A stretch of DNA of 64,000 nucleotides, taken from an uncultured bacterium (GTDB taxonomy: Bacteria > Bacillota_I > Bacilli_A > Acholeplasmatales > Anaeroplasmataceae). This document shows, one piece after another, positions 1 through 64,000 of this stretch. Made by a program: the position numbers and the translations under genes. The stretch lies in contig CASFCK010000005.1 in the NCBI GenBank assembly GCA_949293265.1, forward strand, positions 1 to 64,000, read 5' to 3'. A model generated the notes under the pieces. The model saw only the letters and a program-made list of their open reading frames with translations, was not told where the DNA came from and did not search any database. Position 1 is the first letter of the stretch. Each line of letters opens with the position of its first letter.

Positions 1-123
1 TGCTCTCGCACTATTTGATTCTTTTTGCTCAATTTCCTTATCGAAATTGTTATTTAATTTCGACACGCTTCGTCATATATAGTTTTCAAAGATTAATTTA
101 CGGCTCTCGAATTAGCCTTTGCT
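1..123 (-). other. Leader of an rRNA operon (16S gene lies off the left edge)
   Basis: Read on the minus strand, this stretch holds TCTTTGAAAACT (positions 92-81). That sequence is characteristic of the leader just ahead of 16S rRNA in Bacilli. A 7-bp hairpin (CGAAATT/AATTTCG, 42-62) lies further downstream. The 16S gene itself should begin to the left of base 1 and is not visible. Identification rests on the leader motif plus the strong promoter behind it. Confidence 0.7.
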
Positions 124-145
124 ATTCTATCATAACTAGAATAGC
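121..145. repeat. Perfect 9-bp inverted repeat over the rRNA promoter
   Basis: GCTATTCTA (121-129) and TAGAATAGC (137-145) are perfect inverted copies with a 7-base spacer. One arm contains the -10 box and the other lies in the promoter spacer, ending 1 base from the -35 box. The geometry fits a repressor operator or a DNA cruciform. Chance similarity to the -10 box could account for part of it. Confidence 0.7.
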
Positions 146-152
146 TTGTCAA
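124..152 (-). promoter_or_regulatory. Strong sigma-A promoter of the rRNA operon
   Basis: On the minus strand TTGACA (152-147) and TAGAAT (129-124) are separated by exactly 17 bases. Transcription would run leftward into the rRNA leader. It starts only 18 bases beyond the 3' CCA of tRNA-Tyr, so the operon can also receive read-through from the tRNA gene. Confidence 0.8.
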
Positions 153-170
153 CAACTTTTTTTAAAAAAG

Positions 171-255
171 TGGTGGTTGGGGACGGTTTCGAACCGCCGA
201 ACCCTTAGGGAGCAGATTTACAGTCTGCCGCGTTTAGCCTCTTCGCTACCCAACC
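171..255 (-). tRNA. tRNA-Tyr (GUA)
   Basis: The minus strand folds as a class II tRNA of 85 bases with an encoded CCA end. The acceptor stem GGTTGGG (255-249) pairs with CCCAACC (181-175), the discriminator is A, and CCA is at 173-171. The anticodon loop CTGTAAA carries the Tyr anticodon GTA, flanked by GCAGA/TCTGC. A long variable arm and a T-arm with TTCGAAA follow. The long variable arm is expected for bacterial tRNA-Tyr. Confidence 0.97.
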
Positions 256-283
256 ATATTTGCCTTCTTTCGAGTGCTTTTTA

Positions 284-312
284 ATGATACTACAAACCAA
301 ATCTAAAATCAA
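284..312 (-). promoter_or_regulatory. Promoter of tRNA-Tyr
   Basis: On the minus strand TTGATT (312-307) and TATCAT (289-284) are 17 bases apart. The -10 box ends 28 bases before the mature tRNA 5' end. Confidence 0.65.
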
Positions 313-375
313 GCCTAATTTTTATTTTTTTTGCTAAAAAATCAATCATGTAACTTAATGATTTAGATTATAAAT

Positions 376-400
376 AATAGGTAGAATGACTCTACCTATT
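376..400 (-). terminator. Terminator-like hairpin after the DUF951 gene
   Basis: A 10-bp perfect stem (AATAGGTAGA/TCTACCTATT) with a 5-base loop lies just past the stop of the DUF951 gene. The following minus-strand sequence is AU-rich rather than a clean U run, so termination may be weak. Confidence 0.6.
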
Positions 401-415
401 AATATATTATATATA

Positions 416-643
416 CTATTCTTGATTGTTGTGTTGTTGGTTATATTCTTCTAAATAAGCAATCTCTTTCTTACTTAAAATAGGCTTTATTTTTTTATCC
501 AATTCAAAGGAAGATAACATTATTACCCTTCCACATCCTAAACATTCTAGCTTAATATCTACACCTACACGGATAACTTTCCATTTATTAGAACCACAAA
601 CATGATTTTTTTTAGTGAATACAATTTGATTTAATTTGTACAT
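416..643 (-). CDS. DUF951 family small protein
   Basis: This 75-residue protein matches the DUF951 family (YyzM in Bacillus subtilis), whose function is unknown. The N-terminal half carries the family pattern: an H-x-CGS motif near residues 15-18, then CLGCGR near residues 35-40. The cysteines could bind a metal or nucleic acid, but that is inference. It is the last gene of the mnmG-rsmG unit, 8 bases after rsmG. In Bacilli this family commonly sits close to rsmG, which supports the call. The C-terminal end is Lys/Glu/Asn/Gln-rich and slightly longer than the usual ~65 residues. Confidence 0.85.
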   Translation of the reverse strand: MYKLNQIVFTKKNHVCGSNKWKVIRVGVDIKLECLGCGRVIMLSSFELDKKIKPILSKKEIAYLEEYNQQHNNQE

Positions 644-651
644 ACTCGCTC

Positions 652-1341
652 CTATAATGGGTTGTTTTTAATTTTAGCAAATGCCCGTGGATATTTTTTA
701 TTACATTCTTTTATTTTACGAAAAACATAGATTTGTCTTAACCCTTTATCCTCAGGCAAATTAAATTCCTGCTTTTCAACTAATTTTGCTCCTAAAATCT
801 TAATTGCCGCATCAGCTTCTTCTAGTTCTTCTGAATTACTACCCTTCATAGCTATAAAATAGCCACCAACCTTAACTAACGGCAAACATAGCTCGGCTAA
901 AATATTAAGTTTAGCAACAGCCCTAGCGGTAACTACATCAAAACTAGATCTTGCCGTTATAACGAATTCTTCTGCTCTTTTATGTAAAGCTATTACATTT
1001 TTTAGATCAAGTTCATTTATTACTTCATTTAAAAAACTTATTCGCTTTTGTAATGCATCTATAATTGTTATTTTTGCTGAAGTATATATAGCTAAAGGTA
1101 AAGCCGGAAAACCAGCCCCTGATCCAACATCACAAACAGTTATATCAGTGAAGTCTTTTATCTTAGTTAATAATAATGAATCATAAAAATGTTTAATGTA
1201 GACATCTTCATAATCAGTAATGTTTGTTAGATTCATCACCTTGTTTTTAGCAATTAATAATTCATAAAATTTATCTAATTTAGCTAATTTAATTTCATTA
1301 GAATCTTTCATTAACTCAGTTATTAACAGTTTAACGTCCAT
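652..1341 (-). CDS. rsmG: 16S rRNA (guanine-527-N7)-methyltransferase RsmG
   Basis: RsmG transfers a methyl group from SAM to N7 of G527 in the 530 loop of 16S rRNA. The 229-residue length is typical. The glycine-rich SAM-binding loop CDVGSGAGFPALP is at residues 70-82. A VTARAVAKL segment, typical of this family, follows in the C-terminal half. The start overlaps the end of mnmG by 11 bases, so the two genes are translationally coupled, as is usual in Firmicutes (gidB after gidA). Loss of RsmG in other bacteria gives low-level streptomycin resistance. No unusual residues were seen. Confidence 0.95.
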   Translation of the reverse strand: MDVKLLITELMKDSNEIKLAKLDKFYELLIAKNKVMNLTNITDYEDVYIKHFYDSLLLTKIKDFTDITVCDVGSGAGFPALPLAIYTSAKITIIDALQKRISFLNEVINELDLKNVIALHKRAEEFVITARSSFDVVTARAVAKLNILAELCLPLVKVGGYFIAMKGSNSEELEEADAAIKILGAKLVEKQEFNLPEDKGLRQIYVFRKIKECNKKYPRAFAKIKNNPL

Positions 1342-3208
1342 AATAAGCCTCTATATAAATGATTAAAACTGATATATCTGCCGGATTAACTCCACTAATT
1401 CTTGTTGCTTGTCCAATAGTAGCAGGTTTTATTTTTTTCAACTTCTCACGGGCTTCTAAGGCAAGATTACCAACTTTATCATAATCGATATCTTGGGGGA
1501 TAATTTTATTTTCATAAATATGCATTTTCTCTGCTAAAGCTAAAGTTTTAGCTATATATCCTTCATATTTAATGCTGATTTCTATTTGTTCTAATACATC
1601 TTTATCTAATTCTAATAATTCAGGATATAGATTGTTTTTTGCACAAATATTTAAAATGTCATCATAATTTATATCTGGTCTTTTTAATAATGTATATATT
1701 GTTAATGATTCTTTAACACTAGCTATATTTTTAGTTATAAAATAAGCATTAATATGTTCAAACCTTATTTTATCTTCTTTAAACTTTAAGTAATATTTAT
1801 TAATATCGGCTTTTTTCTTTGTGAATCTTGCATATTGTTCTTCATCTATTAAACCATAATAATAGCCATATTCTCTTAATCTTAAATCCGCATTATCATG
1901 ACGCAATAATAAACGATATTCCGCTCTTGATGTTAATAAACGATATGGTTCATTAGTTCCTTTAGTGACAAGATCATCAATCATAACCCCTATATATGCT
2001 TCATCTCGCTTTAAAATTAAAGGTTTTTTGCCTAGAATAGAACTTGCAGCATTAATACCAGCTACTAAACCTTGTCCGGCAGCTTCTTCATAACCGGATG
2101 TTCCGTTAATTTGGCCAGCAGTATATAATCCGGCAATAATCTTAGTCTCTAATGTAGGATAAATGTTAAGTGGATTAATCGCATCATATTCAATTGCATA
2201 GGCATAGCGCTTAACTTGACAATTTTCTAAGCCTTTTAACATATGAATCATCTTATCTTGAACTTCGACTGACATTGAGGTAGAGAAACCTTGAATATAT
2301 ATCTCATCTAATTCTAAACTTTCAGGTTCAAAGAAAATTTGATGACGATCTTTATCCTTAAATCTAACAATTTTATCTTCTATTGAAGGACAATAACGGG
2401 GACCAATGCCTTCAGCTACCCCACCATACATAGCACTATCTGTTAAATGTTCTAAAATATAATTATGAAGCTTTTTATCAGTATAAGTTAAATAACATGG
2501 AACGTTAACATTTAAAAGTGAATTATAGCCAGGATCAAAACTAAAATGTCTTGTTATAGCATCACCTGGTTCTTCTTTAGTAACTGAAAAATCAATACTA
2601 TTAGTATATATTCTAGCTGGTGTTCCTGTTTTTAATCTTGCAATTTCAAACCCTAATTCCGCTAATTGCTTAGATATACCATAACTAGTTCTTTGGCTAT
2701 CAGGACCTTCGTTTTTAATTACCTTACCTCTTAAAATACGACTATTTAAATAAGTTCCGGTAGTTAAAATGACTTTTTTACCACATACTTTCTGTCCATT
2801 TTCTAGTATTACTCCTTCTACAGTACTACCATTTATGATCAAATTATCTACAATACCTTCTAATAAATCTAAATTTTTAGTATTTTCAAGATGGCGCTTC
2901 ATCTCTTTAACATATAACAATTTATCTTCTTGAAAACGCAAAGCCCATACTGCCGGACCTTTTGATGAGTTTAAAAGCTTAGTTTGAATTTGACACAAAT
3001 CCGCATTTTTACCCATGTATCCACCTAAGGCGTCTATTTCTCTTACTACTACACCTTTAGCTGGTCCTCCGATTGAAGGATTACAAGGCATAGAACCTAC
3101 CATATTTAAATTACCTGTGATTAAAATGGTTTTAAGTCCCATTTTAGCAGTAGCTAAACATGCTTCACATCCGGCATGTCCTCCACCTACTACAATAATA
3201 TCATACAT
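1331..3208 (-). CDS. mnmG: tRNA uridine-5-carboxymethylaminomethyl modification enzyme MnmG (GidA)
   Basis: MnmG, working with MnmE, uses FAD, a folate C1 donor and glycine to build the carboxymethylaminomethyl group on U34 of certain tRNAs. The 625-residue length is normal. The FAD dinucleotide-binding motif GGGHAGCEA lies at residues 8-16, a CNPSIGG segment near 42-48, the PRYCPSIEDK motif near 270, and a GQINGTSGYEEAAGQG signature near 370. The Shine-Dalgarno GAGGTGT precedes the ATG. The partner MnmE is not in the window. The downstream rsmG overlaps this gene. Confidence 0.97.
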   Translation of the reverse strand: MYDIIVVGGGHAGCEACLATAKMGLKTILITGNLNMVGSMPCNPSIGGPAKGVVVREIDALGGYMGKNADLCQIQTKLLNSSKGPAVWALRFQEDKLLYVKEMKRHLENTKNLDLLEGIVDNLIINGSTVEGVILENGQKVCGKKVILTTGTYLNSRILRGKVIKNEGPDSQRTSYGISKQLAELGFEIARLKTGTPARIYTNSIDFSVTKEEPGDAITRHFSFDPGYNSLLNVNVPCYLTYTDKKLHNYILEHLTDSAMYGGVAEGIGPRYCPSIEDKIVRFKDKDRHQIFFEPESLELDEIYIQGFSTSMSVEVQDKMIHMLKGLENCQVKRYAYAIEYDAINPLNIYPTLETKIIAGLYTAGQINGTSGYEEAAGQGLVAGINAASSILGKKPLILKRDEAYIGVMIDDLVTKGTNEPYRLLTSRAEYRLLLRHDNADLRLREYGYYYGLIDEEQYARFTKKKADINKYYLKFKEDKIRFEHINAYFITKNIASVKESLTIYTLLKRPDINYDDILNICAKNNLYPELLELDKDVLEQIEISIKYEGYIAKTLALAEKMHIYENKIIPQDIDYDKVGNLALEAREKLKKIKPATIGQATRISGVNPADISVLIIYIEAYYGR

Positions 3209-3220
3209 AATGACACCTCA

Positions 3221-4246
3221 TTAATTTGTTAAATAAAGGAAAATTAATTTCATAGTCTCTTTTATAGCATCTAAATGGGTTCTTTCCATACCATGACTTG
3301 CTGCTACACCAGGACCAATTAAAGCTCCTTTACAATCTATACCAGCATGCCATGCAGCCCCAACATCTGAGCCATAAAAAGGAAAAATATCTACCACATA
3401 ATTAATTTTATTATCTTTAGCTAATTTGATTAATTTAGTCGTAAGCTCATAACTATAAGGCCCACCACTATCTTTAGCCGCAATGCTACAAGCATATTCA
3501 TTACCAGCTAAATCTAAGCCAATACAACCCATATCACATGTTACAAATTCACTAATCTCCTTAGCTAAAGCACTAGCTCCATGTCCTACTTCTTCTTGAT
3601 GGACAAAATAAAAATAAGTCATAAAATTAGGTTTTATTTCTTTTTCTTTGAATTCTTTTAAAACGCCTAATAATAAACATACTGAAGCTTTATCATCTAT
3701 AAAACGTGATTTTAAAAAACCAGATTTTGTTATAGTCGTTTTAGGATCAATAAAAATATAATCACCATTATTAATACCTAGTTTTAAAACATCATCTTTA
3801 TTTTTAACAACTTCATCAATTCTAACGACCAAATGATCAAAATCTCTTGGCATACTTTTACTATCAGGATAAACATGTACAGAAGGACTTTTAGATAAAA
3901 TAGTTCCTGTGTAAACACCATTAAATCTAGTCTTAATTTTACAATATTCACCATCTAGTGTAGGTGCTAATGGTCCACCTACATTAGTAATATTAAGTGT
4001 TCCATCACTATTTATGCTTCTTACCATTAAGCCTAATGTATCGGCATGGGCAGATGTAGCAACAACCTTAGTATTATCTTTACCTTCTACTTTTACTAAA
4101 ATTGTATTTTTATGTAATATTTCATAAGAATATCCTATTTCCTTTAGTATTTCACCAATTACATTATTAACTTCTCCATCATAGCCACTAGGTGAATCAG
4201 TTAAAAAAACTTTAGGTATAATTTCTTTAATGAATTTATCTTGCAT
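3221..4246 (-). CDS. M42 family metallopeptidase (aminopeptidase/endoglucanase-like)
   Basis: This 341-residue protein belongs to the M42 dinuclear metallo-aminopeptidases (glutamyl aminopeptidase/FrvX/YsdC group), cytosolic enzymes that trim peptides and assemble as large tetrahedral complexes. Expected ligands are visible: His67 and Asp69 in SAHAD, Asp184 in FIDDKAS, the catalytic pair Glu218-Glu219 in HQEEVGHG, Asp245 in LDLAG, and His318 in ASHGMERTH. Start MQDKF follows an AGGAGTAA Shine-Dalgarno. A hairpin separates it from glnS upstream, and mnmG follows 12 bases after its stop. With the peptide transporter at 44-52 kb it could help use imported peptides (inference). Substrate specificity cannot be read from the sequence. 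Confidence 0.9.
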   Translation of the reverse strand: MQDKFIKEIIPKVFLTDSPSGYDGEVNNVIGEILKEIGYSYEILHKNTILVKVEGKDNTKVVATSAHADTLGLMVRSINSDGTLNITNVGGPLAPTLDGEYCKIKTRFNGVYTGTILSKSPSVHVYPDSKSMPRDFDHLVVRIDEVVKNKDDVLKLGINNGDYIFIDPKTTITKSGFLKSRFIDDKASVCLLLGVLKEFKEKEIKPNFMTYFYFVHQEEVGHGASALAKEISEFVTCDMGCIGLDLAGNEYACSIAAKDSGGPYSYELTTKLIKLAKDNKINYVVDIFPFYGSDVGAAWHAGIDCKGALIGPGVAASHGMERTHLDAIKETMKLIFLYLTN

Positions 4247-4262
4247 AAGTTACTCCTAAATA

Positions 4263-4288
4263 AAATAAGTGGAATATTCCACTTATTT
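4263..4288 (-). terminator. Hairpin at the 3' end of glnS
   Basis: A 13-bp self-complementary stem (AAATAAGTGGAAT/ATTCCACTTATTT) overlaps the last bases of glnS. It is followed on the minus strand by TTATTTAG. It could partly terminate transcription before the M42 peptidase gene, or stabilise the upstream message. Confidence 0.6.
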
Positions 4289-5930
4289 ATAATTTGAATG
4301 ATGATTTAAGTTCACAACTTCTATTAAATACTAAATGTGAAGCTGTGCTATCTTTATCTAAAATATAATAACCATTTCTAATAAATTGATAATGGGTTCC
4401 AACAGCATCATTCTTAAATGATTCTTCAACAAATCCCTCATAAGTGTGTAGTGAATTTGGATTTAATTTTTCCATAAAATCTAAATCTTTATTTTCTTCA
4501 GTTTCATCAAGCATCAAAGGCTCAAACAAATTAAAACTTGCCTTAATAGCTGTTGTAGCTTCAACAAAATGAATATTACCATTTGGTTTACGACCGTTAA
4601 ATCCACTACCTGATTTAGTTTCAGGGTCATATGTACAATGAATTTCAACTATGTTTCCAGCTTCGTCTTTAATGACTTCATTACATTTAACATAGTATGC
4701 ATGCATTAAGCGAACTTCAACATCTTTAGCTAAACGTTTCCAATGTTTATTTGGCTTAGTTTCAACAAAATCTTCTTGCTCAATATAACAATATTTAGAG
4801 AATGCAATCTTTCTGTTTCCTAATTCTTCATTTTCTTGATTATTAGGACAATCTAAATATTCAACTTGACCTTCAGGATAATTATCAATAACTAATTTTA
4901 ATGGATGAATTATTGCATGTTTGCGTAAAGCCTTTAATTTTAAGTCTTCTCTTAAAGCCTCTTCTAATTGTGAGCTTTCAACAGTACTATTAACTCTAGA
5001 TAAACCAGTACTAACAATAAAGTTTTTAATTGCTTCCGGAGTAAAGCCTCTTCTTCTTAAACCTACTAGCGTTGGCATTCTAGGGTCGTCATATCCACTA
5101 ACCTTTTTAGCGTCTACTAATTGTTTTATGTAACGTTTAGACATGATGGTATTTGTAATGTTTAAACGGCCAAATTCATATTGATGTGGTACATGTTTTA
5201 CTTCACAATGCTCAATAAACCAATCATATAAAATACGATGATTATCATATTCTAAGGAACACAAACTATGTGTTATTCCTTCAAAACTATCTTGCAATGG
5301 ATGAGCAAAATCATACATCGGGAAAATGCACCATTTATTTCCTTGACGATGATGGTTAATATGCATAATTCTATACATTGCTGGATCACGCATATTCATA
5401 TTTGGATGAGCCATATCAATTTTGGCTCTTAAAGTTTTTTCACCATCTTTATATTTTCCTTCACGCATTTTGGCAAATAAACTTAAGTTTTCTTCAATAC
5501 TGCGATTACGATAAGGTGAATTAATCCCTGGGGTAGTTAATGTACCTCGCATTTTTGACATTTCTTCTTGTGATAAATCATCAACATATGCTAAACCTTT
5601 TTTTATTAAAAGGATTGCTTTTTCATATGTTTCTTCAAAATAATCAGAACCATAAAAAACATTTTTTGGGGTATAACCTAGCCATTTTAAATCCGTAATT
5701 ATTCCTTCAACAAATTCTTGTCCTTCTTTAGCTGGGTTTGTATCATCAAATCTTAAATTAGTATAACCATTAAAAGCTGAAGCTAATTCAAAATTAGTTA
5801 TAATAGCTCTAGCATGACCTATATGTAAATAAGCATTAGGTTCAGGCGGAAATCTAGTAATGATTTCATCTACTTTTCCTTCTTTAAGATCATTTTCCAT
5901 TATAGTTTTAATAAAATTATTGATTTCCAT
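4287..5930 (-). CDS. glnS: Glutaminyl-tRNA synthetase
   Basis: This class I synthetase charges tRNA-Gln with glutamine using ATP. The 547-residue protein shows the family PPEPNAYLHIGHA segment (HIGH at residues 36-39), the QDSFEGITHSLC region, and the second active-site motif IMSKR near residue 260. The C-terminal anticodon-binding beta-barrel half is complete and there is no YqeY appendage. Its promoter (TTGCTA-17-TATAAT) lies at 5948-5976 and CCGGTGA serves as the Shine-Dalgarno. Many Bacilli and mollicutes lack GlnRS and make Gln-tRNA through GluRS plus GatCAB, so the gene is a useful taxonomic marker. GluRS enzymes share the fold, but the PPEPNAYLHIGHA form is that of GlnRS. Confidence 0.95.
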   Translation of the reverse strand: MEINNFIKTIMENDLKEGKVDEIITRFPPEPNAYLHIGHARAIITNFELASAFNGYTNLRFDDTNPAKEGQEFVEGIITDLKWLGYTPKNVFYGSDYFEETYEKAILLIKKGLAYVDDLSQEEMSKMRGTLTTPGINSPYRNRSIEENLSLFAKMREGKYKDGEKTLRAKIDMAHPNMNMRDPAMYRIMHINHHRQGNKWCIFPMYDFAHPLQDSFEGITHSLCSLEYDNHRILYDWFIEHCEVKHVPHQYEFGRLNITNTIMSKRYIKQLVDAKKVSGYDDPRMPTLVGLRRRGFTPEAIKNFIVSTGLSRVNSTVESSQLEEALREDLKLKALRKHAIIHPLKLVIDNYPEGQVEYLDCPNNQENEELGNRKIAFSKYCYIEQEDFVETKPNKHWKRLAKDVEVRLMHAYYVKCNEVIKDEAGNIVEIHCTYDPETKSGSGFNGRKPNGNIHFVEATTAIKASFNLFEPLMLDETEENKDLDFMEKLNPNSLHTYEGFVEESFKNDAVGTHYQFIRNGYYILDKDSTASHLVFNRSCELKSSFKL

Positions 5931-5947
5931 AAATAATCACCGGGTTA

Positions 5948-5976
5948 ATTATACTATTTTTTATTCTTTTTAGCAA
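5948..5976 (-). promoter_or_regulatory. Promoter of glnS
   Basis: On the minus strand TTGCTA (5976-5971) and TATAAT (5953-5948) are 17 bases apart. The -10 box ends 17 bases before the glnS ATG, so the 5' leader is very short. Confidence 0.7.
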
Positions 5977-5995
5977 AAAGAAAATGTTATTATTC

Positions 5996-6022
5996 AAAAA
6001 AAAGAAAAGGACAAAAGTCCTT
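5996..6022 (-). terminator. Terminator of the pfkA-pyk operon
   Basis: On the minus strand AAGGAC-TTTT-GTCCTT is followed by TTCTTTTTTTT, a short GC stem with a long U run. It lies 12 bases past the pyk stop. Confidence 0.85.
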
Positions 6023-6034
6023 ATCTTAATCTAT

Positions 6035-7414
6035 TTATAAAGTTATTAATTCTACAGTTGTTCCTGTAACCTTTAATACTTTAGCTCCTTCTTCTAATCC
6101 TAATGCTTCTTTAGCAGCTTTTAATGCATCATCAACATTGCCTACTAAACCTTGAATACCCCATAAAATTGAAAGAGTACGACAATCTCTATCGTTGTTT
6201 ACTGCATAGAATACATCAGCAGCAGGACGATAAGTAGAAATAGCGCTAGCTAAAGCAACATCACCACAAGCTACTACTGCAGCCACATCATATTTTGCAC
6301 AAACTGTAGCTACTTGTAAACCTGTAATAAATTCATCTGTAACTTCTTCGTTGAATAATACAACGTTATCGATCATTGCGTCATGATCAATAGCTTCTTC
6401 TGCTTTTTCATCTATTTTAGCCATATAAGAAACTGATTCATAAGGATAATCACCTTGAGCAGATTCACCAGATAACATTGTACAACCTGTACCATCAAGA
6501 ACAGCGTTGTAAACATCGCTAACTTCAGCTCTTGTAGGACGTGGATTTTGTTGCATTGAATCTAACATTTGAGTAGCTGTAATAATTATTTTACCTTGTG
6601 CTTGAGCTAAATAAATCATATCTTTTTGATATTCAGGTACATCCCAAGCATCAACACCAACACCTAAATCACCACGAGCTACCATTACACCATCAGATAG
6701 GCTAACAATATCAGCCATGTTGTCAATACCTTCTTGGTTTTCAATTTTAGAAATAATTTTAATATGATCATTTCCTTTAGCAGCTAATATAGCTCTAATA
6801 TCAGCTATATCTTGAGGACGACGTACGAATGATGCTGCGATGAAATCTAGATCTTGGTCACAAGCAAATTCGATATCAGCTTTATCTTTAGGTGAAATAT
6901 AATCCATATTTAAGATTACACCTGGAACGTTACAATTACGTTTATTCTTTAATTTACGATCATTTTCAACACGGCAAATTAATTCTTGTTTTGCTTCATC
7001 TTTTTCAATTACAGTAAATGTTAAATTACCATCTTCAATTAAGATTTTGCCACCGATATGAATGTCGTCATATAAACCAGCATAAGAAATAGCTACTTTA
7101 TCTTTATTTCCTAAATAAGAATAATCCATAGTTACTCTTATAATATCGCCTTTATGTAACATAACTGGTTCATCGTTTTCTAAATAACCAGTTCTAATTT
7201 CAGGACCTTTAGTATCTAACATCATACCAACATGCCAATTGTTTTCAGCATTCAATTCTTTAACGTTTTTGATACGGAATCCTTGTTCATCGTAATCACC
7301 ATGAGAGAAATTCATTCTCATGACGTTCATTCCTGCTTCACCAATTAACTTTTTTAAAGTTTCTTTTTGTTCACTTGCAGGTCCAATAGTACATACAACT
7401 TTAGTTTTTTTCAT
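6035..7414 (-). CDS. pyk: Pyruvate kinase
   Basis: Pyruvate kinase makes ATP and pyruvate from phosphoenolpyruvate and ADP, the last step of glycolysis. The 459-residue protein starts with the KTKVVCTIGPASE motif, has the catalytic-lysine segment KIISKIENQEGI near residues 213-224 and the Mg-binding MVARGDLGV near 238-246. The domain-B beta barrel is present. The length shows it lacks the extra C-terminal PEP-utiliser domain found in Bacillus pyruvate kinases. It follows pfkA by 17 bases in a two-gene operon, a common Firmicute arrangement that links early and late glycolysis. The terminator is at 5996-6022. Confidence 0.96.
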   Translation of the reverse strand: MKKTKVVCTIGPASEQKETLKKLIGEAGMNVMRMNFSHGDYDEQGFRIKNVKELNAENNWHVGMMLDTKGPEIRTGYLENDEPVMLHKGDIIRVTMDYSYLGNKDKVAISYAGLYDDIHIGGKILIEDGNLTFTVIEKDEAKQELICRVENDRKLKNKRNCNVPGVILNMDYISPKDKADIEFACDQDLDFIAASFVRRPQDIADIRAILAAKGNDHIKIISKIENQEGIDNMADIVSLSDGVMVARGDLGVGVDAWDVPEYQKDMIYLAQAQGKIIITATQMLDSMQQNPRPTRAEVSDVYNAVLDGTGCTMLSGESAQGDYPYESVSYMAKIDEKAEEAIDHDAMIDNVVLFNEEVTDEFITGLQVATVCAKYDVAAVVACGDVALASAISTYRPAADVFYAVNNDRDCRTLSILWGIQGLVGNVDDALKAAKEALGLEEGAKVLKVTGTTVELITL

Positions 7415-7431
7415 TTTTACTTTTTCTCCTT

Positions 7432-8385
7432 TTATTGTGTTTTTGTTAACATTTTTTCTAAACTTATATCTCTATTATTTGTCATATTTAGCGCATCTTC
7501 TAGTTTTGTATAGGTAAGTGAGTTTTTCATTATACCTACCGCTACTCCAAAAATATCTTCATGTATTAAATCAATAGCGTAAGAACCTAATCTAGAAGCT
7601 AGTAACCTATCCTCTGGGGTCGGTGTCCCACCACGCTGAATATAACCTAAAATAGTAGCTCGACATTCATAGCCTGAATATTCTTCTACTTCTTTAGCTA
7701 ATTGATAAACATCAGTTAAGTTTTCAGATATAACTACAATGGCATGTCTTCTACCTTGTAGTCTGTTTTTCTTTAAATCTTTTAACAATTGATCTTTATC
7801 TAGGCCAGTTTGACTAGTTATTATATATTCTGCACCACAACATATACCCGAATATAAAGCTAAATCAGGACAATGACGTCCCATAACTTCAATTATTGAA
7901 CATCTTTGATGTGATGAGGAAGTATCTCTTAATTTGTCTATCGCATCACAAGCGGTATTTAATGCTGTAGAAAAGCCAATCGTAAAATCCGAAGAAGCTA
8001 TATCATTATCTATAGTTCCTGGTATTCCGATACATTTAATTCCCATCTCTGTAAGTCTAAGTGCACCGGTATATGTTCCATCTCCACCTATACAAATCAA
8101 AGAATCAATGTCATGTTTTTTTAATTGTTTAACCGCTAGTTCTCTAACTTGCGGATAAGCAAATTCCGGAAGTCTAGCCGTACCTAATATAGTACCGCCA
8201 CGATTAAGGATCTCACTAACATCTTTACGATCAAATTCTTGAATTTTACCTTCTATTAAGCCCTTGTAGCCATCATAAACTCCAAACACTTGATCACCAT
8301 AAGATAAGGCTGTTCTTACTACGGCTCTTATAGCCGCATTCATGCCTGGAGCATCACCACCTGATGTTAAAACACCAATTCTCAT
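7432..8385 (-). CDS. pfkA: ATP-dependent 6-phosphofructokinase
   Basis: PfkA phosphorylates fructose 6-phosphate to fructose 1,6-bisphosphate with ATP. The 317-residue length matches the classical bacterial enzyme. ATP specificity is supported by GGDGT at residues 100-104 and PGTIDND at 122-128: Gly occupies the two positions that are Asp/Asn and Lys in PPi-dependent enzymes. The MGRH substrate-binding motif is near 160-170. It is the first gene of pfkA-pyk, with Shine-Dalgarno GGAGTGAT and a strong promoter at 8405-8433. It is divergent from the PPi-type paralogue that starts 199 bases away. Confidence 0.96.
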   Translation of the reverse strand: MRIGVLTSGGDAPGMNAAIRAVVRTALSYGDQVFGVYDGYKGLIEGKIQEFDRKDVSEILNRGGTILGTARLPEFAYPQVRELAVKQLKKHDIDSLICIGGDGTYTGALRLTEMGIKCIGIPGTIDNDIASSDFTIGFSTALNTACDAIDKLRDTSSSHQRCSIIEVMGRHCPDLALYSGICCGAEYIITSQTGLDKDQLLKDLKKNRLQGRRHAIVVISENLTDVYQLAKEVEEYSGYECRATILGYIQRGGTPTPEDRLLASRLGSYAIDLIHEDIFGVAVGIMKNSLTYTKLEDALNMTNNRDISLEKMLTKTQ

Positions 8386-8404
8386 TTAAATCACTCCGAA
8401 GTAA

Positions 8405-8433
8405 ATTATAACAATATTTTATGCTGTAATCAA
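8405..8433 (-). promoter_or_regulatory. Promoter of pfkA-pyk
   Basis: On the minus strand TTGATT (8433-8428) and TATAAT (8410-8405) are separated by 17 bases and point into pfkA. Confidence 0.75.
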
Positions 8434-8497
8434 GAAAAATAGCATTTTTAGCTCACTTAATTAAAAGAAAACAATAGTTTATAAAGTAGATTAATAA

Positions 8498-8511
8498 TGG
8501 AAACGCTTTTA
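8498..8511 (+). promoter_or_regulatory. cre-like operator upstream of pfp
   Basis: TGGAAACGCTTTTA fits the CcpA/LacI-family consensus TG..A.CG.T..CA except at the second-to-last position. It ends 10 bases upstream of the pfp -35 box. Its centre is about 52 bases before the inferred transcription start, where CcpA acts as an activator in Bacillus ackA and pta. Confidence 0.6.
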
Positions 8512-8521
8512 TAGTTTTTTA

Positions 8522-8550
8522 TTGACAAATAACTACTTAATTATTACAAT
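8522..8550 (+). promoter_or_regulatory. Promoter of the PPi-type phosphofructokinase gene
   Basis: TTGACA (8522-8527) and TACAAT (8545-8550) are separated by 17 bases. The Shine-Dalgarno AGGAG (8571-8575) and ATG at 8584 follow. Confidence 0.85.
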
Positions 8551-8583
8551 TAAATTAGTAAATTATGATTAGGAGATTTTTAT

Positions 8584-9840
8584 ATGAAAAAACTTATTGG
8601 GGCAGCAATATTAGGGCAATCAGGAGGTCCTACATCAGTTATTAACGCCTCTGCTGCAGGTGTATTTATTGAAGCATTAAAACATCCTGAATATATTACC
8701 CATGTATATGGTGCTAGACATGGTATTAGAGGAATCTTAAATGAAGAATTTTATGATATAAATCTTGAAGATCCTGAAGAATTAGCTCTATTAAAAACTA
8801 CACCATCATCTGAAATTGGTTCTGTAAGATATAAATTGAAACCATTAGAACAAGACGATTCTGAATATCAAAGATTATTAGAAGTATTTAAAAAATACAA
8901 TATTCGTTATTTCTTCTACAATGGTGGAAACGATTCTATGGATACTTGCAATAAAGTGTCAAAATTCTTTAAAGATTCAGGCTATGAATGCCGTTGTATT
9001 GGTGTACCTAAAACAATCGATAACGACTTATGCGTAACTGATCATTGTCCCGGTTATGCTAGTGCTGCACGTTACGTAGCTACTACATTAATGGAATTAT
9101 CAAAAGATGCTAACGTCTATGATACACCTATGATTACAGTTGTAGAAATTATGGGTCGTAATGCTGGTTGGTTAACTGCAGCTGCGTCTTTAGCATCATA
9201 TAAAGGAGCAGGTCCAGATTTATTATATTTACCTGAAGAAACATTCGATATGGATTTATTCTTTAAAGAAGTTGAAAATGTATTAGCTAGACGAAATGGC
9301 AAAGCTTTAATTTGCATATCAGAAGGTGTAAAGGATAAAAACGGTAAATATATTCCAGAAATATTCCAAGAATTAGAAAAAGATTCTTTTGGTCATTCAC
9401 AACTTGGTGGTTCAGCGACTATTTTAGCTAATGAATTAAAGAAGAGATTCAAAACTAAAGTTAGAGGTATCGAATTTAGTTTAATGCAACGTAGTGCTCA
9501 ACATCTAGCAAGTAAAGTCGATGTAACAGAAGCCTTTACAGCTGGACAAAAGGCAGTAAAAACTGCCTTAAGTGGTAAAACTGATTATATGGTTGGGTTT
9601 GAAAGAACATATGATCATAATGGCAATTATAAATGTAATTATGTATTAATTCCGCTTGAACAAGTAGCAAACGGCGAAAAGAAAGTTCCAACTGAATGGA
9701 TTAAATCAGATCATTCAGGCATGACTGAAGACTATATTAATTATGCTCTACCTTTAATTCAAGGTGATTGTAAAGCTCCATTAGAAGATGGACTTCCAAG
9801 ATTTGCTAGATTAAAGAAAATTTTAGTAAATAAATTATAA
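8584..9840 (+). CDS. pfp: Pyrophosphate-type phosphofructokinase (diphosphate-fructose-6-phosphate 1-phosphotransferase)
   Basis: This 418-residue enzyme is longer than ATP-PFK and belongs to the PPi-dependent branch. The donor-selecting positions read GGNDS (residues 114-118) and PKTIDND (142-148). The Lys in PKTIDND, in place of the Gly of ATP enzymes, is the hallmark of PPi use. The first position is Asn rather than the classic Asp (GGDDS), a variant I believe is common in one PPi-PFK subgroup, so PPi specificity is likely but not proven. The reaction is reversible and could serve glycolysis, gluconeogenesis or PPi balance. It is a single gene with its own promoter, an upstream cre-like site and a strong terminator. 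Confidence 0.88.
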   Translation: MKKLIGAAILGQSGGPTSVINASAAGVFIEALKHPEYITHVYGARHGIRGILNEEFYDINLEDPEELALLKTTPSSEIGSVRYKLKPLEQDDSEYQRLLEVFKKYNIRYFFYNGGNDSMDTCNKVSKFFKDSGYECRCIGVPKTIDNDLCVTDHCPGYASAARYVATTLMELSKDANVYDTPMITVVEIMGRNAGWLTAAASLASYKGAGPDLLYLPEETFDMDLFFKEVENVLARRNGKALICISEGVKDKNGKYIPEIFQELEKDSFGHSQLGGSATILANELKKRFKTKVRGIEFSLMQRSAQHLASKVDVTEAFTAGQKAVKTALSGKTDYMVGFERTYDHNGNYKCNYVLIPLEQVANGEKKVPTEWIKSDHSGMTEDYINYALPLIQGDCKAPLEDGLPRFARLKKILVNKL

Positions 9841-9852
9841 TTAATGCCTTCC

Positions 9853-9887
9853 AAATAAAGGGGATTGACAATCAATCCCCTTTATTT
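9853..9887. terminator. Bidirectional terminator between pfp and the CBS gene
   Basis: A perfect 15-bp stem (AAATAAAGGGGATTG/CAATCCCCTTTATTT) with a 5-base loop lies between two convergent genes. It should stop both transcripts, although the U run is interrupted on either side. Confidence 0.85.
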
Positions 9888-9891
9888 ATGC

Positions 9892-10296
9892 TTATTCATT
9901 TTTTATTTTATCAATATAATTTTTAATTATTTCTTTTCTTTTTACAATTCCTATAAAAACAAATCTATCATCAACAATCGGTATAAAATTTTGATTTGTT
10001 GCTGCTTCTAATATTTCATTCATATCTGCCTCTATTGATAATGCTTCATATGGCCTATGAAGTTTAATATCTTTAAAATGCTTGCTTTCAGCAACCTCTT
10101 TGTCAAAATTACATTTATATATAAATCTTAAAATATCACCATCAGAAATTGTAGAAACGTAGGTCCCATCATGCTTTAAAACTGGTATAACATTAAATCT
10201 ATGAACCTGCATTTTTTCGATAATTTGTCTTACCGTATCATCATCATAAACAAAATCAACATCTTTTTTGGGAGTTAAGAAAAATAAAACATTCAT
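9892..10296 (-). CDS. CBS-domain pair protein
   Basis: The 134-residue protein is made of two CBS motifs and little else. CBS pairs bind adenine nucleotides; in Firmicutes small stand-alone ones such as DarB (YkuL) bind c-di-AMP. The start MNVLFFLTPK resembles a family of Firmicute CBS proteins with the same opening. I chose the ATG at 10296: an upstream in-frame GTG at 10308 is part of the Shine-Dalgarno sequence (GTGAGG). It follows the DUF5131 gene by 11 bases. Because the window also encodes GdpP, which degrades c-di-AMP, a c-di-AMP receptor role is attractive, but it is inference. Confidence 0.8.
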   Translation of the reverse strand: MNVLFFLTPKKDVDFVYDDDTVRQIIEKMQVHRFNVIPVLKHDGTYVSTISDGDILRFIYKCNFDKEVAESKHFKDIKLHRPYEALSIEADMNEILEAATNQNFIPIVDDRFVFIGIVKRKEIIKNYIDKIKNE

Positions 10297-10307
10297 AAGT
10301 AACCTCA

Positions 10308-11024
10308 CTAATTATGGGATAAATTTGCTAAAAAAGCTTGACTATATCTTTTTTCATAAGGAATAAAATACTTCTTATTATCTTTAATCACAAAAGCCCC
10401 TGTATCAAAAAAATAAAAAGGGATTCCTAATTTTAAGGCATCATCACTAATCTTTTTAGCTGCTAAATAATCTAATGGCCTAGCCCCCTTACCATTTTCA
10501 CCGCCACAATCTATATAAGCGATATCTGAGTTGTTTTTTATTAATTTAGTAATATCAATTTCACCTAATAACGGAGCTATCATTAACGATTTAGACTTAG
10601 CTTTAATTTTAAGTAATGCATCTACTCGCGAAAGGAAAGTTTCTTCATCTTCACAACTTACAGTTATAGTAACATTATCATAACCATCTTGCCAATCAAC
10701 AGGTAATAAAGATGCTGCCCTTATTATTCTTTTAGTTAATAAAATAAAGTGTAAATCGCTCCTTTCTTTAATCATTTTAAAAACATCAGCTCGCCAAACA
10801 TCTGCCTCTTCAATAAAAAAATCACTTTTTTGACAAACAATTACATCTTGTCCACCATTTATTATATACCTACCTTGACGATTCTTTTTAGTTATAATAT
10901 CAAAATTCTTATTTTTAATAATTATATTAGAATCAACCTTATCATTATCAAAGGAAAAAACATAACAATTTTGACAAGCCAAACTAATCTTATGGCAGCC
11001 TAACCACGGGTTATAAGTGAACAT
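10308..11024 (-). CDS. DUF5131 (phage Gp37/Gp68) family protein
   Basis: This 238-residue protein has the DUF5131 signature at its N-terminus: NPWLGCHKIS followed by a Cys cluster C10-x6-C17-x2-C20-Y. Later come GGQDVIVCQKSDFF, LLTKR near residues 96-100 and IDCGGENG near 175. The family was named from phage proteins and is scattered through bacteria. The three-Cys cluster and barrel-like pattern suggest a metal- or iron-sulfur-binding enzyme related to radical-SAM proteins, but no reaction is established. It begins a two-gene operon with the CBS protein and has a clear promoter (TTGTAA-17-TATAAT). Base composition matches its surroundings, so there is no sign of recent transfer. Confidence 0.8.
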   Translation of the reverse strand: MFTYNPWLGCHKISLACQNCYVFSFDNDKVDSNIIIKNKNFDIITKKNRQGRYIINGGQDVIVCQKSDFFIEEADVWRADVFKMIKERSDLHFILLTKRIIRAASLLPVDWQDGYDNVTITVSCEDEETFLSRVDALLKIKAKSKSLMIAPLLGEIDITKLIKNNSDIAYIDCGGENGKGARPLDYLAAKKISDDALKLGIPFYFFDTGAFVIKDNKKYFIPYEKRYSQAFLANLSHN

Positions 11025-11048
11025 AAATTCACCACCTTATCTACTTAA

Positions 11049-11077
11049 ATTATAGGCGATATCCTTGATTTTTACAA
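11049..11077 (-). promoter_or_regulatory. Promoter of the DUF5131-CBS operon
   Basis: On the minus strand TTGTAA (11077-11072) and TATAAT (11054-11049) are 17 bases apart, followed by an AAGGTGGTGA Shine-Dalgarno. Confidence 0.75.
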
Positions 11078-11085
11078 GTAAAAAA

Positions 11086-11115
11086 ATAGTCATCTATAAT
11101 CTAATAGATGACTAT
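11086..11115 (-). terminator. Terminator of the tkt-ecf-truA operon
   Basis: On the minus strand ATAGTCATCTA, an 8-base loop and TAGATGACTAT form an 11-bp stem followed by TTTTTT. The stem overlaps the truA stop codon. Confidence 0.88.
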
Positions 11116-11852
11116 TCATAATACACTTTATATAAATATAGCCCTTTACCTGGTGCTATATATTGACATGCCTTAGGATCTTCTAAGTTTAAGATATATT
11201 TCATATAATCTGGTTGGAATTTACCTTTACCAATTTCTATTAATAGTCCCATCATTCGTCTAACTTGATATTTTAAAAAACCATCACCGACAAATTTAAA
11301 AATTATCAAGTCTTTATCTTCTTTTACCTCAATGTTATATATAGTTCTTTCAAAACTTTTCAATTGATTAGTATGAATACTTGAAAAAGATCTAAAATTA
11401 TGTTTACCAATTAAATATGTTGTTCCTTGCTTCATTGCCTCTAAATCTAAGTTATAGTAATAAGCTGTATAGCGTTCCTTAAAAACGTCATTATCTTTTT
11501 TATTAATTAGATAATGATATTCTTTTTTTAACGCTTTAAAACGCGCATGAAAATCATTATCTACTAATTTTACTTCCATTATTTTAATATCAATTGGCAA
11601 AAAACTATTTAAAGCTTTTTGAATAACTTCCGTTTTTAATTTCTTAGTTAAATCAAAATGAATCGTTTGTCCAACCGCATGAACAAACCTATCAGTTCGT
11701 CCTGAGCCAACAACTTTAATTTCTTCTCCTAGCCAATTAAAAAAGGCAGAATTTAGGCTTAATTCTATAGTTGGTAAATCGTTTTGTTTTTCAAACCCAT
11801 AATAATTAGCCCCATCATAAGCAATTATAGCCATATATCTATAATAAGACAT
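11112..11852 (-). CDS. truA: tRNA pseudouridine synthase A
   Basis: TruA converts uridines 38-40 in the anticodon arm of many tRNAs to pseudouridine. At 246 residues it has normal length. The catalytic Asp54 lies in GSGRTDRFVHAVGQ, and the second conserved segment KYQVRRMMGLLIEIGKG is near residues 196-212. The start overlaps the ecfT 3' end by 14 bases. The order ecfA1-ecfA2-ecfT-truA is conserved widely in Firmicutes. Confidence 0.96.
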   Translation of the reverse strand: MSYYRYMAIIAYDGANYYGFEKQNDLPTIELSLNSAFFNWLGEEIKVVGSGRTDRFVHAVGQTIHFDLTKKLKTEVIQKALNSFLPIDIKIMEVKLVDNDFHARFKALKKEYHYLINKKDNDVFKERYTAYYYNLDLEAMKQGTTYLIGKHNFRSFSSIHTNQLKSFERTIYNIEVKEDKDLIIFKFVGDGFLKYQVRRMMGLLIEIGKGKFQPDYMKYILNLEDPKACQYIAPGKGLYLYKVYYE

Positions 11853-12810
11853 TTAATAAAATAACTCCTATAAATAACAATACTGAAAAGCTAATCGCTA
11901 TATAATCTCTTGCCTTAAGTTTAAGTTCATCATATCTACTTCTTTTAGCACCTACTATATATCCTCTTGTTTCCATTGCGTTAGCTAAATCATCAGCTTT
12001 ATTAAAAGAGATAACAAACATCGGGATTAATAGCGAGATTATTTGCGTGATTTTTTCTTTTAAACTACCTTCATTAAAATCTACACCGCGAGAAGCTTGA
12101 GCTTTCATGATTTTATTAGTTTCATCAAACAATAATGGAATAAACCTTAAAGTTAAGGAAAACATCATCGCAAATGTACCAACTGGTATTTTTATTAAGG
12201 CCAAAGGGCTTAATATTGATTGTAAACCATTATTTATATCAATTGACATTGTAGAAAATGTCAATAAACTAGTTATTCCAACCATTAAAACAATTCTTAA
12301 AAAGATAAATGAGCCTTGGATTAAGCCACCTTCAAATACGTCTAATTTATAATTTCCCCACATAAATTGGTGAAAATCAATTAGTTGTATAGCAAAACAA
12401 GCTATAAAAATTAAGATTAAATATAAAAACTTAAATGGAATATATTTATTTGTAAATATATATATACCTACTAAAGCTAAAATAATTAATAAATGATATA
12501 ACCCAAAATGAAAATTAAACGTATATAGTAAAGTTCCGCTTTTAGTATATATAATTTGTAATATAAAGGTAAAAGTTAAAAGAAATAAAATCGGCTTAAT
12601 ACCTTTTACTATTTTAATAAATGGCAATCTAGTTGTAAAAAACAACACTAAATAAAGACCTAATAAACCAAGCATAGCATAAATATTAGGAACTATAAAT
12701 ATTAAGATAATCCACAAAATAGTAAGCAAAATCTTAATCCGAGGATCAAGTTTATGCAACCAACTACTACCAGGAATGTATTGTCCGATTGTTACACTAT
12801 TCATAAACAC
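11839..12810 (-). CDS. ecfT: Energy-coupling factor transporter transmembrane subunit EcfT
   Basis: EcfT is the membrane scaffold joining the two EcfA ATPases to exchangeable substrate-binding S components for vitamins and other micronutrients. The 323-residue protein has several hydrophobic segments and the two coupling-helix motifs: ASRGVDF (around residue 225) and METRGY (around residue 275). The usual length is ~265, so there is extra hydrophobic sequence around residues 85-150. Start MFMNSV overlaps ecfA2 by 14 bases. No S component is next to it or elsewhere in the window, as expected for a shared (group II) module. Confidence 0.93.
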   Translation of the reverse strand: MFMNSVTIGQYIPGSSWLHKLDPRIKILLTILWIILIFIVPNIYAMLGLLGLYLVLFFTTRLPFIKIVKGIKPILFLLTFTFILQIIYTKSGTLLYTFNFHFGLYHLLIILALVGIYIFTNKYIPFKFLYLILIFIACFAIQLIDFHQFMWGNYKLDVFEGGLIQGSFIFLRIVLMVGITSLLTFSTMSIDINNGLQSILSPLALIKIPVGTFAMMFSLTLRFIPLLFDETNKIMKAQASRGVDFNEGSLKEKITQIISLLIPMFVISFNKADDLANAMETRGYIVGAKRSRYDELKLKARDYIAISFSVLLFIGVILLNVLL

Positions 12811-13660
12811 ACCCCTTAAGTTTTGTTAATAAATCTGTTTCACTATAAATATCATATCCTAAATTTAGATTTAGTTTAGCATTTAAATAATCTATTAAAT
12901 CTAATAAATCAGGTTTTGTTAAATGACATTCTTTATAAATATTTGAACTAAACAAATCAATCGGTTTACCATCAAAAGCAATTTTACCATCGCGCATCGC
13001 TACAATACGAGTAGCATATTGATAAACTAAATTCATATCATGAGTGATCATAACTATTGTCTTATGATATTTTTTATTTATCGTATTAAATAAAGTCATA
13101 ACTTCAATAGCTGTTTTAGGATCAAGCCCTCTAGTTGGTTCATCTAATAACAAAATGTCTGGGTTATATGCTAAAATACCCGCAATAGCAACCTTCCTCA
13201 TTTGTCCACCTGACAAAGAAAATGGAGATTTTTCTAATAATTCTGGTGCTATTTCTAGCATTTTTGCAGCTTCTAAAGCATTTTCTTTAGCTTGTTCTTC
13301 TGATAGACCAAAATTTTTTGGTCCAAACATAATATCTTTTAGAACTGTTTCTTCAAATAATTGATATTCAGGAAACTGAAATACATAACCTATTCTTTTT
13401 CTAATTTGTTTTAATTTTGGGTTTTTTCTTTTTTTAGGAGTAATTATATAATCAAAAACAACAACATTTCCTTTTGTTGGCAATAATAAGGCATTCATAT
13501 GACTTACTAAAGTCGATTTGCCACTGCCTGTTTTACCTACTATTGCTACAAATTCATCTTTGCTAGCGATATCTAAGTTTATATTAAACAAGGCTTGAAC
13601 ACTATCTTCTTTTCTTATACCACTATAATCATGGTCTACTTCTCTAAATGATATTGCCAT
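12797..13660 (-). CDS. ecfA2: Energy-coupling factor transporter ATPase EcfA2
   Basis: This 287-residue ABC ATPase powers vitamin uptake with EcfA1 and EcfT. It shows Walker A GKTGSGKST (residues ~42-50), Q-loop VFQFPEYQLF, signature LSGGQMRK and Walker B LLLDEPTRGLDP. The FPEYQLFEETV segment is typical of EcfA2. The start overlaps the end of ecfA1 by 25 bases and the end overlaps ecfT, so the unit is tightly coupled. Confidence 0.94.
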   Translation of the reverse strand: MAISFREVDHDYSGIRKEDSVQALFNINLDIASKDEFVAIVGKTGSGKSTLVSHMNALLLPTKGNVVVFDYIITPKKRKNPKLKQIRKRIGYVFQFPEYQLFEETVLKDIMFGPKNFGLSEEQAKENALEAAKMLEIAPELLEKSPFSLSGGQMRKVAIAGILAYNPDILLLDEPTRGLDPKTAIEVMTLFNTINKKYHKTIVMITHDMNLVYQYATRIVAMRDGKIAFDGKPIDLFSSNIYKECHLTKPDLLDLIDYLNAKLNLNLGYDIYSETDLLTKLKGCVYE

Positions 13661-14445
13661 AATACTTCACCTAATTTTTTATTTTTACTTAAAACTTCAT
13701 CTTTTTCTACTTCATTATAAATACGCATTTTAAATGGCATATCTAAATTAGAACTTTGTAACATTTCTCTTTGTTTAAAAACCTCTTCTGGTTTACCTTG
13801 GCCAATAATTTGACCATCTTTCAATACAACAATTCTATCTGCTAATTTAGCTATATCAAGATCATGAGTGATAGTTATAATAGTTTTCTTATAATTGTCT
13901 CTTAAATTAACTATTAAATTAGTAATATCTTTTACACCCTCAGGATCTAACATCGATGTAGCTTCATCAAGAATTATAATCTCACAATTTAAAGCTAAGA
14001 TTCCCGCTATAGCCACTCTTTGTTTTTGGCCTCCTGACAAGGTATTTGGCTCTCTGTCTAGATAGTCAAACATTCCGACTTCCTTAGTCCATTTATCAAC
14101 TAATTCATGCATCATATCACGGGGCATGTTTCTATTTTCAAGCCCGAACGCCACATCATATTTAACATTCACACCAACAAACTGATTATCAGGGTTTTGG
14201 AATAAAATACCTACTTTTTGTCTAATTTTATTTAAATTTTCAGTATTTAATAATATATCATCATACTTAATCGTACCCTTATTAGCTTCTAAAAGCCCAA
14301 CTAACAGTTTAGATAATGTTGATTTGCCACTACCATTATGACCTAATATAGCTAACCATTCACAATCATTAATTGTTAAATTTATACCTCTTAAAGCTTG
14401 ATCGTCTTTTGTATATTGGTACCACAAATCTTTAATTTCAATCAT
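13636..14445 (-). CDS. ecfA1: Energy-coupling factor transporter ATPase EcfA1
   Basis: This is the second ATPase of the ECF module, 269 residues long. It has Walker A GHNGSGKST near residues 36-44, Q-loop LFQNPDNQFVG, signature LSGGQKQR and Walker B IILDEATSMLDP. The glutamate following the Walker B Asp is present in both ATPases, so both sites could hydrolyse ATP. It starts 15 bases after the rRNA methyltransferase gene. Confidence 0.94.
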   Translation of the reverse strand: MIEIKDLWYQYTKDDQALRGINLTINDCEWLAILGHNGSGKSTLSKLLVGLLEANKGTIKYDDILLNTENLNKIRQKVGILFQNPDNQFVGVNVKYDVAFGLENRNMPRDMMHELVDKWTKEVGMFDYLDREPNTLSGGQKQRVAIAGILALNCEIIILDEATSMLDPEGVKDITNLIVNLRDNYKKTIITITHDLDIAKLADRIVVLKDGQIIGQGKPEEVFKQREMLQSSNLDMPFKMRIYNEVEKDEVLSKNKKLGEVLWQYHLEK

Positions 14446-14460
14446 TTATAACCACTCCAA

Positions 14461-15624
14461 TTATTCTAAAACCCGAACAACAACACATTTTAAATATAAT
14501 TCTAAACCATTTAATAACATTGGGTGATCAGGGCTTTGGATCCTAAAATCAACCATTTGACAAATTCTATTACTATCTATTATAGCTTCATTTATCATCT
14601 GTAAAAATAATTCTAATGTCATGTGTTGTGAACAAGAAAATGTAAATAAATAGCCACCCTGTTTTAAGGCCTTTAAAGCACATAAATTAATATCTTTATA
14701 GCCTTTATAAGCCTTTTTTACAGTGTCTTTACTTTTAGTAAATGCTGGTGGGTCTAAAACGATTATATCATATTTATTGTTTATTTCCTCTTCATGTAAA
14801 TAAACAAAAGCATCTTTACATATGGTTTTAATATTATAAAAATTATTAAGCTTAGCATTATCTAAAATTGTACCACAAGCAAATTTAGATATATCTAAAG
14901 CTACTACTTCTTTTGCACCCCACTTAGCCGCATTTAACGCAAAACCGCCTGTATGGGAAAAACAATCTAAAACTATCTTATCTTTAGCATAATATTTCAA
15001 ATAATCTCTATTAAGTTTTTGATCTAAAAAATAACCTGTTTTTTGACCATCTTTTACATCAACATAAAAAGATATATCGTTTTCCTTTACTAAAACTTTA
15101 GTTGGGAATTCTTGATATAAATAGCCTTTTTCTAAAGGTATACCTTCTTTTTCATTAACATTTATATCATTGCGGTAATAAATACCTCTTGGATTTAATA
15201 CTTCAACTAATATATCTTTGATCATATTTTTAATTTTATACATGCCAAGTGAAGTGAATTGACAAACTAATATATCAGCATATTTATCTACAACTAAGCC
15301 AGGTAATAAATCAGCTTCACCAAAAACTAATCTTAAACAATTAGGAAAACCTAAAGTTTGACGATGATTAGTAGCACAAATAATTCTTTTTTTAAAAAAA
15401 TCATAATCAATTTCCTCGTTTTTTAAAGTTAAAACTCTAACCATGATTTTACTTTGTGAATTAAAAAAACCTTTACCTAAAAAAACTTCATCTTGACTAT
15501 ATATTTCACAAACATTTCCGCTTACAATTTCACCCTTAAATGAAATAACTTCATTATTATAAATAAAAGGTATGAATTTATTTAATTTCTTTGCAGCATT
15601 TTGATTGACATATACTTTAAACAT
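14461..15624 (-). CDS. Class I SAM-dependent rRNA methyltransferase (RlmI/YwbD family)
   Basis: The 387-residue protein has the RlmI-type layout: an N-terminal PUA-like domain (roughly residues 1-75), an intermediate domain (to ~190) and a C-terminal Rossmann methyltransferase. Visible motifs are GYFLDQKLNR (~205-215), the SAM loop DCFSHTGGFALNAA (~225-240), VLDPPAFTKSK (~300) and the catalytic-Cys segment FTFSCSQH (~335). Relatives methylate C5 of cytosines in 23S rRNA. The exact target here cannot be assigned from sequence. It lies inside the long tkt-truA operon, 2 bases after degV. Confidence 0.9.
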   Translation of the reverse strand: MFKVYVNQNAAKKLNKFIPFIYNNEVISFKGEIVSGNVCEIYSQDEVFLGKGFFNSQSKIMVRVLTLKNEEIDYDFFKKRIICATNHRQTLGFPNCLRLVFGEADLLPGLVVDKYADILVCQFTSLGMYKIKNMIKDILVEVLNPRGIYYRNDINVNEKEGIPLEKGYLYQEFPTKVLVKENDISFYVDVKDGQKTGYFLDQKLNRDYLKYYAKDKIVLDCFSHTGGFALNAAKWGAKEVVALDISKFACGTILDNAKLNNFYNIKTICKDAFVYLHEEEINNKYDIIVLDPPAFTKSKDTVKKAYKGYKDINLCALKALKQGGYLFTFSCSQHMTLELFLQMINEAIIDSNRICQMVDFRIQSPDHPMLLNGLELYLKCVVVRVLE

Positions 15625-15626
15625 AA

Positions 15627-16451
15627 TTACCTGAATGAAACTATTATGCCATCCTTATTAGCATAAAAAGTTGTTAAACCTCTAGTCGGATATAAGGAAA
15701 CATTAACATTTGCATATTTGTTCTTAATATTAGCAGCTAATTTATTTGCTGTTTCGAGATTATTACAATATGTAATTACAACTTCACTAAACTTAGGGCT
15801 CAAATTTGGCATCTCATCAATTAAACTTTCAAGTGATTTAGTTAAAGTCCTAATTTTCTTAATTAATTTTATTTCTCCGTTATGAGCACAAAAAAGTGGT
15901 CTAATTGATAATAATGAGGCTACCATACCTGTAAATTTGTTCATTCGTCCATTTTTAATTAAATTATCAAAAGAAGATAAAACAAATAACAAATTATAAT
16001 TTGTGTTATTGATTATGTCGACTATTTCTAGAAATTCTTTACCCTCATCTAGATATTTCATAATATCTAATACCATCAATCTAGCTACACCAGCTACAGC
16101 CTTAGAATCTATTACAGCAACCTCTTTATTTTCATTTTCAACTATATTTTTAGCTAAAATTGCTGAATTATAAGTTCCTGAAAGTTTACTAGATATAGTT
16201 ATACAAAATGTATAATCAGCCTCTCTAAATAAACTAGCAAAAACTTCTGGGCTAGGACATGACGTTGTTTGTTTTTCTTTTGACTCAGTCATATTTTTTA
16301 ACAACTCATCTACATTTAAGTTTTCATCATCAACAAATTCTTTTTGACCAATTTTAATTGTTAGCGGAGCTACATTTATTTTACAATTAGCATTATTAAA
16401 TTCATTAACTAAAATATCAGCAGAACTATCAACTACAATTTGAAACTTCAT
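15627..16451 (-). CDS. DegV family fatty-acid-binding protein
   Basis: At 274 residues this is a typical DegV/FakB protein, which binds a fatty acid between two domains. In staphylococci it presents the fatty acid to the kinase FakA. Family marks include VDSSADI at residues 8-14, TSCPSPE near 79-85, a TISSKLSGTYNSA segment near 97-109 and DSKAVAGVARL. No FakA kinase gene is in the window. It is separated from exoIII by 14 bases with a GGAGGA-type Shine-Dalgarno. Confidence 0.92.
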   Translation of the reverse strand: MKFQIVVDSSADILVNEFNNANCKINVAPLTIKIGQKEFVDDENLNVDELLKNMTESKEKQTTSCPSPEVFASLFREADYTFCITISSKLSGTYNSAILAKNIVENENKEVAVIDSKAVAGVARLMVLDIMKYLDEGKEFLEIVDIINNTNYNLLFVLSSFDNLIKNGRMNKFTGMVASLLSIRPLFCAHNGEIKLIKKIRTLTKSLESLIDEMPNLSPKFSEVVITYCNNLETANKLAANIKNKYANVNVSLYPTRGLTTFYANKDGIIVSFR

Positions 16452-16465
16452 AATTTTTCCTCCTC

Positions 16466-17212
16466 CTAAATTGATATATCTAATAAAATAGGAGCATGAT
16501 CGCTACCTAAAACATCATCATATATATCAGCATTTATAAGTTTATCCTTTAATTCGTTAGAAACTAAAAAATAATCTATTCTCCATCCTATACCTTTTTC
16601 TCTAGCTCGCATCCGATAACTCCACCATGAATATTTTACATCATTTGGATGTAAAAATCTAAATGTATCTATATATCCTTGATTTAGCAAGGAACTAAAG
16701 GCATTGCGTTCTTCGATTGTAAAACCGGCATTCCTTTCATTACCTTTAGGGTTTTTAATATCTATTTCTTGATGAGCAACATTTAAATCACCACAAATTA
16801 TAACCGGTTTATTCAATGTTTTTAAATAGGCTTTTAAATCTTCTTCATATTCTAATCTATATGGCAACCTTTTTAATTCATTTTGACTATTAGGAGTATA
16901 CATAGTTATAAAATAAAAGTTTGAATATTCTAATGTTATAACTCTACCTTCGTCATTATATTTTCCGTCAATTAAGCCATAATTTATAGATAATGGTTTT
17001 TCTTTAACATATATTAAAGTCCCACTATATCCCTTTTTTATAGCACTATTCATATAGTAGGTATATCCATTAACAGATATGTCTTTTTGACCTTCTTGCA
17101 TCTTAGTTTCTTGAATTGCAAAAATATCTGGTTGTTCTTGATTAAAAAAATCTAAAAAGCCCTTATCTATGCAAGCTCTAATTCCATTTACATTCCAACT
17201 AATTAATTTCAT
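16466..17212 (-). CDS. Exodeoxyribonuclease III / AP endonuclease
   Basis: The 248-residue protein belongs to the ExoIII/ExoA family, which cuts DNA at abasic sites and degrades 3' ends during base-excision repair. It shows SWNVNGIRA at residues 4-12, the metal-binding Glu in IQETKMQ near 34-40, the GDLNVAHQEIDI segment near 142-153, and the C-terminal WRIDYFLVS and SDHAPILLDI motifs. All expected catalytic residues are present. It follows serS by 39 bases with a hairpin between them. Confidence 0.95.
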   Translation of the reverse strand: MKLISWNVNGIRACIDKGFLDFFNQEQPDIFAIQETKMQEGQKDISVNGYTYYMNSAIKKGYSGTLIYVKEKPLSINYGLIDGKYNDEGRVITLEYSNFYFITMYTPNSQNELKRLPYRLEYEEDLKAYLKTLNKPVIICGDLNVAHQEIDIKNPKGNERNAGFTIEERNAFSSLLNQGYIDTFRFLHPNDVKYSWWSYRMRAREKGIGWRIDYFLVSNELKDKLINADIYDDVLGSDHAPILLDISI

Positions 17213-17230
17213 ATTACCTCTTAAAGCAAT

Positions 17231-17257
17231 AAATAAGACAGTTCTACTGTCTTATTT
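17231..17257 (-). terminator. Hairpin between serS and the exoIII gene
   Basis: A 12-bp stem (AAATAAGACAGT/ACTGTCTTATTT) with a 3-base loop overlaps the serS stop codon. The U tract is broken (TTATTTATTG on the RNA strand side), so it may attenuate rather than stop transcription inside the operon. Confidence 0.6.
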
Positions 17258-18538
17258 AACTGGTTCTAATTTTTTTGTACCACCCATATATGGCCATAAA
17301 ACTTCTGGAACATCTACACTGCCATCTTCATGAAGATGGTTTTCTAATAGTGCTATAAGCATTCTAGGTGGAGCCACAACCGTATTATTAAGGGTATGTG
17401 CAAAATAATTACCATTATCACCCTTAATTCTAATTCCTAACCGTCTTGCTTGCGCATCGCCTAAATTAGAACATGAACCAACTTCAAAATATTTATTTTG
17501 ACGTGGAGACCAAGCTTCAACATCTATTGATTTAACTTTTAGGTCTGCTAAATCACCACTACAACATTCTAAAGTTCGACAAGGAATTCCCATTGAAACA
17601 AATAATTCTACTGTATAATTATACATTTTTTCAAACCAAGCCATAGAATCTTCTGGTTCGCATACAACAATCATCTCTTGTTTTTCAAATTGGTGAATAC
17701 GATAAATACCTCTTTCTTCAATACCATGGGCACCTTTTTCTTTCCTAAAACAAGGACTATATGAAGTATATGTATAAGGTAATTTGGTCTTATCTAAAAT
17801 TTGACCAATAAATTTACCAATCATTGAATGTTCACTAGTTCCAATTAAATAAAGATCTTCACCTTCAATTTTATACATCATTTGATCCATTTCACTAAAT
17901 GACATTACGCCATCAACAACATTAGATCTAATCATAAATGGTGGAACGACATAAGTAAAGCCTTTGTTAATCATAAAATCTCTAGCATAAGCTAAGACAG
18001 CGCTATGTAATCTAGCAATATTCCCCATTAAATAGTAAAAGCCATTACCAGCAACTCTTCTAGCTGAGTCTAGATCTATACCACCTAATTTTTCTATAAT
18101 ATCTAAATGATAAGGAACTTCAAAATCATATTTTGTTGGTTCTAGGAATCTTTTTCTTTCAACATTTTCAATATCGTTTTTACCAATAGGGACAGATTTA
18201 TCAATGATATTTGGTATAATCATCATGCGATGTTTTAATTCACTTTCTAAATGAACTAATTCTTTGTCAAATTCTTCAATCTCTAAATTTATTTTAGAGA
18301 TTTCTTCCTTTATTTTATTAGCTTCATCAATCTTTTTTTGACGCATTAATAAGCCGATTTCGCCACTACCCTTATTTCTTTTAGCACGACACGTTTCAAC
18401 ATTACCCTTGATTTGTCTAATCTTAGCATCTAGTTCGATAACTTCATCAACTAAAGGTAATTTTTCATCTTGAAATTTATTTTTAATATTTTGTTTGACA
18501 ATTTCTGGATTTTCTCTTAAAAACTTAATATCAATCAT
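17252..18538 (-). CDS. serS: Seryl-tRNA synthetase
   Basis: This class II synthetase charges tRNA-Ser and, where present, tRNA-Sec. The 428-residue protein has the N-terminal coiled-coil tRNA-binding arm (residues ~25-110, rich in Lys/Glu). The motif 2 region CFRKEKGAHGIEERGIYRIH is near residues 262-281, and motif 3 NTVVAPPRMLIALLENH lies near the C-terminus. Start MIDIKFLREN is the standard opening. It lies only 4 bases after the DUF6088-like gene and has no T-box leader, unlike many Firmicute serS genes. Confidence 0.97.
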   Translation of the reverse strand: MIDIKFLRENPEIVKQNIKNKFQDEKLPLVDEVIELDAKIRQIKGNVETCRAKRNKGSGEIGLLMRQKKIDEANKIKEEISKINLEIEEFDKELVHLESELKHRMMIIPNIIDKSVPIGKNDIENVERKRFLEPTKYDFEVPYHLDIIEKLGGIDLDSARRVAGNGFYYLMGNIARLHSAVLAYARDFMINKGFTYVVPPFMIRSNVVDGVMSFSEMDQMMYKIEGEDLYLIGTSEHSMIGKFIGQILDKTKLPYTYTSYSPCFRKEKGAHGIEERGIYRIHQFEKQEMIVVCEPEDSMAWFEKMYNYTVELFVSMGIPCRTLECCSGDLADLKVKSIDVEAWSPRQNKYFEVGSCSNLGDAQARRLGIRIKGDNGNYFAHTLNNTVVAPPRMLIALLENHLHEDGSVDVPEVLWPYMGGTKKLEPVK

Positions 18539-18542
18539 CTTA

Positions 18543-19241
18543 TTACTCCCATTCTAATGCCTTAATAACATGTTCAGATATTTCATATTTACTTGCTTTA
18601 TTTAAAATTTTATTTAGCGTGTTATTTATTTCAAATTTTTTTAGTATTAAAGATACTGCGGCTAATACTCTTTTTTTATAACTCCTTAATGATACAATCT
18701 TAAATAAAGCTGATTGACTATATTTACTAGCAAAATTTTTAAAAAAAGTGTATAAATTTTCATAATTAATATTTTCAAAATCTTGAATATGTTCAATTAG
18801 TTCTAAACAATTAATGATATTATAATAACTTTCATTACGGTAATCTACATCTAAATAAAAGATAGATAAATCACCTATTTTTCTAATACTTTTAATCAGG
18901 AAAATGTTTGTAAATACATAATTAAAGTCAATAACATTATCACTAATTCCTAAATCACTATACATTTTACCGCCAACTTGGCAACCATTACGACCTTTAT
19001 TTGTTAAGAAATCAATAATATCCTTAGTACTAGGTTCTTTATTAAAATCATTAGAGTATGGTTTATAATACAAACCTTTAGAAATACTTTTAATTGTATT
19101 TTCTTTAGAAAGACGAGCAAGTAACTGATAAAATGTGTTTTCTTGCATATCTTCAAAATAATCTGCATATGTTTGTTTGGCGAAAAATAGTTCGCCTTCT
19201 TTTAACATATCAATCCAATTTCTAATGTTTTTTGTAAACAT
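18543..19241 (-). CDS. DUF6088/AbiEi-like winged-helix protein (orphan antitoxin-like)
   Basis: The 232-residue protein opens with a winged-helix segment: a FYQLLARLSKEN stretch near residues 37-48 followed by the wing ISKGLYYKP at 53-61. This resembles DUF6088 and the AbiEi antitoxin domain of type IV toxin-antitoxin systems. The middle part (IDF, GGKMYSDLG) also fits that family. No nucleotidyltransferase toxin (AbiEii) is adjacent; neighbours are serS and a small membrane protein, both tightly linked. It may be a DNA-binding regulator kept without a toxin. The family call is by pattern only. Confidence 0.5.
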   Translation of the reverse strand: MFTKNIRNWIDMLKEGELFFAKQTYADYFEDMQENTFYQLLARLSKENTIKSISKGLYYKPYSNDFNKEPSTKDIIDFLTNKGRNGCQVGGKMYSDLGISDNVIDFNYVFTNIFLIKSIRKIGDLSIFYLDVDYRNESYYNIINCLELIEHIQDFENINYENLYTFFKNFASKYSQSALFKIVSLRSYKKRVLAAVSLILKKFEINNTLNKILNKASKYEISEHVIKALEWE

Positions 19242-19477
19242 TATTGCTCATCCACCTTTTCACCAGACTTGTTTTTCAAATGATTTACCCAAAAATAAAA
19301 TACGGCAGAACCTAAAAGAAAAACTCCAATAAAAACAATAATACCAAAATAAAATTTAGTTTCTTTTATAACCCAATAACTATAAATAATAGCTATTATA
19401 ATTGTATAAGATAAACTTAAAACAAATTGATAACGATACGTTTTAAAATCTTCCTTTTTTAATTTATTAAAGGTCAT
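19241..19477 (-). CDS. Small two-helix membrane protein of unknown function
   Basis: The 78-residue protein has a charged N-terminus (residues 1-16), two hydrophobic segments (about 19-37 and 43-65) and a charged tail. I do not recognise a family. Its stop overlaps the start of the antitoxin-like gene by one base, so the pair is probably co-translated. It lies 15 bases after tkt. Confidence 0.6.
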   Translation of the reverse strand: MTFNKLKKEDFKTYRYQFVLSLSYTIIIAIIYSYWVIKETKFYFGIIVFIGVFLLGSAVFYFWVNHLKNKSGEKVDEQ

Positions 19478-19492
19478 TATACATCATTCCTT

Positions 19493-21430
19493 TTACATAC
19501 TTTTTAATCTTGCTGTAATATTATCTAATGTGAAACCAAAATATGAATAAATAGCACTAAGTGGCATCGATTTACCAAATTCATCAACACCTAAAACTTG
19601 GTTTGCATAGCGATACCAAGGCATGCTAGCCCCAAGTTCAATAGCTAGTGTTTTAGCTCTATTTGGTAAAATTTTATTTTTATATTCTTCACTCTGTTTA
19701 TTAAAAATAAACATAGATGGCATACTAACTACTCTTATGCCGATATCTTGTTTAGCTAATTCTTTAGCTACATTTAAACATAAATTAAGTTCAGTCCCAC
19801 AAGATAATAAAATATAATCTATTTTTTGTGGTTCATAAACTATATATGCACCTTTATTAAAGTCTTCGTTGGTCTCTGCTAAAACTGGCACATCTTGACG
19901 TGAAGACACGATAACTGTCGGATAATTATTACCTTTTAAGGCATCAATAATAGCATAAGTCATTTCCTTAGCATCAGCCGGTCTTACAACATTTAAATTT
20001 GGCATAGCTCTTAAACCAGCTAATTGTTCAACTGGTTGATGAGTAGGACCATCTTCTCCAACACAAACACTATCGTGTGAAAAAATAAATAGAGATGGAA
20101 TACTCATTAAAGCGGCTTCTCTAATTGAATCTTTCATATAATCAGAGAAAACAAAGAAACCTGCTACAACGCTAACTAAATTACTTAATGTAAGACCATT
20201 ACAAATACTTGCCATTGCGTGTTCTCTTACGCCATAACAAATATTTCTTCCTTGATAGTTCTCTTTACTAAAATTACCATCAACACCTTTAATCATTGTT
20301 GAGTTAACTAAGTCAGCAGAACCAGCCATAATACTTTGATTAGCTTCTGCCATTTTAGTAATTATACTTCCAGCAACTTTTCGTGTTGATATTTGATTAG
20401 TGAAAGTTGGTAAATCACTAGGTATATCTATTTTTTTATTTAATGTTTGATTTAATAATAAATAATCCGCATTATATTTTTCACTATATGATTTTAACTT
20501 TTCTTCATAAGCTAAACGCGCTTCTTTACCTCTTACAATAACGGCCTTTTTATATAATTCATAAACTTCATTAGGAATAGTAAAATTATCATAATGATAA
20601 TCTAAATTATCCTTTAATGAAGCCAATTGCTCATCATTTAATGGTTTACCATGAATAGAGCTTGTCCCAGCTAATGAAGTACCATAACCAATAATAGTTT
20701 TAACTTCAATAATGGTTGGCTTCTTGTTTTCTTTAGCTTTCTTTATAGCTTCATCAATAGCTAAAACATCAAAGCCATCATCGACTTTTAAATAATTCCA
20801 ATTCATAGCTTCAAATTTCATTTTTATATTGTCGTCACAAGAATTACTTGTTGGACCATCTAATTGAATATCATTAGAATCATATAAAACTATTAGATTA
20901 TTTAAAGCTAAATGACCAGCTAAACTACAAGCCTCCATCGCAAGACCTTCTTGTAAATCACCATCACCACATAATACATAAGTATTATAATTAAACAATT
21001 TACAATCTGACTTATTAAATTTAGCATTAAAATATTTACCACTAATAGCCATACCTACCGCAGTAGCTAAACCTTGACCTAAAGGACCGGTTGTTACTTC
21101 TACTCCTGGTGTATGCCCATATTCAGGATGTCCTGCTGTTTTTGAATCTTTTTGTCTGAATTGTTGCAAATCAGAAACGCTAATATCAAAACCACTTAAA
21201 TGTAATAAGACATATAGTATAGCTGAACCATGACCTGCGCTTAATACGAAACGATCACGATTAGGCCAATTTTCCTTGCTAGAATCTATCAGCAAATGCC
21301 TTGTAAATAAAGTGTGTAAAATTGGGGCACTACCAAGACAAATTCCCGGATGGCCACTTTTAGCTTTACTAATCATTGAAGTACTTACTACTCTTAAAGC
21401 ATTTATGGCTAAATTATCTAGATTATTCAT
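19493..21430 (-). CDS. tkt: Transketolase
   Basis: Transketolase moves two-carbon units between sugar phosphates in the non-oxidative pentose phosphate pathway, using thiamine diphosphate. The 645-residue protein has the N-terminal SGHPG motif (residues 25-29), the HPEYGHTPGVEVTTGPLGQG segment (~100), the cofactor motif starting GDGDLQEG (~155), and the central EDGPTHQPVEQL motif (~460) of the pyrimidine domain. The ATG overlaps the upstream membrane-protein gene by 8 bases. No transaldolase is in view. Confidence 0.96.
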   Translation of the reverse strand: MNNLDNLAINALRVVSTSMISKAKSGHPGICLGSAPILHTLFTRHLLIDSSKENWPNRDRFVLSAGHGSAILYVLLHLSGFDISVSDLQQFRQKDSKTAGHPEYGHTPGVEVTTGPLGQGLATAVGMAISGKYFNAKFNKSDCKLFNYNTYVLCGDGDLQEGLAMEACSLAGHLALNNLIVLYDSNDIQLDGPTSNSCDDNIKMKFEAMNWNYLKVDDGFDVLAIDEAIKKAKENKKPTIIEVKTIIGYGTSLAGTSSIHGKPLNDEQLASLKDNLDYHYDNFTIPNEVYELYKKAVIVRGKEARLAYEEKLKSYSEKYNADYLLLNQTLNKKIDIPSDLPTFTNQISTRKVAGSIITKMAEANQSIMAGSADLVNSTMIKGVDGNFSKENYQGRNICYGVREHAMASICNGLTLSNLVSVVAGFFVFSDYMKDSIREAALMSIPSLFIFSHDSVCVGEDGPTHQPVEQLAGLRAMPNLNVVRPADAKEMTYAIIDALKGNNYPTVIVSSRQDVPVLAETNEDFNKGAYIVYEPQKIDYILLSCGTELNLCLNVAKELAKQDIGIRVVSMPSMFIFNKQSEEYKNKILPNRAKTLAIELGASMPWYRYANQVLGVDEFGKSMPLSAIYSYFGFTLDNITARLKSM

Positions 21431-22148
21431 GATTATCTTCTACTTTTTCTTTATTTTCATCATCAGCAGTCGTTGTTTCTTCTGTTTTAGTCTCTACAAC
21501 TTCATCTTCATCAACATATTTATCTTCGCCATGGTCCTTAGCATCCTCAGCTGCTATTTCCGCATCTATTTCAGCTTGTTTTTTATCAAAGAAAGTATCA
21601 ATATATTCTCTTTGGCGATTTAAAACATCTTCAAAACCTTCTGGCGTTAATGTTTGTTTTATTAAATCTACACTCTCTTTATTAAATGTATTCATCTTAT
21701 TTTTAGTAAATTTATTTAAAAATAACATACCGATAATAAAGACTAAAAATACCCCTAATTCCGCATAAATAGACCACTCAGCTGTACCAAATAATAAAGC
21801 TATAATTAAATAACAAGCCAAACATAATACAGCTAGTGGAACTAAAATACGATAATTAAATTTTTTAGTAACATCGTCACATTTATCCCAAAAATCTAGC
21901 CAAATCTTATTTATTGGTTGACTATATAATTCTTTAACGTGTTCATAAAATCCTTTTTCAATAAACAAGCGATAATTAGTTCCATCCATACTAGTCCAAA
22001 CTACAAATTTACCTTTAGTAACATTTTGATTGTATAGTGGATCAAAATCATCTAAATAATACAATTCTACAATTCTACCATCAAACTCTTGAGTTTCAAA
22101 TGGTTCATAACCCTCTGCTAATTGATATGCTTTAGCATTTAAACGCAT
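21423..22148 (-). CDS. Membrane protein with an acidic C-terminal tail, unknown function
   Basis: The 241-residue protein has a soluble N-terminal part (1-98), two membrane segments (about 100-120 and 127-146), a helical stretch and then a strongly acidic tail from about residue 195 (repeated Asp/Glu with Thr). I do not recognise the family. It is the first gene of the tkt-serS-ecf-truA operon, has a TTTAAA-17-TATAAT promoter, and overlaps tkt by 8 bases. The tail may be disordered. Confidence 0.6.
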   Translation of the reverse strand: MRLNAKAYQLAEGYEPFETQEFDGRIVELYYLDDFDPLYNQNVTKGKFVVWTSMDGTNYRLFIEKGFYEHVKELYSQPINKIWLDFWDKCDDVTKKFNYRILVPLAVLCLACYLIIALLFGTAEWSIYAELGVFLVFIIGMLFLNKFTKNKMNTFNKESVDLIKQTLTPEGFEDVLNRQREYIDTFFDKKQAEIDAEIAAEDAKDHGEDKYVDEDEVVETKTEETTTADDENKEKVEDNHE

Positions 22149-22178
22149 AAATCTTTCACATTCCTTTCTACTCTAGGT

Positions 22179-22207
22179 ATTATATCAAATATTAAGATAA
22201 CTTTAAA
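22179..22207 (-). promoter_or_regulatory. Promoter of the long tkt-truA operon
   Basis: On the minus strand TTTAAA (22207-22202) and TATAAT (22184-22179) are 17 bases apart, 31 bases before the first gene. The same TTTAAA-17-TATAAT form occurs at pgk and at the EF-G paralogue. Confidence 0.6.
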
Positions 22208-22320
22208 GCAAAAAAGTAATAAATATTACTACACATTACCTATTTCATCTAGTTTTTTTACTATAATTAAATCTAAAGTTTATCTGTTTTTAAAATGTAC
22301 AATCTAAATTTAGAAAACAA
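22207..22320. repeat. Imperfect direct repeat, copy A
   Basis: This copy begins AGCAAAAAAGTAA and includes the shared cores TTTCATCT, CTATAATTAAATCTA and GTTTTTAAAAT in the same order as copy B at 23881-23987. By eye the second half of the two copies matches at most positions, with a few small gaps. The copies flank the broken ATPase gene. Confidence 0.6.
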
Positions 22321-22374
22321 ATTCACTTTATTCAGCTTGTAAGATTTCTTTTAATCTATCTATACTTACAACTA

Positions 22375-23777
22375 TTATTCATTATATTCATCTATAACTT
22401 TAATTAAAAATAAATCATTTCTTTCTTTACTCAATGATATTAAATCATCACTAAAACCACTTAGACTAAATAAAATATAATATTTATTACTATATTTATT
22501 TAATTCATTAACTGTTTTCACTTTACTTTCTAATTCATATAAAACACTTAAACCAACTTTATGTTTACTATATTTACATTCACCAAATAAAGCTATATTT
22601 CTATCATCATTTAAACCTACTATATCTATTTCTAAGGTTTTATTATCCCAATATCTGCCTATTCTATTAATATATATTTTCTTGTCGACAGCAAATTTAA
22701 AACTAATCGTCCTTGCTATTTCTTCATAAATATATAGCATATAATTTGCTTCATAACTATTTTTAATTAAATCTAAAACATAATTTATATTGTTTGTTTC
22801 TAAATAATTTATGTTAGGATAAACATATCTAAACCAAAAAAGAATAAAATTATCTTTAATTTTATAGATTCCTTTTTTACTTTTACTAGGATCATTTTCC
22901 GTTATAGGAACTTCTCTTTCAATTAAGTCTAAATCTATTAATACATTTAAATATTTTGTTAAATTAGTTTGTTTAACATTTAAATCTACGGCTATATTTT
23001 GTAATTTATGACATCCTTTAGCTATACTTTTAATTAAACTGAAATAGCTACCTATTTCACTAACTTCTTTTTGTAATAAAAAGTAAGGCTCTTCATATAA
23101 AAACGAATTTTTATTTAATATATTGTTACTAATAGCTTCATATATATCATAACAATTATTAAATATTTCTATATATCTAGGTATACCACCAGTAACACCA
23201 TAAAACAATAATAGCTCCTTACATTTTAAATTAGGATAAAACCTATGATAATCTAAAAAACTTATTTGTTTTACTTTTATTTGAGCTGTTCTTCTACCAT
23301 ATAAAGGACTAGAATAATTAAGTGTTTGAGAAATCATTAAATTAACTAATTAACCACATAATATTAGCATTACGTTATTATCTTTTAATATTAAATCCCA
23401 TATTTTTTGCATAATAGAAGGAAAAGCTGTATTTTTTAATCCTAAATACTGAAATTCATCAATTACTATAATTTTTTAGTACTTGTTTTATATTTCACTA
23501 GATAATTAAATATATCATACCAATCTATTAACGCATTATTTAATAATTTATTATTAATAAACTTGCTAACTAGATATTTAAAGTTCCTTAGATTATTTTC
23601 TTCTTTTTCTTCAGTAGCTAAAAAATAAATACTATCATTATGTTTACTTAAGAATTCTCTAATTAAACTAGTCTTACCTACTCTCCTTCTACCATATATA
23701 ATAACCAAATTTGATTTTTCGCTATTATATTCATTTTCTAGCGTTGATAATTCTTCAATTCTAGCTATAAAAGTCAT
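22375..23777 (-). pseudogene. Broken AAA ATPase (DUF234-type, archaeal-like ATPase family)
   Basis: Two minus-strand ORFs are pieces of one gene. Residues 1-103 (23777-23466) carry Walker A GRRRVGKTS. After a frameshift in an A run near 23472-23477 (six As where seven would keep frame), the other frame reads KIIVIDEFQYLG (Walker B). It then meets a TAA in the motif ILCGx-LV, where intact relatives usually have Ser (TCA to TAA, near 23353), and continues at 23337 as SQTLNYSSPLYGRR to the C-terminal DUF234-like nuclease domain (DIVGLN...GECK). Thus there are two independent lesions, one frameshift and one nonsense. Intact members are often found in gut bacteria; their role is uncertain. Confidence 0.88.
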
Positions 23778-23791
23778 ATTAACGCCTCTAT

Positions 23792-23834
23792 AATTATTAT
23801 ACTTTAAATTATAATAATTACTAGTATAATAATT
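23792..23834. repeat. Three copies of a 10-bp AT-rich element upstream of the ATPase pseudogene
   Basis: TATAATAATT occurs at 23810-23819 and 23825-23834, and its perfect inverse AATTATTATA at 23792-23801, with an 8-base gap between the inverted pair. The copies contain TATAAT and may be promoter -10 boxes or a former operator. In this AT-rich setting, part of the pattern may be chance. Confidence 0.45.
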
Positions 23835-23880
23835 CGACTTCTTTTCATAATGATGTTATTACAAAATACACAGAGATTTA

Positions 23881-23987
23881 AGCAAAAAAGTAAGCTATTA
23901 AAACATTTCCGCTTCATCTGGTTTTTTGCTATAATTAAATCTACAGTGAATCTATTTTTAAAATATGGTATAATTAAAATAGAAAAT
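23881..23987. repeat. Imperfect direct repeat, copy B (response-regulator leader)
   Basis: This is the counterpart of copy A at 22207-22320. It begins AGCAAAAAAGTAA and contains CTTCATCT, GCTATAATTAAATCTA and ATTTTTAAAAT. It forms the promoter region of the downstream response regulator; TATAAT occurs at 23930-23935 and again at 23969-23974. Confidence 0.6.
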
Positions 23988-24005
23988 ATTTCTGGATGTG
24001 ATAGT

Positions 24006-24695
24006 ATGCGTAAAAACAATATATTAATAGTTGAAGATGAAACTAACATTTTAAGAATTATCAGCAATTATTTTAAAAAAGCTAATTATGAGGTTTATGA
24101 AGCTACTAATGGTGAAGAAGCTTTAAATATTTTTTTCAATACCAATCTAGATATAATCATTTTAGATATCATGATTCCTAAAATAGATGGTTTTGAAGTT
24201 GCTAAAAGAATTCGTTCTACTTCTAATATTCCTATTATTGCTATGACAGCCTTAAGTGAAGAACAAGATATGATTACTGGTTATAATTTAAAGCTAGATG
24301 ATTATGTAGTTAAACCTTTAAAGCCTAAGATACTAGTAATGAAAGTTAATAATTTATTAGCTAGATTAAAAGAACCTGAAAGTATGAAACAAAACTATAA
24401 AATAGGTAATATAGAACTAGACTTTGGCGGGTTTAAAGCTTATTTAAATGGTATAGATTTAAATTTAAGCAAGACAGAATTTAAATTATTAGCATATTTA
24501 ATTAAGAATAAAAATAGAGCTTGTTCTAGAACCTTATTATTAGATGAAATTTGGGGTATGGAGGTCTATGTAGATAGTAGAATAGTTGATACTTATATCA
24601 AAAGTCTTCGTAAAGCTTTAAAACCTTATGAATATATTAAAACAATATTTGGTTTAGGTTATATGTTTAGTGAGGATCAAAATGTTAAAAAGTAA
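24006..24695 (+). CDS. OmpR/PhoP-family response regulator
   Basis: The 229-residue protein has a receiver domain with the acidic pocket Glu10-Asp11, phospho-acceptor Asp54 in IILDIMIPK, a Thr/Ala switch (MTALS) and Lys in VVKPLKP. A winged-helix DNA-binding domain follows (about residues 130-225, ending TIFGLGYMF). I start it at ATG 24006 (MRKNNILIVEDE). An in-frame extension back to 23850 exists but would put the promoter inside the gene. The partner kinase overlaps its last codons. Target genes are not evident. Confidence 0.93.
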   Translation: MRKNNILIVEDETNILRIISNYFKKANYEVYEATNGEEALNIFFNTNLDIIILDIMIPKIDGFEVAKRIRSTSNIPIIAMTALSEEQDMITGYNLKLDDYVVKPLKPKILVMKVNNLLARLKEPESMKQNYKIGNIELDFGGFKAYLNGIDLNLSKTEFKLLAYLIKNKNRACSRTLLLDEIWGMEVYVDSRIVDTYIKSLRKALKPYEYIKTIFGLGYMFSEDQNVKK

Positions 24696-25746
24696 ATTAT
24701 TTTGGTTGTTTCTTTCCTATTTTATTTTAATTATCGTCTCTTTTGTTGTTATTAACTTACTATTAAAAAATTATTCTTATTTATATTTAATTAATATCAT
24801 TCTTGGGTTTATATCAAGCCTAACAGGTTTTATTCTTATTTATTTTTTCTATATTGTTCCTATATTAGCTAGTAACAACCTTGCTAAAAACTATAATGAA
24901 GCTAATTATGCTTATAAAAATTATAATTTTAATAACCCTGATTTAATTAAATTAAATGACAATATAACTTCGTTAGCTGATAAATTAAATATCATTACCC
25001 AAAAATATCAAGAAATTAGTACAGAAAATCAAAATTATTATGAACAATATCAGAAAGATATTGAAACAAAAAAACAATTAGTAGCTAGTATATCTCATGA
25101 AATTAAAACTCCTCTAGCTGTTATCGAAGCTACTGCTTCAGCACTTTATGATGATATTTTTCCTAAGGAAGATGAAAAAAAAGAGTTAAACAATATTATC
25201 AACGAATGTGATAAAACTAGTCAAATGTTGCAAGAAATAGTAAACATTTATAAATTAGATAGCAAAAATACTAAATTAGATGCTAAAGAATATAATATTA
25301 AAAACTTAATTTTAGCCGTTATAAATGAATATAATAATTTAATTATTAAATATAAAAAAACTATTAACATTTTAAATGATTTAAACTTTAATTATAAAAT
25401 TAATTATAATCAATTTAAAAAAGCTTTAGAAAATATAATTTTAAATGCGATAACTTATTCTCCTTTAAATGAAGAAATAACAATTTCTTTAAATAAAAAA
25501 ACTAATTATTTTGCCTTAGAAATTATAAATTATGGAATAAATATTCCTAAGGAAGCTATCAATAAACTTTTTGAGCCTTTTTATAGAGTCGATGAGGCTA
25601 GAACAAAAAAAGAAGACCACGGCAATGGCCTTGGCCTTTATATAGTTAAAGAAATATTAGATAAACACCAACTTAATTATGGCATTATAAATATCGATAA
25701 TGGTGTTAAATTTTATATTCTATTTCCTATGCCAATTCTAAATTAG
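24682..25746 (+). CDS. Sensor histidine kinase
   Basis: The 354-residue membrane kinase has two N-terminal membrane segments (about 7-27 and 34-60) with only a very short external loop, so it probably senses within the membrane or through another protein. A coiled-coil linker precedes the phospho-accepting His139 in SISHEIKTPLAVI. The ATPase domain shows the N box NIILNAITYS, F box LFEPFYRVD and G box HGNGLGLY. I use ATG 24682 because the upstream GTG at 24670 lies in the Shine-Dalgarno (GTGAGG). The gene overlaps the regulator by 14 bases and converges on tsaD with a 20-base overlap. Confidence 0.92.
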   Translation: MLKSKLFWLFLSYFILIIVSFVVINLLLKNYSYLYLINIILGFISSLTGFILIYFFYIVPILASNNLAKNYNEANYAYKNYNFNNPDLIKLNDNITSLADKLNIITQKYQEISTENQNYYEQYQKDIETKKQLVASISHEIKTPLAVIEATASALYDDIFPKEDEKKELNNIINECDKTSQMLQEIVNIYKLDSKNTKLDAKEYNIKNLILAVINEYNNLIIKYKKTINILNDLNFNYKINYNQFKKALENIILNAITYSPLNEEITISLNKKTNYFALEIINYGINIPKEAINKLFEPFYRVDEARTKKEDHGNGLGLYIVKEILDKHQLNYGIINIDNGVKFYILFPMPILN

Positions 25747-26719
25747 CATAGGCATTTAAAGAAAGATTGGCAAAATCTTTCTTTTTTTGTAACTTGTAAT
25801 AACAAGCTACACCGATCATTGCTGCATTATCAGTACAATATTTAATACTTGGAATATTAATATTATATGAACCATCATTTATAGCATTAAATCTAGCTTT
25901 TAAACCGCTATTAGCTGAAACACCACCAGCTACTATAATATTTTTTACTTGATATGCTTTACAAGCTTTAATAGTTTTATTAACTAGTATTTCAGTTACT
26001 ACATCTTGAAAAGATGCGGCTAAATCGGCTTTTCTTATTTCATTTTTTCTTTGTTCTTCGTTATGAACTAAGTTAATAACCGCACTCTTTAAGCCTGAGA
26101 AACTAAAATTATAATCATCAACATAAGGATGTGGTAATTTATATGTTGCCTTTCCTTCTTTTGCTAGTTTATCAACTGCCGGGCCTCCAGGATAACCAAG
26201 TCCTAAAACTCTTGCCACTTTATCATATGATTCCCCAACTGCATCATCATAGGTTTCACCAATTATTTCAAATTCATAATTATCTTTCATGTATACTAAC
26301 TCAGTATTACCACCACTAACAACTAAAGCCATAGCCGGGAATTGCATATTATGTTCAATTCCATTAGCATAAATATGCCCAGCTAAATGGTGAATTCCTA
26401 CTATTGGTTTATTATAAATTAAGGCAAATGTTTTAGCGGCTGTTAAACCTACTAACAAAGACCCAATTAAACCTGGAGCATAAGTAACTGCCACAACATC
26501 TATTTCTTCTGGTTTAACACCAGATTTAATAAAAGCCTCTTTAAATACTAAAGAAACTTGATAAACATGGTTTCTTGATGCAACCTCAGGAACTACACCA
26601 CCAAATTTAGTATGGATATCTATTTGTGATAAAACAATATTAGCTAAAACTTCTTTACCATCTTTAACAATGGCTACACTAGTTTCATCACAACTTGATT
26701 CAACACCTAAAACTAACAT
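25727..26719 (-). CDS. tsaD: tRNA N6-threonylcarbamoyladenosine transferase TsaD
   Basis: TsaD is the catalytic subunit that, with TsaB and TsaE, moves threonylcarbamoyl from its AMP adduct to A37 of ANN-reading tRNAs (t6A). The 330-residue ASKHA-fold protein opens VESSCDETS (7-15), has the metal-binding H111-x3-H115 in HHLAGH, and SGGNTEL and AGGVSANSGL nucleotide-binding loops. The gene order tsaE-tsaB-rimI-tsaD is classical for Firmicutes. It is followed by a convergent two-component operon whose terminator lies in its 3' end. Confidence 0.97.
   Translation of the reverse strand: MLVLGVESSCDETSVAIVKDGKEVLANIVLSQIDIHTKFGGVVPEVASRNHVYQVSLVFKEAFIKSGVKPEEIDVVAVTYAPGLIGSLLVGLTAAKTFALIYNKPIVGIHHLAGHIYANGIEHNMQFPAMALVVSGGNTELVYMKDNYEFEIIGETYDDAVGESYDKVARVLGLGYPGGPAVDKLAKEGKATYKLPHPYVDDYNFSFSGLKSAVINLVHNEEQRKNEIRKADLAASFQDVVTEILVNKTIKACKAYQVKNIIVAGGVSANSGLKARFNAINDGSYNINIPSIKYCTDNAAMIGVACYYKLQKKKDFANLSLNAYANLELA
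25758..25788 (+). terminator. Terminator of the two-component operon, inside tsaD
   Basis: AAAGAAAGATT and AATCTTTCTTT form an 11-bp stem with a 5-base loop, followed by TTTT on the plus strand. The element lies within the 3' coding end of the convergent tsaD gene. Confidence 0.75.
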
Positions 26720-26720
26720 T

Positions 26721-27095
26721 TTAACAACTCCATTTCATTAATATAGCATCACTATTATCGCTATAATATTTTAGCCGTTTATTATATTCTTTAAAGCCTA
26801 ATTTTAAATATAAATTATAAGCATTACAATTATTACTAGCTACATCTAAAAAAATGGTTTTACAACTTTCTTTAAGTTCATTAATAAGTTCTGTAGCTAA
26901 TCCCATTTTTCGAAATTCTTCTTTAACAAAAACACTTATTATTTCTGCTTCATCAAATACAACTTGATATATTAAATAAGCTTTTAATACGCCGTTTTTT
27001 TCTTTTACTAATACTTTAAAATTACTTAAGTTATTAAATGCATTACCAAAATAATCAGTTTCTATTTTTTTTATTTCATCATCATAATTTAGCAT
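26721..27095 (-). CDS. rimI: GNAT family N-acetyltransferase, RimI-like
   Basis: The 124-residue protein has the GNAT acetyl-CoA motif FRKMGLATELINEL (about 61-74) and the family ending segment YNLYLKLGFKEYNKR. Its place between tsaB and tsaD matches rimI, whose product acetylates the N-terminal residue of ribosomal protein S18 in E. coli. In Firmicutes the true target is less certain. It overlaps tsaB by 14 bases and is 1 base from tsaD. At 124 residues it is slightly shorter than usual. Confidence 0.85.
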   Translation of the reverse strand: MLNYDDEIKKIETDYFGNAFNNLSNFKVLVKEKNGVLKAYLIYQVVFDEAEIISVFVKEEFRKMGLATELINELKESCKTIFLDVASNNCNAYNLYLKLGFKEYNKRLKYYSDNSDAILMKWSC

Positions 27096-27660
27096 TTAAA
27101 TTACGCTCCGCTTCTGTATCTCGTAAATAATTAGGAACTAATAAATCACTATTTACTACCTCTTTAGCAAGATCTATGACCTTAAGTGGGTTAACAACAT
27201 AATTTTCATTACAAACTACCTTATCATAACATTCTTTTTCAAATTCTACTAATGACTTAAATGAATCGGCAATAATAGTTTTTCCATCTTCATATATTGC
27301 CCCAAAAACATTACCATTACGCGCATCAATATAACTTAAAACCTTACCTTCTAAATTACTTGCCATCAAAGCTAAAGTAGAAATTTCATACACCTTAGTT
27401 TGAGTAAAAGCCCCAAACATTTTCGCCACTGTAACCGCCATTCTTACCCCAGTATATGAACCAGGTCCGATCCCGCAGATAAACTTATCTATATTTTGTG
27501 GTATAACATTATTTGTTTTTAACATTTCTTCAATTCCTGAAACAATATTAACGCTATGCATCTTACCATCACGATAATATTTTTCAGCTAAAACTTCTCT
27601 ATCTTTTAATAAAGCCATATATAAGGTTTTAGTAGCTGAATCACAAATTAAAGTATACAT
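27082..27660 (-). CDS. tsaB: t6A synthesis protein TsaB
   Basis: TsaB is the non-catalytic ASKHA partner that dimerises with TsaD. The 192-residue protein has ICDSATKTLYMAL at the start and the CGIGPGSYTGVRMAVTVAK segment (about 61-80) typical of YeaZ. It overlaps tsaE by 13 bases and rimI by 14. The length is a little short (usual ~220), with a reduced C-terminal half. Confidence 0.94.
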   Translation of the reverse strand: MYTLICDSATKTLYMALLKDREVLAEKYYRDGKMHSVNIVSGIEEMLKTNNVIPQNIDKFICGIGPGSYTGVRMAVTVAKMFGAFTQTKVYEISTLALMASNLEGKVLSYIDARNGNVFGAIYEDGKTIIADSFKSLVEFEKECYDKVVCNENYVVNPLKVIDLAKEVVNSDLLVPNYLRDTEAERNLNAKL

Positions 27661-28097
27661 TTATAATCACGCTCCTCATATCTTTTTCCAATTGGAGTTA
27701 TGGTAATTTCTCTTTTTTCTGCACCTAAATCTAAAAGATTAATTAATAAATATTCTTTAGGTAATAATTCTTCTATATTATATGGCCATTCTATAACACA
27801 TATACTATCATTAGTAAAATATTCTTCCAAATCAAAATCATTATTTAATCCATTTAAACGATATAAGTCAAAATGATTTAAAACTACATTATTCCCCTCA
27901 TAACTTTTAACAATATTAAAAGTTGGTGAATTAATAATTCTTTTTACCCCTAAACCTTTTCCTATTCCTTTTGTAATAGTTGTTTTACCACCAGATAAAT
28001 CACCAGTTAAAAGAATAACATCACCCGGTAATAAAATATTACTAAGCTTTTCACCTATATTTATTGTCTCTAAAGGACTATTAGTTTTAATCTTCAT
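27648..28097 (-). CDS. tsaE: t6A synthesis ATPase TsaE
   Basis: TsaE is a small P-loop ATPase needed for cycles of t6A synthesis. Walker A GDLSGGKTT is at about residues 32-40, NSPTFNIVK follows, and the Walker B-like HFDLYRL and CVIEWP segments are present. I start it at ATG 28097 (MKIKTNSP, 149 residues) because AGGAAGTGAG lies directly before it. The ATG at 28118 is only 2 bases from a TATAAT (28126-28121) that looks like the operon's -10 box. A good -35 was not found, so the promoter is tentative. Confidence 0.93.
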   Translation of the reverse strand: MKIKTNSPLETINIGEKLSNILLPGDVILLTGDLSGGKTTITKGIGKGLGVKRIINSPTFNIVKSYEGNNVVLNHFDLYRLNGLNNDFDLEEYFTNDSICVIEWPYNIEELLPKEYLLINLLDLGAEKREITITPIGKRYEERDYKCIL

Positions 28098-28143
28098 ATT
28101 CTCACTTCCTAAGCTCATAAATTATACCACTATTTATAATAAA

Positions 28144-28163
28144 AGACCACAATATTGTGGTCT
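28144..28163 (-). terminator. Terminator of the DUF2089/DUF4097 operon
   Basis: AGACCACAA-TA-TTGTGGTCT forms a perfect 9-bp stem followed on the minus strand by TTTATT. It lies 5 bases past the stop of the last gene. Confidence 0.8.
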
Positions 28164-28168
28164 ATCTT

Positions 28169-28855
28169 TTAATTAAACAGTTCTTTAAAATAATCTACAT
28201 ATTCTTTTTGTTTTAAATATTCTTCTTTAATGCTTCTACCTTGATTAAATTTTTCAAAATAATTAATTACATCATTAACACCAAAATATATACTTTCATT
28301 TAATCCTAAGATAAAAACTACATTATATTCTTCTAAATTTGCTAGTTTATTAATAACTACAGGGGTAAATATAGTAAATATTTTTTCTTGATCATCAGTA
28401 TATAAATTATATTTTTTATCAAATATAAAAGATTCAGTATCGACAATTTTAAAATTATCTGGACTCCGATCAAAATATTCTTTTTTTAAAATAAAATTAG
28501 ATTTTAATTTAACATGATTATTAAATTTATAAACTCTACCATTAAAATCTATTACCCTATTTTTACCACTACTATGACTAGCACATAAATCTAAAGAAAT
28601 ATAATCTTTTTCTTCTATTATATCGGTTTCCGAAAAATATGTAGCATTATTTATTAACTTAAAACTTTTTATAACGGTAGAAAGAATAGGCTTTTTAGCT
28701 TTATATCTATATTTAATGTTATTATTTATTTTATTAATTTCTACTTTGACTATCTTTTCTTTATATGACCTATAGATTACAAAATAATAAATAGCATAAC
28801 CTATAGATACAACTATTAATAACGAAATAAGTATGATTGGTAATACTATTCCCAT
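28169..28855 (-). CDS. Single-pass membrane protein of unknown function
   Basis: The 228-residue protein has one N-terminal membrane helix (about residues 4-27). A largely beta-like, Lys/Tyr/Asn-rich soluble part follows. I do not recognise a family. It overlaps the DUF4097 gene by 10 bases and is the last gene of that operon, so it probably works in the same envelope-related process. Confidence 0.6.
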   Translation of the reverse strand: MGIVLPIILISLLIVVSIGYAIYYFVIYRSYKEKIVKVEINKINNNIKYRYKAKKPILSTVIKSFKLINNATYFSETDIIEEKDYISLDLCASHSSGKNRVIDFNGRVYKFNNHVKLKSNFILKKEYFDRSPDNFKIVDTESFIFDKKYNLYTDDQEKIFTIFTPVVINKLANLEEYNVVFILGLNESIYFGVNDVINYFEKFNQGRSIKEEYLKQKEYVDYFKELFN

Positions 28856-29601
28856 TCTTCATCTCCAGATATAGATGAAAATTTAATCTTTGATTTGTCA
28901 TATTTTCCACTAACTTCTAAATCACCAGATACACTTTTTATTTTTAATTCACTATCTAAAATGACATCATCAAGCAAAACATCACCAGAAACCATATCTA
29001 TTTTACTATCTGTTGTTATTTTTGTGTTTTTAATTTCCATATCGCCAGAAATTAGTTTAGCCTTTAAGATATCAATAACACTATTTTTTATATCTAAATC
29101 ACCACTAATTAATTCAATATTTAAATTAGCAAGTACGATATCTTTAATTTCAACATCTGTGCTAACGCTTTGGATTTTTAATATATAATTATTAGTTCCA
29201 ATCTCTATTGTTAAAGTATAATCATTATTATCAACTACATCATTTACGGCTTTTTCACGAATGAATAAATCTTGGCCATCTTGACTAATTTCTAGAATAT
29301 CACGAGCCTCATCATCATAATAATATTTTATTCCTGGCTTATTTCCTTTAATTACTCTTAAATCTGAAAAACTAATTAGATTTAGATTAATAGTTCCTGC
29401 TTCTTCTACATATTTAGTATTATTTGCTGATTCTAGATTAAAATTATCTAAATCTGGTAATTCTTTAATTATATCTTCTTCACTTAATCCTTCTGTTTCT
29501 AATTTAGCTATTTGAGCTTTTATTTGTTCTATAACTTCTTCTTTAAGACTTGAATTTGCTAAGACTTTATTTAATTCTTCTAAATAAATATTTAATAACA
29601 T
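28846..29601 (-). CDS. DUF4097-type beta-repeat protein
   Basis: The 251-residue protein has a helical N-terminal domain (1-50, resembling the small HAAS/DUF1700-type domain seen in such proteins). From about residue 120 come repeated short strands containing SGD (LISGDLDIK, LISGDMEIK, MVSGDVLLD, SVSGDLEVS, SISGDEEWE), the hallmark of DUF4097/YvlB-type beta-helix proteins. In Bacillus, YvlB belongs to an envelope-stress operon. There is no signal peptide, so it should be cytosolic or held at the membrane by a partner. It lies 2 bases after the DUF2089 gene. Confidence 0.8.
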   Translation of the reverse strand: MLLNIYLEELNKVLANSSLKEEVIEQIKAQIAKLETEGLSEEDIIKELPDLDNFNLESANNTKYVEEAGTINLNLISFSDLRVIKGNKPGIKYYYDDEARDILEISQDGQDLFIREKAVNDVVDNNDYTLTIEIGTNNYILKIQSVSTDVEIKDIVLANLNIELISGDLDIKNSVIDILKAKLISGDMEIKNTKITTDSKIDMVSGDVLLDDVILDSELKIKSVSGDLEVSGKYDKSKIKFSSISGDEEWE

Positions 29602-29603
29602 TA

Positions 29604-29987
29604 TTATTCCTCCATTTCTTTTATAATTTTTTCAGCTTCAATAAGTGAAAGTTCACCATTTCTAATAGCTTGTAAGACTTCTTTTCTATTATTAAATGTT
29701 TTTTCTACATTTATCTCAACTTTATTAAAACCTAAGGCACTAATTAAATCATCTAAATTCTTTTTAACAGTTGGATAAGAAATATTTAGTTCCTTTTCTA
29801 TTGCCTTTATATTACCGGCATTTTTAATAAATATTAAGGCAAAGTCTGCTTGTTCTTTATTTAGGCTTGCTAGTTTAGAAAAATGAAACTCCCCTTTATA
29901 TTCTGTATTACAATTTTTACATTCTAAGCTAGTTATGACTAACTTTTCTTTACAAATCGGACAAATGGTTAATGCTTCTTTTTTCAT
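29604..29987 (-). CDS. DUF2089 family zinc-ribbon/HTH regulator
   Basis: The 127-residue protein has an N-terminal zinc ribbon (CPICKEKL...CKNC, residues 9-31), a helix-turn-helix (about 42-85: an AIEKELNISYPTVKKNLDDL segment) and a C-terminal SHOCT-like helical segment (NGELSLIEAEKIIKEM). This is the DUF2089 layout, thought to be transcriptional regulators. It is the first gene of a three-gene operon with DUF4097 and a membrane protein. It has its own promoter and an AGGAG Shine-Dalgarno, so autoregulation is plausible. Confidence 0.82.
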   Translation of the reverse strand: MKKEALTICPICKEKLVITSLECKNCNTEYKGEFHFSKLASLNKEQADFALIFIKNAGNIKAIEKELNISYPTVKKNLDDLISALGFNKVEINVEKTFNNRKEVLQAIRNGELSLIEAEKIIKEMEE

Positions 29988-30010
29988 TTTACTATCTCCT
30001 TCTATTTATT

Positions 30011-30038
30011 ATTTTAATTATAATCTTAATTTTGTCAA
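30011..30038 (-). promoter_or_regulatory. Promoter of the DUF2089 operon
   Basis: On the minus strand TTGACA (30038-30033) and TAAAAT (30016-30011) are 16 bases apart, 23 bases before the ATG. Confidence 0.7.
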
Positions 30039-30106
30039 TATATTTTTAAATATTTTTTAATTATTTTAATTTTAATATTAATTTATTTAATTAATAAACA
30101 AAATAA

Positions 30107-30133
30107 AAGCCTAGATCTTTAAAATCTAGACTT
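30107..30133 (-). terminator. Terminator of the pgk-ptsH-tpiA operon
   Basis: AAGTCTAGAT and ATCTAGGCTT pair over 10 positions (one mismatch/wobble) around a 7-base loop, followed on the minus strand by TTATTTTG. It lies just past the tpiA stop. Confidence 0.75.
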
Positions 30134-30139
30134 ATTATT

Positions 30140-30892
30140 TTATAGGCAATCTTTAACTAATTCTAAGAATGAATTAGGGTCTAAACTAGCTCCGCCAACT
30201 AAACCACCATCTATATTTGGCATTGCTAATAATTCTTTAGCATTGCTTGGTTTCATTGAGCCACCATATAAAACTTTAGTTTCATCAGCTGTATAAGCGT
30301 TATATAATTCTTTAATAGCTATTCTAATGTTTTTGCATTCTTCTTCAGCATCTTTAGCAGAAGCTGTTTTACCAGTACCTATAGCCCATATTGGTTCGTA
30401 GGCAATAATAACATTAGTAACATCTTTAATTTCTACGCCATCTAAAGCTAGTTCTAATTGTTTTCTTATTACGCTTGAAGTAATACCTAATTCTCTTTGT
30501 TCTAAGGTTTCACCTACACAAAGAATAGGTTTTAAATTATGATTTAGAGCTGCTTTTACTTTACGATTAACCATGTCATCAGTTTCGCCAAACAAACTAC
30601 GACGTTCACTATGACCAACTATTACATATTCAACACCTGTAGTTTGTAACATTACAGGACTTACTTCACCTGTAAAAGCACCAAAATCTTCAAAATACAT
30701 ATTTTGAGCGCCAATTCGTAAATTGTCTCCTTGTCTTTTTACAAGGTCACGCAACAAAATACTAGGAGCACATATAACTGTCTCCACTTTATCGCTACTA
30801 GGAAGACTTTCATTGATAGCATATATAAATGCTAAAGCATCATCGCGAGTTTTATTCATCTTCCAGTTTGCGACCATCATTGGTTTTCTCAT
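30140..30892 (-). CDS. tpiA: Triosephosphate isomerase
   Basis: TpiA interconverts dihydroxyacetone phosphate and glyceraldehyde 3-phosphate. The 250-residue barrel shows NWKMNKT (about 9-15), the catalytic His in VIVGHSERR (~95), the catalytic Glu in AYEPIWAIGTG (~165), and phosphate-binding GGSMKPSN and GGLVGGASL near the end. It is the last gene of pgk-ptsH-tpiA, 20 bases after ptsH. Confidence 0.97.
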   Translation of the reverse strand: MRKPMMVANWKMNKTRDDALAFIYAINESLPSSDKVETVICAPSILLRDLVKRQGDNLRIGAQNMYFEDFGAFTGEVSPVMLQTTGVEYVIVGHSERRSLFGETDDMVNRKVKAALNHNLKPILCVGETLEQRELGITSSVIRKQLELALDGVEIKDVTNVIIAYEPIWAIGTGKTASAKDAEEECKNIRIAIKELYNAYTADETKVLYGGSMKPSNAKELLAMPNIDGGLVGGASLDPNSFLELVKDCL

Positions 30893-30912
30893 TTTTTAAT
30901 ACACCTTTTCTA

Positions 30913-31161
30913 TTATTTAGATAATATAGTAGCAATATCATCGATTGCTTGACTAGCTTGATCACCTGAAGCTTCAATAACTACATTTTCACCTGCAGGG
31001 ATAGCTAATGACATAAGACCAAGAATTGATTTAACATCAATAGTCTTGTCATTATAAATTAAATTAATGTCTACGTTGTATTTAGATGCAGCTTGCACAA
31101 CTTTAGCTGCTAAAGCAGCATGTAAACCAACTGTACTCTTAACAACAACAGATTTTGTCAT
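30913..31161 (-). CDS. ptsH: HPr-family phosphocarrier with altered active site
   Basis: The 82-residue protein aligns end to end with HPr. The phosphorylatable His is kept (His14 in GLHAALAAK), as is the regulatory Ser (Ser45 in VKSILGLMSLAI), the target of HPr kinase. However, the usual Arg-Pro after His (GIHARPA) is Ala-Leu here. That Arg normally stabilises phospho-His and is needed for efficient transfer, so phosphotransfer may be weakened while Ser-P signalling to a CcpA-like regulator remains possible. No PTS enzyme gene is in the window. The gene sits between pgk and tpiA, an unusual place, suggesting a role tied to glycolytic flux (inference). Confidence 0.85.
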   Translation of the reverse strand: MTKSVVVKSTVGLHAALAAKVVQAASKYNVDINLIYNDKTIDVKSILGLMSLAIPAGENVVIEASGDQASQAIDDIATILSK

Positions 31162-31174
31162 AATTTACTCCTTA

Positions 31175-32365
31175 TTACTTTTCAGAAAGGCAAGTAATAC
31201 CAGGTAAAGCCTTACCTTCTAAATATTCTAATGAAGCACCACCACCAGTAGAAACATGGCTAAACTTTTCTGCGTAACCTAATTTTTCTACTGCAGCAAC
31301 GCTATCGCCACCACCAACTATAGTTGTAGCACCATCAAGATGAGCTATAGCTTCACAAACACCAAGAGTACCGGCTTCGAAATTCTTCATTTCAAATACA
31401 CCCATAGGTCCATTCCATACTACAGTTTTAGCACTCTTTAATTCATTAGTGAATAATTCAAGTGTTTTAGGACCAATATCTAAGCCCATATCATCACTAG
31501 CCATAGCATTTACATCTTTAACTTCACCTGAAACATCAGCAAATTCTTTAGCACAAACTGTATCAACAGGTAAAACAATTTTGCCATCAGCTTCTTTTAA
31601 TAATTCTTTAGCTAAGTCTAGTTTATCATCTTCACATAATGATTTACCAATATTATGACCTAAAGCTTTTAAGAAAGTGAACATCATACCGCCACCAATT
31701 AAAATCTTATCAGCCTTTTTAACTAATTCAGAAATAACACCAATTTTATCAGAAACTTTAGCTCCACCTAAAATTGCAACATATGGATGAACTGGGTTAT
31801 CAACAGCTCCACCAATGAATTTTATTTCTTTTTCTAATAAGAAACCAGCAGCACTTTCTTTAATATGTGATGCAATACCAACATTTGAAGCATGTGCTCT
31901 ATGAGCAGTACCAAATGCGTCATTAACAAATACATCGCCAAGACTAGCCCAATATGCACCTAGTTCTGGATCATTAGAAGATTCTTTTTTACCTTCTAAA
32001 TCTTCATAACGAGTGTTTTGGAACATTACTACATCGCCTTCTTGCATTTTAGCGATTGCATCTTCTAATTCTTTGCCTCTAGTTGCGTTTACAAATACAA
32101 CTTTATGACCTAATAATTCTTCAAAATGATGAGCAACTGGTGTCATATCACCTTTAGCTAAATCTTCAGCTTTTTTAATACGTCCTAAATGAGAGAATAC
32201 GATAGCTTTACCACCATTATCTAATACATATTTAACAGTTGGTAATGCAGCTCTAATACGTGTATCATCAGTGATTACACCATCTTTCATAGGTACATTA
32301 AAATCAACTCTTATTAATACTTTTTTTCCTTTTAAATTTAAATCAGAAACAACTTTTTTAGCCAT
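31175..32365 (-). CDS. pgk: Phosphoglycerate kinase
   Basis: Pgk makes ATP and 3-phosphoglycerate from 1,3-bisphosphoglycerate. The 396-residue length is normal. Visible motifs include [11 protein letters not shown] (~18-28), SHLGR (~58-62), the [12 protein letters not shown] hinge segment (~205) and the C-terminal [11 protein letters not shown]...[14 protein letters not shown]. It is the first gene of its operon, with a GGAGG Shine-Dalgarno, a TTTAAA-17-TATAAT promoter and a cre-like site upstream. Confidence 0.97.
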
Positions 32366-32403
32366 ATTATAATTACCTCCATTATAGCTAACTTCTACTC
32401 TTA

Positions 32404-32432
32404 ATTATAACAATTTTTTTTATTGTTTTAAA
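32404..32432 (-). promoter_or_regulatory. Promoter of pgk-ptsH-tpiA
   Basis: On the minus strand TTTAAA (32432-32427) and TATAAT (32409-32404) are 17 bases apart. A second TATAAT lies just before the Shine-Dalgarno and could be an alternative start. Confidence 0.6.
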
Positions 32433-32443
32433 GTATAAAAACA

Positions 32444-32457
32444 TGTAAACGTTTAAA
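32444..32457 (-). promoter_or_regulatory. cre-like operator upstream of pgk
   Basis: On the plus strand the site reads TGTAAACGTTTAAA, near the cre consensus. It ends 11 bases upstream of the pgk -35 box, almost the same offset as the pfp site (10 bases). It overlaps the start of the msmK terminator stem. Confidence 0.55.
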
Positions 32458-32481
32458 AAAGGCCTCAAAGCCTTTTTTAAA
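32452..32481 (-). terminator. Terminator of the MsmK-type ATPase gene
   Basis: TTTAAAAAAGGC and GCCTTTTTTAAA form a 12-bp stem with a 6-base loop, with the U run inside the 3' arm. It lies directly after the stop of the ATPase gene. Confidence 0.85.
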
Positions 32482-33588
32482 TTATTTTATTACCATTTCA
32501 GTTTCTGCATCAAAGAAATGACATTTATTCATATCAAATGCTAATTTAACTTTGCCACCAATATATAAATCATCTCTAGCATCAACTGAAGCTGTAACAG
32601 GATCACCGTCCATAGTAGTATAAATATTAGTATCAGCACCTAATAATTCTGAAACATCAACTGTTAATTCTAATGTTGCGTTTGGATATGTTTCAAAAAT
32701 AATTTCTTCATCATGAATATCTTCAGGACGAATACCTAAAATAATTTCTTTGTCAACATAACCTTTTGATTTTAATAAATCAGCTTTACCCTTAGGTACT
32801 TCTATTTTATAAGTACCAGCACTAGTAGTAAATACTCCATTACCATCAATATGACCATGAATAAAGTTCATTGGAGGTGTACCTATGAAACCACCAACAA
32901 ACACATTAACAGGATTTGTATAAATTTCTTCTGGTGTACCAACTTGTTGAATACGTCCATCGCACATTACAACAATACGACTAGCCATTGTCATAGCTTC
33001 AGTTTGATCATGAGTAACATAAATTGTTGTTGAACCGATACGACGGTGTAATTTAGTGATTTCTGTACGCATTGTAACACGTAGTTTAGCATCTAGGTTA
33101 GATAATGGTTCGTCCATTAAGAAAACCTTAGCGTCACGGACAATAGCTCTACCTAAGGCAACTCTTTGTCTTTGACCACCTGATAAAGCTTTAGGTTTTC
33201 TCTTTAAATATGGTGTTAAACCTAAGATTTCAGCTGCATTATCAACTCTTCTTTTAATTTCATCACGAGGAACACGGCGTAAAACTAAACCAAAAGCCAT
33301 ATTATCATATACAGTCATATGTGGATATAAAGCATATGATTGGAATACCATGGCAATACCACGATCTTTAGGTGAAACATCATTCATTAATTCACCATCT
33401 ATATATAACTCACCTGATGAAATATCTTCTAGACCTGCAATCATTCGCAATGTTGTTGATTTACCACAACCAGAAGGTCCAACGAAAACGATGAATTCTT
33501 TATCAGCTATTTCTAGATTAAAATCAAAAACAGCTTGAACCCCATTAGGGTAGATTTTATTAATATTTCTTAAACTTAATGTAGACAT
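32482..33588 (-). CDS. Sugar ABC transporter ATP-binding protein (MsmK/UgpC family)
   Basis: The 368-residue ATPase has Walker [11 protein letters not shown] (~37-46), Q-loop [16 protein letters not shown], signature [14 protein letters not shown], Walker [17 protein letters not shown], and a C-terminal TOBE/OB domain (~240-368) typical of MalK/MsmK/UgpC. Such ATPases often energise several sugar importers at once. No permeases or binding proteins flank it, which fits a shared MsmK-type role. It is a single gene with its own terminator and an upstream TATAAT; I could not place a convincing -35. Confidence 0.93.
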
Positions 33589-33662
33589 AATATCCTCCTT
33601 AATATCTTGTCTATATTATAGACTGTTTAGTTCTTATAAAATATGGACAAATTGCACAAAAA

Positions 33663-34196
33663 TCAATTTAAGTATGTGTATAATATAGCACAATCTTTAA
33701 AATCTTTAAGATTAAAACCTGTATGTTCATAGAAATTATTTATTTTATATAACATAGTATTACGATGAAGATAAATGTCATTAGCTGTTAAAGAAACATT
33801 TAAATTATTATTAAAATAAGAATTTAATAATTCTTTAAAATTATGATCGTTATAATAATTAGCTAAAACTATCTTTAATCCTTCATTTTTGTTTTCAATT
33901 ACTTTGATTAAATCAGGAGCTAAATTAAGAGTGTTATCTAATTTAGCTAAATGTTTATAAACTAATTTTTCTTCTCCATCGAGATCCCCTTTACTACCAC
34001 TTATATATATTTTATTTTGTAATAATAAATCTACATATAGGGCTTTCATAGTTAATATTACATCTTCTATTGTTATATTACTTATATAAATAATAGTAAC
34101 ATCGAAACTAAACTTAATGCTTTCAACAGTAAAAAAACTAGCAATTTGGTTTATTAAATTATTATTTGTTGAATTAATCATAATAAATTTTTGCAT
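33663..34196 (-). CDS. Small regulator with PucR-type C-terminal HTH
   Basis: The C-terminal ~55 residues contain the PucR-family HTH (SLTANDIYLHRNTMLYKINN, then a GFNLKDFKDC segment). In larger PucR/CdaR proteins this follows sensor domains. Here only ~120 residues of unrecognised alpha/beta sequence precede it, so the protein (177 residues) is a short form. I start it at ATG 34196 (MQKFIMIN) because AGAAGG lies just upstream; the upstream extension would cross the -10 box. It is divergent from the EF-G paralogue and follows nothing in its operon, so it might control that gene or the sugar ATPase downstream (inference). Confidence 0.75.
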   Translation of the reverse strand: MQKFIMINSTNNNLINQIASFFTVESIKFSFDVTIIYISNITIEDVILTMKALYVDLLLQNKIYISGSKGDLDGEEKLVYKHLAKLDNTLNLAPDLIKVIENKNEGLKIVLANYYNDHNFKELLNSYFNNNLNVSLTANDIYLHRNTMLYKINNFYEHTGFNLKDFKDCAILYTYLN

Positions 34197-34255
34197 AAAT
34201 ACTACCTTCTTATTGTAATTATAACAAAAAATCACAGATTACTGAAATAATTTTA

Positions 34256-34284
34256 TTTAAATTTTCCTATCATTATGCTATAAT
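34256..34284 (+). promoter_or_regulatory. Promoter of the EF-G paralogue
   Basis: TTTAAA (34256-34261) and TATAAT (34279-34284) are 17 bases apart. The inferred start is near 34291. Confidence 0.65.
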
Positions 34285-34292
34285 TAATTCAA

Positions 34293-34306
34293 TGATAACG
34301 TTTTCA
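34293..34306 (+). promoter_or_regulatory. cre-like operator at the start of the EF-G paralogue transcript
   Basis: TGATAACGTTTTCA matches every fixed position of the cre consensus TG..A.CG.T..CA. It begins 9 bases after the -10 box, so it covers the inferred transcription start. This is a classic position for repression. Confidence 0.7.
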
Positions 34307-34326
34307 AAGAAAGAGGGTAATAAAAT

Positions 34327-36381
34327 ATGATATATAATGCAAACAATATCAGAGACGTGGCTATATTAGGGCACTTAGGTAGTGGTAAAACTACTCTAGT
34401 TGAAGCCTTTGCGTATGCCACAGGATTAATAAAACAAAAAGGTGAAGTTGAAAAGAAAAACACATTAAGCGATTATGCTGATGAAGAAAAAAGTCGTGGT
34501 TCTTCAATCAACGCTAGCGTTGTTCCTGTTTATTATAATGACCACAAATTAAATTTAATAGATTTGCCAGGAAATGATGATTTTGTTGGTGAAATATTAA
34601 GCGTAACAAGATTAATTAAAGGTGCTATTTTAGTGATTGATGCTTCTAGTGGTGTTCAAGTTGGAACAATTAAACATTGGAATACTTTAAGAAGAAGAAA
34701 TATCCCTACTATCATCTATGTAAATAAAATGGATAAAGAAAACATCAATTTTGAAGATATTTTAACTGAAATTAGAACTAAATTAGGTAAAAACGCCGTT
34801 CCTTTCACTTATCCAATCGGCCATGTTGCTGATTTTGATGGTTTTGTTAATGTCGTAGACTTAAAAGCTAGAAAATATAATGGTGTAGAATGTGTAGATG
34901 ATGAAATATATCCTGATAAAAGAGCTAAAGTTTATGAATTGCATAATACAATTTGTGAAGCTGTAGCTTCTACAAATGAAGAATTATTAGAAAAATTCTT
35001 TAGTGGTGAAGAATTAACTAGAGATGAAATTCATAAAGGACTTCGAGAAGGGGTTTTAAATGGAGAATTAATCCCTGTCATTGTTGGTTCTGCTACTAAA
35101 AATATCGGTATTCATACTCTTTTAAGCATGATGATTGACTATCTTCCTTCTCCTAGCGATTTAAAGCCTTATATCGTTGAAACTAAAGACGGAAAAACTG
35201 AAGAACGCAAAACTACTGATGATGAACCATTTTCAGCTTATGTATTTAAAACTATTGTTGATCCATATGCTGGTATTATAAACATCTTTAAAGTTAATTC
35301 CGGGGTTTTAAAACTAGGTGATGAAATATATGTGCCGCAAACAGGTAAAACTGAAAAAATTACTACTTTATTTACAATGTGTGGTAAAAACCAAACTAAC
35401 ATAACTGAAGTTCATGCTGGTGATATAGCAGCAACCACAAAATTGAATAACGTTGTGTCAAGCTACACTTTATGTTCACCTAAGAATATTGTTATTTATA
35501 AACCTGTAAAATATCCTACTGCAGTTATATTTTTAGCTCTAGTACCTAAAAATAAAGCTGATGAAGATAAATTGTCTCAAGTATTACAAAAGATAATGAT
35601 TGAAGATCAAACTGTTGAAGTTAAGCGTAATCAAGAAACAAAACAACTACTTCTTGGTGGGGCTGGTCTATCACATTTATCATATATTCTAGAAAAGATG
35701 AAAAACGTTTATAAAGTAGAAGTTCAAACTGAAGAACCTAAGATAGTTTATCGCGAAAGCATAACTAAAGAAGCTACTGGTGATGGTAGATACATCAAAC
35801 AAAGTGGTGGAGCTGGTTATTATGGGGTTGTTACTATGCGTTTTGAGCCTGCTGACCATACTTACTTTACTGAAGAGGTATTTGGTGGGGCTGTACCTAA
35901 AAACTACTTCCCAGCTGTAGAAAAAGGTTTCCTTGAAGCAATGCAACAAGGCTTACTTGCTGGTTTCCCTGTTATTAATGTCAAAGCTACTTTATTAGAT
36001 GGTAAATATCATAGTGTAGATTCTAATGAAATGGCCTTTAAAATGGCAGCTATATTAGCATTTAAAGATGCCTATATGAAGGCTAACCCAATCATTTTAG
36101 AACCAATATATAAAATCGTTGTTAATGTTCATAATCAATATTTAGGTGATGTCTTATCTGACTTAAATCAAAAAAGAGCTAAAGTATTAGAAATGAACGA
36201 TAAAGGAAACGGGGAACAAGAAGTCATAGCCACAGTACCAGAAGCTGAAATATTAAATTATGCTCAAGAACTTAAAGCTATAACGCAATCTAGTGCCTAC
36301 TTCAATCGTGAATTCTTAGATTATGAAGAAGTACCAGCTTATTTAAAAGATAAAGTTATTGAACAAAATAAACTAAACTAA
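34327..36381 (+). CDS. Elongation factor G paralogue (EF-G-like translation GTPase)
   Basis: The 684-residue protein has the full EF-G five-domain layout but diverges in the GTPase site. The P-loop is GHLGSGKTT (15-23) rather than the usual GHIDAGKTT. Switch 2 is DLPGNDDF (79-86), where canonical EF-G has DTPGHVDF. The catalytic His is therefore Asn83. NKMDKE (~135) is present and domain IV with GYYGVV-type sequence is intact. In other bacteria such EF-G2 proteins lack efficient GTP hydrolysis; Bacteroides EF-G2 supports translation under carbon starvation. It is not the main fusA, which is usually next to rpsG. Shine-Dalgarno GAGGG; overlaps the next gene by 1 base. Confidence 0.9.
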   Translation: MIYNANNIRDVAILGHLGSGKTTLVEAFAYATGLIKQKGEVEKKNTLSDYADEEKSRGSSINASVVPVYYNDHKLNLIDLPGNDDFVGEILSVTRLIKGAILVIDASSGVQVGTIKHWNTLRRRNIPTIIYVNKMDKENINFEDILTEIRTKLGKNAVPFTYPIGHVADFDGFVNVVDLKARKYNGVECVDDEIYPDKRAKVYELHNTICEAVASTNEELLEKFFSGEELTRDEIHKGLREGVLNGELIPVIVGSATKNIGIHTLLSMMIDYLPSPSDLKPYIVETKDGKTEERKTTDDEPFSAYVFKTIVDPYAGIINIFKVNSGVLKLGDEIYVPQTGKTEKITTLFTMCGKNQTNITEVHAGDIAATTKLNNVVSSYTLCSPKNIVIYKPVKYPTAVIFLALVPKNKADEDKLSQVLQKIMIEDQTVEVKRNQETKQLLLGGAGLSHLSYILEKMKNVYKVEVQTEEPKIVYRESITKEATGDGRYIKQSGGAGYYGVVTMRFEPADHTYFTEEVFGGAVPKNYFPAVEKGFLEAMQQGLLAGFPVINVKATLLDGKYHSVDSNEMAFKMAAILAFKDAYMKANPIILEPIYKIVVNVHNQYLGDVLSDLNQKRAKVLEMNDKGNGEQEVIATVPEAEILNYAQELKAITQSSAYFNREFLDYEEVPAYLKDKVIEQNKLN

Positions 36382-37079
36382 TGGAAAGAATTACTTTAAA
36401 ATTAAATAATTACATATATCATATTGATATTATTATTTCTAAGAAAATAAAAGGCACTATTGATGCCTTTTACTTTCTTGATGGACAAAACGCTTTTAAA
36501 GATTCTTATGCTACTTTTCATAAAAGCTTAAAAGCTAAGAAACACTTAAATAAATTGCATAAGCCTTATCTAGCAATAGCTATTCATAGCCCTAATAATT
36601 TAGAACGTTTTTCCTTATATACTCCTTTTAAATTAAAGGATATTAATAATAACACTATGTTATATGATAACTTTATTAATGATCTAACTAAAACTATAAT
36701 GCCTAAACTAGAAGCTAATTATAACATTAAAAATCGGTATTTAATTACTTCTTCTTTAGCTACTTTACCAGCTTTAGCATTAAGTAATTATTATAATGGG
36801 ATAGCTTTATTTTCTAGTGCCTTTTTCTTAAATTATGAAGAAACAAAAAAATTAATTAATATTAACAAAACTTATAATTTTATAGCCGTAGGTGATAAAG
36901 AACATTCAGATTACAAATATGGCCCTAATGATTATTTAAGTGCTAGTAATTGGTATTATAGTTATTGTTTAAAAAATAACATTAACGCTGATTTATATAT
37001 TCATCATAAAGGAAAACATGATGAAAAATCTTGGCGTAAATATTTAAAAATATTTATTAAAAAAATCAGAGAATTTTAA
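36381..37079 (+). CDS. Putative esterase-like alpha/beta hydrolase
   Basis: The 232-residue protein resembles the D/Esterase family (Fes/YbbA-like): FYFLDGQN near 31-38, a nucleophile region ITSSLATLPALAL near 122-134, VGDKEHSD near 170-177 and a C-terminal GKHDEKSW near 215-222 that would carry the catalytic His. The nucleophile elbow TSSLAT is a poor match to GxSxGG, so activity is uncertain. The start ATG overlaps the EF-G paralogue stop (TAATG), so the two are co-translated. The link between an esterase and a translation factor is unexplained. Confidence 0.65.
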   Translation: MERITLKLNNYIYHIDIIISKKIKGTIDAFYFLDGQNAFKDSYATFHKSLKAKKHLNKLHKPYLAIAIHSPNNLERFSLYTPFKLKDINNNTMLYDNFINDLTKTIMPKLEANYNIKNRYLITSSLATLPALALSNYYNGIALFSSAFFLNYEETKKLININKTYNFIAVGDKEHSDYKYGPNDYLSASNWYYSYCLKNNINADLYIHHKGKHDEKSWRKYLKIFIKKIREF

Positions 37080-37090
37080 AAATCCCCTTA

Positions 37091-37127
37091 AAAAAATCAT
37101 CCCCTAATTTAAAGAGGATGATTTTTT
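37091..37127. terminator. Bidirectional terminator between the esterase and lipoprotein genes
   Basis: AAAAAATCATCC (37091-37102) and GGATGATTTTTT (37116-37127) form a 12-bp stem whose U/A ends serve both strands. The loop is 13 bases. Confidence 0.85.
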
Positions 37128-37132
37128 ATTTA

Positions 37133-38608
37133 TTATTCAGCTGGAGTAGTTTCTGCAACAGAAACTACAAAACCAAATACACAGAATTGATTACTTGTAT
37201 TATCAATAGTTAATCTTACACTTTGACCAGCTTCAACTGTAAATTCAGCTACATAAGCAGTTTGAGGTGATAGCTCATTGCCAACTTCAGTAATAGCTAC
37301 ACCATCAACTGTAACTTCGCCTTTTTTGTCTTCAATTGAACTATTAGTTACAGTATAATAAACTTTAACTGTAATGTTATTTTCTTTAGCTGTAACAGTA
37401 TATGCACGTTTACTTCCTGTAGGACGTAAAACTGATGTAAATTCATAACCTGATTCATCATTAGCTGTCGCTTTAACAGGCTGATTTAAGGTAGCATCAG
37501 TCTTATGTGTGTATTCAGATACTACTTCAATCATACCACCACTATCAGTAGCATTAGCAATTGTTACATAAGAATCATCATATAGTTGTTCACCTTTGCT
37601 AAAATCAGTTTCTGTTAAATCACCAGCAAAAACTTCAGCGTTATATTTCCACCAAACAGCATGTAAGTTAACATTAGCTGTTACTTTACTTGTTTCAAAG
37701 TCATATAGTTTGTCATCAGTTGTTGCTGACCAACCAACAAATTTATAACCATCACGAACAGGAGCAGCTACAGCACTAGCTAAACCATCATGTGGAACAC
37801 CTACTGTAACGCTTGTTGTTCCATCTTCATCAAATGTACCACCATTAGCATCAAATACTACATCATGACCATAAACAGCCACTAATTTTAATGGGGCAGT
37901 AACTGGAGTTTCAAAATCATATTCAGTTTGACCATTTGAAGTCCAATATAAGAATTTACCAGTAGCTGTATCAGCCATAGTAACTTCTGGTTCAGCAACG
38001 GCCTTACCGCACCTTACAGTAACTGAAGAAACAGCTGTACCGTTATCACCAGAATCAAATGTAACGGTTGTATCCCATACAGCATATAATACTAAGTTTG
38101 TTGTAACTGGAGCAGAGAAATCATATGCTTCATCAGAATATTGTTCTTTTGCCCAATGAACAAAAATATATCCTTCTTTTTCTGGATCTGTAGGTTCATC
38201 TACTGCTTTATTTTTATCTACCTTGACAGTTGGTGTAGAAACAGTACCACCAGTAGGATGGAATGTAACTGTGAATGATTTAGCGCCAGCTTCAACTTGC
38301 CATACAGCAATTAAAGTAGTATTAGCATTAACTGGTTTTGTAAAATCATATTCAGTTTTACCATCTGCAGTCCAATATAAGAATTTATAACCATCATATG
38401 TTGGATCAGTAGGTTTTATAACAGTCTCCCCATCTTTAACTTTTACACTTTCTACAGCACTTCCGCCGTTTGAATTGAATGTGACTGTCCATTCAGCTTG
38501 TTGTGTTTCAGTGTTATCACAAGAAGCTAGTGTAACAGCTGTTACAGAAACACCTGTAACACAACATAATCCCAAAATTGCTCTTGAGACTATTTTTTTA
38601 ATCTTCAT
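37133..38608 (-). CDS. Lipoprotein with four InlB-type B-repeats
   Basis: The 491-residue protein has a lipoprotein signal peptide with lipobox LASC, giving Cys30 as the lipid-modified residue. Four repeats of the Listeria-Bacteroides/InlB B-repeat type follow (about residues 36-100, 105-170, 175-240, 243-315), each starting VTF/VVF and ending near LIAVW, LYAVW, LVAVY or LHAVW. The last ~165 residues are a separate beta-rich domain. Such proteins are surface-exposed and often bind ligands or hosts. I start at ATG 38608: an upstream GTG is part of the Shine-Dalgarno. Its ribosome-binding region is nearly identical to that of oppA, and two operator-like sites lie upstream. Confidence 0.88.
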   Translation of the reverse strand: MKIKKIVSRAILGLCCVTGVSVTAVTLASCDNTETQQAEWTVTFNSNGGSAVESVKVKDGETVIKPTDPTYDGYKFLYWTADGKTEYDFTKPVNANTTLIAVWQVEAGAKSFTVTFHPTGGTVSTPTVKVDKNKAVDEPTDPEKEGYIFVHWAKEQYSDEAYDFSAPVTTNLVLYAVWDTTVTFDSGDNGTAVSSVTVRCGKAVAEPEVTMADTATGKFLYWTSNGQTEYDFETPVTAPLKLVAVYGHDVVFDANGGTFDEDGTTSVTVGVPHDGLASAVAAPVRDGYKFVGWSATTDDKLYDFETSKVTANVNLHAVWWKYNAEVFAGDLTETDFSKGEQLYDDSYVTIANATDSGGMIEVVSEYTHKTDATLNQPVKATANDESGYEFTSVLRPTGSKRAYTVTAKENNITVKVYYTVTNSSIEDKKGEVTVDGVAITEVGNELSPQTAYVAEFTVEAGQSVRLTIDNTSNQFCVFGFVVSVAETTPAE

Positions 38609-38646
38609 TAAAATCTCTCCTTCCACATCTATAAGATTTGATATTA

Positions 38647-38674
38647 ATTATAACGTTTTTTTACATTTTTTCAA
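38647..38674 (-). promoter_or_regulatory. Promoter of the B-repeat lipoprotein
   Basis: On the minus strand TTGAAA (38674-38669) and TATAAT (38652-38647) are 16 bases apart. A small palindrome AGCG-TAT-CGCT (38677-38687) sits just upstream. Confidence 0.65.
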
Positions 38675-38698
38675 TAAGCGTATCGCTTTTTCTTCGTT

Positions 38699-38735
38699 AG
38701 AAAGCGTTTACAATAAGTTGTTAAAAACGTTAACA
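38699..38735 (-). promoter_or_regulatory. Two operator-like sites upstream of the lipoprotein promoter
   Basis: On the minus strand TGTAAACGCTTTCT (38712-38699) is cre-like. TGTTAACGTTTTTAACA (38735-38719) has perfect 6-bp inverted arms around CGTTT. The first site starts 24 bases upstream of the -35 box, matching the 23-base offset of the oppA site. Confidence 0.6.
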
Positions 38736-38925
38736 CACTAATTTTAAAAATATAAAATTTTGTTTTATGGCCGTTTTTATGAATAATATTTTATTTAGAT
38801 ATGTTCGGTGGGCACAATAAAAATTTTTGTTCGAAATTAGTTAGATAAATAAAATAAAATTTTGTTTTTTCAAAATTTGGTATTTTTACATCTTCAAATT
38901 TTATTCTCTAATAAGAAAGAAAAAA
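38736..38925. other. Gene-free AT-rich stretch between lipoprotein regulation and the gapA terminator
   Basis: No ORF or RNA gene was recognised here. It contains a 15-bp direct repeat ATAAAATTTTGTTTT at 38752-38766 and 38854-38868 and many A/T tracts. These could be an upstream activating (UP-type) region or simple low complexity. Confidence 0.5.
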
Positions 38926-38942
38926 GAGGTCATTAAGACCTC
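38926..38942 (-). terminator. Terminator of gapA
   Basis: On the minus strand GAGGTC-TTAAT-GACCTC is followed by TTTTTTCTTTC. It begins 11 bases past the gapA stop. Confidence 0.9.
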
Positions 38943-38952
38943 CGAAAAATAA

Positions 38953-40017
<1,065 letters not shown>

Positions 40018-40038
40018 CTAAAGTATTTTTACGCATAT

Positions 40039-40066
40039 ATTTTAACACATTTAAAAGACTTTTCAA
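40039..40066 (-). promoter_or_regulatory. Promoter of gapA
   Basis: On the minus strand TTGAAA (40066-40061) and TAAAAT (40044-40039) are 16 bases apart. The 5' leader is about 55-60 bases. Confidence 0.7.
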
Positions 40067-40093
40067 GTTATAATTACCACATAAAAAGCGCTT

Positions 40094-40107
40094 TGAAAAC
40101 GTTTTAT
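40094..40107 (-). promoter_or_regulatory. cre-like operator upstream of gapA
   Basis: The plus strand reads TGAAAACGTTTTAT, a good cre match except for the last two positions. It lies 27 bases upstream of the gapA -35 box and just past the nadK stop codon. Confidence 0.6.
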
Positions 40108-40110
40108 AAC

Positions 40111-40890
40111 TTAGTTGTTTTCTTTATCAAAAAAAGATCTTTTTATTCGACTAATAAAGCTGATATCTGAATTTGATCCTACCTTTACATAATTACTTCC
40201 CATATGAGCTGTTAAACGCTTAAAATTTTGTAGTTCAATCGATAAAGTATCAACTGTCAAATAAATACCCTTATATTTACCAACTGCTTGTAGTTCAACA
40301 TAATATCCATTACCTAAAACTAATGGGGAATTAATAGTTTCAAAACTTGTTGAATTAATTCCCGCTATTTCTGTTAACTGCATAGCTCTTATATTATGAT
40401 CAATTATTGCCCCACCTAAAGACTTATTATAGGCTGTTGAACCTGTTGGGGTTGATATACACATCCCTGTTCCTCTAAAATGTTCAAAAAATTCATTGTT
40501 GATATAAACATCTAATTTAAGTGTTCTTGGTGGACAAATTATAGTCATTTCATTAATCGCTGTAAAATTATAAATGTTATCAGCAAAAATTTGAACTGAT
40601 AATAAAGGGATTCTATTTATTTTAAAATTATTATTATTAATGTCATTAATCAAGTTATCTAAATCGTCAATGCCATAATTTGAATAAAATCCTAAATGAC
40701 CTGTATGAACACCAAAAAAAGTTGCGGTCGGATATTTATGACAAGCTCTAATAAAAGTACCATCACCACCTACAGTAAAAACAATATTTGGCGATTCATC
40801 ATTATAAGGTAACTTAATACCTTCTTTTATTTTTTTGGTTATAGCTAATGTGTTATCATCAAATTTATTAACTATTGCATAACTTAGCAT
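40111..40890 (-). CDS. nadK: NAD kinase
   Basis: NadK phosphorylates NAD to NADP with ATP or polyphosphate. The 259-residue protein has the GGDGT motif (near residue 42), FFGVHTGHLGFYS (~60), the NE motif in TAINEMTI (~113) and the TPTGSTAYNKSLGG motif (~150). I start it at ATG 40890 (MLSYAIV): the in-frame GTG at 40899 is within the Shine-Dalgarno region. A TATAAT (40920-40915) lies upstream. It is divergent from the CYTH gene. Confidence 0.95.
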   Translation of the reverse strand: MLSYAIVNKFDDNTLAITKKIKEGIKLPYNDESPNIVFTVGGDGTFIRACHKYPTATFFGVHTGHLGFYSNYGIDDLDNLINDINNNNFKINRIPLLSVQIFADNIYNFTAINEMTIICPPRTLKLDVYINNEFFEHFRGTGMCISTPTGSTAYNKSLGGAIIDHNIRAMQLTEIAGINSTSFETINSPLVLGNGYYVELQAVGKYKGIYLTVDTLSIELQNFKRLTAHMGSNYVKVGSNSDISFISRIKRSFFDKENN

Positions 40891-40991
40891 AAATATCACT
40901 TACTTTCTGCTAAAATTATACCATTATTTTAATAAATAACTAGTAAAAAAAATAAAAAAATGGTAATATATGCATACGAGGAGTTGATATA

Positions 40992-41555
40992 ATGCCTACT
41001 AATATAGAATTGGAATTTAAAACAAAAATAACTGAGGAACAGTATAATAAATTAATTGCTGAATTTGAACTAGATAATAATATTTTTCCTCAAACTAATT
41101 TTTATTTTGATACTCCTGATTTAAAACTGTATAAAAAAAATACAGTTTTAAGAATAAGACAAAAAGGAAGTAATTTTAAACTAACTAAAAAAGAACGTGG
41201 CGAACAAGCTAATGAAGCTTGTGAATCACATATTTTTTTACAAGAAGATAAAGCGCTAGAATTCTTAAAAAACGGATTTGATGCCAACATTATTGAAATA
41301 AATTCGTTTGTTAACAATGTTTGCGAACTTACTACATACCGCGCTAGAACAACTTATAAAGACGGAATATTGTTCTTTGATAAGAGTGAGTATTACGGCC
41401 ATACTGATTATGAAATCGAGTATGAAGTAGACTCAATTGAACAAGGCAAAAAAGATTTTACTTCTTTTTTAACCGAACATAATATTCCTTATGTTGAACC
41501 TGAACGAAAAAGTACAAGGGCTTATAAAGCTATAATGAATAAAGGGCTAGAATAG
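40992..41555 (+). CDS. CYTH domain protein (triphosphate tunnel metalloenzyme)
   Basis: The 187-residue protein opens with the CYTH signature ExExK (Glu6, Glu8, Lys10) and has alternating charged strands (RIRQKG, KLTKKER, YEIEYEVD) expected of the triphosphate tunnel. Members act as inorganic triphosphatase, thiamine triphosphatase or adenylate cyclase. In Firmicutes the YjbK type often neighbours ppGpp synthetase and nadK, and nadK is divergent here. The substrate cannot be assigned. Shine-Dalgarno GAGGAG precedes the ATG. Confidence 0.88.
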   Translation: MPTNIELEFKTKITEEQYNKLIAEFELDNNIFPQTNFYFDTPDLKLYKKNTVLRIRQKGSNFKLTKKERGEQANEACESHIFLQEDKALEFLKNGFDANIIEINSFVNNVCELTTYRARTTYKDGILFFDKSEYYGHTDYEIEYEVDSIEQGKKDFTSFLTEHNIPYVEPERKSTRAYKAIMNKGLE

Positions 41556-41562
41556 GCCCTTT
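41541..41562. terminator. Terminator between the CYTH gene and spx
   Basis: AAAGGGC and GCCCTTT form a 7-bp stem around an 8-base loop, followed by ATTTTTC on the plus strand. It overlaps both the CYTH stop and the end of spx. Confidence 0.75.
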
Positions 41563-41998
41563 ATTTTTCTTCTTTAAAGCTATATTCTAACCCTTTTTGG
41601 TATTCACAATTATCTTGATTTAAGGAACATGTCCATTGTCTTCTGATTTCTCTAGGTATAAAAACCCTAATTTCTTCATCATTATAGCCAACCTGCATTT
41701 TGTTATCATCAACTATAATAGGTCTTTTTAACACACTAGGATGCTTGATGATAAAGTCAACTAAATCATTAAACTTCATATCTTCTAGATTTAAATTCGC
41801 TTCGCTAAATACTTTAGATCTTGTAGATATAATATCTTCAAAACCATCTTCTGTATTTTCTAGCATACTAATTATATCAGCCCTAGTGATTGGGGTATTA
41901 AAAAAATTAACTTCTTTATATGGAATGTTATGCTCCTTAAACCATTTTATTGCCTTACGGCAAGATGCACAACTATTTGTTGTATATATTTTAATCAC
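41561..41998 (-). CDS. spx: Spx-family transcriptional regulator
   Basis: The 145-residue protein has the ArsC/Spx thioredoxin-like fold with a redox CxxC at residues 10-13 (CASC), the RPI motif (near 94) and a C-terminal tail with PREIRRQ. Spx binds the alpha subunit of RNA polymerase and controls the disulfide-stress response. The start is GTG at 41998 after a GGTGATG Shine-Dalgarno; the ATG a few bases upstream is out of frame. A TATAAT lies in the upstream region. A second Spx-type or ArsC role cannot be excluded, but the CxxC and RPI favour Spx. Confidence 0.88.
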   Translation of the reverse strand: MIKIYTTNSCASCRKAIKWFKEHNIPYKEVNFFNTPITRADIISMLENTEDGFEDIISTRSKVFSEANLNLEDMKFNDLVDFIIKHPSVLKRPIIVDDNKMQVGYNDEEIRVFIPREIRRQWTCSLNQDNCEYQKGLEYSFKEEK

Positions 41999-42062
41999 TA
42001 ATCATCACCGAAGTAATTATAGCATATTTAGCATTTTATTACTAGTTTTTACCTAATTAAAC

Positions 42063-42090
42063 TTTACATAAATCTAAAACGTGTTATAAT
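42063..42090 (+). promoter_or_regulatory. Promoter of trpS
   Basis: TTTACA (42063-42068) and TATAAT (42085-42090) are 16 bases apart. The start is inferred near 42097. Confidence 0.8.
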
Positions 42091-42096
42091 AAAAAC

Positions 42097-42290
42097 GTCG
42101 AAGAAAGATGTAGGTTAATATAATTTAGCATAAAGAGAGTGGTTGGTAGGTGTAAAACCATACTATTATTTTAATCATTGGGCATCTGGAGACTTAAGTT
42201 GACTACTATATAGTTTAAAGTGCTAGATTATATATCTAGAATTAAGGTGGTACCACGCGGAAGCGTCCTTTAGGGATGTTTCCGTTTTTT
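42097..42290 (+). promoter_or_regulatory. Tryptophan T-box riboswitch with transcription terminator
   Basis: The leader carries the T-box core AAGGTGGTACCACGCG (42244-42259). Stem I base AGATG (42106-42110) pairs with CATCT (42183-42187). The specifier codon UGG (42179-42181, Trp) lies next to that stem. An AGAGAG bulge segment is at about 42134-42139. The terminator hairpin (11 bp from 42258, with the last loop-closing pair near 42268) ends with TTTTTT at 42285-42290. Uncharged tRNA-Trp would pair with UGG and the T-box sequence and let transcription continue into trpS. Confidence 0.95.
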
Positions 42291-42305
42291 ATTAAGGAGG
42301 ATTTT

Positions 42306-43298
42306 ATGAAACGTGTATTAACCGGAATTCAGCCATCAGGTCATATTACGCTAGGTAATTATTTAGGGGCTATTAGACCTTTAATTCAACTACAACAAGA
42401 TGATGATGTAGAATTATTAGTTTTCATTGCTGATTTACATGCTATAACCGTGCCTCAAGATAGACAAGCACTAAAGAAAAATATCAAAGAACTTGCTGCA
42501 TTATATTTAGCATGTGGACTAGATTTAAATAAAGCTCATATGTTTATTCAATCAGAAGTTCCGTGTCACAATCAGCTTGGTTGGGTTATGGAATGTAATT
42601 CTTATATTGGAGAGTTAGAAAGAATGACTCAATTTAAAGATAAAAAACAAAAACAAACTGAAGGTATATCAGCTGGGTTATTAACATATCCACCTTTAAT
42701 GGCAGCCGATATTTTATTATATGATGCTGATTTAGTACCTGTAGGTGAAGATCAAAAACAGCATTTAGAAATAACTCGCAACTTAGCTGAAAGATTTAAT
42801 AATAAATATAGTGAAACTTTTAAAGTACCAGAACCATACATCCTTAAAAATGGAGCTAGGATTATGTCTTTAGTTGATCCAACTAAAAAAATGAGTAAGT
42901 CTGATGCTAATCCTAAAGCTTATATAACCTTACTTGATGATATTAACATAGCTAAAAAGAAAATCAAAAGTGCAGTTACTGATAGTGATGGTAATATTAA
43001 ATATGATGTAATAAATAAACCTGGCATATCTAATTTGTTAACAATTTATAGTGCCTTAACAAATATTTCTATATCTGAATTAGAAACTAAATATCAAGAT
43101 AGTAATTATCAAACCTTCAAAGAAGATTTAGCAAATATAGTAGCTTGTTTTTTAACTAAGATTCAAAGTAAGTTTAATTATTATATTAATGATAGCGAAT
43201 TAGATTTAGTTTTAAATAGTGGTAGAGATTATGCATATCATTATGCATCAAGAAAAATACAAAAAGTATATCGCAAAGTTGGATTAGGAAGAAACTAA
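42306..43298 (+). CDS. trpS: Tryptophanyl-tRNA synthetase
   Basis: This class I synthetase charges tRNA-Trp. The 330-residue protein has GIQPSGHITLGNYLGAI at the start (TLGN replaces HIGH), GEDQKQHLEITR in the middle and KKMSKSDAN (~190) as the second active-site motif. I start it at ATG 42306 with AAGGAGG just upstream; an in-frame ATG at 42276 would lie in the T-box terminator. It is a single gene controlled by the T-box. Confidence 0.97.
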   Translation: MKRVLTGIQPSGHITLGNYLGAIRPLIQLQQDDDVELLVFIADLHAITVPQDRQALKKNIKELAALYLACGLDLNKAHMFIQSEVPCHNQLGWVMECNSYIGELERMTQFKDKKQKQTEGISAGLLTYPPLMAADILLYDADLVPVGEDQKQHLEITRNLAERFNNKYSETFKVPEPYILKNGARIMSLVDPTKKMSKSDANPKAYITLLDDINIAKKKIKSAVTDSDGNIKYDVINKPGISNLLTIYSALTNISISELETKYQDSNYQTFKEDLANIVACFLTKIQSKFNYYINDSELDLVLNSGRDYAYHYASRKIQKVYRKVGLGRN

Positions 43299-43304
43299 AA
43301 AAAG

Positions 43305-43343
43305 GCTATAACAAGGTAAAATACCTATGTTATAGCTTTTTTT
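43305..43343. terminator. Bidirectional terminator between trpS and the opp operon
   Basis: GCTATAACA and TGTTATAGC form the outer stem, and AGGTA/TACCT continue it. It has A runs before and TTTTTTT after, serving both convergent genes. Confidence 0.85.
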
Positions 43344-43764
43344 ATACTTGATAATATGCTATATAAAACCCGATAGCTATTATCAAAAATATACTAGCAA
43401 CAATAAGTCCTTCAAATTGAATTGGCTTTCTTTTTTCTTTTCTAATTTCTTTATAATCAGCATATGTACCTGACACTTCTTCATCTATGTTTGGTAATGG
43501 TATAAATTTCGCAACTATATATTTTACAGAATAAGATAAACCATCAAATGTTCCTTGATGAGCTGAGAAAGATAGTGCAACCATTCCATATTCCAAAACA
43601 GCAGGTATTAATGTTATATCTGAAGAGTAGCGCAATGCTTCTTTTAGATCAGAAGCTGTAAATGGATTTCTAAAGATTAGACATAAAGCCGAAATAACTA
43701 TACCCGTAATTAAATATTTAATTAGGACAATAATTCGTTCTTTAGTAAAAAACTTTTTCTTCAT
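43342..43764 (-). CDS. DUF3899-like membrane protein
   Basis: The 140-residue protein has membrane segments at about 12-30, 52-70 and 118-136. Between them lies a GTFDGLSYSVKYI segment resembling the GxFDGxxYSF signature of DUF3899 proteins. These often sit with oligopeptide transporters in Firmicutes. It is the last gene of oppABCDF and overlaps oppF by one base. Function unknown; a role in transporter assembly is only a guess. Confidence 0.6.
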   Translation of the reverse strand: MKKKFFTKERIIVLIKYLITGIVISALCLIFRNPFTASDLKEALRYSSDITLIPAVLEYGMVALSFSAHQGTFDGLSYSVKYIVAKFIPLPNIDEEVSGTYADYKEIRKEKRKPIQFEGLIVASIFLIIAIGFYIAYYQV

Positions 43765-45068
43765 TATTTATTGCTTTTTTTGTCAATAGCTTCTACTTCT
43801 GCCCGATATTTTTCTAATTCTTCTGTATTACATAAGACAAAATGATTAGGAACAACTTCTTTAAATGTAGGTTGTTCTTTAGAATAATCATGTTCAGCTA
43901 AAGGGTTATATGTAAATCTAACTCTTTGCTTTTCATAATTAGGATCAGGCAATGGAATAGCTGAAAGAAGAGATTTAGTATATGGGTGTAATGGATGTTT
44001 AAATAACTCATCAGAATTAGCCATTTCAACCATTTTCCCAAAATACATAACGCCAATACGATCAGAAAAATATTTAACAACTGACAAGTTATGGGCGATA
44101 AATAAAATTGTTAAGCCTAATTTATTTCTTAAATCATTTAATAGATTTAGAACTTGAGCTTGAATTGAAACATCTAGAGCAGATATAGGCTCATCCGCTA
44201 TAATCATTTCTGGATTCATAATAATAGCTCGAGCTATACCTATACGTTGACGTTGCCCACCCGAAAACTCATGTGGATAACGATCAGCGTGTTCTCTAAC
44301 TAAACCTACAAGTTCAAGAACTTCATAAACTTTCTCTTCAATATATTTTTTATCTTTAACTCCTTGAATAACAAGTCCTTCAGATATTATATCTTTGACT
44401 GTCATACGTGGGTCAAGTGAAGCTATAGGATCTTGGAAAATCATTTGTATTTTTGTTACTAATTTTTCATGAGAAGCTTTATGTTTAGCTTTTTTATATT
44501 CAGCCTTTATTTTAGCAAGCTCTTCAGGATTATTTTCAGCAGCAGCTAATTTAGGAGCATATTCCTCCTCGATAGCTGCCACATTCTTCTTAATATAATC
44601 CGCATTACAATTAGCTTGATCATGTTTAGCTTTTTTAATTTCTTCTCTTTGACTAGCAATATAAGCACTAGCTTCTTCTTTTATGGCACTTATTTGCTTT
44701 GCATATTCTTCTTTTGTGCTCTCTGGTTCGCCACCATTAGCTATCTTTTCATCTCTTTGTTTTTCTAATTCTTTAATTTTTGAATTAGTTTCTTTACGTT
44801 TAGCCTTGATATTGTTTTTATAATTTAAGGTACCTGCAACAATGCGAGTATCTTCAAAATATACATTACCACCTGTAGCTTGATAAAGCTTTATGATAGT
44901 ACGTCCTGTTGTAGTTTTACCACAACCAGATTCACCAACCAAGCCAAAAACTTCACCTTTTTTTATATTAAAAGAAACATGATCAACGGCTTTTAAAGTT
45001 GTATTACCTAGCTTAAAATATTGGCTTAGGTCTTCTACTTTTAATAATGGCTTATTATTTTGTTGCAT
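43764..45068 (-). CDS. oppF: Oligopeptide ABC transporter ATPase OppF, with a coiled-coil insertion
   Basis: The 434-residue ATPase has Walker [13 protein letters not shown] (~39-50), Q-loop [11 protein letters not shown] (~205), signature [14 protein letters not shown], Walker [13 protein letters not shown], and a C-terminal oligopeptide-transporter zone ([20 protein letters not shown]). About 110 residues (~80-195) are inserted between Walker A and the Q-loop. They are rich in Lys/Glu/Ala and look coiled-coil. Typical OppF is ~310-330 residues. Similar insertions occur in mollicute peptide-transport ATPases. It overlaps oppD by 14 bases. Confidence 0.93.
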
Positions 45069-47220
45069 TATTATTCACCATCTCTTTCATTTTCTTAATA
45101 CGATTTACTAATGTTTTAGGTGGTTCAACTTTTGGTGCATCTGGATGCAATAACCAAGTCGCAGCATAATGTGTATCTGAAACCTTAAACATTGGTGGTT
45201 GCATTTCAAAATCTATTTTCATTGCATACTTATTACGAGCAGCAAATGCATCACCTTTTGGTGGATAAATCATATTAGGTGGAGTACCTGGAATTGATTC
45301 TAATTTTTCCTTAGTATCTAAATCTGGCATAGATGATAACAATGCCCAAGTATATGGATGTTTAGGATCATAGAAAACATCTTCACTAGTACCTATTTCA
45401 ACAATCTTACCAGCATACATAACCGCAATTCTATCAGCCATATTAGCAACTACACCCATATCATGAGTAATAAAGATGATTGATAAATTTCTTTCTCTTT
45501 TTAATTTGTTAATCAATTCAAGAATTTGTGATTGAATAGTAACATCTAGTGCAGTTGTAGGTTCATCACAAATTAAGATGTCTGGATTAGCTGCTAAAGC
45601 TATTGCTATAACTATACGTTGACGCATACCACCTGAAAATTCAAATGGATATTGTTTATAACGACGTTGAGGATCATTAATACCAACTTCCTCTAATAGT
45701 TTGATAGCTTTATTTTTAGCCACTTTTTTAGTTACTTTTGTAGCTACATTAGATGCCATTAATTTAAAGTAATCAATCATAGCAATTGCTTCTTTATTTA
45801 AATTACGGCTATTATTAGTAGTAAACTTTACTAAATATTCTTCTAAATTATTATAAATTCTAAATAATTCGCTTTTAGATTGTTCCTTATCCCACACTGT
45901 TTTTGGTACAACTTCCCAATTAGGTGTTTTACCTTTAGAAATAATTTTATTATATTTTTCAGTATCCTTCTTAAAACGAGCTTCTTCTTTTGCATTGTTT
46001 TTATCGATAGCAAAATATTTATCAACTGCGTCAATAATACTAGATCTAAATGTATAACAAGGACTTGTACGATAAATATCTAATTTATCTATAGAATCAA
46101 CCACATTTTTAACAAAAGGTTTTAATACTTTTACATATTCTTTTTTCGTAATTGTATCTAAGTCCATTGCCATAATTTGTTTTAAGTCATCTAATACTTT
46201 AACACTCTTATCAACACTTTCTTTATTGCTATAATTTAAAGCTTTTTCTACCATGCTAATAAAATTAAGCATAAATTTAGCATCAAGTTCTTTTAAAGTA
46301 ATAGCATTTAATTCATTAAAATCTTTATAATTAGGTAAAGATTCACTAATAAAGGTTAAATAATATCCTAATGAGAAGAAATTAGGTTCAACTTTATTTG
46401 CTAATTTAACTTCTTTAATAATTTCTTGAACATTTTTTAGTGCTGCAACTAATTGTTCTTTATTAGCTAATTGTTTAGCATCATCAATAGAGACTTCTAA
46501 ATTATCAATAATATTAGCTAATGGTGATATATCAGCCATATAATATTCATTTTGAATGTTCTTATATTGTTCTTTAATATATTTAACTTCTTTTTTAGGG
46601 TTCTTTAAAGCATTTTTTTCAAGCTTAAAAACCACATCATCAACATAGATTTCTAAGTCTTCACAAGCTTCTTTAGCTTTTTGATATGCTTGTTCTAAAA
46701 CTAAATGTTTTTCTTCAAATTGATTAAACATTTTAGCATTTAAGGCATTATTTTTCTTTTCTTCTTCTGATGCATCATTATCCATATAAGCAACAGAGTG
46801 TTTTAATAAACGATTAAATGCGCGTCTAGATTCTCTACGATTTGCTTTATTTTTTAAAATCATAGCCTCAGTAAGTTGTTTACCAACTCGCATGATTGGA
46901 TTTAAACTAGACATAGGATCTTGGAAAATCATGGCAATTTTATCACCACGGATTTTATGAAAATCATCTTCGCTAATTTTTAATAAATCTTTACCATCAT
47001 AGAAAATTTCACCATTTTGAACCATTGCATTACGAGCTAAAATTCCTAAAACGGCTCTCGATGTAACAGATTTACCAGAACCAGATTCACCAACTATACA
47101 TAATGTTTCACCAGCATATAGATCAAAAGATATACCACGAACTGCTTGAACATTACCATTAACGGTTCTGAAAGATATTGTTAAATTATTAACACTTAAT
47201 TTCTTTTCCATTTTAATCAT
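45055..47220 (-). CDS. oppD: Oligopeptide ABC transporter ATPase OppD, with a ~390-residue insertion
   Basis: The 721-residue ATPase is twice the usual OppD length (~340). Walker A GESGSGKSVTS (~41-51) and Q-loop MIFQDPMSSLNPIMRVGKQL (~100) are followed by a mainly helical, Lys/Glu/Asn-rich insert (about 130-520). Then come the signature FSGGMRQRIVIA, Walker B ILICDEPTTALDV and the OppD tail with HPYTWALLSSMPDL and GTPPNM. Catalytic motifs are all intact. Large inserts at this place are known in mycoplasma OppD. A second ATG nine bases in (MEKKL) is an alternative start. Overlaps oppC by 8 bases. Confidence 0.93.
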   Translation of the reverse strand: MIKMEKKLSVNNLTISFRTVNGNVQAVRGISFDLYAGETLCIVGESGSGKSVTSRAVLGILARNAMVQNGEIFYDGKDLLKISEDDFHKIRGDKIAMIFQDPMSSLNPIMRVGKQLTEAMILKNKANRRESRRAFNRLLKHSVAYMDNDASEEEKKNNALNAKMFNQFEEKHLVLEQAYQKAKEACEDLEIYVDDVVFKLEKNALKNPKKEVKYIKEQYKNIQNEYYMADISPLANIIDNLEVSIDDAKQLANKEQLVAALKNVQEIIKEVKLANKVEPNFFSLGYYLTFISESLPNYKDFNELNAITLKELDAKFMLNFISMVEKALNYSNKESVDKSVKVLDDLKQIMAMDLDTITKKEYVKVLKPFVKNVVDSIDKLDIYRTSPCYTFRSSIIDAVDKYFAIDKNNAKEEARFKKDTEKYNKIISKGKTPNWEVVPKTVWDKEQSKSELFRIYNNLEEYLVKFTTNNSRNLNKEAIAMIDYFKLMASNVATKVTKKVAKNKAIKLLEEVGINDPQRRYKQYPFEFSGGMRQRIVIAIALAANPDILICDEPTTALDVTIQSQILELINKLKRERNLSIIFITHDMGVVANMADRIAVMYAGKIVEIGTSEDVFYDPKHPYTWALLSSMPDLDTKEKLESIPGTPPNMIYPPKGDAFAARNKYAMKIDFEMQPPMFKVSDTHYAATWLLHPDAPKVEPPKTLVNRIKKMKEMVNNNATK

Positions 47221-48712
47221 CAGCTCCTCTCAATGAAGGGTTGAATGCATCACGTAAACCATTACCAAACAAGTTAAATGTAATCATTAATAATGAAATA
47301 AATAGTGCTGGGAACAATATTACGTGTGGATATGTACTTAAGATATTTTTACCATTAGCAAGCATAGTACCAACAGATGTTAATGATGATGAATCTAGGT
47401 TAACAATACCTAAATATGTTAATGAAGATTCACTAAAAATAACACTTGGAATTACTAATACAGAAGAAGTTATTAATGTACCTAAAGCATTTGGGAAAAT
47501 ATGTTTGAACATTAATCTCTTATTAGAAGCACCTAATGTACGAGCAGCTAAAACATATTCTTGATTTTTATAACGATAGAATTGCATACGCGTTGTAGCA
47601 GCTGTTCCTATCCAACCCGTTATGAAGAATGCAAGTAACAAGGCAGGTACAACACCGACCTTCTTAGCTAAATGTAATTGGAATAAGGTTGTAACAACCA
47701 TGAATGGCACGTTACCTAAAATATCGCAAATACGTTCCATAATTAAGTCTATCTTACCACCATAAAAGCCTTCAATAGCACCATAAATAGCACCTATAAC
47801 TAAGTTTACAACAGATACACCTATTGCTAATATGAAACTGAAACGTGCTGCCATAGCAAGTCTTGTAAAAATATCATAACCACTTGAATCAGTACCAAAT
47901 ACAAATGATGGTTCTTCACCATAACAATATTGGAAATAAGCATATTTAGAAACCCTAACTTGCCAATTGGCTGTACCAGAAGCTTTTCTATAACGATATG
48001 TACCATCTTGATTTAATAAATATGATGTTTGAATAATAGGTTGATTATTTTCATCATATTCTTCAACTAATGGGTTGCCTAAACGATCAATTTTATAGTA
48101 AATATTAGCATCTTCTTTGAAACTATTTACATTAGTATCAATATTTACTACTGGGTATAATAACTGAATACCTGTTTCTTCTTCCCATTGTTCCATTTTT
48201 TCATATGTTGCATCATCAACATCTAAGAACAACATACCAAGTCCATAGTAAGAATCATAACGAATATTATAAGCTACTACTCTTTGACCTTGAGCATTGT
48301 AAATATATTCCCAACTTTCTAATTTAGCAATTGGGTTCTGACCAGTTTCAAGATACATAGCATAATATTTAGCATATGTATTTTGATTGATTTGCATTGC
48401 TTTTGTTCCATCCCAAAAGCCAGTGCCTTCTAACCAGCTGATTTTTGGCAAAACTCTATTATAATATTGTCTATTTTTATCAAAGTTGCCTTTAGTATAG
48501 TCATTTCCAGCTAAAATTGGAACGAATATAGCATATAAAATTAAAATACAAATAATTATAAAGGCTACAACAGATGCCTTATTCTTACGGAAACGAATAA
48601 ATGCATCTTTAAAATAACCAATTTTCTTTGTTTCAATTTTAGTATCATGTATTGATTTGTCAGCATTGACAAATTCAAACATTGATTTTTCAACTTTAAC
48701 TGTATCTTGCAT
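47213..48712 (-). CDS. oppC: Oligopeptide ABC transporter permease OppC, with extracytoplasmic insertion
   Basis: The 499-residue permease has its first membrane helix at about 48-69. About 200 extra residues (to ~270) follow, rich in Tyr/Asp/Gln, that should face outside. The core continues with FGTDSSGYDIFTRL (~270), six-helix permease sequence and the EAA coupling loop (LGASNKRLMFKHIFPN, ~390). Usual OppC is ~300-340 residues. The insert could help dock the large binding protein. It overlaps oppB by one base. Confidence 0.92.
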   Translation of the reverse strand: MQDTVKVEKSMFEFVNADKSIHDTKIETKKIGYFKDAFIRFRKNKASVVAFIIICILILYAIFVPILAGNDYTKGNFDKNRQYYNRVLPKISWLEGTGFWDGTKAMQINQNTYAKYYAMYLETGQNPIAKLESWEYIYNAQGQRVVAYNIRYDSYYGLGMLFLDVDDATYEKMEQWEEETGIQLLYPVVNIDTNVNSFKEDANIYYKIDRLGNPLVEEYDENNQPIIQTSYLLNQDGTYRYRKASGTANWQVRVSKYAYFQYCYGEEPSFVFGTDSSGYDIFTRLAMAARFSFILAIGVSVVNLVIGAIYGAIEGFYGGKIDLIMERICDILGNVPFMVVTTLFQLHLAKKVGVVPALLLAFFITGWIGTAATTRMQFYRYKNQEYVLAARTLGASNKRLMFKHIFPNALGTLITSSVLVIPSVIFSESSLTYLGIVNLDSSSLTSVGTMLANGKNILSTYPHVILFPALFISLLMITFNLFGNGLRDAFNPSLRGADD

Positions 48713-49671
48713 TATTTCGCCCCCATTCTAATTCTAGGATCAATAAATCCATAACTTAAATCGACTATTATACCTGCTAATAATCCTACTAAACAGTAGA
48801 AACCTGATAATAACATAAATAAATTGTATTCTGGTTGAGTACCAGTTATAGATTCAATATATAATGGACCAACACCAGGAACCCCAAAAATTTGTTCAAT
48901 AATCAAAGATCCACCAATAATACCAATAAATTGGGAAATGATTGATGGGAAAATTGGAACCATTGAATTTCTCAAGGCATGTCTTGTTGTAGCTTGAGCT
49001 CTAGTTAAACCTTTAGTTCTAGCTAATAACATAAATTCACTAGTTAAAACTTCTGTTAATTCAGCTCTAGTATAACGTGTTAGACCAGCAATTGTACCAA
49101 AAGATAATGATAATATAGCTGGTAAAGCTGATAAGAACATAGACCAACTTAAGAAATCATAACCACTTTGCATTTGTAATGGTAACCATTTCCATTTAAA
49201 ACAAATAAAATATTGAACAATAAATGCATAAACATATGATGGTACTGAAATAAATACCATAACACCTGTACTAATTAAATGATCTTGCCATCTGTTTTTC
49301 TTTAAAGCGGCGAATATACCTAATCCTAAACCAATAGGGACGCTTATTAACATAGCTAAGAAGTTAATATACATAGTAAATGGTAGCTTAGACAAGAAAA
49401 TATTCATAATTTCTTGGCCTTGATATTTAGCACCTTCTGCTAAACCCCAGTTACCACCAAATAAAGTCAAACGTAAAAAAATAAAATATTGCTCGATGAT
49501 TGGCTTATTGTAACCAAGTAATTCACGTCTTGCTTCTAAAACGGCAGCATCTTTATTTGCAGCATCTATTGGAGCTAATGGTAGTAGTTTTACTAAGATA
49601 AAACACATAGTAATAATTACTAAAAAAGTAAATACTAAAAGTGCTAATCTTTTTAATACGTATTTAAACAT
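48712..49671 (-). CDS. oppB: Oligopeptide ABC transporter permease OppB
   Basis: The 319-residue permease has normal length, an N-terminal membrane helix (about 7-28), the conserved loop after it, several more helices and the EAA loop LARTKGLTRAQATTRHALRN (~217-236). It is the first gene after a hairpin that separates it from oppA. Confidence 0.94.
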   Translation of the reverse strand: MFKYVLKRLALLVFTFLVIITMCFILVKLLPLAPIDAANKDAAVLEARRELLGYNKPIIEQYFIFLRLTLFGGNWGLAEGAKYQGQEIMNIFLSKLPFTMYINFLAMLISVPIGLGLGIFAALKKNRWQDHLISTGVMVFISVPSYVYAFIVQYFICFKWKWLPLQMQSGYDFLSWSMFLSALPAILSLSFGTIAGLTRYTRAELTEVLTSEFMLLARTKGLTRAQATTRHALRNSMVPIFPSIISQFIGIIGGSLIIEQIFGVPGVGPLYIESITGTQPEYNLFMLLSGFYCLVGLLAGIIVDLSYGFIDPRIRMGAK

Positions 49672-49710
49672 AAATTACTCCTTTTCTTGATAACATAAAA
49701 ATAAAAATAG

Positions 49711-49736
49711 GTAGATAGAGCATACACCCTATCTAC
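49711..49736 (-). terminator. Hairpin between oppA and oppB
   Basis: On the minus strand GTAGATAG and CTATCTAC pair around a 10-base loop, followed by CTATTTTTATTTTTATG. It probably lets oppA be made in excess over the rest of the transporter. Confidence 0.75.
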
Positions 49737-49777
49737 ATATTTTTATTGTGTTTGTAAATAAGACTAATGTTAAATTA

Positions 49778-52390
49778 TTAGTTAATATAATCTAATGTAC
49801 CGCCTTGATCAGCAACATAATCTGCCCAACCTTCATCATCATAATTATATGTATAATATTTCATTCCACCAAAGCCCATACCAAATACGTATTCTTCAGT
49901 AGCATAATTAATCTTATGACCTTTCATTTGAGCTGATGAGTCATCTAATAATGGTAACATTGTATATTGTTCAAGAACTGCGCCTTCACATGCAGCTAAA
50001 ACTGCGATTCTATTTTCATAAGTTTGATCTGGACCACAATTAATTACATATGTTTTATTATCTTTATCTGTAACTACAACATCACCAGAAAGTCCTTCAT
50101 TAGACCAAGCTAAAGCTGAAGCAGTTAAAGTCACATTAGTTAATGTTTTTTCTGTACCAGCAATTGCTTTACCATCTCTATCGGCATCAAAAGCTTTAAT
50201 TGATTCAAATGTTACAGGAACCATAACTGTACCATAATCAATACCAGTATCATATGTATATTGAGGATCTGTATAAGCACCAATTAAACCATATGGATCT
50301 AATTCAGAGCCTGACCAACCTACACCAAATAGAATATCAACTTGACCTTGTCTTAAAGCATCACCAAATCCATCACCGATTGAATAATCAAATGTGAATG
50401 TAAATTTATCTTCAAAAGCAGTACCTTTAGCAGCTTGATTCCAACTATTAGTTAATACATCGAAACCTTTTGAATAGAAACTTGCGTTACTTGGTGCACC
50501 AATTACGATTTCAATCTTAGAACTGCCGTCCCATGCACCAGAATCTTTTAATTTTTGAGCAGCTTCATCGAATTTAACTTTTGCTTGAGCTGTATCAACA
50601 CCAGTGATTGAAGCAATAGCTTCTTCTTTAGTTGCATAACGTTTACCTTCACCAACTTGGTCAGCTAATCCCCAGAATTCAAGAATTACATCTTTAGCTA
50701 CTTCCTCAGCACGATATGTTAAACCTTGTTCAGGATCTGAAACAATTAAATTAGAGAATAATGCTAAACCGGCATTGTTCATTGGAGAACAAGCAAGTGC
50801 GAATGCTTTTCTATCAACCGCAAATGATAATGCTTGACGGAATTCTAATGTTTCTAATGCCTTATCGCCAGTAGTTTCACCAGTTGGGTTGATTGCGATA
50901 AAGAATGTTGAAGCACCTGTTGCATAATAAGTATATGGACTTGATGAATATGTTTGCATATCTGCTTCTGTTAAACCATAACCATCTAATTCACCATTTA
51001 AGAACATTTGTAATCTAGTTGCATCATTAACTTGATGTACGGTTCTGATTACATCAGTTTGATAATAACCTTCACCTGGTTCTTGATCATTATAACCATA
51101 CCAATTTTCATTTCTAGATAAAACTAATTCTTTATCCATTTGGAATGTTGTTAATTTATAAGGACCATATGATGAATATGTTTCTACACTAGTACCATAT
51201 GAGTTACTATAAACACCACCACTTGTTGAAGCACATTTATTATATAATTCAATATTTACTAAGAATGTAGGAATTGAATATTTTAAGTAGAAGCCTGATA
51301 ATGGTTTATCAATGATGTAGTCAATTGTATAATCATCAACAACTTTAATACCTACATCTTCCCATTTAACTTCTGGCCAAGTGTAATCTGCAACGCAGAA
51401 ATCTAATTCTTCATCTGCCATACTTTGCCACCAAGCAATTAATCTATTCCATGCAGCACTCATAGTAGGATCAGCTTTGATTTGAGCTAATGTTTTACCT
51501 TCCATGTTAGCAAATGTAGCTAATAAAGCAGATTTACCATCATTATCTAAAGCTTCATAAACTGTACCTGCACCTTCACCATAACCATCTGTAACTTTAC
51601 CGCCAATATAGTTAGTAATTAAATAGCTTGCAACCATATTTGCATCATATGTAGCAGGGAAACCAATAGCAGCTCTAATTGAAGCTTCAGCATCTGGTTC
51701 TTCCTTAGTTGCAGGGCCTAATTTAAATACATATTTGCTATCTTTTGTAGAATCATAAGGATCATTTGCTATATCAGCAGCATAAACGCCTTCTTTTCCT
51801 TGATATAGATATTTTTGAGCATTATGAATTACAAAGTTACCACTATATGCACTATCAGCACGATAGTTTTGGGCTGCTGGATCTAGTAATAATTTCATTG
51901 ATTCAACAAAAGTTTTAGCAGTGATAGCTGTACCATCATCGAATTTTAAATCATCACGAATTTTAATACGCCATGCACGAGAAACATCAGTATCAGCAAT
52001 ACCCCAAACTTTGTCTGCGCCTTTATAATCAGCAGTAACATCTTCTGGGTCAGCAACTGCCATACCGTTAACTAATTCATACCCTGTTTTATCTTCATTA
52101 TAATCAAACTCATAAAAGCCTGATGAAGTATAAGATAATACTAAATCATTTGCTGTAGCAGTTTGATAAGTAAATGGGTTAAAGTTGTTAGGGAATGTTG
52201 ATGTAGCTTGATTATAAGTGTGAGTACCATCGTTTGAATAACTTGGACCAACTGGATCAACTGGATCAACCGGACCTACTGGAGGTGGAGTTACGCCACC
52301 ACCATCATTTTCTTTATTTTCACAACCGGCAATTGAAACTCCGGCTACAACAGCTAAACCTAAAAAAGCTAGCTTTTTAAATAATTTCAT
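49778..52390 (-). CDS. oppA: Oligopeptide-binding lipoprotein OppA
   Basis: The 870-residue protein has a lipoprotein signal peptide with lipobox SIAGC (Cys23 modified). A Pro/Val/Gly-rich linker (about 30-55) follows, then the family 5 solute-binding fold, with conserved segments such as DDGTAITAKTFVESMK near 155 and a LEFRQALSFAVDRKAFA segment near 525. It is far longer than usual OppA (~540-600), with added sequence in both lobes. I start at ATG 52390: the upstream TTG codon lies in the Shine-Dalgarno GGAAGGAGAG. That ribosome-binding region is nearly identical to that of the B-repeat lipoprotein. Confidence 0.92.
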   Translation of the reverse strand: MKLFKKLAFLGLAVVAGVSIAGCENKENDGGGVTPPPVGPVDPVDPVGPSYSNDGTHTYNQATSTFPNNFNPFTYQTATANDLVLSYTSSGFYEFDYNEDKTGYELVNGMAVADPEDVTADYKGADKVWGIADTDVSRAWRIKIRDDLKFDDGTAITAKTFVESMKLLLDPAAQNYRADSAYSGNFVIHNAQKYLYQGKEGVYAADIANDPYDSTKDSKYVFKLGPATKEEPDAEASIRAAIGFPATYDANMVASYLITNYIGGKVTDGYGEGAGTVYEALDNDGKSALLATFANMEGKTLAQIKADPTMSAAWNRLIAWWQSMADEELDFCVADYTWPEVKWEDVGIKVVDDYTIDYIIDKPLSGFYLKYSIPTFLVNIELYNKCASTSGGVYSNSYGTSVETYSSYGPYKLTTFQMDKELVLSRNENWYGYNDQEPGEGYYQTDVIRTVHQVNDATRLQMFLNGELDGYGLTEADMQTYSSSPYTYYATGASTFFIAINPTGETTGDKALETLEFRQALSFAVDRKAFALACSPMNNAGLALFSNLIVSDPEQGLTYRAEEVAKDVILEFWGLADQVGEGKRYATKEEAIASITGVDTAQAKVKFDEAAQKLKDSGAWDGSSKIEIVIGAPSNASFYSKGFDVLTNSWNQAAKGTAFEDKFTFTFDYSIGDGFGDALRQGQVDILFGVGWSGSELDPYGLIGAYTDPQYTYDTGIDYGTVMVPVTFESIKAFDADRDGKAIAGTEKTLTNVTLTASALAWSNEGLSGDVVVTDKDNKTYVINCGPDQTYENRIAVLAACEGAVLEQYTMLPLLDDSSAQMKGHKINYATEEYVFGMGFGGMKYYTYNYDDEGWADYVADQGGTLDYIN

Positions 52391-52423
52391 TAAAATCTCT
52401 CCTTCCAATAAGATTTGTCTACT

Positions 52424-52451
52424 ATTATAACTATTTTTTGCCTAAATGCAA
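52424..52451 (-). promoter_or_regulatory. Promoter of oppA
   Basis: On the minus strand TTGCAT (52451-52446) and TATAAT (52429-52424) are 16 bases apart. Confidence 0.65.
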
Positions 52452-52474
52452 GAAAAAAAATAAATTTTTTAAAA

Positions 52475-52488
52475 GAAAAGCGTTTACT
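52475..52488 (-). promoter_or_regulatory. cre-like operator upstream of oppA
   Basis: On the minus strand the site reads AGTAAACGCTTTTC, differing from the cre consensus at the two ends. It lies 23 bases upstream of the oppA -35 box, in register with the lipoprotein site at 38699-38712. Confidence 0.5.
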
Positions 52489-52803
52489 TTTGAAATAAAA
52501 TAATAAATAATTTTTACTTATAAAAATATAAAATTCATTACAAACGGTTTTAATCGAATTTTATTCAATTTATTGACAAAATCTTTTTTTATTTAAATTT
52601 TTATTTTGCATATAACTGCTTTTGTCTAACTAAATTTTGTTTAGCGTTTAGTATCAATTAAAAAAAGATTTACAGTTTTTAGGACATAATATATAATTTA
52701 ATTATTATTTTTGAAATCTCGATTGTTTTAATTTTTTTCAAAAAACGAATTATAAACAGTCTTCTCTGATCTATATTTTATTTTTAAGAGTTAAATTCAA
52801 CCA
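52489..52803. other. Gene-free AT-rich divergent intergenic region
   Basis: No ORF or RNA gene was recognised between the oppA regulatory site and the exporter promoter. It has A/T tracts, a weak cre-like ACAAACGGTTTTAA near 52541 and a TTGACA at 52573-52578 with no good -10 box. Confidence 0.5.
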
Positions 52804-52807
52804 TTAG

Positions 52808-52836
52808 TTGAGCATTTTTAACTAACTGTTTAGAAT
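52808..52836 (+). promoter_or_regulatory. Promoter of the ABC exporter pair, flanked by small inverted repeats
   Basis: TTGAGC (52808-52813) and TAGAAT (52831-52836) are 17 bases apart. TTAGTT (52804-52809) and AACTAA (52820-52825) form an inverted repeat over the -35 box. GTTTA/TAAAC (52829-52833, 52839-52843) does the same around the -10 box. Either could be an operator. Confidence 0.65.
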
Positions 52837-52922
52837 TTAAACTAATAATCGCTAGCTATTTCATACTATGCGTTGTAAAATCTAGCTGTGATGAAAATAA
52901 ATTTTAAATGGTGGTGAATTAT

Positions 52923-54722
52923 ATGGAGTACAATTTTCTTAGAACTGTTAAAGAACAATTTAAAAAAATAAATGAGGCAAAATATAAAAAAATTTATTTT
53001 TTGTATCTTATTAATATTATTGCTGCAGTAGCAATCCCACTATTAAATATGTTTTTAATGCGTATAGTCATTGAAAAATTAAATACTAGTGATTTTTACG
53101 AATTATTAATCATTATTTTAGGATTTGGAATTAGTTTAATCCTTATATCTTTCATTACTTTTTTTTGTCAAAACTTAACACAAGTTATGTTTTTTAAACT
53201 ACGTATAGTAGAATTTAAAAAGATGGCCTATATATGTAAAAATATGGATTACGAGTTAGTTGAAGATTCAAAATTCCAAACAAAAATGAGCGCAGCATAT
53301 GAAGCCTTAGATTCTGATCGTAGCGGTTTTGAAGGTTTTTATTTTAATTTATTTAGTTTATCTGGCTATATAGCTAGTTTTATAGTTTATGCAATAATTC
53401 TTGCTATATTTAATCCTTGGATTATTCTAGTTTGTCTACTATCTTATATAATTGCTTATTTAACTAATAGCTACATTATTAAATTTATGGGAAAAGTAAA
53501 AAAACAAAGGCAAGAAGCGTTTAAACAAACTGATTATTTCTTTAAAACTTGTTTTGATTTTAGTTATGGTAAGGATATTAGAATTTATGATATGGCCCCT
53601 TTAATTAAAGAAAAGTATGATAAAGGAATTATTAGTTATATAGGAGTCTTAAGACAAATAGCTAATAAACGGTTCTTGTTAGGCTTAATTGAATTAATTT
53701 TTTTATTGTTACAAGATGGTGTTGCTTATTTTTTAGTAATTTATGCTTATTTTAAAAAAGGTATTAGTGTGGGTGAAGTTACATTTTATCTAAATTTGGT
53801 TGTTGCTTTATCACAAGCTTTTAGAAGTTTTACTGATGAAATGATTTCTACGACTAATAATTTAAAACTTTCAAGTGAATATTTTAGTTTTTTAAGTGAA
53901 TCTAATTTTTATACTAAGGGTGGTAATTTAGATGCTTTACCTAAAACCGAAACGTTAGAAATTGAATTTAAGAATGTAAGTTTTAAATATCCTAATTCCA
54001 ATCAATATGTCATTAACAATCTGAATTTTAAAATCAATAAGGGAGAAAAATTAGCAATAGTTGGGGAAAACGGGGCTGGTAAATCAACAATTATAAAATT
54101 AATTACCGGGCTTTTTAAACCAACTAGTGGACAAATTTTAATCAACGGAATAGATATTTTAAAATTTAATTCCGTGGAATATAGAAAAATGTTCGGGGTA
54201 GTTTTTCAAGAAGTTAATGTCTATTCTGGTTCAATAATTGAAAATGTTTGTGGTTCTGATAAAAGTATTGAAAGTATAAATAGGGCTAAAGAATGTTTAA
54301 AAGGGGTTGGACTTGATAAAAAGATTGAAACATTACCTAATAAATATGACACCGAACTTTCAAAACTATTTCATGATGATGGTATAGAATTATCTGGTGG
54401 TGAACAACAAAAAATAGCAATCGCAAGAGCTCTTTATTTAGATGCTAATATGGTTATTTTAGATGAACCAACATCTGCTTTAGATGCCTTAGCTGAAGCT
54501 AATATATATGAACAATTCCAAAGTCTTGTTAACAATAAGACGGCTATCTATATTTCCCACCGACTTTCTTCAACTAAATTTTGTGATCATATAGCTTTAT
54601 TTTCTAAAGATGGATTATTAGAATATGGCAATCACAATGAATTAATGGCTAAAGGTGGCCGTTATTTTGAAATGTTTACTCTACAAGGTAAATATTATCA
54701 AGGAGGTGACGAAAGTGTCTAA
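52923..54722 (+). CDS. ABC exporter half-transporter (permease-ATPase), subunit 1
   Basis: The 599-residue protein has an N-terminal six-helix exporter domain (~1-320). The ATPase domain has Walker A GENGAGKST (~380), Q-loop VFQEVNVYSG, signature LSGGEQQKIAIARAL, Walker B MVILDEPTSALD with the catalytic Glu, and H-loop ISHRLSS. I favour ATG 52923 because GGTGGTGA, the Shine-Dalgarno, lies just before it; ATG 52908 is upstream of that. It overlaps subunit 2 by 8 bases, so the two form a heterodimer. No peptidase domain or peptide precursor gene was seen, so the substrate is unknown. Confidence 0.88.
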   Translation: MEYNFLRTVKEQFKKINEAKYKKIYFLYLINIIAAVAIPLLNMFLMRIVIEKLNTSDFYELLIIILGFGISLILISFITFFCQNLTQVMFFKLRIVEFKKMAYICKNMDYELVEDSKFQTKMSAAYEALDSDRSGFEGFYFNLFSLSGYIASFIVYAIILAIFNPWIILVCLLSYIIAYLTNSYIIKFMGKVKKQRQEAFKQTDYFFKTCFDFSYGKDIRIYDMAPLIKEKYDKGIISYIGVLRQIANKRFLLGLIELIFLLLQDGVAYFLVIYAYFKKGISVGEVTFYLNLVVALSQAFRSFTDEMISTTNNLKLSSEYFSFLSESNFYTKGGNLDALPKTETLEIEFKNVSFKYPNSNQYVINNLNFKINKGEKLAIVGENGAGKSTIIKLITGLFKPTSGQILINGIDILKFNSVEYRKMFGVVFQEVNVYSGSIIENVCGSDKSIESINRAKECLKGVGLDKKIETLPNKYDTELSKLFHDDGIELSGGEQQKIAIARALYLDANMVILDEPTSALDALAEANIYEQFQSLVNNKTAIYISHRLSSTKFCDHIALFSKDGLLEYGNHNELMAKGGRYFEMFTLQGKYYQGGDESV

Positions 54723-56469
54723 AACTCGTTTCCCAATGCTAAAATTATTTATTTTAATAATTAAAATAAAGCCTAGTTTCTTAATTGTATCATTTTTTAA
54801 AAGTATAGTTATGGCTCTTATAACTTTACTAAGTGCTTCTTCTTTAAGTGTTTTACTTACTTATTTAGAAAATAATTCCTATCAAGAAGCAGTTGTTGCT
54901 GGTCTAGTTCTTGTTTTCTTAATTGTTTTATTAGATTTTTTTAATAAATTGATAAATCGTTTTAAAGAATATAAAGATCATGAAGTTAATGATGCTATCT
55001 TAGAATATATAAGTCTACATATGACTAAGATTAGTTATGAACATTTAGAAAGTGCAAATTATCAAGAAATTAAAGAGAGGGCTAAGTACACAATAACCTC
55101 TCAGGGGGCAATTTTTAGTTTTGTTTCTATTATTTCATCTTTAATTAGTAATACTATTACTGCGTTAACACTAATTACAACATTAGCTTTACTAGAGCCC
55201 TTAATCATTTTAATTTTAGTAATAGGAATTATCGTTATTTGTTTATTAACTTTACTTTCTATTTCTTTACAAATAAAACAAAGTAAAGAACTGATACCTT
55301 TAAATAGACGTTTTAGTTATTATTTTGAAAATCTTTTAAACAAAAGATGTCAAAAAGATTTTCGTTTCTATAATATAGGTGATTATTTCGTTGATCAATT
55401 TAGTTGTTTTTGTGATTTAACGTATAAAAGTTTACTTAAAAATATGAAAAAAATAGGATTAAATGCTGCCGCAACAGGTGCTATTTCTTATTTGGAAACA
55501 GCTATTTTATACATTGTTATTACATATAAAACCATCGTCAACAAACTTTCTATAGCTAATTTTAGTTTACAAATTTCGGCTTCTACGACTTTAGCATCAA
55601 CTTTTACTTTATTAATGCAAAATATTTTTGAATTAATTACTATTGCTAATTACATTGAACCAATTATGCATATTATAGATACAAAAACAGAAAATACAGC
55701 TGGTATAACTCTTAATAAAATTGAAGAGATTGAATTTAGGCATGTGTATTTTAAATACCCTAATACAGAACGTTTAATTTTAGAAGATGTTTCGTTTAAA
55801 ATTAAAGGAAAAGAAAAAATATCCATTGTTGGTTTAAATGGGGCAGGTAAAACAACTATTATTAAATTATTATGTCGTTTTTATGTACCAACTAAAGGAG
55901 AAATTTTACTTAATGGTATAAATGTTAATGAATATAGTATTAAAAAATACCGTAAAGAAATAACAACAGTATTTCAAGATTATAAATTGTTAAATATTTC
56001 TCTTAAGGAAAATATTTTATTAAATTCAAATAAGAGTGTTGATATTACACCTTATTTAAAAGAAATAGGTATTGATAATACTATTTCTAAATTACCATAT
56101 GGTATAAATTCAGTTTATGGCAAGGAATTTAGTGATGATGGTATTGAATTATCTGGTGGTGAACAACAAAAAATAGCAATTGCTAGGGCACTTGTCAAAG
56201 ATTCTAGTTTATTAATTTTAGATGAACCAACATCTGCTTTAGATCCAGAAAGTGAAGCTAATATTTATGAAAACTTTAACCAAATGGTCTTAAATAAAAT
56301 GACAATTTATGTTTCTCATCGTATGTCATCTTCTAAATTTTGTGACAAAATATTAGTAATAGATAATGGCAAAGTTACTGATTTTTGTTCTCATGATGAA
56401 TTGATGAAGAAAAAAGATGGACTTTATTATAAACTATTTATGCTACAAGCAAATAATTATAAAGAATAA
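54715..56469 (+). CDS. ABC exporter half-transporter (permease-ATPase), subunit 2
   Basis: The 584-residue protein starts with GTG at 54715 behind a perfect AAGGAGGTGA Shine-Dalgarno. The longer reading from 54655 would lie inside subunit 1. It has a six-helix domain and an ATPase domain with Walker A GLNGAGKTT, signature LSGGEQQKIAIARAL, Walker B LLILDEPTSALD and VSHRMSS. Both subunits keep the catalytic Glu, so neither ATP site looks degenerate, unlike many heterodimeric exporters. Both also carry a DDGIELSGG segment before the signature. Confidence 0.88.
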   Translation: MSKTRFPMLKLFILIIKIKPSFLIVSFFKSIVMALITLLSASSLSVLLTYLENNSYQEAVVAGLVLVFLIVLLDFFNKLINRFKEYKDHEVNDAILEYISLHMTKISYEHLESANYQEIKERAKYTITSQGAIFSFVSIISSLISNTITALTLITTLALLEPLIILILVIGIIVICLLTLLSISLQIKQSKELIPLNRRFSYYFENLLNKRCQKDFRFYNIGDYFVDQFSCFCDLTYKSLLKNMKKIGLNAAATGAISYLETAILYIVITYKTIVNKLSIANFSLQISASTTLASTFTLLMQNIFELITIANYIEPIMHIIDTKTENTAGITLNKIEEIEFRHVYFKYPNTERLILEDVSFKIKGKEKISIVGLNGAGKTTIIKLLCRFYVPTKGEILLNGINVNEYSIKKYRKEITTVFQDYKLLNISLKENILLNSNKSVDITPYLKEIGIDNTISKLPYGINSVYGKEFSDDGIELSGGEQQKIAIARALVKDSSLLILDEPTSALDPESEANIYENFNQMVLNKMTIYVSHRMSSSKFCDKILVIDNGKVTDFCSHDELMKKKDGLYYKLFMLQANNYKE

Positions 56470-56479
56470 ATTTATATCT

Positions 56480-56506
56480 ATCCGTTATATTAATAATATG
56501 ACGGAT
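56480..56506 (+). terminator. Terminator of the ABC exporter operon
   Basis: ATCCGTTATATT and AATATGACGGAT form a 12-bp stem (one wobble) with a 3-base loop, followed by TTTTT. It begins 10 bases past the stop. Confidence 0.85.
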
Positions 56507-56522
56507 TTTTTAAGCACTTAAA

Positions 56523-56543
56523 AAGGTGCATTATTTGCACCTT
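56523..56543 (-). terminator. Terminator of the gdpP-to-GH105 operon
   Basis: On the minus strand AAGGTGC, a 7-base loop and GCACCTT are followed by TTTAAG. It overlaps the GH105 stop. Confidence 0.75.
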
Positions 56544-57675
56544 ACTTTCTAACTCTTATAACTTCAGTATAGGCCATTATGAATGGACCTACCCCTTTAG
56601 CATCATTTTCTACAACTGGTTCACTAATGTAGTATTTAAATGTTCCATCTCTCCTACGATTATTTTCTGGTCCTAATCCGGCAACTAAACATATACCACC
56701 TAAATTTAGATCCCCATCTTCTTTAATGGTTAGATATTTATTACAAACACCATCAAATATCGCTAAACCAATTTTTTGATATCTATCTGGTAACACTCTT
56801 AATCTTACGCCTTTTAAAATAGCATAAGCTACCATTGCTGAACCACTAGTTTCTAAATAATTACCTTCTTTATTACCTTTATCAATTACTTGATAGAACA
56901 TATTACTATCTTTATCTAAATATTTTAAGATACCATCAATCGCTTCTTTAAATAATGTTTTATAATATGCATAATCTTCATATATTTGTTCATCCATATA
57001 TCCTAAAACATCAACTAAAGAAACCATATGCCAACCAGTTGCTCTTAACCAAAAGTTCTTAGATAAACCAGTTTCTTTATCACACCAGAATGATTCTCTT
57101 GAAGAATCATAACCATGATAATGAAGACCTTTTTTAGTATTAAACATTAAATTTCTAACATTTTGATATTGTTTTTTAATATCTGCATAATTCTTATAGC
57201 CGTTAAACTCTGTTTCGTAACGCATATAAAAAACTTGCATCATATATAATCCATCTAACCAAACTTGGTTTGGATAAATTAATTTATGCCAAAAACTACC
57301 TTCTTTAGTACGTGGATGAGTTAAAATTTGACTATATGATAAATCAATAGCTTTCTTATATTTTTCTTCTTTAAAATATTTATATAAATCAAATAAAACT
57401 CTTGATTCTGCTACATCATCAGTAGAATATTTTTCTTTATCATAACCTAAAATTGAACCATCTGGTGCTACATAATAATCAACATAATTCTTAACGAAAT
57501 CTAAATATTTTTTATCCCCTGTAACTTCATATAAAGAAATAAGTGAATTCATCATACAGCCATCAATATAATTCCAATGTGGTTTTTTACCTTGTCTTAT
57601 TTGTTCAATGTTCCACAAAGGTTCATTTGGTTTAGATGTCATTAACTTTTTAATATAATTGTCAACTGCTTGCAT
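56542..57675 (-). CDS. Glycoside hydrolase family 105 (unsaturated rhamnogalacturonyl hydrolase)
   Basis: The 377-residue protein is a GH88/GH105 alpha/alpha barrel. Family marks include a DGCMMNSLISLYEVTGDKKY segment (~38-57), YPNQVWLDGLYM with the presumed catalytic Asp (~141), FWLRATGWHMVSLVDVL (~208-224) and LETSGSAMVAYAI (~275-287). These enzymes remove the 4,5-unsaturated uronic acid left by pectin or other polysaccharide lyases. No signal peptide is present, so it acts on imported disaccharides. It is the only carbohydrate-degrading gene in the window and is attached to the end of a translation/replication operon, 10 bases after tsaC. Confidence 0.88.
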   Translation of the reverse strand: MQAVDNYIKKLMTSKPNEPLWNIEQIRQGKKPHWNYIDGCMMNSLISLYEVTGDKKYLDFVKNYVDYYVAPDGSILGYDKEKYSTDDVAESRVLFDLYKYFKEEKYKKAIDLSYSQILTHPRTKEGSFWHKLIYPNQVWLDGLYMMQVFYMRYETEFNGYKNYADIKKQYQNVRNLMFNTKKGLHYHGYDSSRESFWCDKETGLSKNFWLRATGWHMVSLVDVLGYMDEQIYEDYAYYKTLFKEAIDGILKYLDKDSNMFYQVIDKGNKEGNYLETSGSAMVAYAILKGVRLRVLPDRYQKIGLAIFDGVCNKYLTIKEDGDLNLGGICLVAGLGPENNRRRDGTFKYYISEPVVENDAKGVGPFIMAYTEVIRVRK

Positions 57676-57684
57676 ATATCCTCC

Positions 57685-58224
57685 TTAAATGTTTTTAATT
57701 TCTTCTAAAGAAATTGCACCTTCTCTAAGCATTATTATATCATATTTTGTTAAATCTACAACACTAGAAGGAAGATGACTTGAAACATTCATTTTTGGAT
57801 ATATTTTAGCCACTTTATCTTTATATAATTGATTAATTATTGCATAATCATCTAAACTTGTCTGCCCACTTTCATTAACACTAGTAACAAACATAGGTCC
57901 ATTTTCTTTTAATATATTGATAGCTAAATCGAGGTTTGGTATTCTAACTCCAATTGTCTTTAAACCTGTAAGCTTTGCGGTTTTTTCTTTAGCATTTAAT
58001 ATTACAGTTAATGGCCCTGGCATATATTTATTGATAATCCGTCTAGCTCTAGCATCTACAATAGCTATTTCTTCAATTTGTTTTAGGTCTGCACATAATA
58101 TAGCTAATGGTTTTGACTTTGGCCTTTTCTTTATACTATAGATTAAATCTATACCTTCTTTATCATCTAATGTTGTACCTAAACCATAGACAGTATCGGT
58201 AGGAAAAATAATTAATTTATTCAT
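57685..58224 (-). CDS. tsaC: Threonylcarbamoyl-AMP synthase TsaC (YrdC/Sua5 family)
   Basis: TsaC makes threonylcarbamoyl-AMP from threonine, bicarbonate and ATP, the first step of t6A synthesis. The 179-residue protein has IFPTDTVYGLG (5-15), the Lys-Arg-Pro-Lys-x-Lys-Pro segment (~33-39), PGPLTVIL (~69), the IGVRIPN motif and SVNESG. It is the short form without the Sua5 C-terminal domain. I start at ATG 58224 after a GGTGGTGG-type Shine-Dalgarno; the in-frame GTG at 58236 lies within it. It overlaps prmC by 8 bases, the standard prfA-prmC-ywlC order. Confidence 0.94.
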   Translation of the reverse strand: MNKLIIFPTDTVYGLGTTLDDKEGIDLIYSIKKRPKSKPLAILCADLKQIEEIAIVDARARRIINKYMPGPLTVILNAKEKTAKLTGLKTIGVRIPNLDLAINILKENGPMFVTSVNESGQTSLDDYAIINQLYKDKVAKIYPKMNVSSHLPSSVVDLTKYDIIMLREGAISLEEIKNI

Positions 58225-59071
58225 CAAAACCACCACCTATATATATAAAAGTCATTCGATCTTTGCCTTCTAAATCTTTAATTGTTTCTACTTTAGCTGT
58301 TGTGAAATTTAATTTAGCTAACTCTTCAATTTCTTTCTTTTTATCATAGCCATGTTCAAAACAAATCATAGCGCGATCTTTTAAATTTTTTTTAGCATTT
58401 TCTAAAATAATTCTATAGAATTTTAAACCATCATTACCGCCAAATAAAGCGATATTTGGCTCGTTATCTTTAACTAGTGAATCAACGTTTTCATCTTGTG
58501 GTATATAAGGTGGATTAGATACTAAAATATCATATTTTTTTATTAACGGCTCTAACATATCACCTTCTAAGAAAGTGATATCTACACCCAATTTATTAGC
58601 GTTTGCTTTAGCTACAGCTAATGCTTTACTAGATATATCTGTAGCTGTTAAATGAAGGTGACTTTCTTCTTTAGCTAAAGATATAGCTATAGCCCCTGAA
58701 CCTGTACCAATATCTATGACATCTAGATCTTGACCTTTAAAATATTTATCATAACGGTATAAGATATTTTCTACTAATTCTTCAGTTTCAAAACGGGGAA
58801 TTAAAACATCTTCATTAACGATAAAATCATAACCATAAAAGGTGGTGTAACCAACCAAATATTGAATTGGTTTATTATGATTTAGATAAAGATCAAATAA
58901 GGAATTGAATTTAATACTATCTTCATCGGAAATCTCTTCGTTTAATTTGTTAAAAAGAGTAGTTGCATTACACTTTAATACATCTTCAAGTAAAAAGATA
59001 ACTGCACTTTCTTCTTTAAGGGCAGTTATAGCTTCTTCTTGTTTCATTTTAATAAATTTGGCTAGTTTCAT
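58217..59071 (-). CDS. prmC: Release factor glutamine methyltransferase PrmC
   Basis: PrmC methylates the Gln of the GGQ motif in RF1 and RF2. The 284-residue protein has an N-terminal helical domain (~1-80), a SAM loop VIDIGTGSGAIAISLA (~115-130) and the catalytic NPPY in VSNPPYIPQ (~180-190). It starts at the base where prfA stops (1-base overlap). Confidence 0.96.
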   Translation of the reverse strand: MKLAKFIKMKQEEAITALKEESAVIFLLEDVLKCNATTLFNKLNEEISDEDSIKFNSLFDLYLNHNKPIQYLVGYTTFYGYDFIVNEDVLIPRFETEELVENILYRYDKYFKGQDLDVIDIGTGSGAIAISLAKEESHLHLTATDISSKALAVAKANANKLGVDITFLEGDMLEPLIKKYDILVSNPPYIPQDENVDSLVKDNEPNIALFGGNDGLKFYRIILENAKKNLKDRAMICFEHGYDKKKEIEELAKLNFTTAKVETIKDLEGKDRMTFIYIGGGFDE

Positions 59072-60135
59072 TATAAACTAGCCTCTAATTTAGCTTTTTG
59101 ATCAGCGTTTATTAATTCATTTATCACTAAATCTAATTTGCCTTCCATTATGACATCTAGACGGTTAAGTGTAAAACCTATTCTATGGTCTGTAACCCGG
59201 TTTTGTGGATAATTATAAGTTCTAATCTTTTCACTACGTTCACCATGACCAACTAAAGATTTTCTTGTATTACCTTCTTGTTCTTCTTTTTCAGCTAACA
59301 TTTGATTATAAATTCTAGTTTTCAATAATTGAATCGCAGCCGCCTTATTTTCATGTTGTGAACGATGAATTTGACAGGCTACCGCTATCCCTGTTGGTAT
59401 ATGTGTAACTCTAACCGCACTATAAGTTGTATTTACACCTTGACCACCAGGACCAGATGAACAGAATGTATCAATACGGCAATCATTCATATCTAATTCA
59501 AAATCAATTTCTTCAGCTTCTGGCATAACTAAAACAGTTGCGATACTAGTATGAATTCGACCTTGAGATTCAGTCTGTGGAACTCTTTGAACTCTATGAC
59601 CACCTGATTCATATTTTAAAAATGAATAAGCGCCCTCACCTTTAACCATAAATTGAATTGATGAGTAACCACCCATTTCACTATATATAGCATCTAAAAC
59701 CTCAATTTTCCAACCTTTTGATTCTGCATATTTTGAATACATTCTATATAAGTCACCAGCAAAAATATTAGCTTCATCACCGCCTACAGCTCCTCTAATT
59801 TCCATAATAACATTCTTATCATCATTAGGATCTTTAGGTAATAGTAAGACTTTAATTTCTTCTTCTATTTCCTCTATTCTTTTATTAGCTGCATCATATT
59901 CTTCTTCTGCTAAAGCTCTAATTTCTTCATCATCTTCTTTTTTCATTTCCTTTAAATCATCTAAAGAAGATAATAGCTTTTTCTCTTCGCGATATAAAGA
60001 TACAACTTTTTCAAGTCCTCTAGCTTCTTTTGCATAATTAGTAACTAATTTAATATCCATAACAACTTCTGGATCTTGCATCAATTGTTGTAATTCATCA
60101 TATCTCTTTTCCATTAATTCTAAACGATCATTCAT
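59071..60135 (-). CDS. prfA: Peptide chain release factor 1
   Basis: RF1 reads UAA and UAG and triggers release. The 354-residue protein has the anticodon-like PxT motif as PQT in RVPQTESQGR (~184) and the catalytic GGQ in SSGPGGQGVNTT (~230). The length is normal. Together with PrmC it forms the release-factor module. Both RF1-type stops (UAA, UAG) are used by genes in the window. RF2 is not in view. Confidence 0.97.
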   Translation of the reverse strand: MNDRLELMEKRYDELQQLMQDPEVVMDIKLVTNYAKEARGLEKVVSLYREEKKLLSSLDDLKEMKKEDDEEIRALAEEEYDAANKRIEEIEEEIKVLLLPKDPNDDKNVIMEIRGAVGGDEANIFAGDLYRMYSKYAESKGWKIEVLDAIYSEMGGYSSIQFMVKGEGAYSFLKYESGGHRVQRVPQTESQGRIHTSIATVLVMPEAEEIDFELDMNDCRIDTFCSSGPGGQGVNTTYSAVRVTHIPTGIAVACQIHRSQHENKAAAIQLLKTRIYNQMLAEKEEQEGNTRKSLVGHGERSEKIRTYNYPQNRVTDHRIGFTLNRLDVIMEGKLDLVINELINADQKAKLEASL

Positions 60136-60146
60136 ACCTACACCTA

Positions 60147-61484
60147 CTAATCCATTTTATCTGTAAAACTTGAAAAGGCGCCATTAAATAGTAAAGGAAG
60201 ACCATTTTCCTCAGTCGTTTGACCACTTCTATTTTTAGAAATAATCAAATCAGCCTCACCTTTTCTAGCTGATTGTTTATTATATACTTCTTCACGATAC
60301 AAAAACATAACTATATCTGCATCTTGTTCAATTGTACCTGAATCACGCAAATCGGCCATCATCGGTCTTTTATCATCACGCTTTTCAACTGCTCTTGATA
60401 ATTGTGATAAAGCTAAAACCGGAATATTTAATTCTAAAGCCATCAATTTTAAAGCTCGAGAAATTCTAGACACATCTTCAACAATTGATCTAGATTGACC
60501 TTCGGAATTAATTAATTGTAAATAGTCAATAACGACAAAATCTAAACCATTTGATTCTTTTAATTGTCTAGCTACTGATTTAATTTTAGCTACGGTAATA
60601 CTAGATTCATCACTAAAATAAATATTTAAATTATTTAGTCTAGTACAAGCGCTTTGAATTCTCACCCATTCAGGCTCCTTTAAAAAACCAGTTTTAATGC
60701 TTTTTAAACTTATTTTACTGTCACATGCGATCATTCTTTCTACTAATTGTTCTTTAGGCATCTCTAAAGAAAAAATAGCACATGTGGCTTTCCCACCTTT
60801 ATTTTTAGTAGCTATATTAGTAGCTAGATTTAGAGCCATGGCTGATTTCCCCATAGCCGGACGAGCAGCTAAAATTATTAATTGACCTGGTTGAAAACCT
60901 AATGTATATTTATCAAGCCCTTGAAAACCTGTCTTTAAGCCAATAACATTTTCCTTTTGTTTTGACATTATTTCGGTTTTTTCTAATACTACACCAGTAA
61001 CATCTTTGATGTTTGTAAATGAACCTATTTTTCTTCTTTTAGAAAGTTCAAATACACTTTTTTCCATGTCTTCAAGAAAATCATCAGTTTTGGCTTTAGG
61101 ATTATAACCTTGTTCAGTCAAAACTTGTAATAATTTTAAAGCGTCTCTTCTTAAACTAGCTTCCTCAATAAATTTTATATAACTATCAGCATTATAAGGA
61201 GAATATGCTTCATCAGCTAAAGAAGATAAATATTCATATCCCCCCGCTTTTGTTAAACTATTTTTATTTTCTAAATCGCTAATTAAGGTTGTAATATCAA
61301 TACTAACTTGCCTACGATATAAATCAACCATTGAACTGAAAATTATTTTATTACGAGGATCATAAAAATCTTTTTCAAACAACCTACCTTCAACTTTACT
61401 TAAAATAGTATAGTCTAATAAAATAGATCCTAGTAATCCAATTTCAGCCTCAACATTTTGAGGAATAATAATATTATTTTGCAT
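60147..61484 (-). CDS. dnaB: Replicative DNA helicase DnaB
   Basis: DnaB (DnaC in Bacillus) is the hexameric helicase that unwinds DNA at the fork. The 445-residue protein has the N-terminal helical domain (~1-120), Walker A ARPAMGKSAMA (~210), Walker B VVIDYLQLI (~315), ALSQLSRAVEKR and ADLRDSGTIEQDAD (~380). It lies one base after the gdpP-rplI gene, the conserved Firmicute order. Confidence 0.97.
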   Translation of the reverse strand: MQNNIIIPQNVEAEIGLLGSILLDYTILSKVEGRLFEKDFYDPRNKIIFSSMVDLYRRQVSIDITTLISDLENKNSLTKAGGYEYLSSLADEAYSPYNADSYIKFIEEASLRRDALKLLQVLTEQGYNPKAKTDDFLEDMEKSVFELSKRRKIGSFTNIKDVTGVVLEKTEIMSKQKENVIGLKTGFQGLDKYTLGFQPGQLIILAARPAMGKSAMALNLATNIATKNKGGKATCAIFSLEMPKEQLVERMIACDSKISLKSIKTGFLKEPEWVRIQSACTRLNNLNIYFSDESSITVAKIKSVARQLKESNGLDFVVIDYLQLINSEGQSRSIVEDVSRISRALKLMALELNIPVLALSQLSRAVEKRDDKRPMMADLRDSGTIEQDADIVMFLYREEVYNKQSARKGEADLIISKNRSGQTTEENGLPLLFNGAFSSFTDKMD

Positions 61485-61485
61485 T

Positions 61486-61929
61486 TTAACAACCTACAAC
61501 ATTAATTTGGAAGGTAGCTTGAATGTCTTTATCTAAATTAATAACCCCTTGATAAATGCCAATAGCATTAATATCGGCAGGTAATTCTAATTTTCTTTTA
61601 TCTAAATGAATACCATTTTGAGCCTCGAATTCATCAACTACTTGTTTTGATGTGACGTGGCCAAATAATTTGCCATCTGTACCTTGTTTAATGTAGATAG
61701 TAACAGTTTTATTTTCAATTTCTGATTTTAATTGTAACAATAAATTTCTTCTATTTTCTCTATCTATTTCTTCTTGACGTTTATTTTCTTCTAATTTTTT
61801 TAAGTTTTGATCATTTAAGATAATAGCATCTTTATTATTAATTAAGAAATTACCATAACCATTATTAACTTCAATAATATCATCTTTCTTGCCTTTTCCT
61901 TTAACATCTTTTAATAAAATAACCTTCAT
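61486..61929 (-). CDS. rplI: Ribosomal protein L9 (internal start within the gdpP frame)
   Basis: Reading from the in-frame ATG at 61929 gives 147 residues, the standard length of L9. It opens MKVILLKDVKGKGKK, with LFGHVTSKQ and LDKRKLELP in the C-terminal domain, and the long connecting helix between them. L9 binds 23S rRNA at the base of the L1 stalk. GGAGAAGG (61940-61933) lies 3 bases before the ATG, a plausible though tight Shine-Dalgarno. That suggests free L9 is made in addition to the fusion. Whether translation really starts here cannot be decided from sequence alone. Confidence 0.75.
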   Translation of the reverse strand: MKVILLKDVKGKGKKDDIIEVNNGYGNFLINNKDAIILNDQNLKKLEENKRQEEIDRENRRNLLLQLKSEIENKTVTIYIKQGTDGKLFGHVTSKQVVDEFEAQNGIHLDKRKLELPADINAIGIYQGVINLDKDIQATFQINVVGC

Positions 61930-63915
61930 TGTGCCTTCTCCTTCTACAACTTCATAATCTCTTTTAATAATACTTACTAACCATTCTTTAATTTCTGATA
62001 ATGATTTGTCATTTATTTGGCAAGCCGCAGCTTGTAGGTGTCCACCCCCACCCATTTCTTCCATAATGATTTGTACATTAACATTCTCTAAACTACGAGC
62101 TGAAATTCCAACTTCATCATTACTTAAATGCGCGATAGTAAAACTTGCCTCTACACCTTCTATCGTCAATAAACGATCGGAAATTTTAGCTAAAATAGTT
62201 CTGTCATCAAACTTTTTATCGATAACGACAATCGCAAATCTATTTAAAACGATATCAGTATTAACAATAGCTTCTGAAATTATTTTTTCAGATTCATACG
62301 AATCTCTTAAAATCAATTTAACTTTAACCATATCAGCTCCATATTCTTTTAAAGTTGAAGCAACTTCAAAAGTCCTATATCCAGTTCGATATGTAAAGTA
62401 ATTTGTATCTACAACCATACCAGCAAGCATAATTGTAGCTTCTAATGCTGTGATCGTCGTATTAGCAGTAAACATAAACATCTCAGTTATTAATTCTACT
62501 GTAGATGAAGAATATGTCTCTACATAACTCATTTCAACATTTGAGAAATCAACATCTCCAACACGATGGTGGTCTATTACTGCCACATGATTTGCGTTAT
62601 TAATAAGTGATTTAAACATTACTAAATTAGGAGACTGGGTATCACAAACTAATAATAATGTATTAGAGTTTAAATAACTTAAAGCTCTATCTTCATCAAT
62701 TATAATATCACTATATTCAGCACTATCTTCAATTAACATGTTATAAGCCTTCTTAGCTGTAACATCTAATTTATCTTGATTTAAAGCGATTTTTGCGTTT
62801 GTGTTAAAAGTTTTAATCAACCTGTACGCACCTAGTATAGCTCCTAAGGCATCACAATCTGCCATGTCATGCGCCATAATTAAAACTCTTTCATATGTCT
62901 CTGCTAACTCCCTTAAAGAGTTAGTTTGCATTCTAACTGCAACTAAAGTGTTTTTCTCTAAAGCATTAACTTGACCGCCAACATATTGAATCTTAGCACC
63001 TTGAATATTAACAACGGCTTGATCGCCACCTCTTTTTTCAGCTAATTCAACCGCATTTAAAGCTAAATCACCAACTTCATTTGGTTTTAGATCATAAGAA
63101 GCTATACCGATACTAATTGTTGTTTTTAATCTACTAGCTTTAGATACAGTTCTAATCTTATCTAAAATAGAGAACTTATCTTCTACCATTTTTAATAATT
63201 CTTCTCTATCAGTTATAACCAAAATTCGATCATCATCTAAAATTTGAAAAAAACAATTATAAGAACTAGCCCAATTAGCTATTTCACCTAGTATTTGACC
63301 ACTTATATTTGTTTTATCTTGTAAGTCGTAACGTCGTAGGCTTTCTTCTAAATTATCTACTATAATTATTCCAATCGCAATATTTCGATTAATATACCTA
63401 GTTTTTAATTCTGTTTCGCGAGTTATGTCAAAGAAATATAAAATTCTATTTTCTTTTTTTGCATTAAATTCATAAGTTGAATTATTATCATTTAAAACAA
63501 AATTTGTTTCATCACTAAGTAAAAACCTTTGTAAATCAGGACTAATATCATTTACAGCCACATCTTTTAACGATTTTTTTAAACATTTTTGAGCGTAATC
63601 ATTAAACCACTTGATATTGAAATCCTTATCATAAATCATAATACCAATTGGCAAAGTTTGAAAAGCCATGTCTCCTGCCGCATTAATATGATATGTAGTA
63701 TCTGCCCATACTTCAATTTGCGTTTTCAATTTTTTTATTTCTTTTATTTTCTTTTGATATAAATAGATAAAGATAATTACAACCGCAATAAAAATAGTTA
63801 ATATCGCACAAATTAAATAAATGGTTTTAACCAAATTATTCTTCTCTAAACTATAAAAATACCAAAATATACTTGACCCACCTAAAGTCAATATTGCTAA
63901 TAAAACAAAATACAT
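61486..63915 (-). CDS. GdpP c-di-AMP phosphodiesterase fused in frame to ribosomal protein L9
   Basis: One 809-codon frame encodes two whole proteins. Residues 1-662 are GdpP: two membrane helices (about 3-20 and 30-53), a degenerate PAS-like region (~70-165), a degenerate GGDEF domain (~170-300), then a DHH-DHHA1 phosphodiesterase with ADCDALGA (~353), VIDHHRVG (~448) and GGGGHLQAAA (~623). Residues 663-809 are a complete L9. No stop codon lies between them. B. subtilis GdpP is ~659 residues, so neither part is truncated. The usual order gdpP-rplI-dnaB is kept. The product is either one membrane-bound fusion, or GdpP-L9 plus free L9 from the internal start at 61929. Confidence 0.9.
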   Translation of the reverse strand: MYFVLLAILTLGGSSIFWYFYSLEKNNLVKTIYLICAILTIFIAVVIIFIYLYQKKIKEIKKLKTQIEVWADTTYHINAAGDMAFQTLPIGIMIYDKDFNIKWFNDYAQKCLKKSLKDVAVNDISPDLQRFLLSDETNFVLNDNNSTYEFNAKKENRILYFFDITRETELKTRYINRNIAIGIIIVDNLEESLRRYDLQDKTNISGQILGEIANWASSYNCFFQILDDDRILVITDREELLKMVEDKFSILDKIRTVSKASRLKTTISIGIASYDLKPNEVGDLALNAVELAEKRGGDQAVVNIQGAKIQYVGGQVNALEKNTLVAVRMQTNSLRELAETYERVLIMAHDMADCDALGAILGAYRLIKTFNTNAKIALNQDKLDVTAKKAYNMLIEDSAEYSDIIIDEDRALSYLNSNTLLLVCDTQSPNLVMFKSLINNANHVAVIDHHRVGDVDFSNVEMSYVETYSSSTVELITEMFMFTANTTITALEATIMLAGMVVDTNYFTYRTGYRTFEVASTLKEYGADMVKVKLILRDSYESEKIISEAIVNTDIVLNRFAIVVIDKKFDDRTILAKISDRLLTIEGVEASFTIAHLSNDEVGISARSLENVNVQIIMEEMGGGGHLQAAACQINDKSLSEIKEWLVSIIKRDYEVVEGEGTMKVILLKDVKGKGKKDDIIEVNNGYGNFLINNKDAIILNDQNLKKLEENKRQEEIDRENRRNLLLQLKSEIENKTVTIYIKQGTDGKLFGHVTSKQVVDEFEAQNGIHLDKRKLELPADINAIGIYQGVINLDKDIQATFQINVVGC

Positions 63916-63934
63916 CGGTTAATCACCTCGCTTA

Positions 63935-63963
63935 ATTATATCAATTTCTACTATCTTTTACAA
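63935..63963 (-). promoter_or_regulatory. Promoter of the gdpP-rplI-dnaB-prfA-prmC-tsaC operon
   Basis: On the minus strand TTGTAA (63963-63958) and TATAAT (63940-63935) are 17 bases apart, 19 bases before the ATG, with GAGGTGA as Shine-Dalgarno. The seven genes to 56542 are spaced 0-12 bases apart. Confidence 0.75.
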
Positions 63964-64000
63964 TTAAAAGGCTAATTTTAGGCAAAGAAAAAAGGTATAA

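Follow-up and report, generated by a model that had tools for sequence, protein, structure and literature searches.

How does a bacterium obtain free ribosomal protein L9 when its L9 coding sequence forms the tail of a gene for a membrane signalling enzyme? The question is raised by one end of the 64,000-nucleotide stretch of uncultured Anaeroplasmataceae DNA analyzed here (the window), in which positions 61486-63915 of the minus strand form one unbroken frame of 809 amino acids, with no stop codon at the boundary between the c-di-AMP phosphodiesterase GdpP and L9. No further L9 was found in the 1.59-Mb assembly to which the window belongs, leaving the fused copy as the sole L9. We consider it highly probable, from comparison of related sequences, that this ancient in-frame gdpP-rplI fusion is a two-product gene, encoding both a membrane GdpP-L9 protein and, via internal initiation, free L9. 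Initiation at the gdpP start would lead, through readthrough of the vanished stop and because the frame is open, to a membrane c-di-AMP phosphodiesterase of 809 residues that ends in an L9 tail, and initiation at the old rplI start, with its retained Shine-Dalgarno sequence, would yield a free 147-residue L9 for 50S subunits. This second initiation very probably takes place, judging from the conservation described below.

Such a gene would be an unusual case of two genes being fused without loss of either product, the old start signal surviving in-frame, and of a ribosomal protein gene that was captured by the gene of a signalling enzyme and has persisted throughout a deep clade that includes the phytoplasmas. 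One source describes Cas11b and similar bacterial and archaeal genes in which, as proposed here, one frame gives two products and the shorter is started internally (PMC11899642); unlike the Cas11b-type genes described there, the shorter product of the fusion would be a whole ribosomal protein, its gene having been captured by an upstream membrane enzyme. Full-text literature searches found neither a published account of a GdpP-L9 fusion nor a report of a shorter, free L9 product from the fused gene.

The fused gene and its parts

An earlier note, made from the letters of the window, had read the frame as a full-length GdpP (662 residues) joined to a full-length L9 (147 residues), with a Shine-Dalgarno sequence just before the L9 methionine. 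Both observations are borne out (Table 1). The frame is uninterrupted, and Pfam analysis identified PAS_GdpP, GGDEF_GdpP, DHH (343-500) and DHHA1 (567-646), all over cut-off, together with Ribosomal_L9_N at residues 663-708 (profile 1-47 of 47) and Ribosomal_L9_C reaching near its profile end. The motif GGAGAAGG lies at 61941-61934, with a spacing of 8 nt from its GGAG to the L9 ATG (61929). Two N-terminal helices are present in the AlphaFold model of the fusion, and the metal-binding motifs (HxxxDxD, D, DHH and GGGGH; H349, D353, D355, D425, D448-H450 and G623-H626) are invariant in 14/14 fusions, sequence features by which the GdpP part is predicted to be a membrane c-di-AMP phosphodiesterase. 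The L9 part matches TIGR00158 over positions 1-146 of 148 (108.8 bits) and carries Gly13, Gly24 and other conserved L9 residues; with complete N and C domains and these usual residues, it would be classed as a bL9.

The linker between DHHA1 and L9, in which residues 658-660 have a pLDDT below 50 in the AlphaFold model, is probably the former rplI leader. Downstream, the ATG of the dnaB-like gene begins one base past the L9 stop. At the other end of the gene, a TATAAT at window positions 63935-63940 (minus strand), immediately 5' of the gdpP Shine-Dalgarno sequence, is a possible candidate -10 element for the gdpP-L9-dnaB genes.

The GdpP-L9 architecture is already catalogued by NCBI. The window fusion scores 756.5 bits (cut-off 707; model positions 48-833 of 838) against NCBIfam NF011110/PRK14538 (putative bifunctional signaling protein/50S ribosomal protein L9, equivalog), a model of the same architecture whose cut-off misses some true fusions (those of G063 and G070 score below it). 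The name of the model states the fusion alone and is silent on internal initiation; the junction signals are the result added here. Annotating the fusion alone would hide the free L9, and a two-product gene would explain a clade without any separately annotated rplI.

Table 1. Features of the gdpP-rplI locus in the window, and tandem-L9 loci in other genomes (locus coordinates).
Feature	Position	Strand	Content or basis
GdpP part, 662 codons (1-662)	61930..63915	-	N-terminal membrane helices, PAS, degenerate GGDEF, DHH, DHHA1
L9 (bL9) part, 147 codons (663-809), N and C domains complete	61489..61929	-	Frame and Pfam
TAA stop, common to the fusion and the proposed free L9	61486..61488	-	
L9 ATG, proposed second translation start	61929-61927	-	
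Internal Shine-Dalgarno sequence AAGGAGAAGG	61934..61943	-	Duplex energy -9.3 kcal/mol; doubles as linker codons
Linker VVEGEGT, DHHA1 to L9	61930..61950	-	
gdpP Shine-Dalgarno sequence GAGGTGAT, 5' of the ATG at 63915	63922..63929	-	Direct sequence reading
Replicative DNA helicase gene (dnaB-like)	60147..61484	-	Translation; usual rplI neighbour
Tandem-L9 locus L083 (G011)	420-2903 and 2971-3411		
Tandem-L9 loci L108 (G341), L148 (G315), L149 (G321) and L229			

Start signals at the junction

Junctions were compared in 130 fused genomes from 60 genera, among them 126 single-L9 fused genes from 59 genera. The first L9 codon of these 126 is ATG in 121, GTG in four and TTG in one, and is thus restricted to initiation codons, though an internal Val or Leu could be written otherwise. 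The Shine-Dalgarno energy, calculated as the pairing of 17 nt (-20 to -4) with the 16S tail, averages -9.7 kcal/mol before the L9 start of the single-L9 fusions (all at or below -5.5), which is comparable to free or separate L9 genes (mean -9.2 kcal/mol), and the other in-frame ATGs of the fused genes (n = 2098) have a mean of -1.6 kcal/mol, with 14% at or below -4. A search of the window's assembly did not find the 16S 3' end, hence relatives were examined, and the standard anti-Shine-Dalgarno end was present in 8 of the 12 searched.

It could be argued that these signals are an unmaintained leftover of the ancestral rplI start, kept by coding constraint alone, and the synonymous null is itself strong (about -7.0 kcal/mol) because the linker is rich in Gly and Glu codons. 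The observed sites are nevertheless far stronger than random synonymous choice would give: resampling of the last seven residues before L9 yielded -7.04 kcal/mol (sd 0.16), and 55/59 genera beat their own synonymous null (Wilcoxon p 3e-10), a comparison of related genomes in which counts overstate independence and which the per-genus test corrects only partly. For the window's own gene the motif (-9.3 kcal/mol) was matched by 18% of synonymous resamples and is not significant, and the case for an internal start is one that the family makes, not the window gene alone. Across the fusions the Shine-Dalgarno motif occupies all three codon registers and therefore encodes different residues (GEG, GDG, EE, GG, etc.), and the linker itself varies in its residues (EGEGT, GDGK, EEKP, GGTEI, NTP). 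Selection on the nucleotide signal itself would be the natural explanation of the conservation at the junction, and for the family as a whole both the internal start codon and the Shine-Dalgarno sequence appear to be conserved beyond coding constraint. The register shifts, the exclusive use of ATG, GTG and TTG at codon 1 and the fact that the signals have decayed in each of the two lineages with a second L9 (see below) also speak against a leftover, which we regard as quite unlikely.

Free L9 might alternatively be released from the fusion protein by proteolysis in the linker, a short segment whose low-confidence prediction is what a disordered stretch would give. Proteolysis has no need for ATG, GTG or TTG at codon 1, and conservation falls on the nucleotide signal and the start codon, not on the linker residues, making this route improbable compared with internal initiation. 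Higher expression of the L9 part, visible as codon bias, was also considered and rejected, as the use of C-ending Phe, Tyr, Ile and Asn codons showed no clear difference between the GdpP and L9 parts (p 0.08).

In phytoplasmas the ATG is retained in all junctions read and the Shine-Dalgarno sequences are weaker (mean -5.9 kcal/mol). Five phytoplasma loci (L190, L220, L255, L263 and L265) are single-L9 fusions in which hardly any Shine-Dalgarno pairing (about -1 kcal/mol) precedes the internal ATG. The weak phytoplasma sites are perhaps due to AT-biased reduction. Deleting L9, a protein that helps to maintain reading-frame fidelity, has little growth cost in laboratory conditions (PMC4399890), so partial loss of the signal would be tolerable. 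The L9 of Candidatus Phytoplasma mali (L192) is without an equivalent of Gly24 (VTPIYANF).

Genomes with a second, free L9

Five genomes of two lineages have a free L9 gene immediately 3' of the fusion, namely G011 and G341 (genus g5), G315 and G321 (genus g82) and, grouping with g82, the named record L229. These duplications, the evidence from which comes from the two lineages only, are natural experiments that separate the ribosomal from the GdpP-attached role of L9. The Shine-Dalgarno sequence of the fused copy is gone in all five (-0.4 kcal/mol in both G011 and G341, +0.5 in G315, -2.4 in both G321 and L229), and the fused copies of the g82 lineage have lost the start codon too (ACT in G315, AAG in G321 and L229). 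Gly24, which we take to sit in the rRNA-binding N domain of bL9, is present in 126/126 single fused and 31/31 separate L9s and is retained in the free partners of all five tandem fusions; in the five fused copies it is replaced without exception (N and N in g5; E, E and H among the g82 lineage). This suggests that a separate L9 gene arose later by duplication in two lineages and that the fused copy, with a free L9 beside it, would then have seen its internal start and its N-domain signature decay. Import of the free copies from outside was rejected, since the rows nearest to the g5 pair are fused L9s from genus g5 itself, in a weakly resolved tree whose placement was read for that pair only. 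Production of free L9 by internal initiation, one of the outcomes envisaged in the earlier note, is strongly supported by the conserved start signals and by their decay beside a free L9.

The fused L9 is full length in all five genomes despite the free copy. Between G011 and G341 the dN/dS ratio is 0.12 for the fused L9, 0.16 for GdpP and 0.14 for the free L9, and between G321 and L229 the corresponding values are 0.34, 0.16 and 0.16. This persistence of the fused L9, like the absence of a stop between the domains, would also fit a gene from which the fusion protein alone is made, with ribosomes using membrane-tethered L9 or none, an arrangement coupling c-di-AMP turnover to ribosomes. An internal start codon and Shine-Dalgarno sequence kept beyond coding needs do not fit such a gene, and neither does the loss of Gly24 from those fused copies that have a free L9 beside them. 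About one L9 is needed per ribosome, and a membrane enzyme, being of low abundance, could hardly supply it. We therefore see little prospect that the fusion protein is the only product. The earlier note's suggestion that a membrane-tethered L9 may tie ribosomes physically to c-di-AMP turnover finds no support: where a free copy exists, Gly24 is lost from the fused one, so that selection does not appear to be preserving the ability of the fused form to bind ribosomes, and ribosome tethering through the L9 tail is disfavoured.

In the tandem lineages the fused L9 domain has been retained although it has no obvious role in the ribosome. Because Gly24 and the start signals have been lost there, yet the domain remains full length under purifying selection, the GdpP-attached L9 could, as a tentative suggestion that we hold at less than even chances, be a selected accessory domain distinct from ribosomal L9, which may regulate or stabilise GdpP.

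Distribution and origin of the fusion

A search of 60 relatives spanning the genus, family and order of the window organism found the L9 N domain in 59, all of them fused in a frame some 808-845 codons long; an extra free L9 besides the fusion occurs in one of the 59. In a second order (that of G091) nearly all genomes are fused and short frames lie mostly at contig edges, and the fusion is likewise present in families f9 and f19 and in 29 genomes of the phytoplasma genus, two of whose genomes (G411, G413) have short frames. Fused genomes usually hold one L9 only, within the fusion. Named fused records include Anaeroplasma, Acholeplasmataceae, Haploplasma modicum and Izemoplasmatales, together with the phytoplasmas Onion yellows phytoplasma, Candidatus Phytoplasma mali and Candidatus Phytoplasma australiense. 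The fusion is therefore no peculiarity of one genome, as it had seemed in the earlier note, being clade-wide and of an architecture named by NCBI; the same fused length, which that note had proposed to look for in related genomes, recurs in 59/59 L9-bearing relatives (808-845 aa), and the separate genes in close relatives that would have weighed against it were not found. The suspicion that an assembly or sequencing error deleted a stop, to which an assembly of 55 contigs might give rise, is refuted and of negligible probability, as the same fused length and identical architecture recur in these relatives, in other orders and in well upwards of 100 further genomes, some of them assembled as a single contig and some belonging to named phytoplasmas.

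Two separate genes, expected by the earlier note in most Firmicutes, are present in Bacillus, Lactobacillus, Listeria and Turicibacter, and also in Haloplasmataceae and Lachnospiraceae. The separate pairs of Bacillus, Lactobacillus, Listeria and their relatives match the fusion in gene order and domains and have an rplI Shine-Dalgarno sequence of similar strength (mean -9.0 kcal/mol), but their gdpP has its own stop, with a gap of -23 to +63 nt to rplI, and two independent proteins result. In Heyndrickxia, Bacillus and Paenibacillaceae gdpP and rplI overlap by 4 nt in different frames, unlike the single-frame fusion.

Our phylogenetic analysis of GdpP gave two changes between the fused and separate states, one of which is an artefact of L229 being counted twice (fused and free L9), so that one change is left after correction. 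When more separate families were added, the single intruder among the fused genes was L303, which has 48% of columns filled, joins another long branch and was flagged by the program. Repeated independent fusions were rejected, given that the fused genes group in the GdpP tree and that L303 is a likely artefact. In G061, of the sister family f7, exactly one in-frame TAA separates gdpP from rplI (SEG-TAA-AAA-ATG), an arrangement from which one codon change would yield a fusion; this supports the loss of the gdpP stop proposed earlier. A single ancient loss is the simplest reading, and would place the event, most simply once, in the ancestor of the Acholeplasmatales/Izemoplasmatales-type clade.

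Three genomes depart from the usual content. The 97%-complete G133 (genus g82) gave no clear L9 and no match to GdpP-L9, reflecting either an assembly gap or a real loss, and two of its genus-mates carry two L9s. G365, a genome with 6% contamination, has a second, separate and strongly scoring L9 (contig C172:661-795), which lies on a short contig and is probably foreign. G406, of the phytoplasma genus, has two apparently full fused genes (L262 and L283; contig C1:328029 and 454421) with 874-codon frames, approximately 126 kb apart on opposite strands, which are either a duplication or an assembly artefact.
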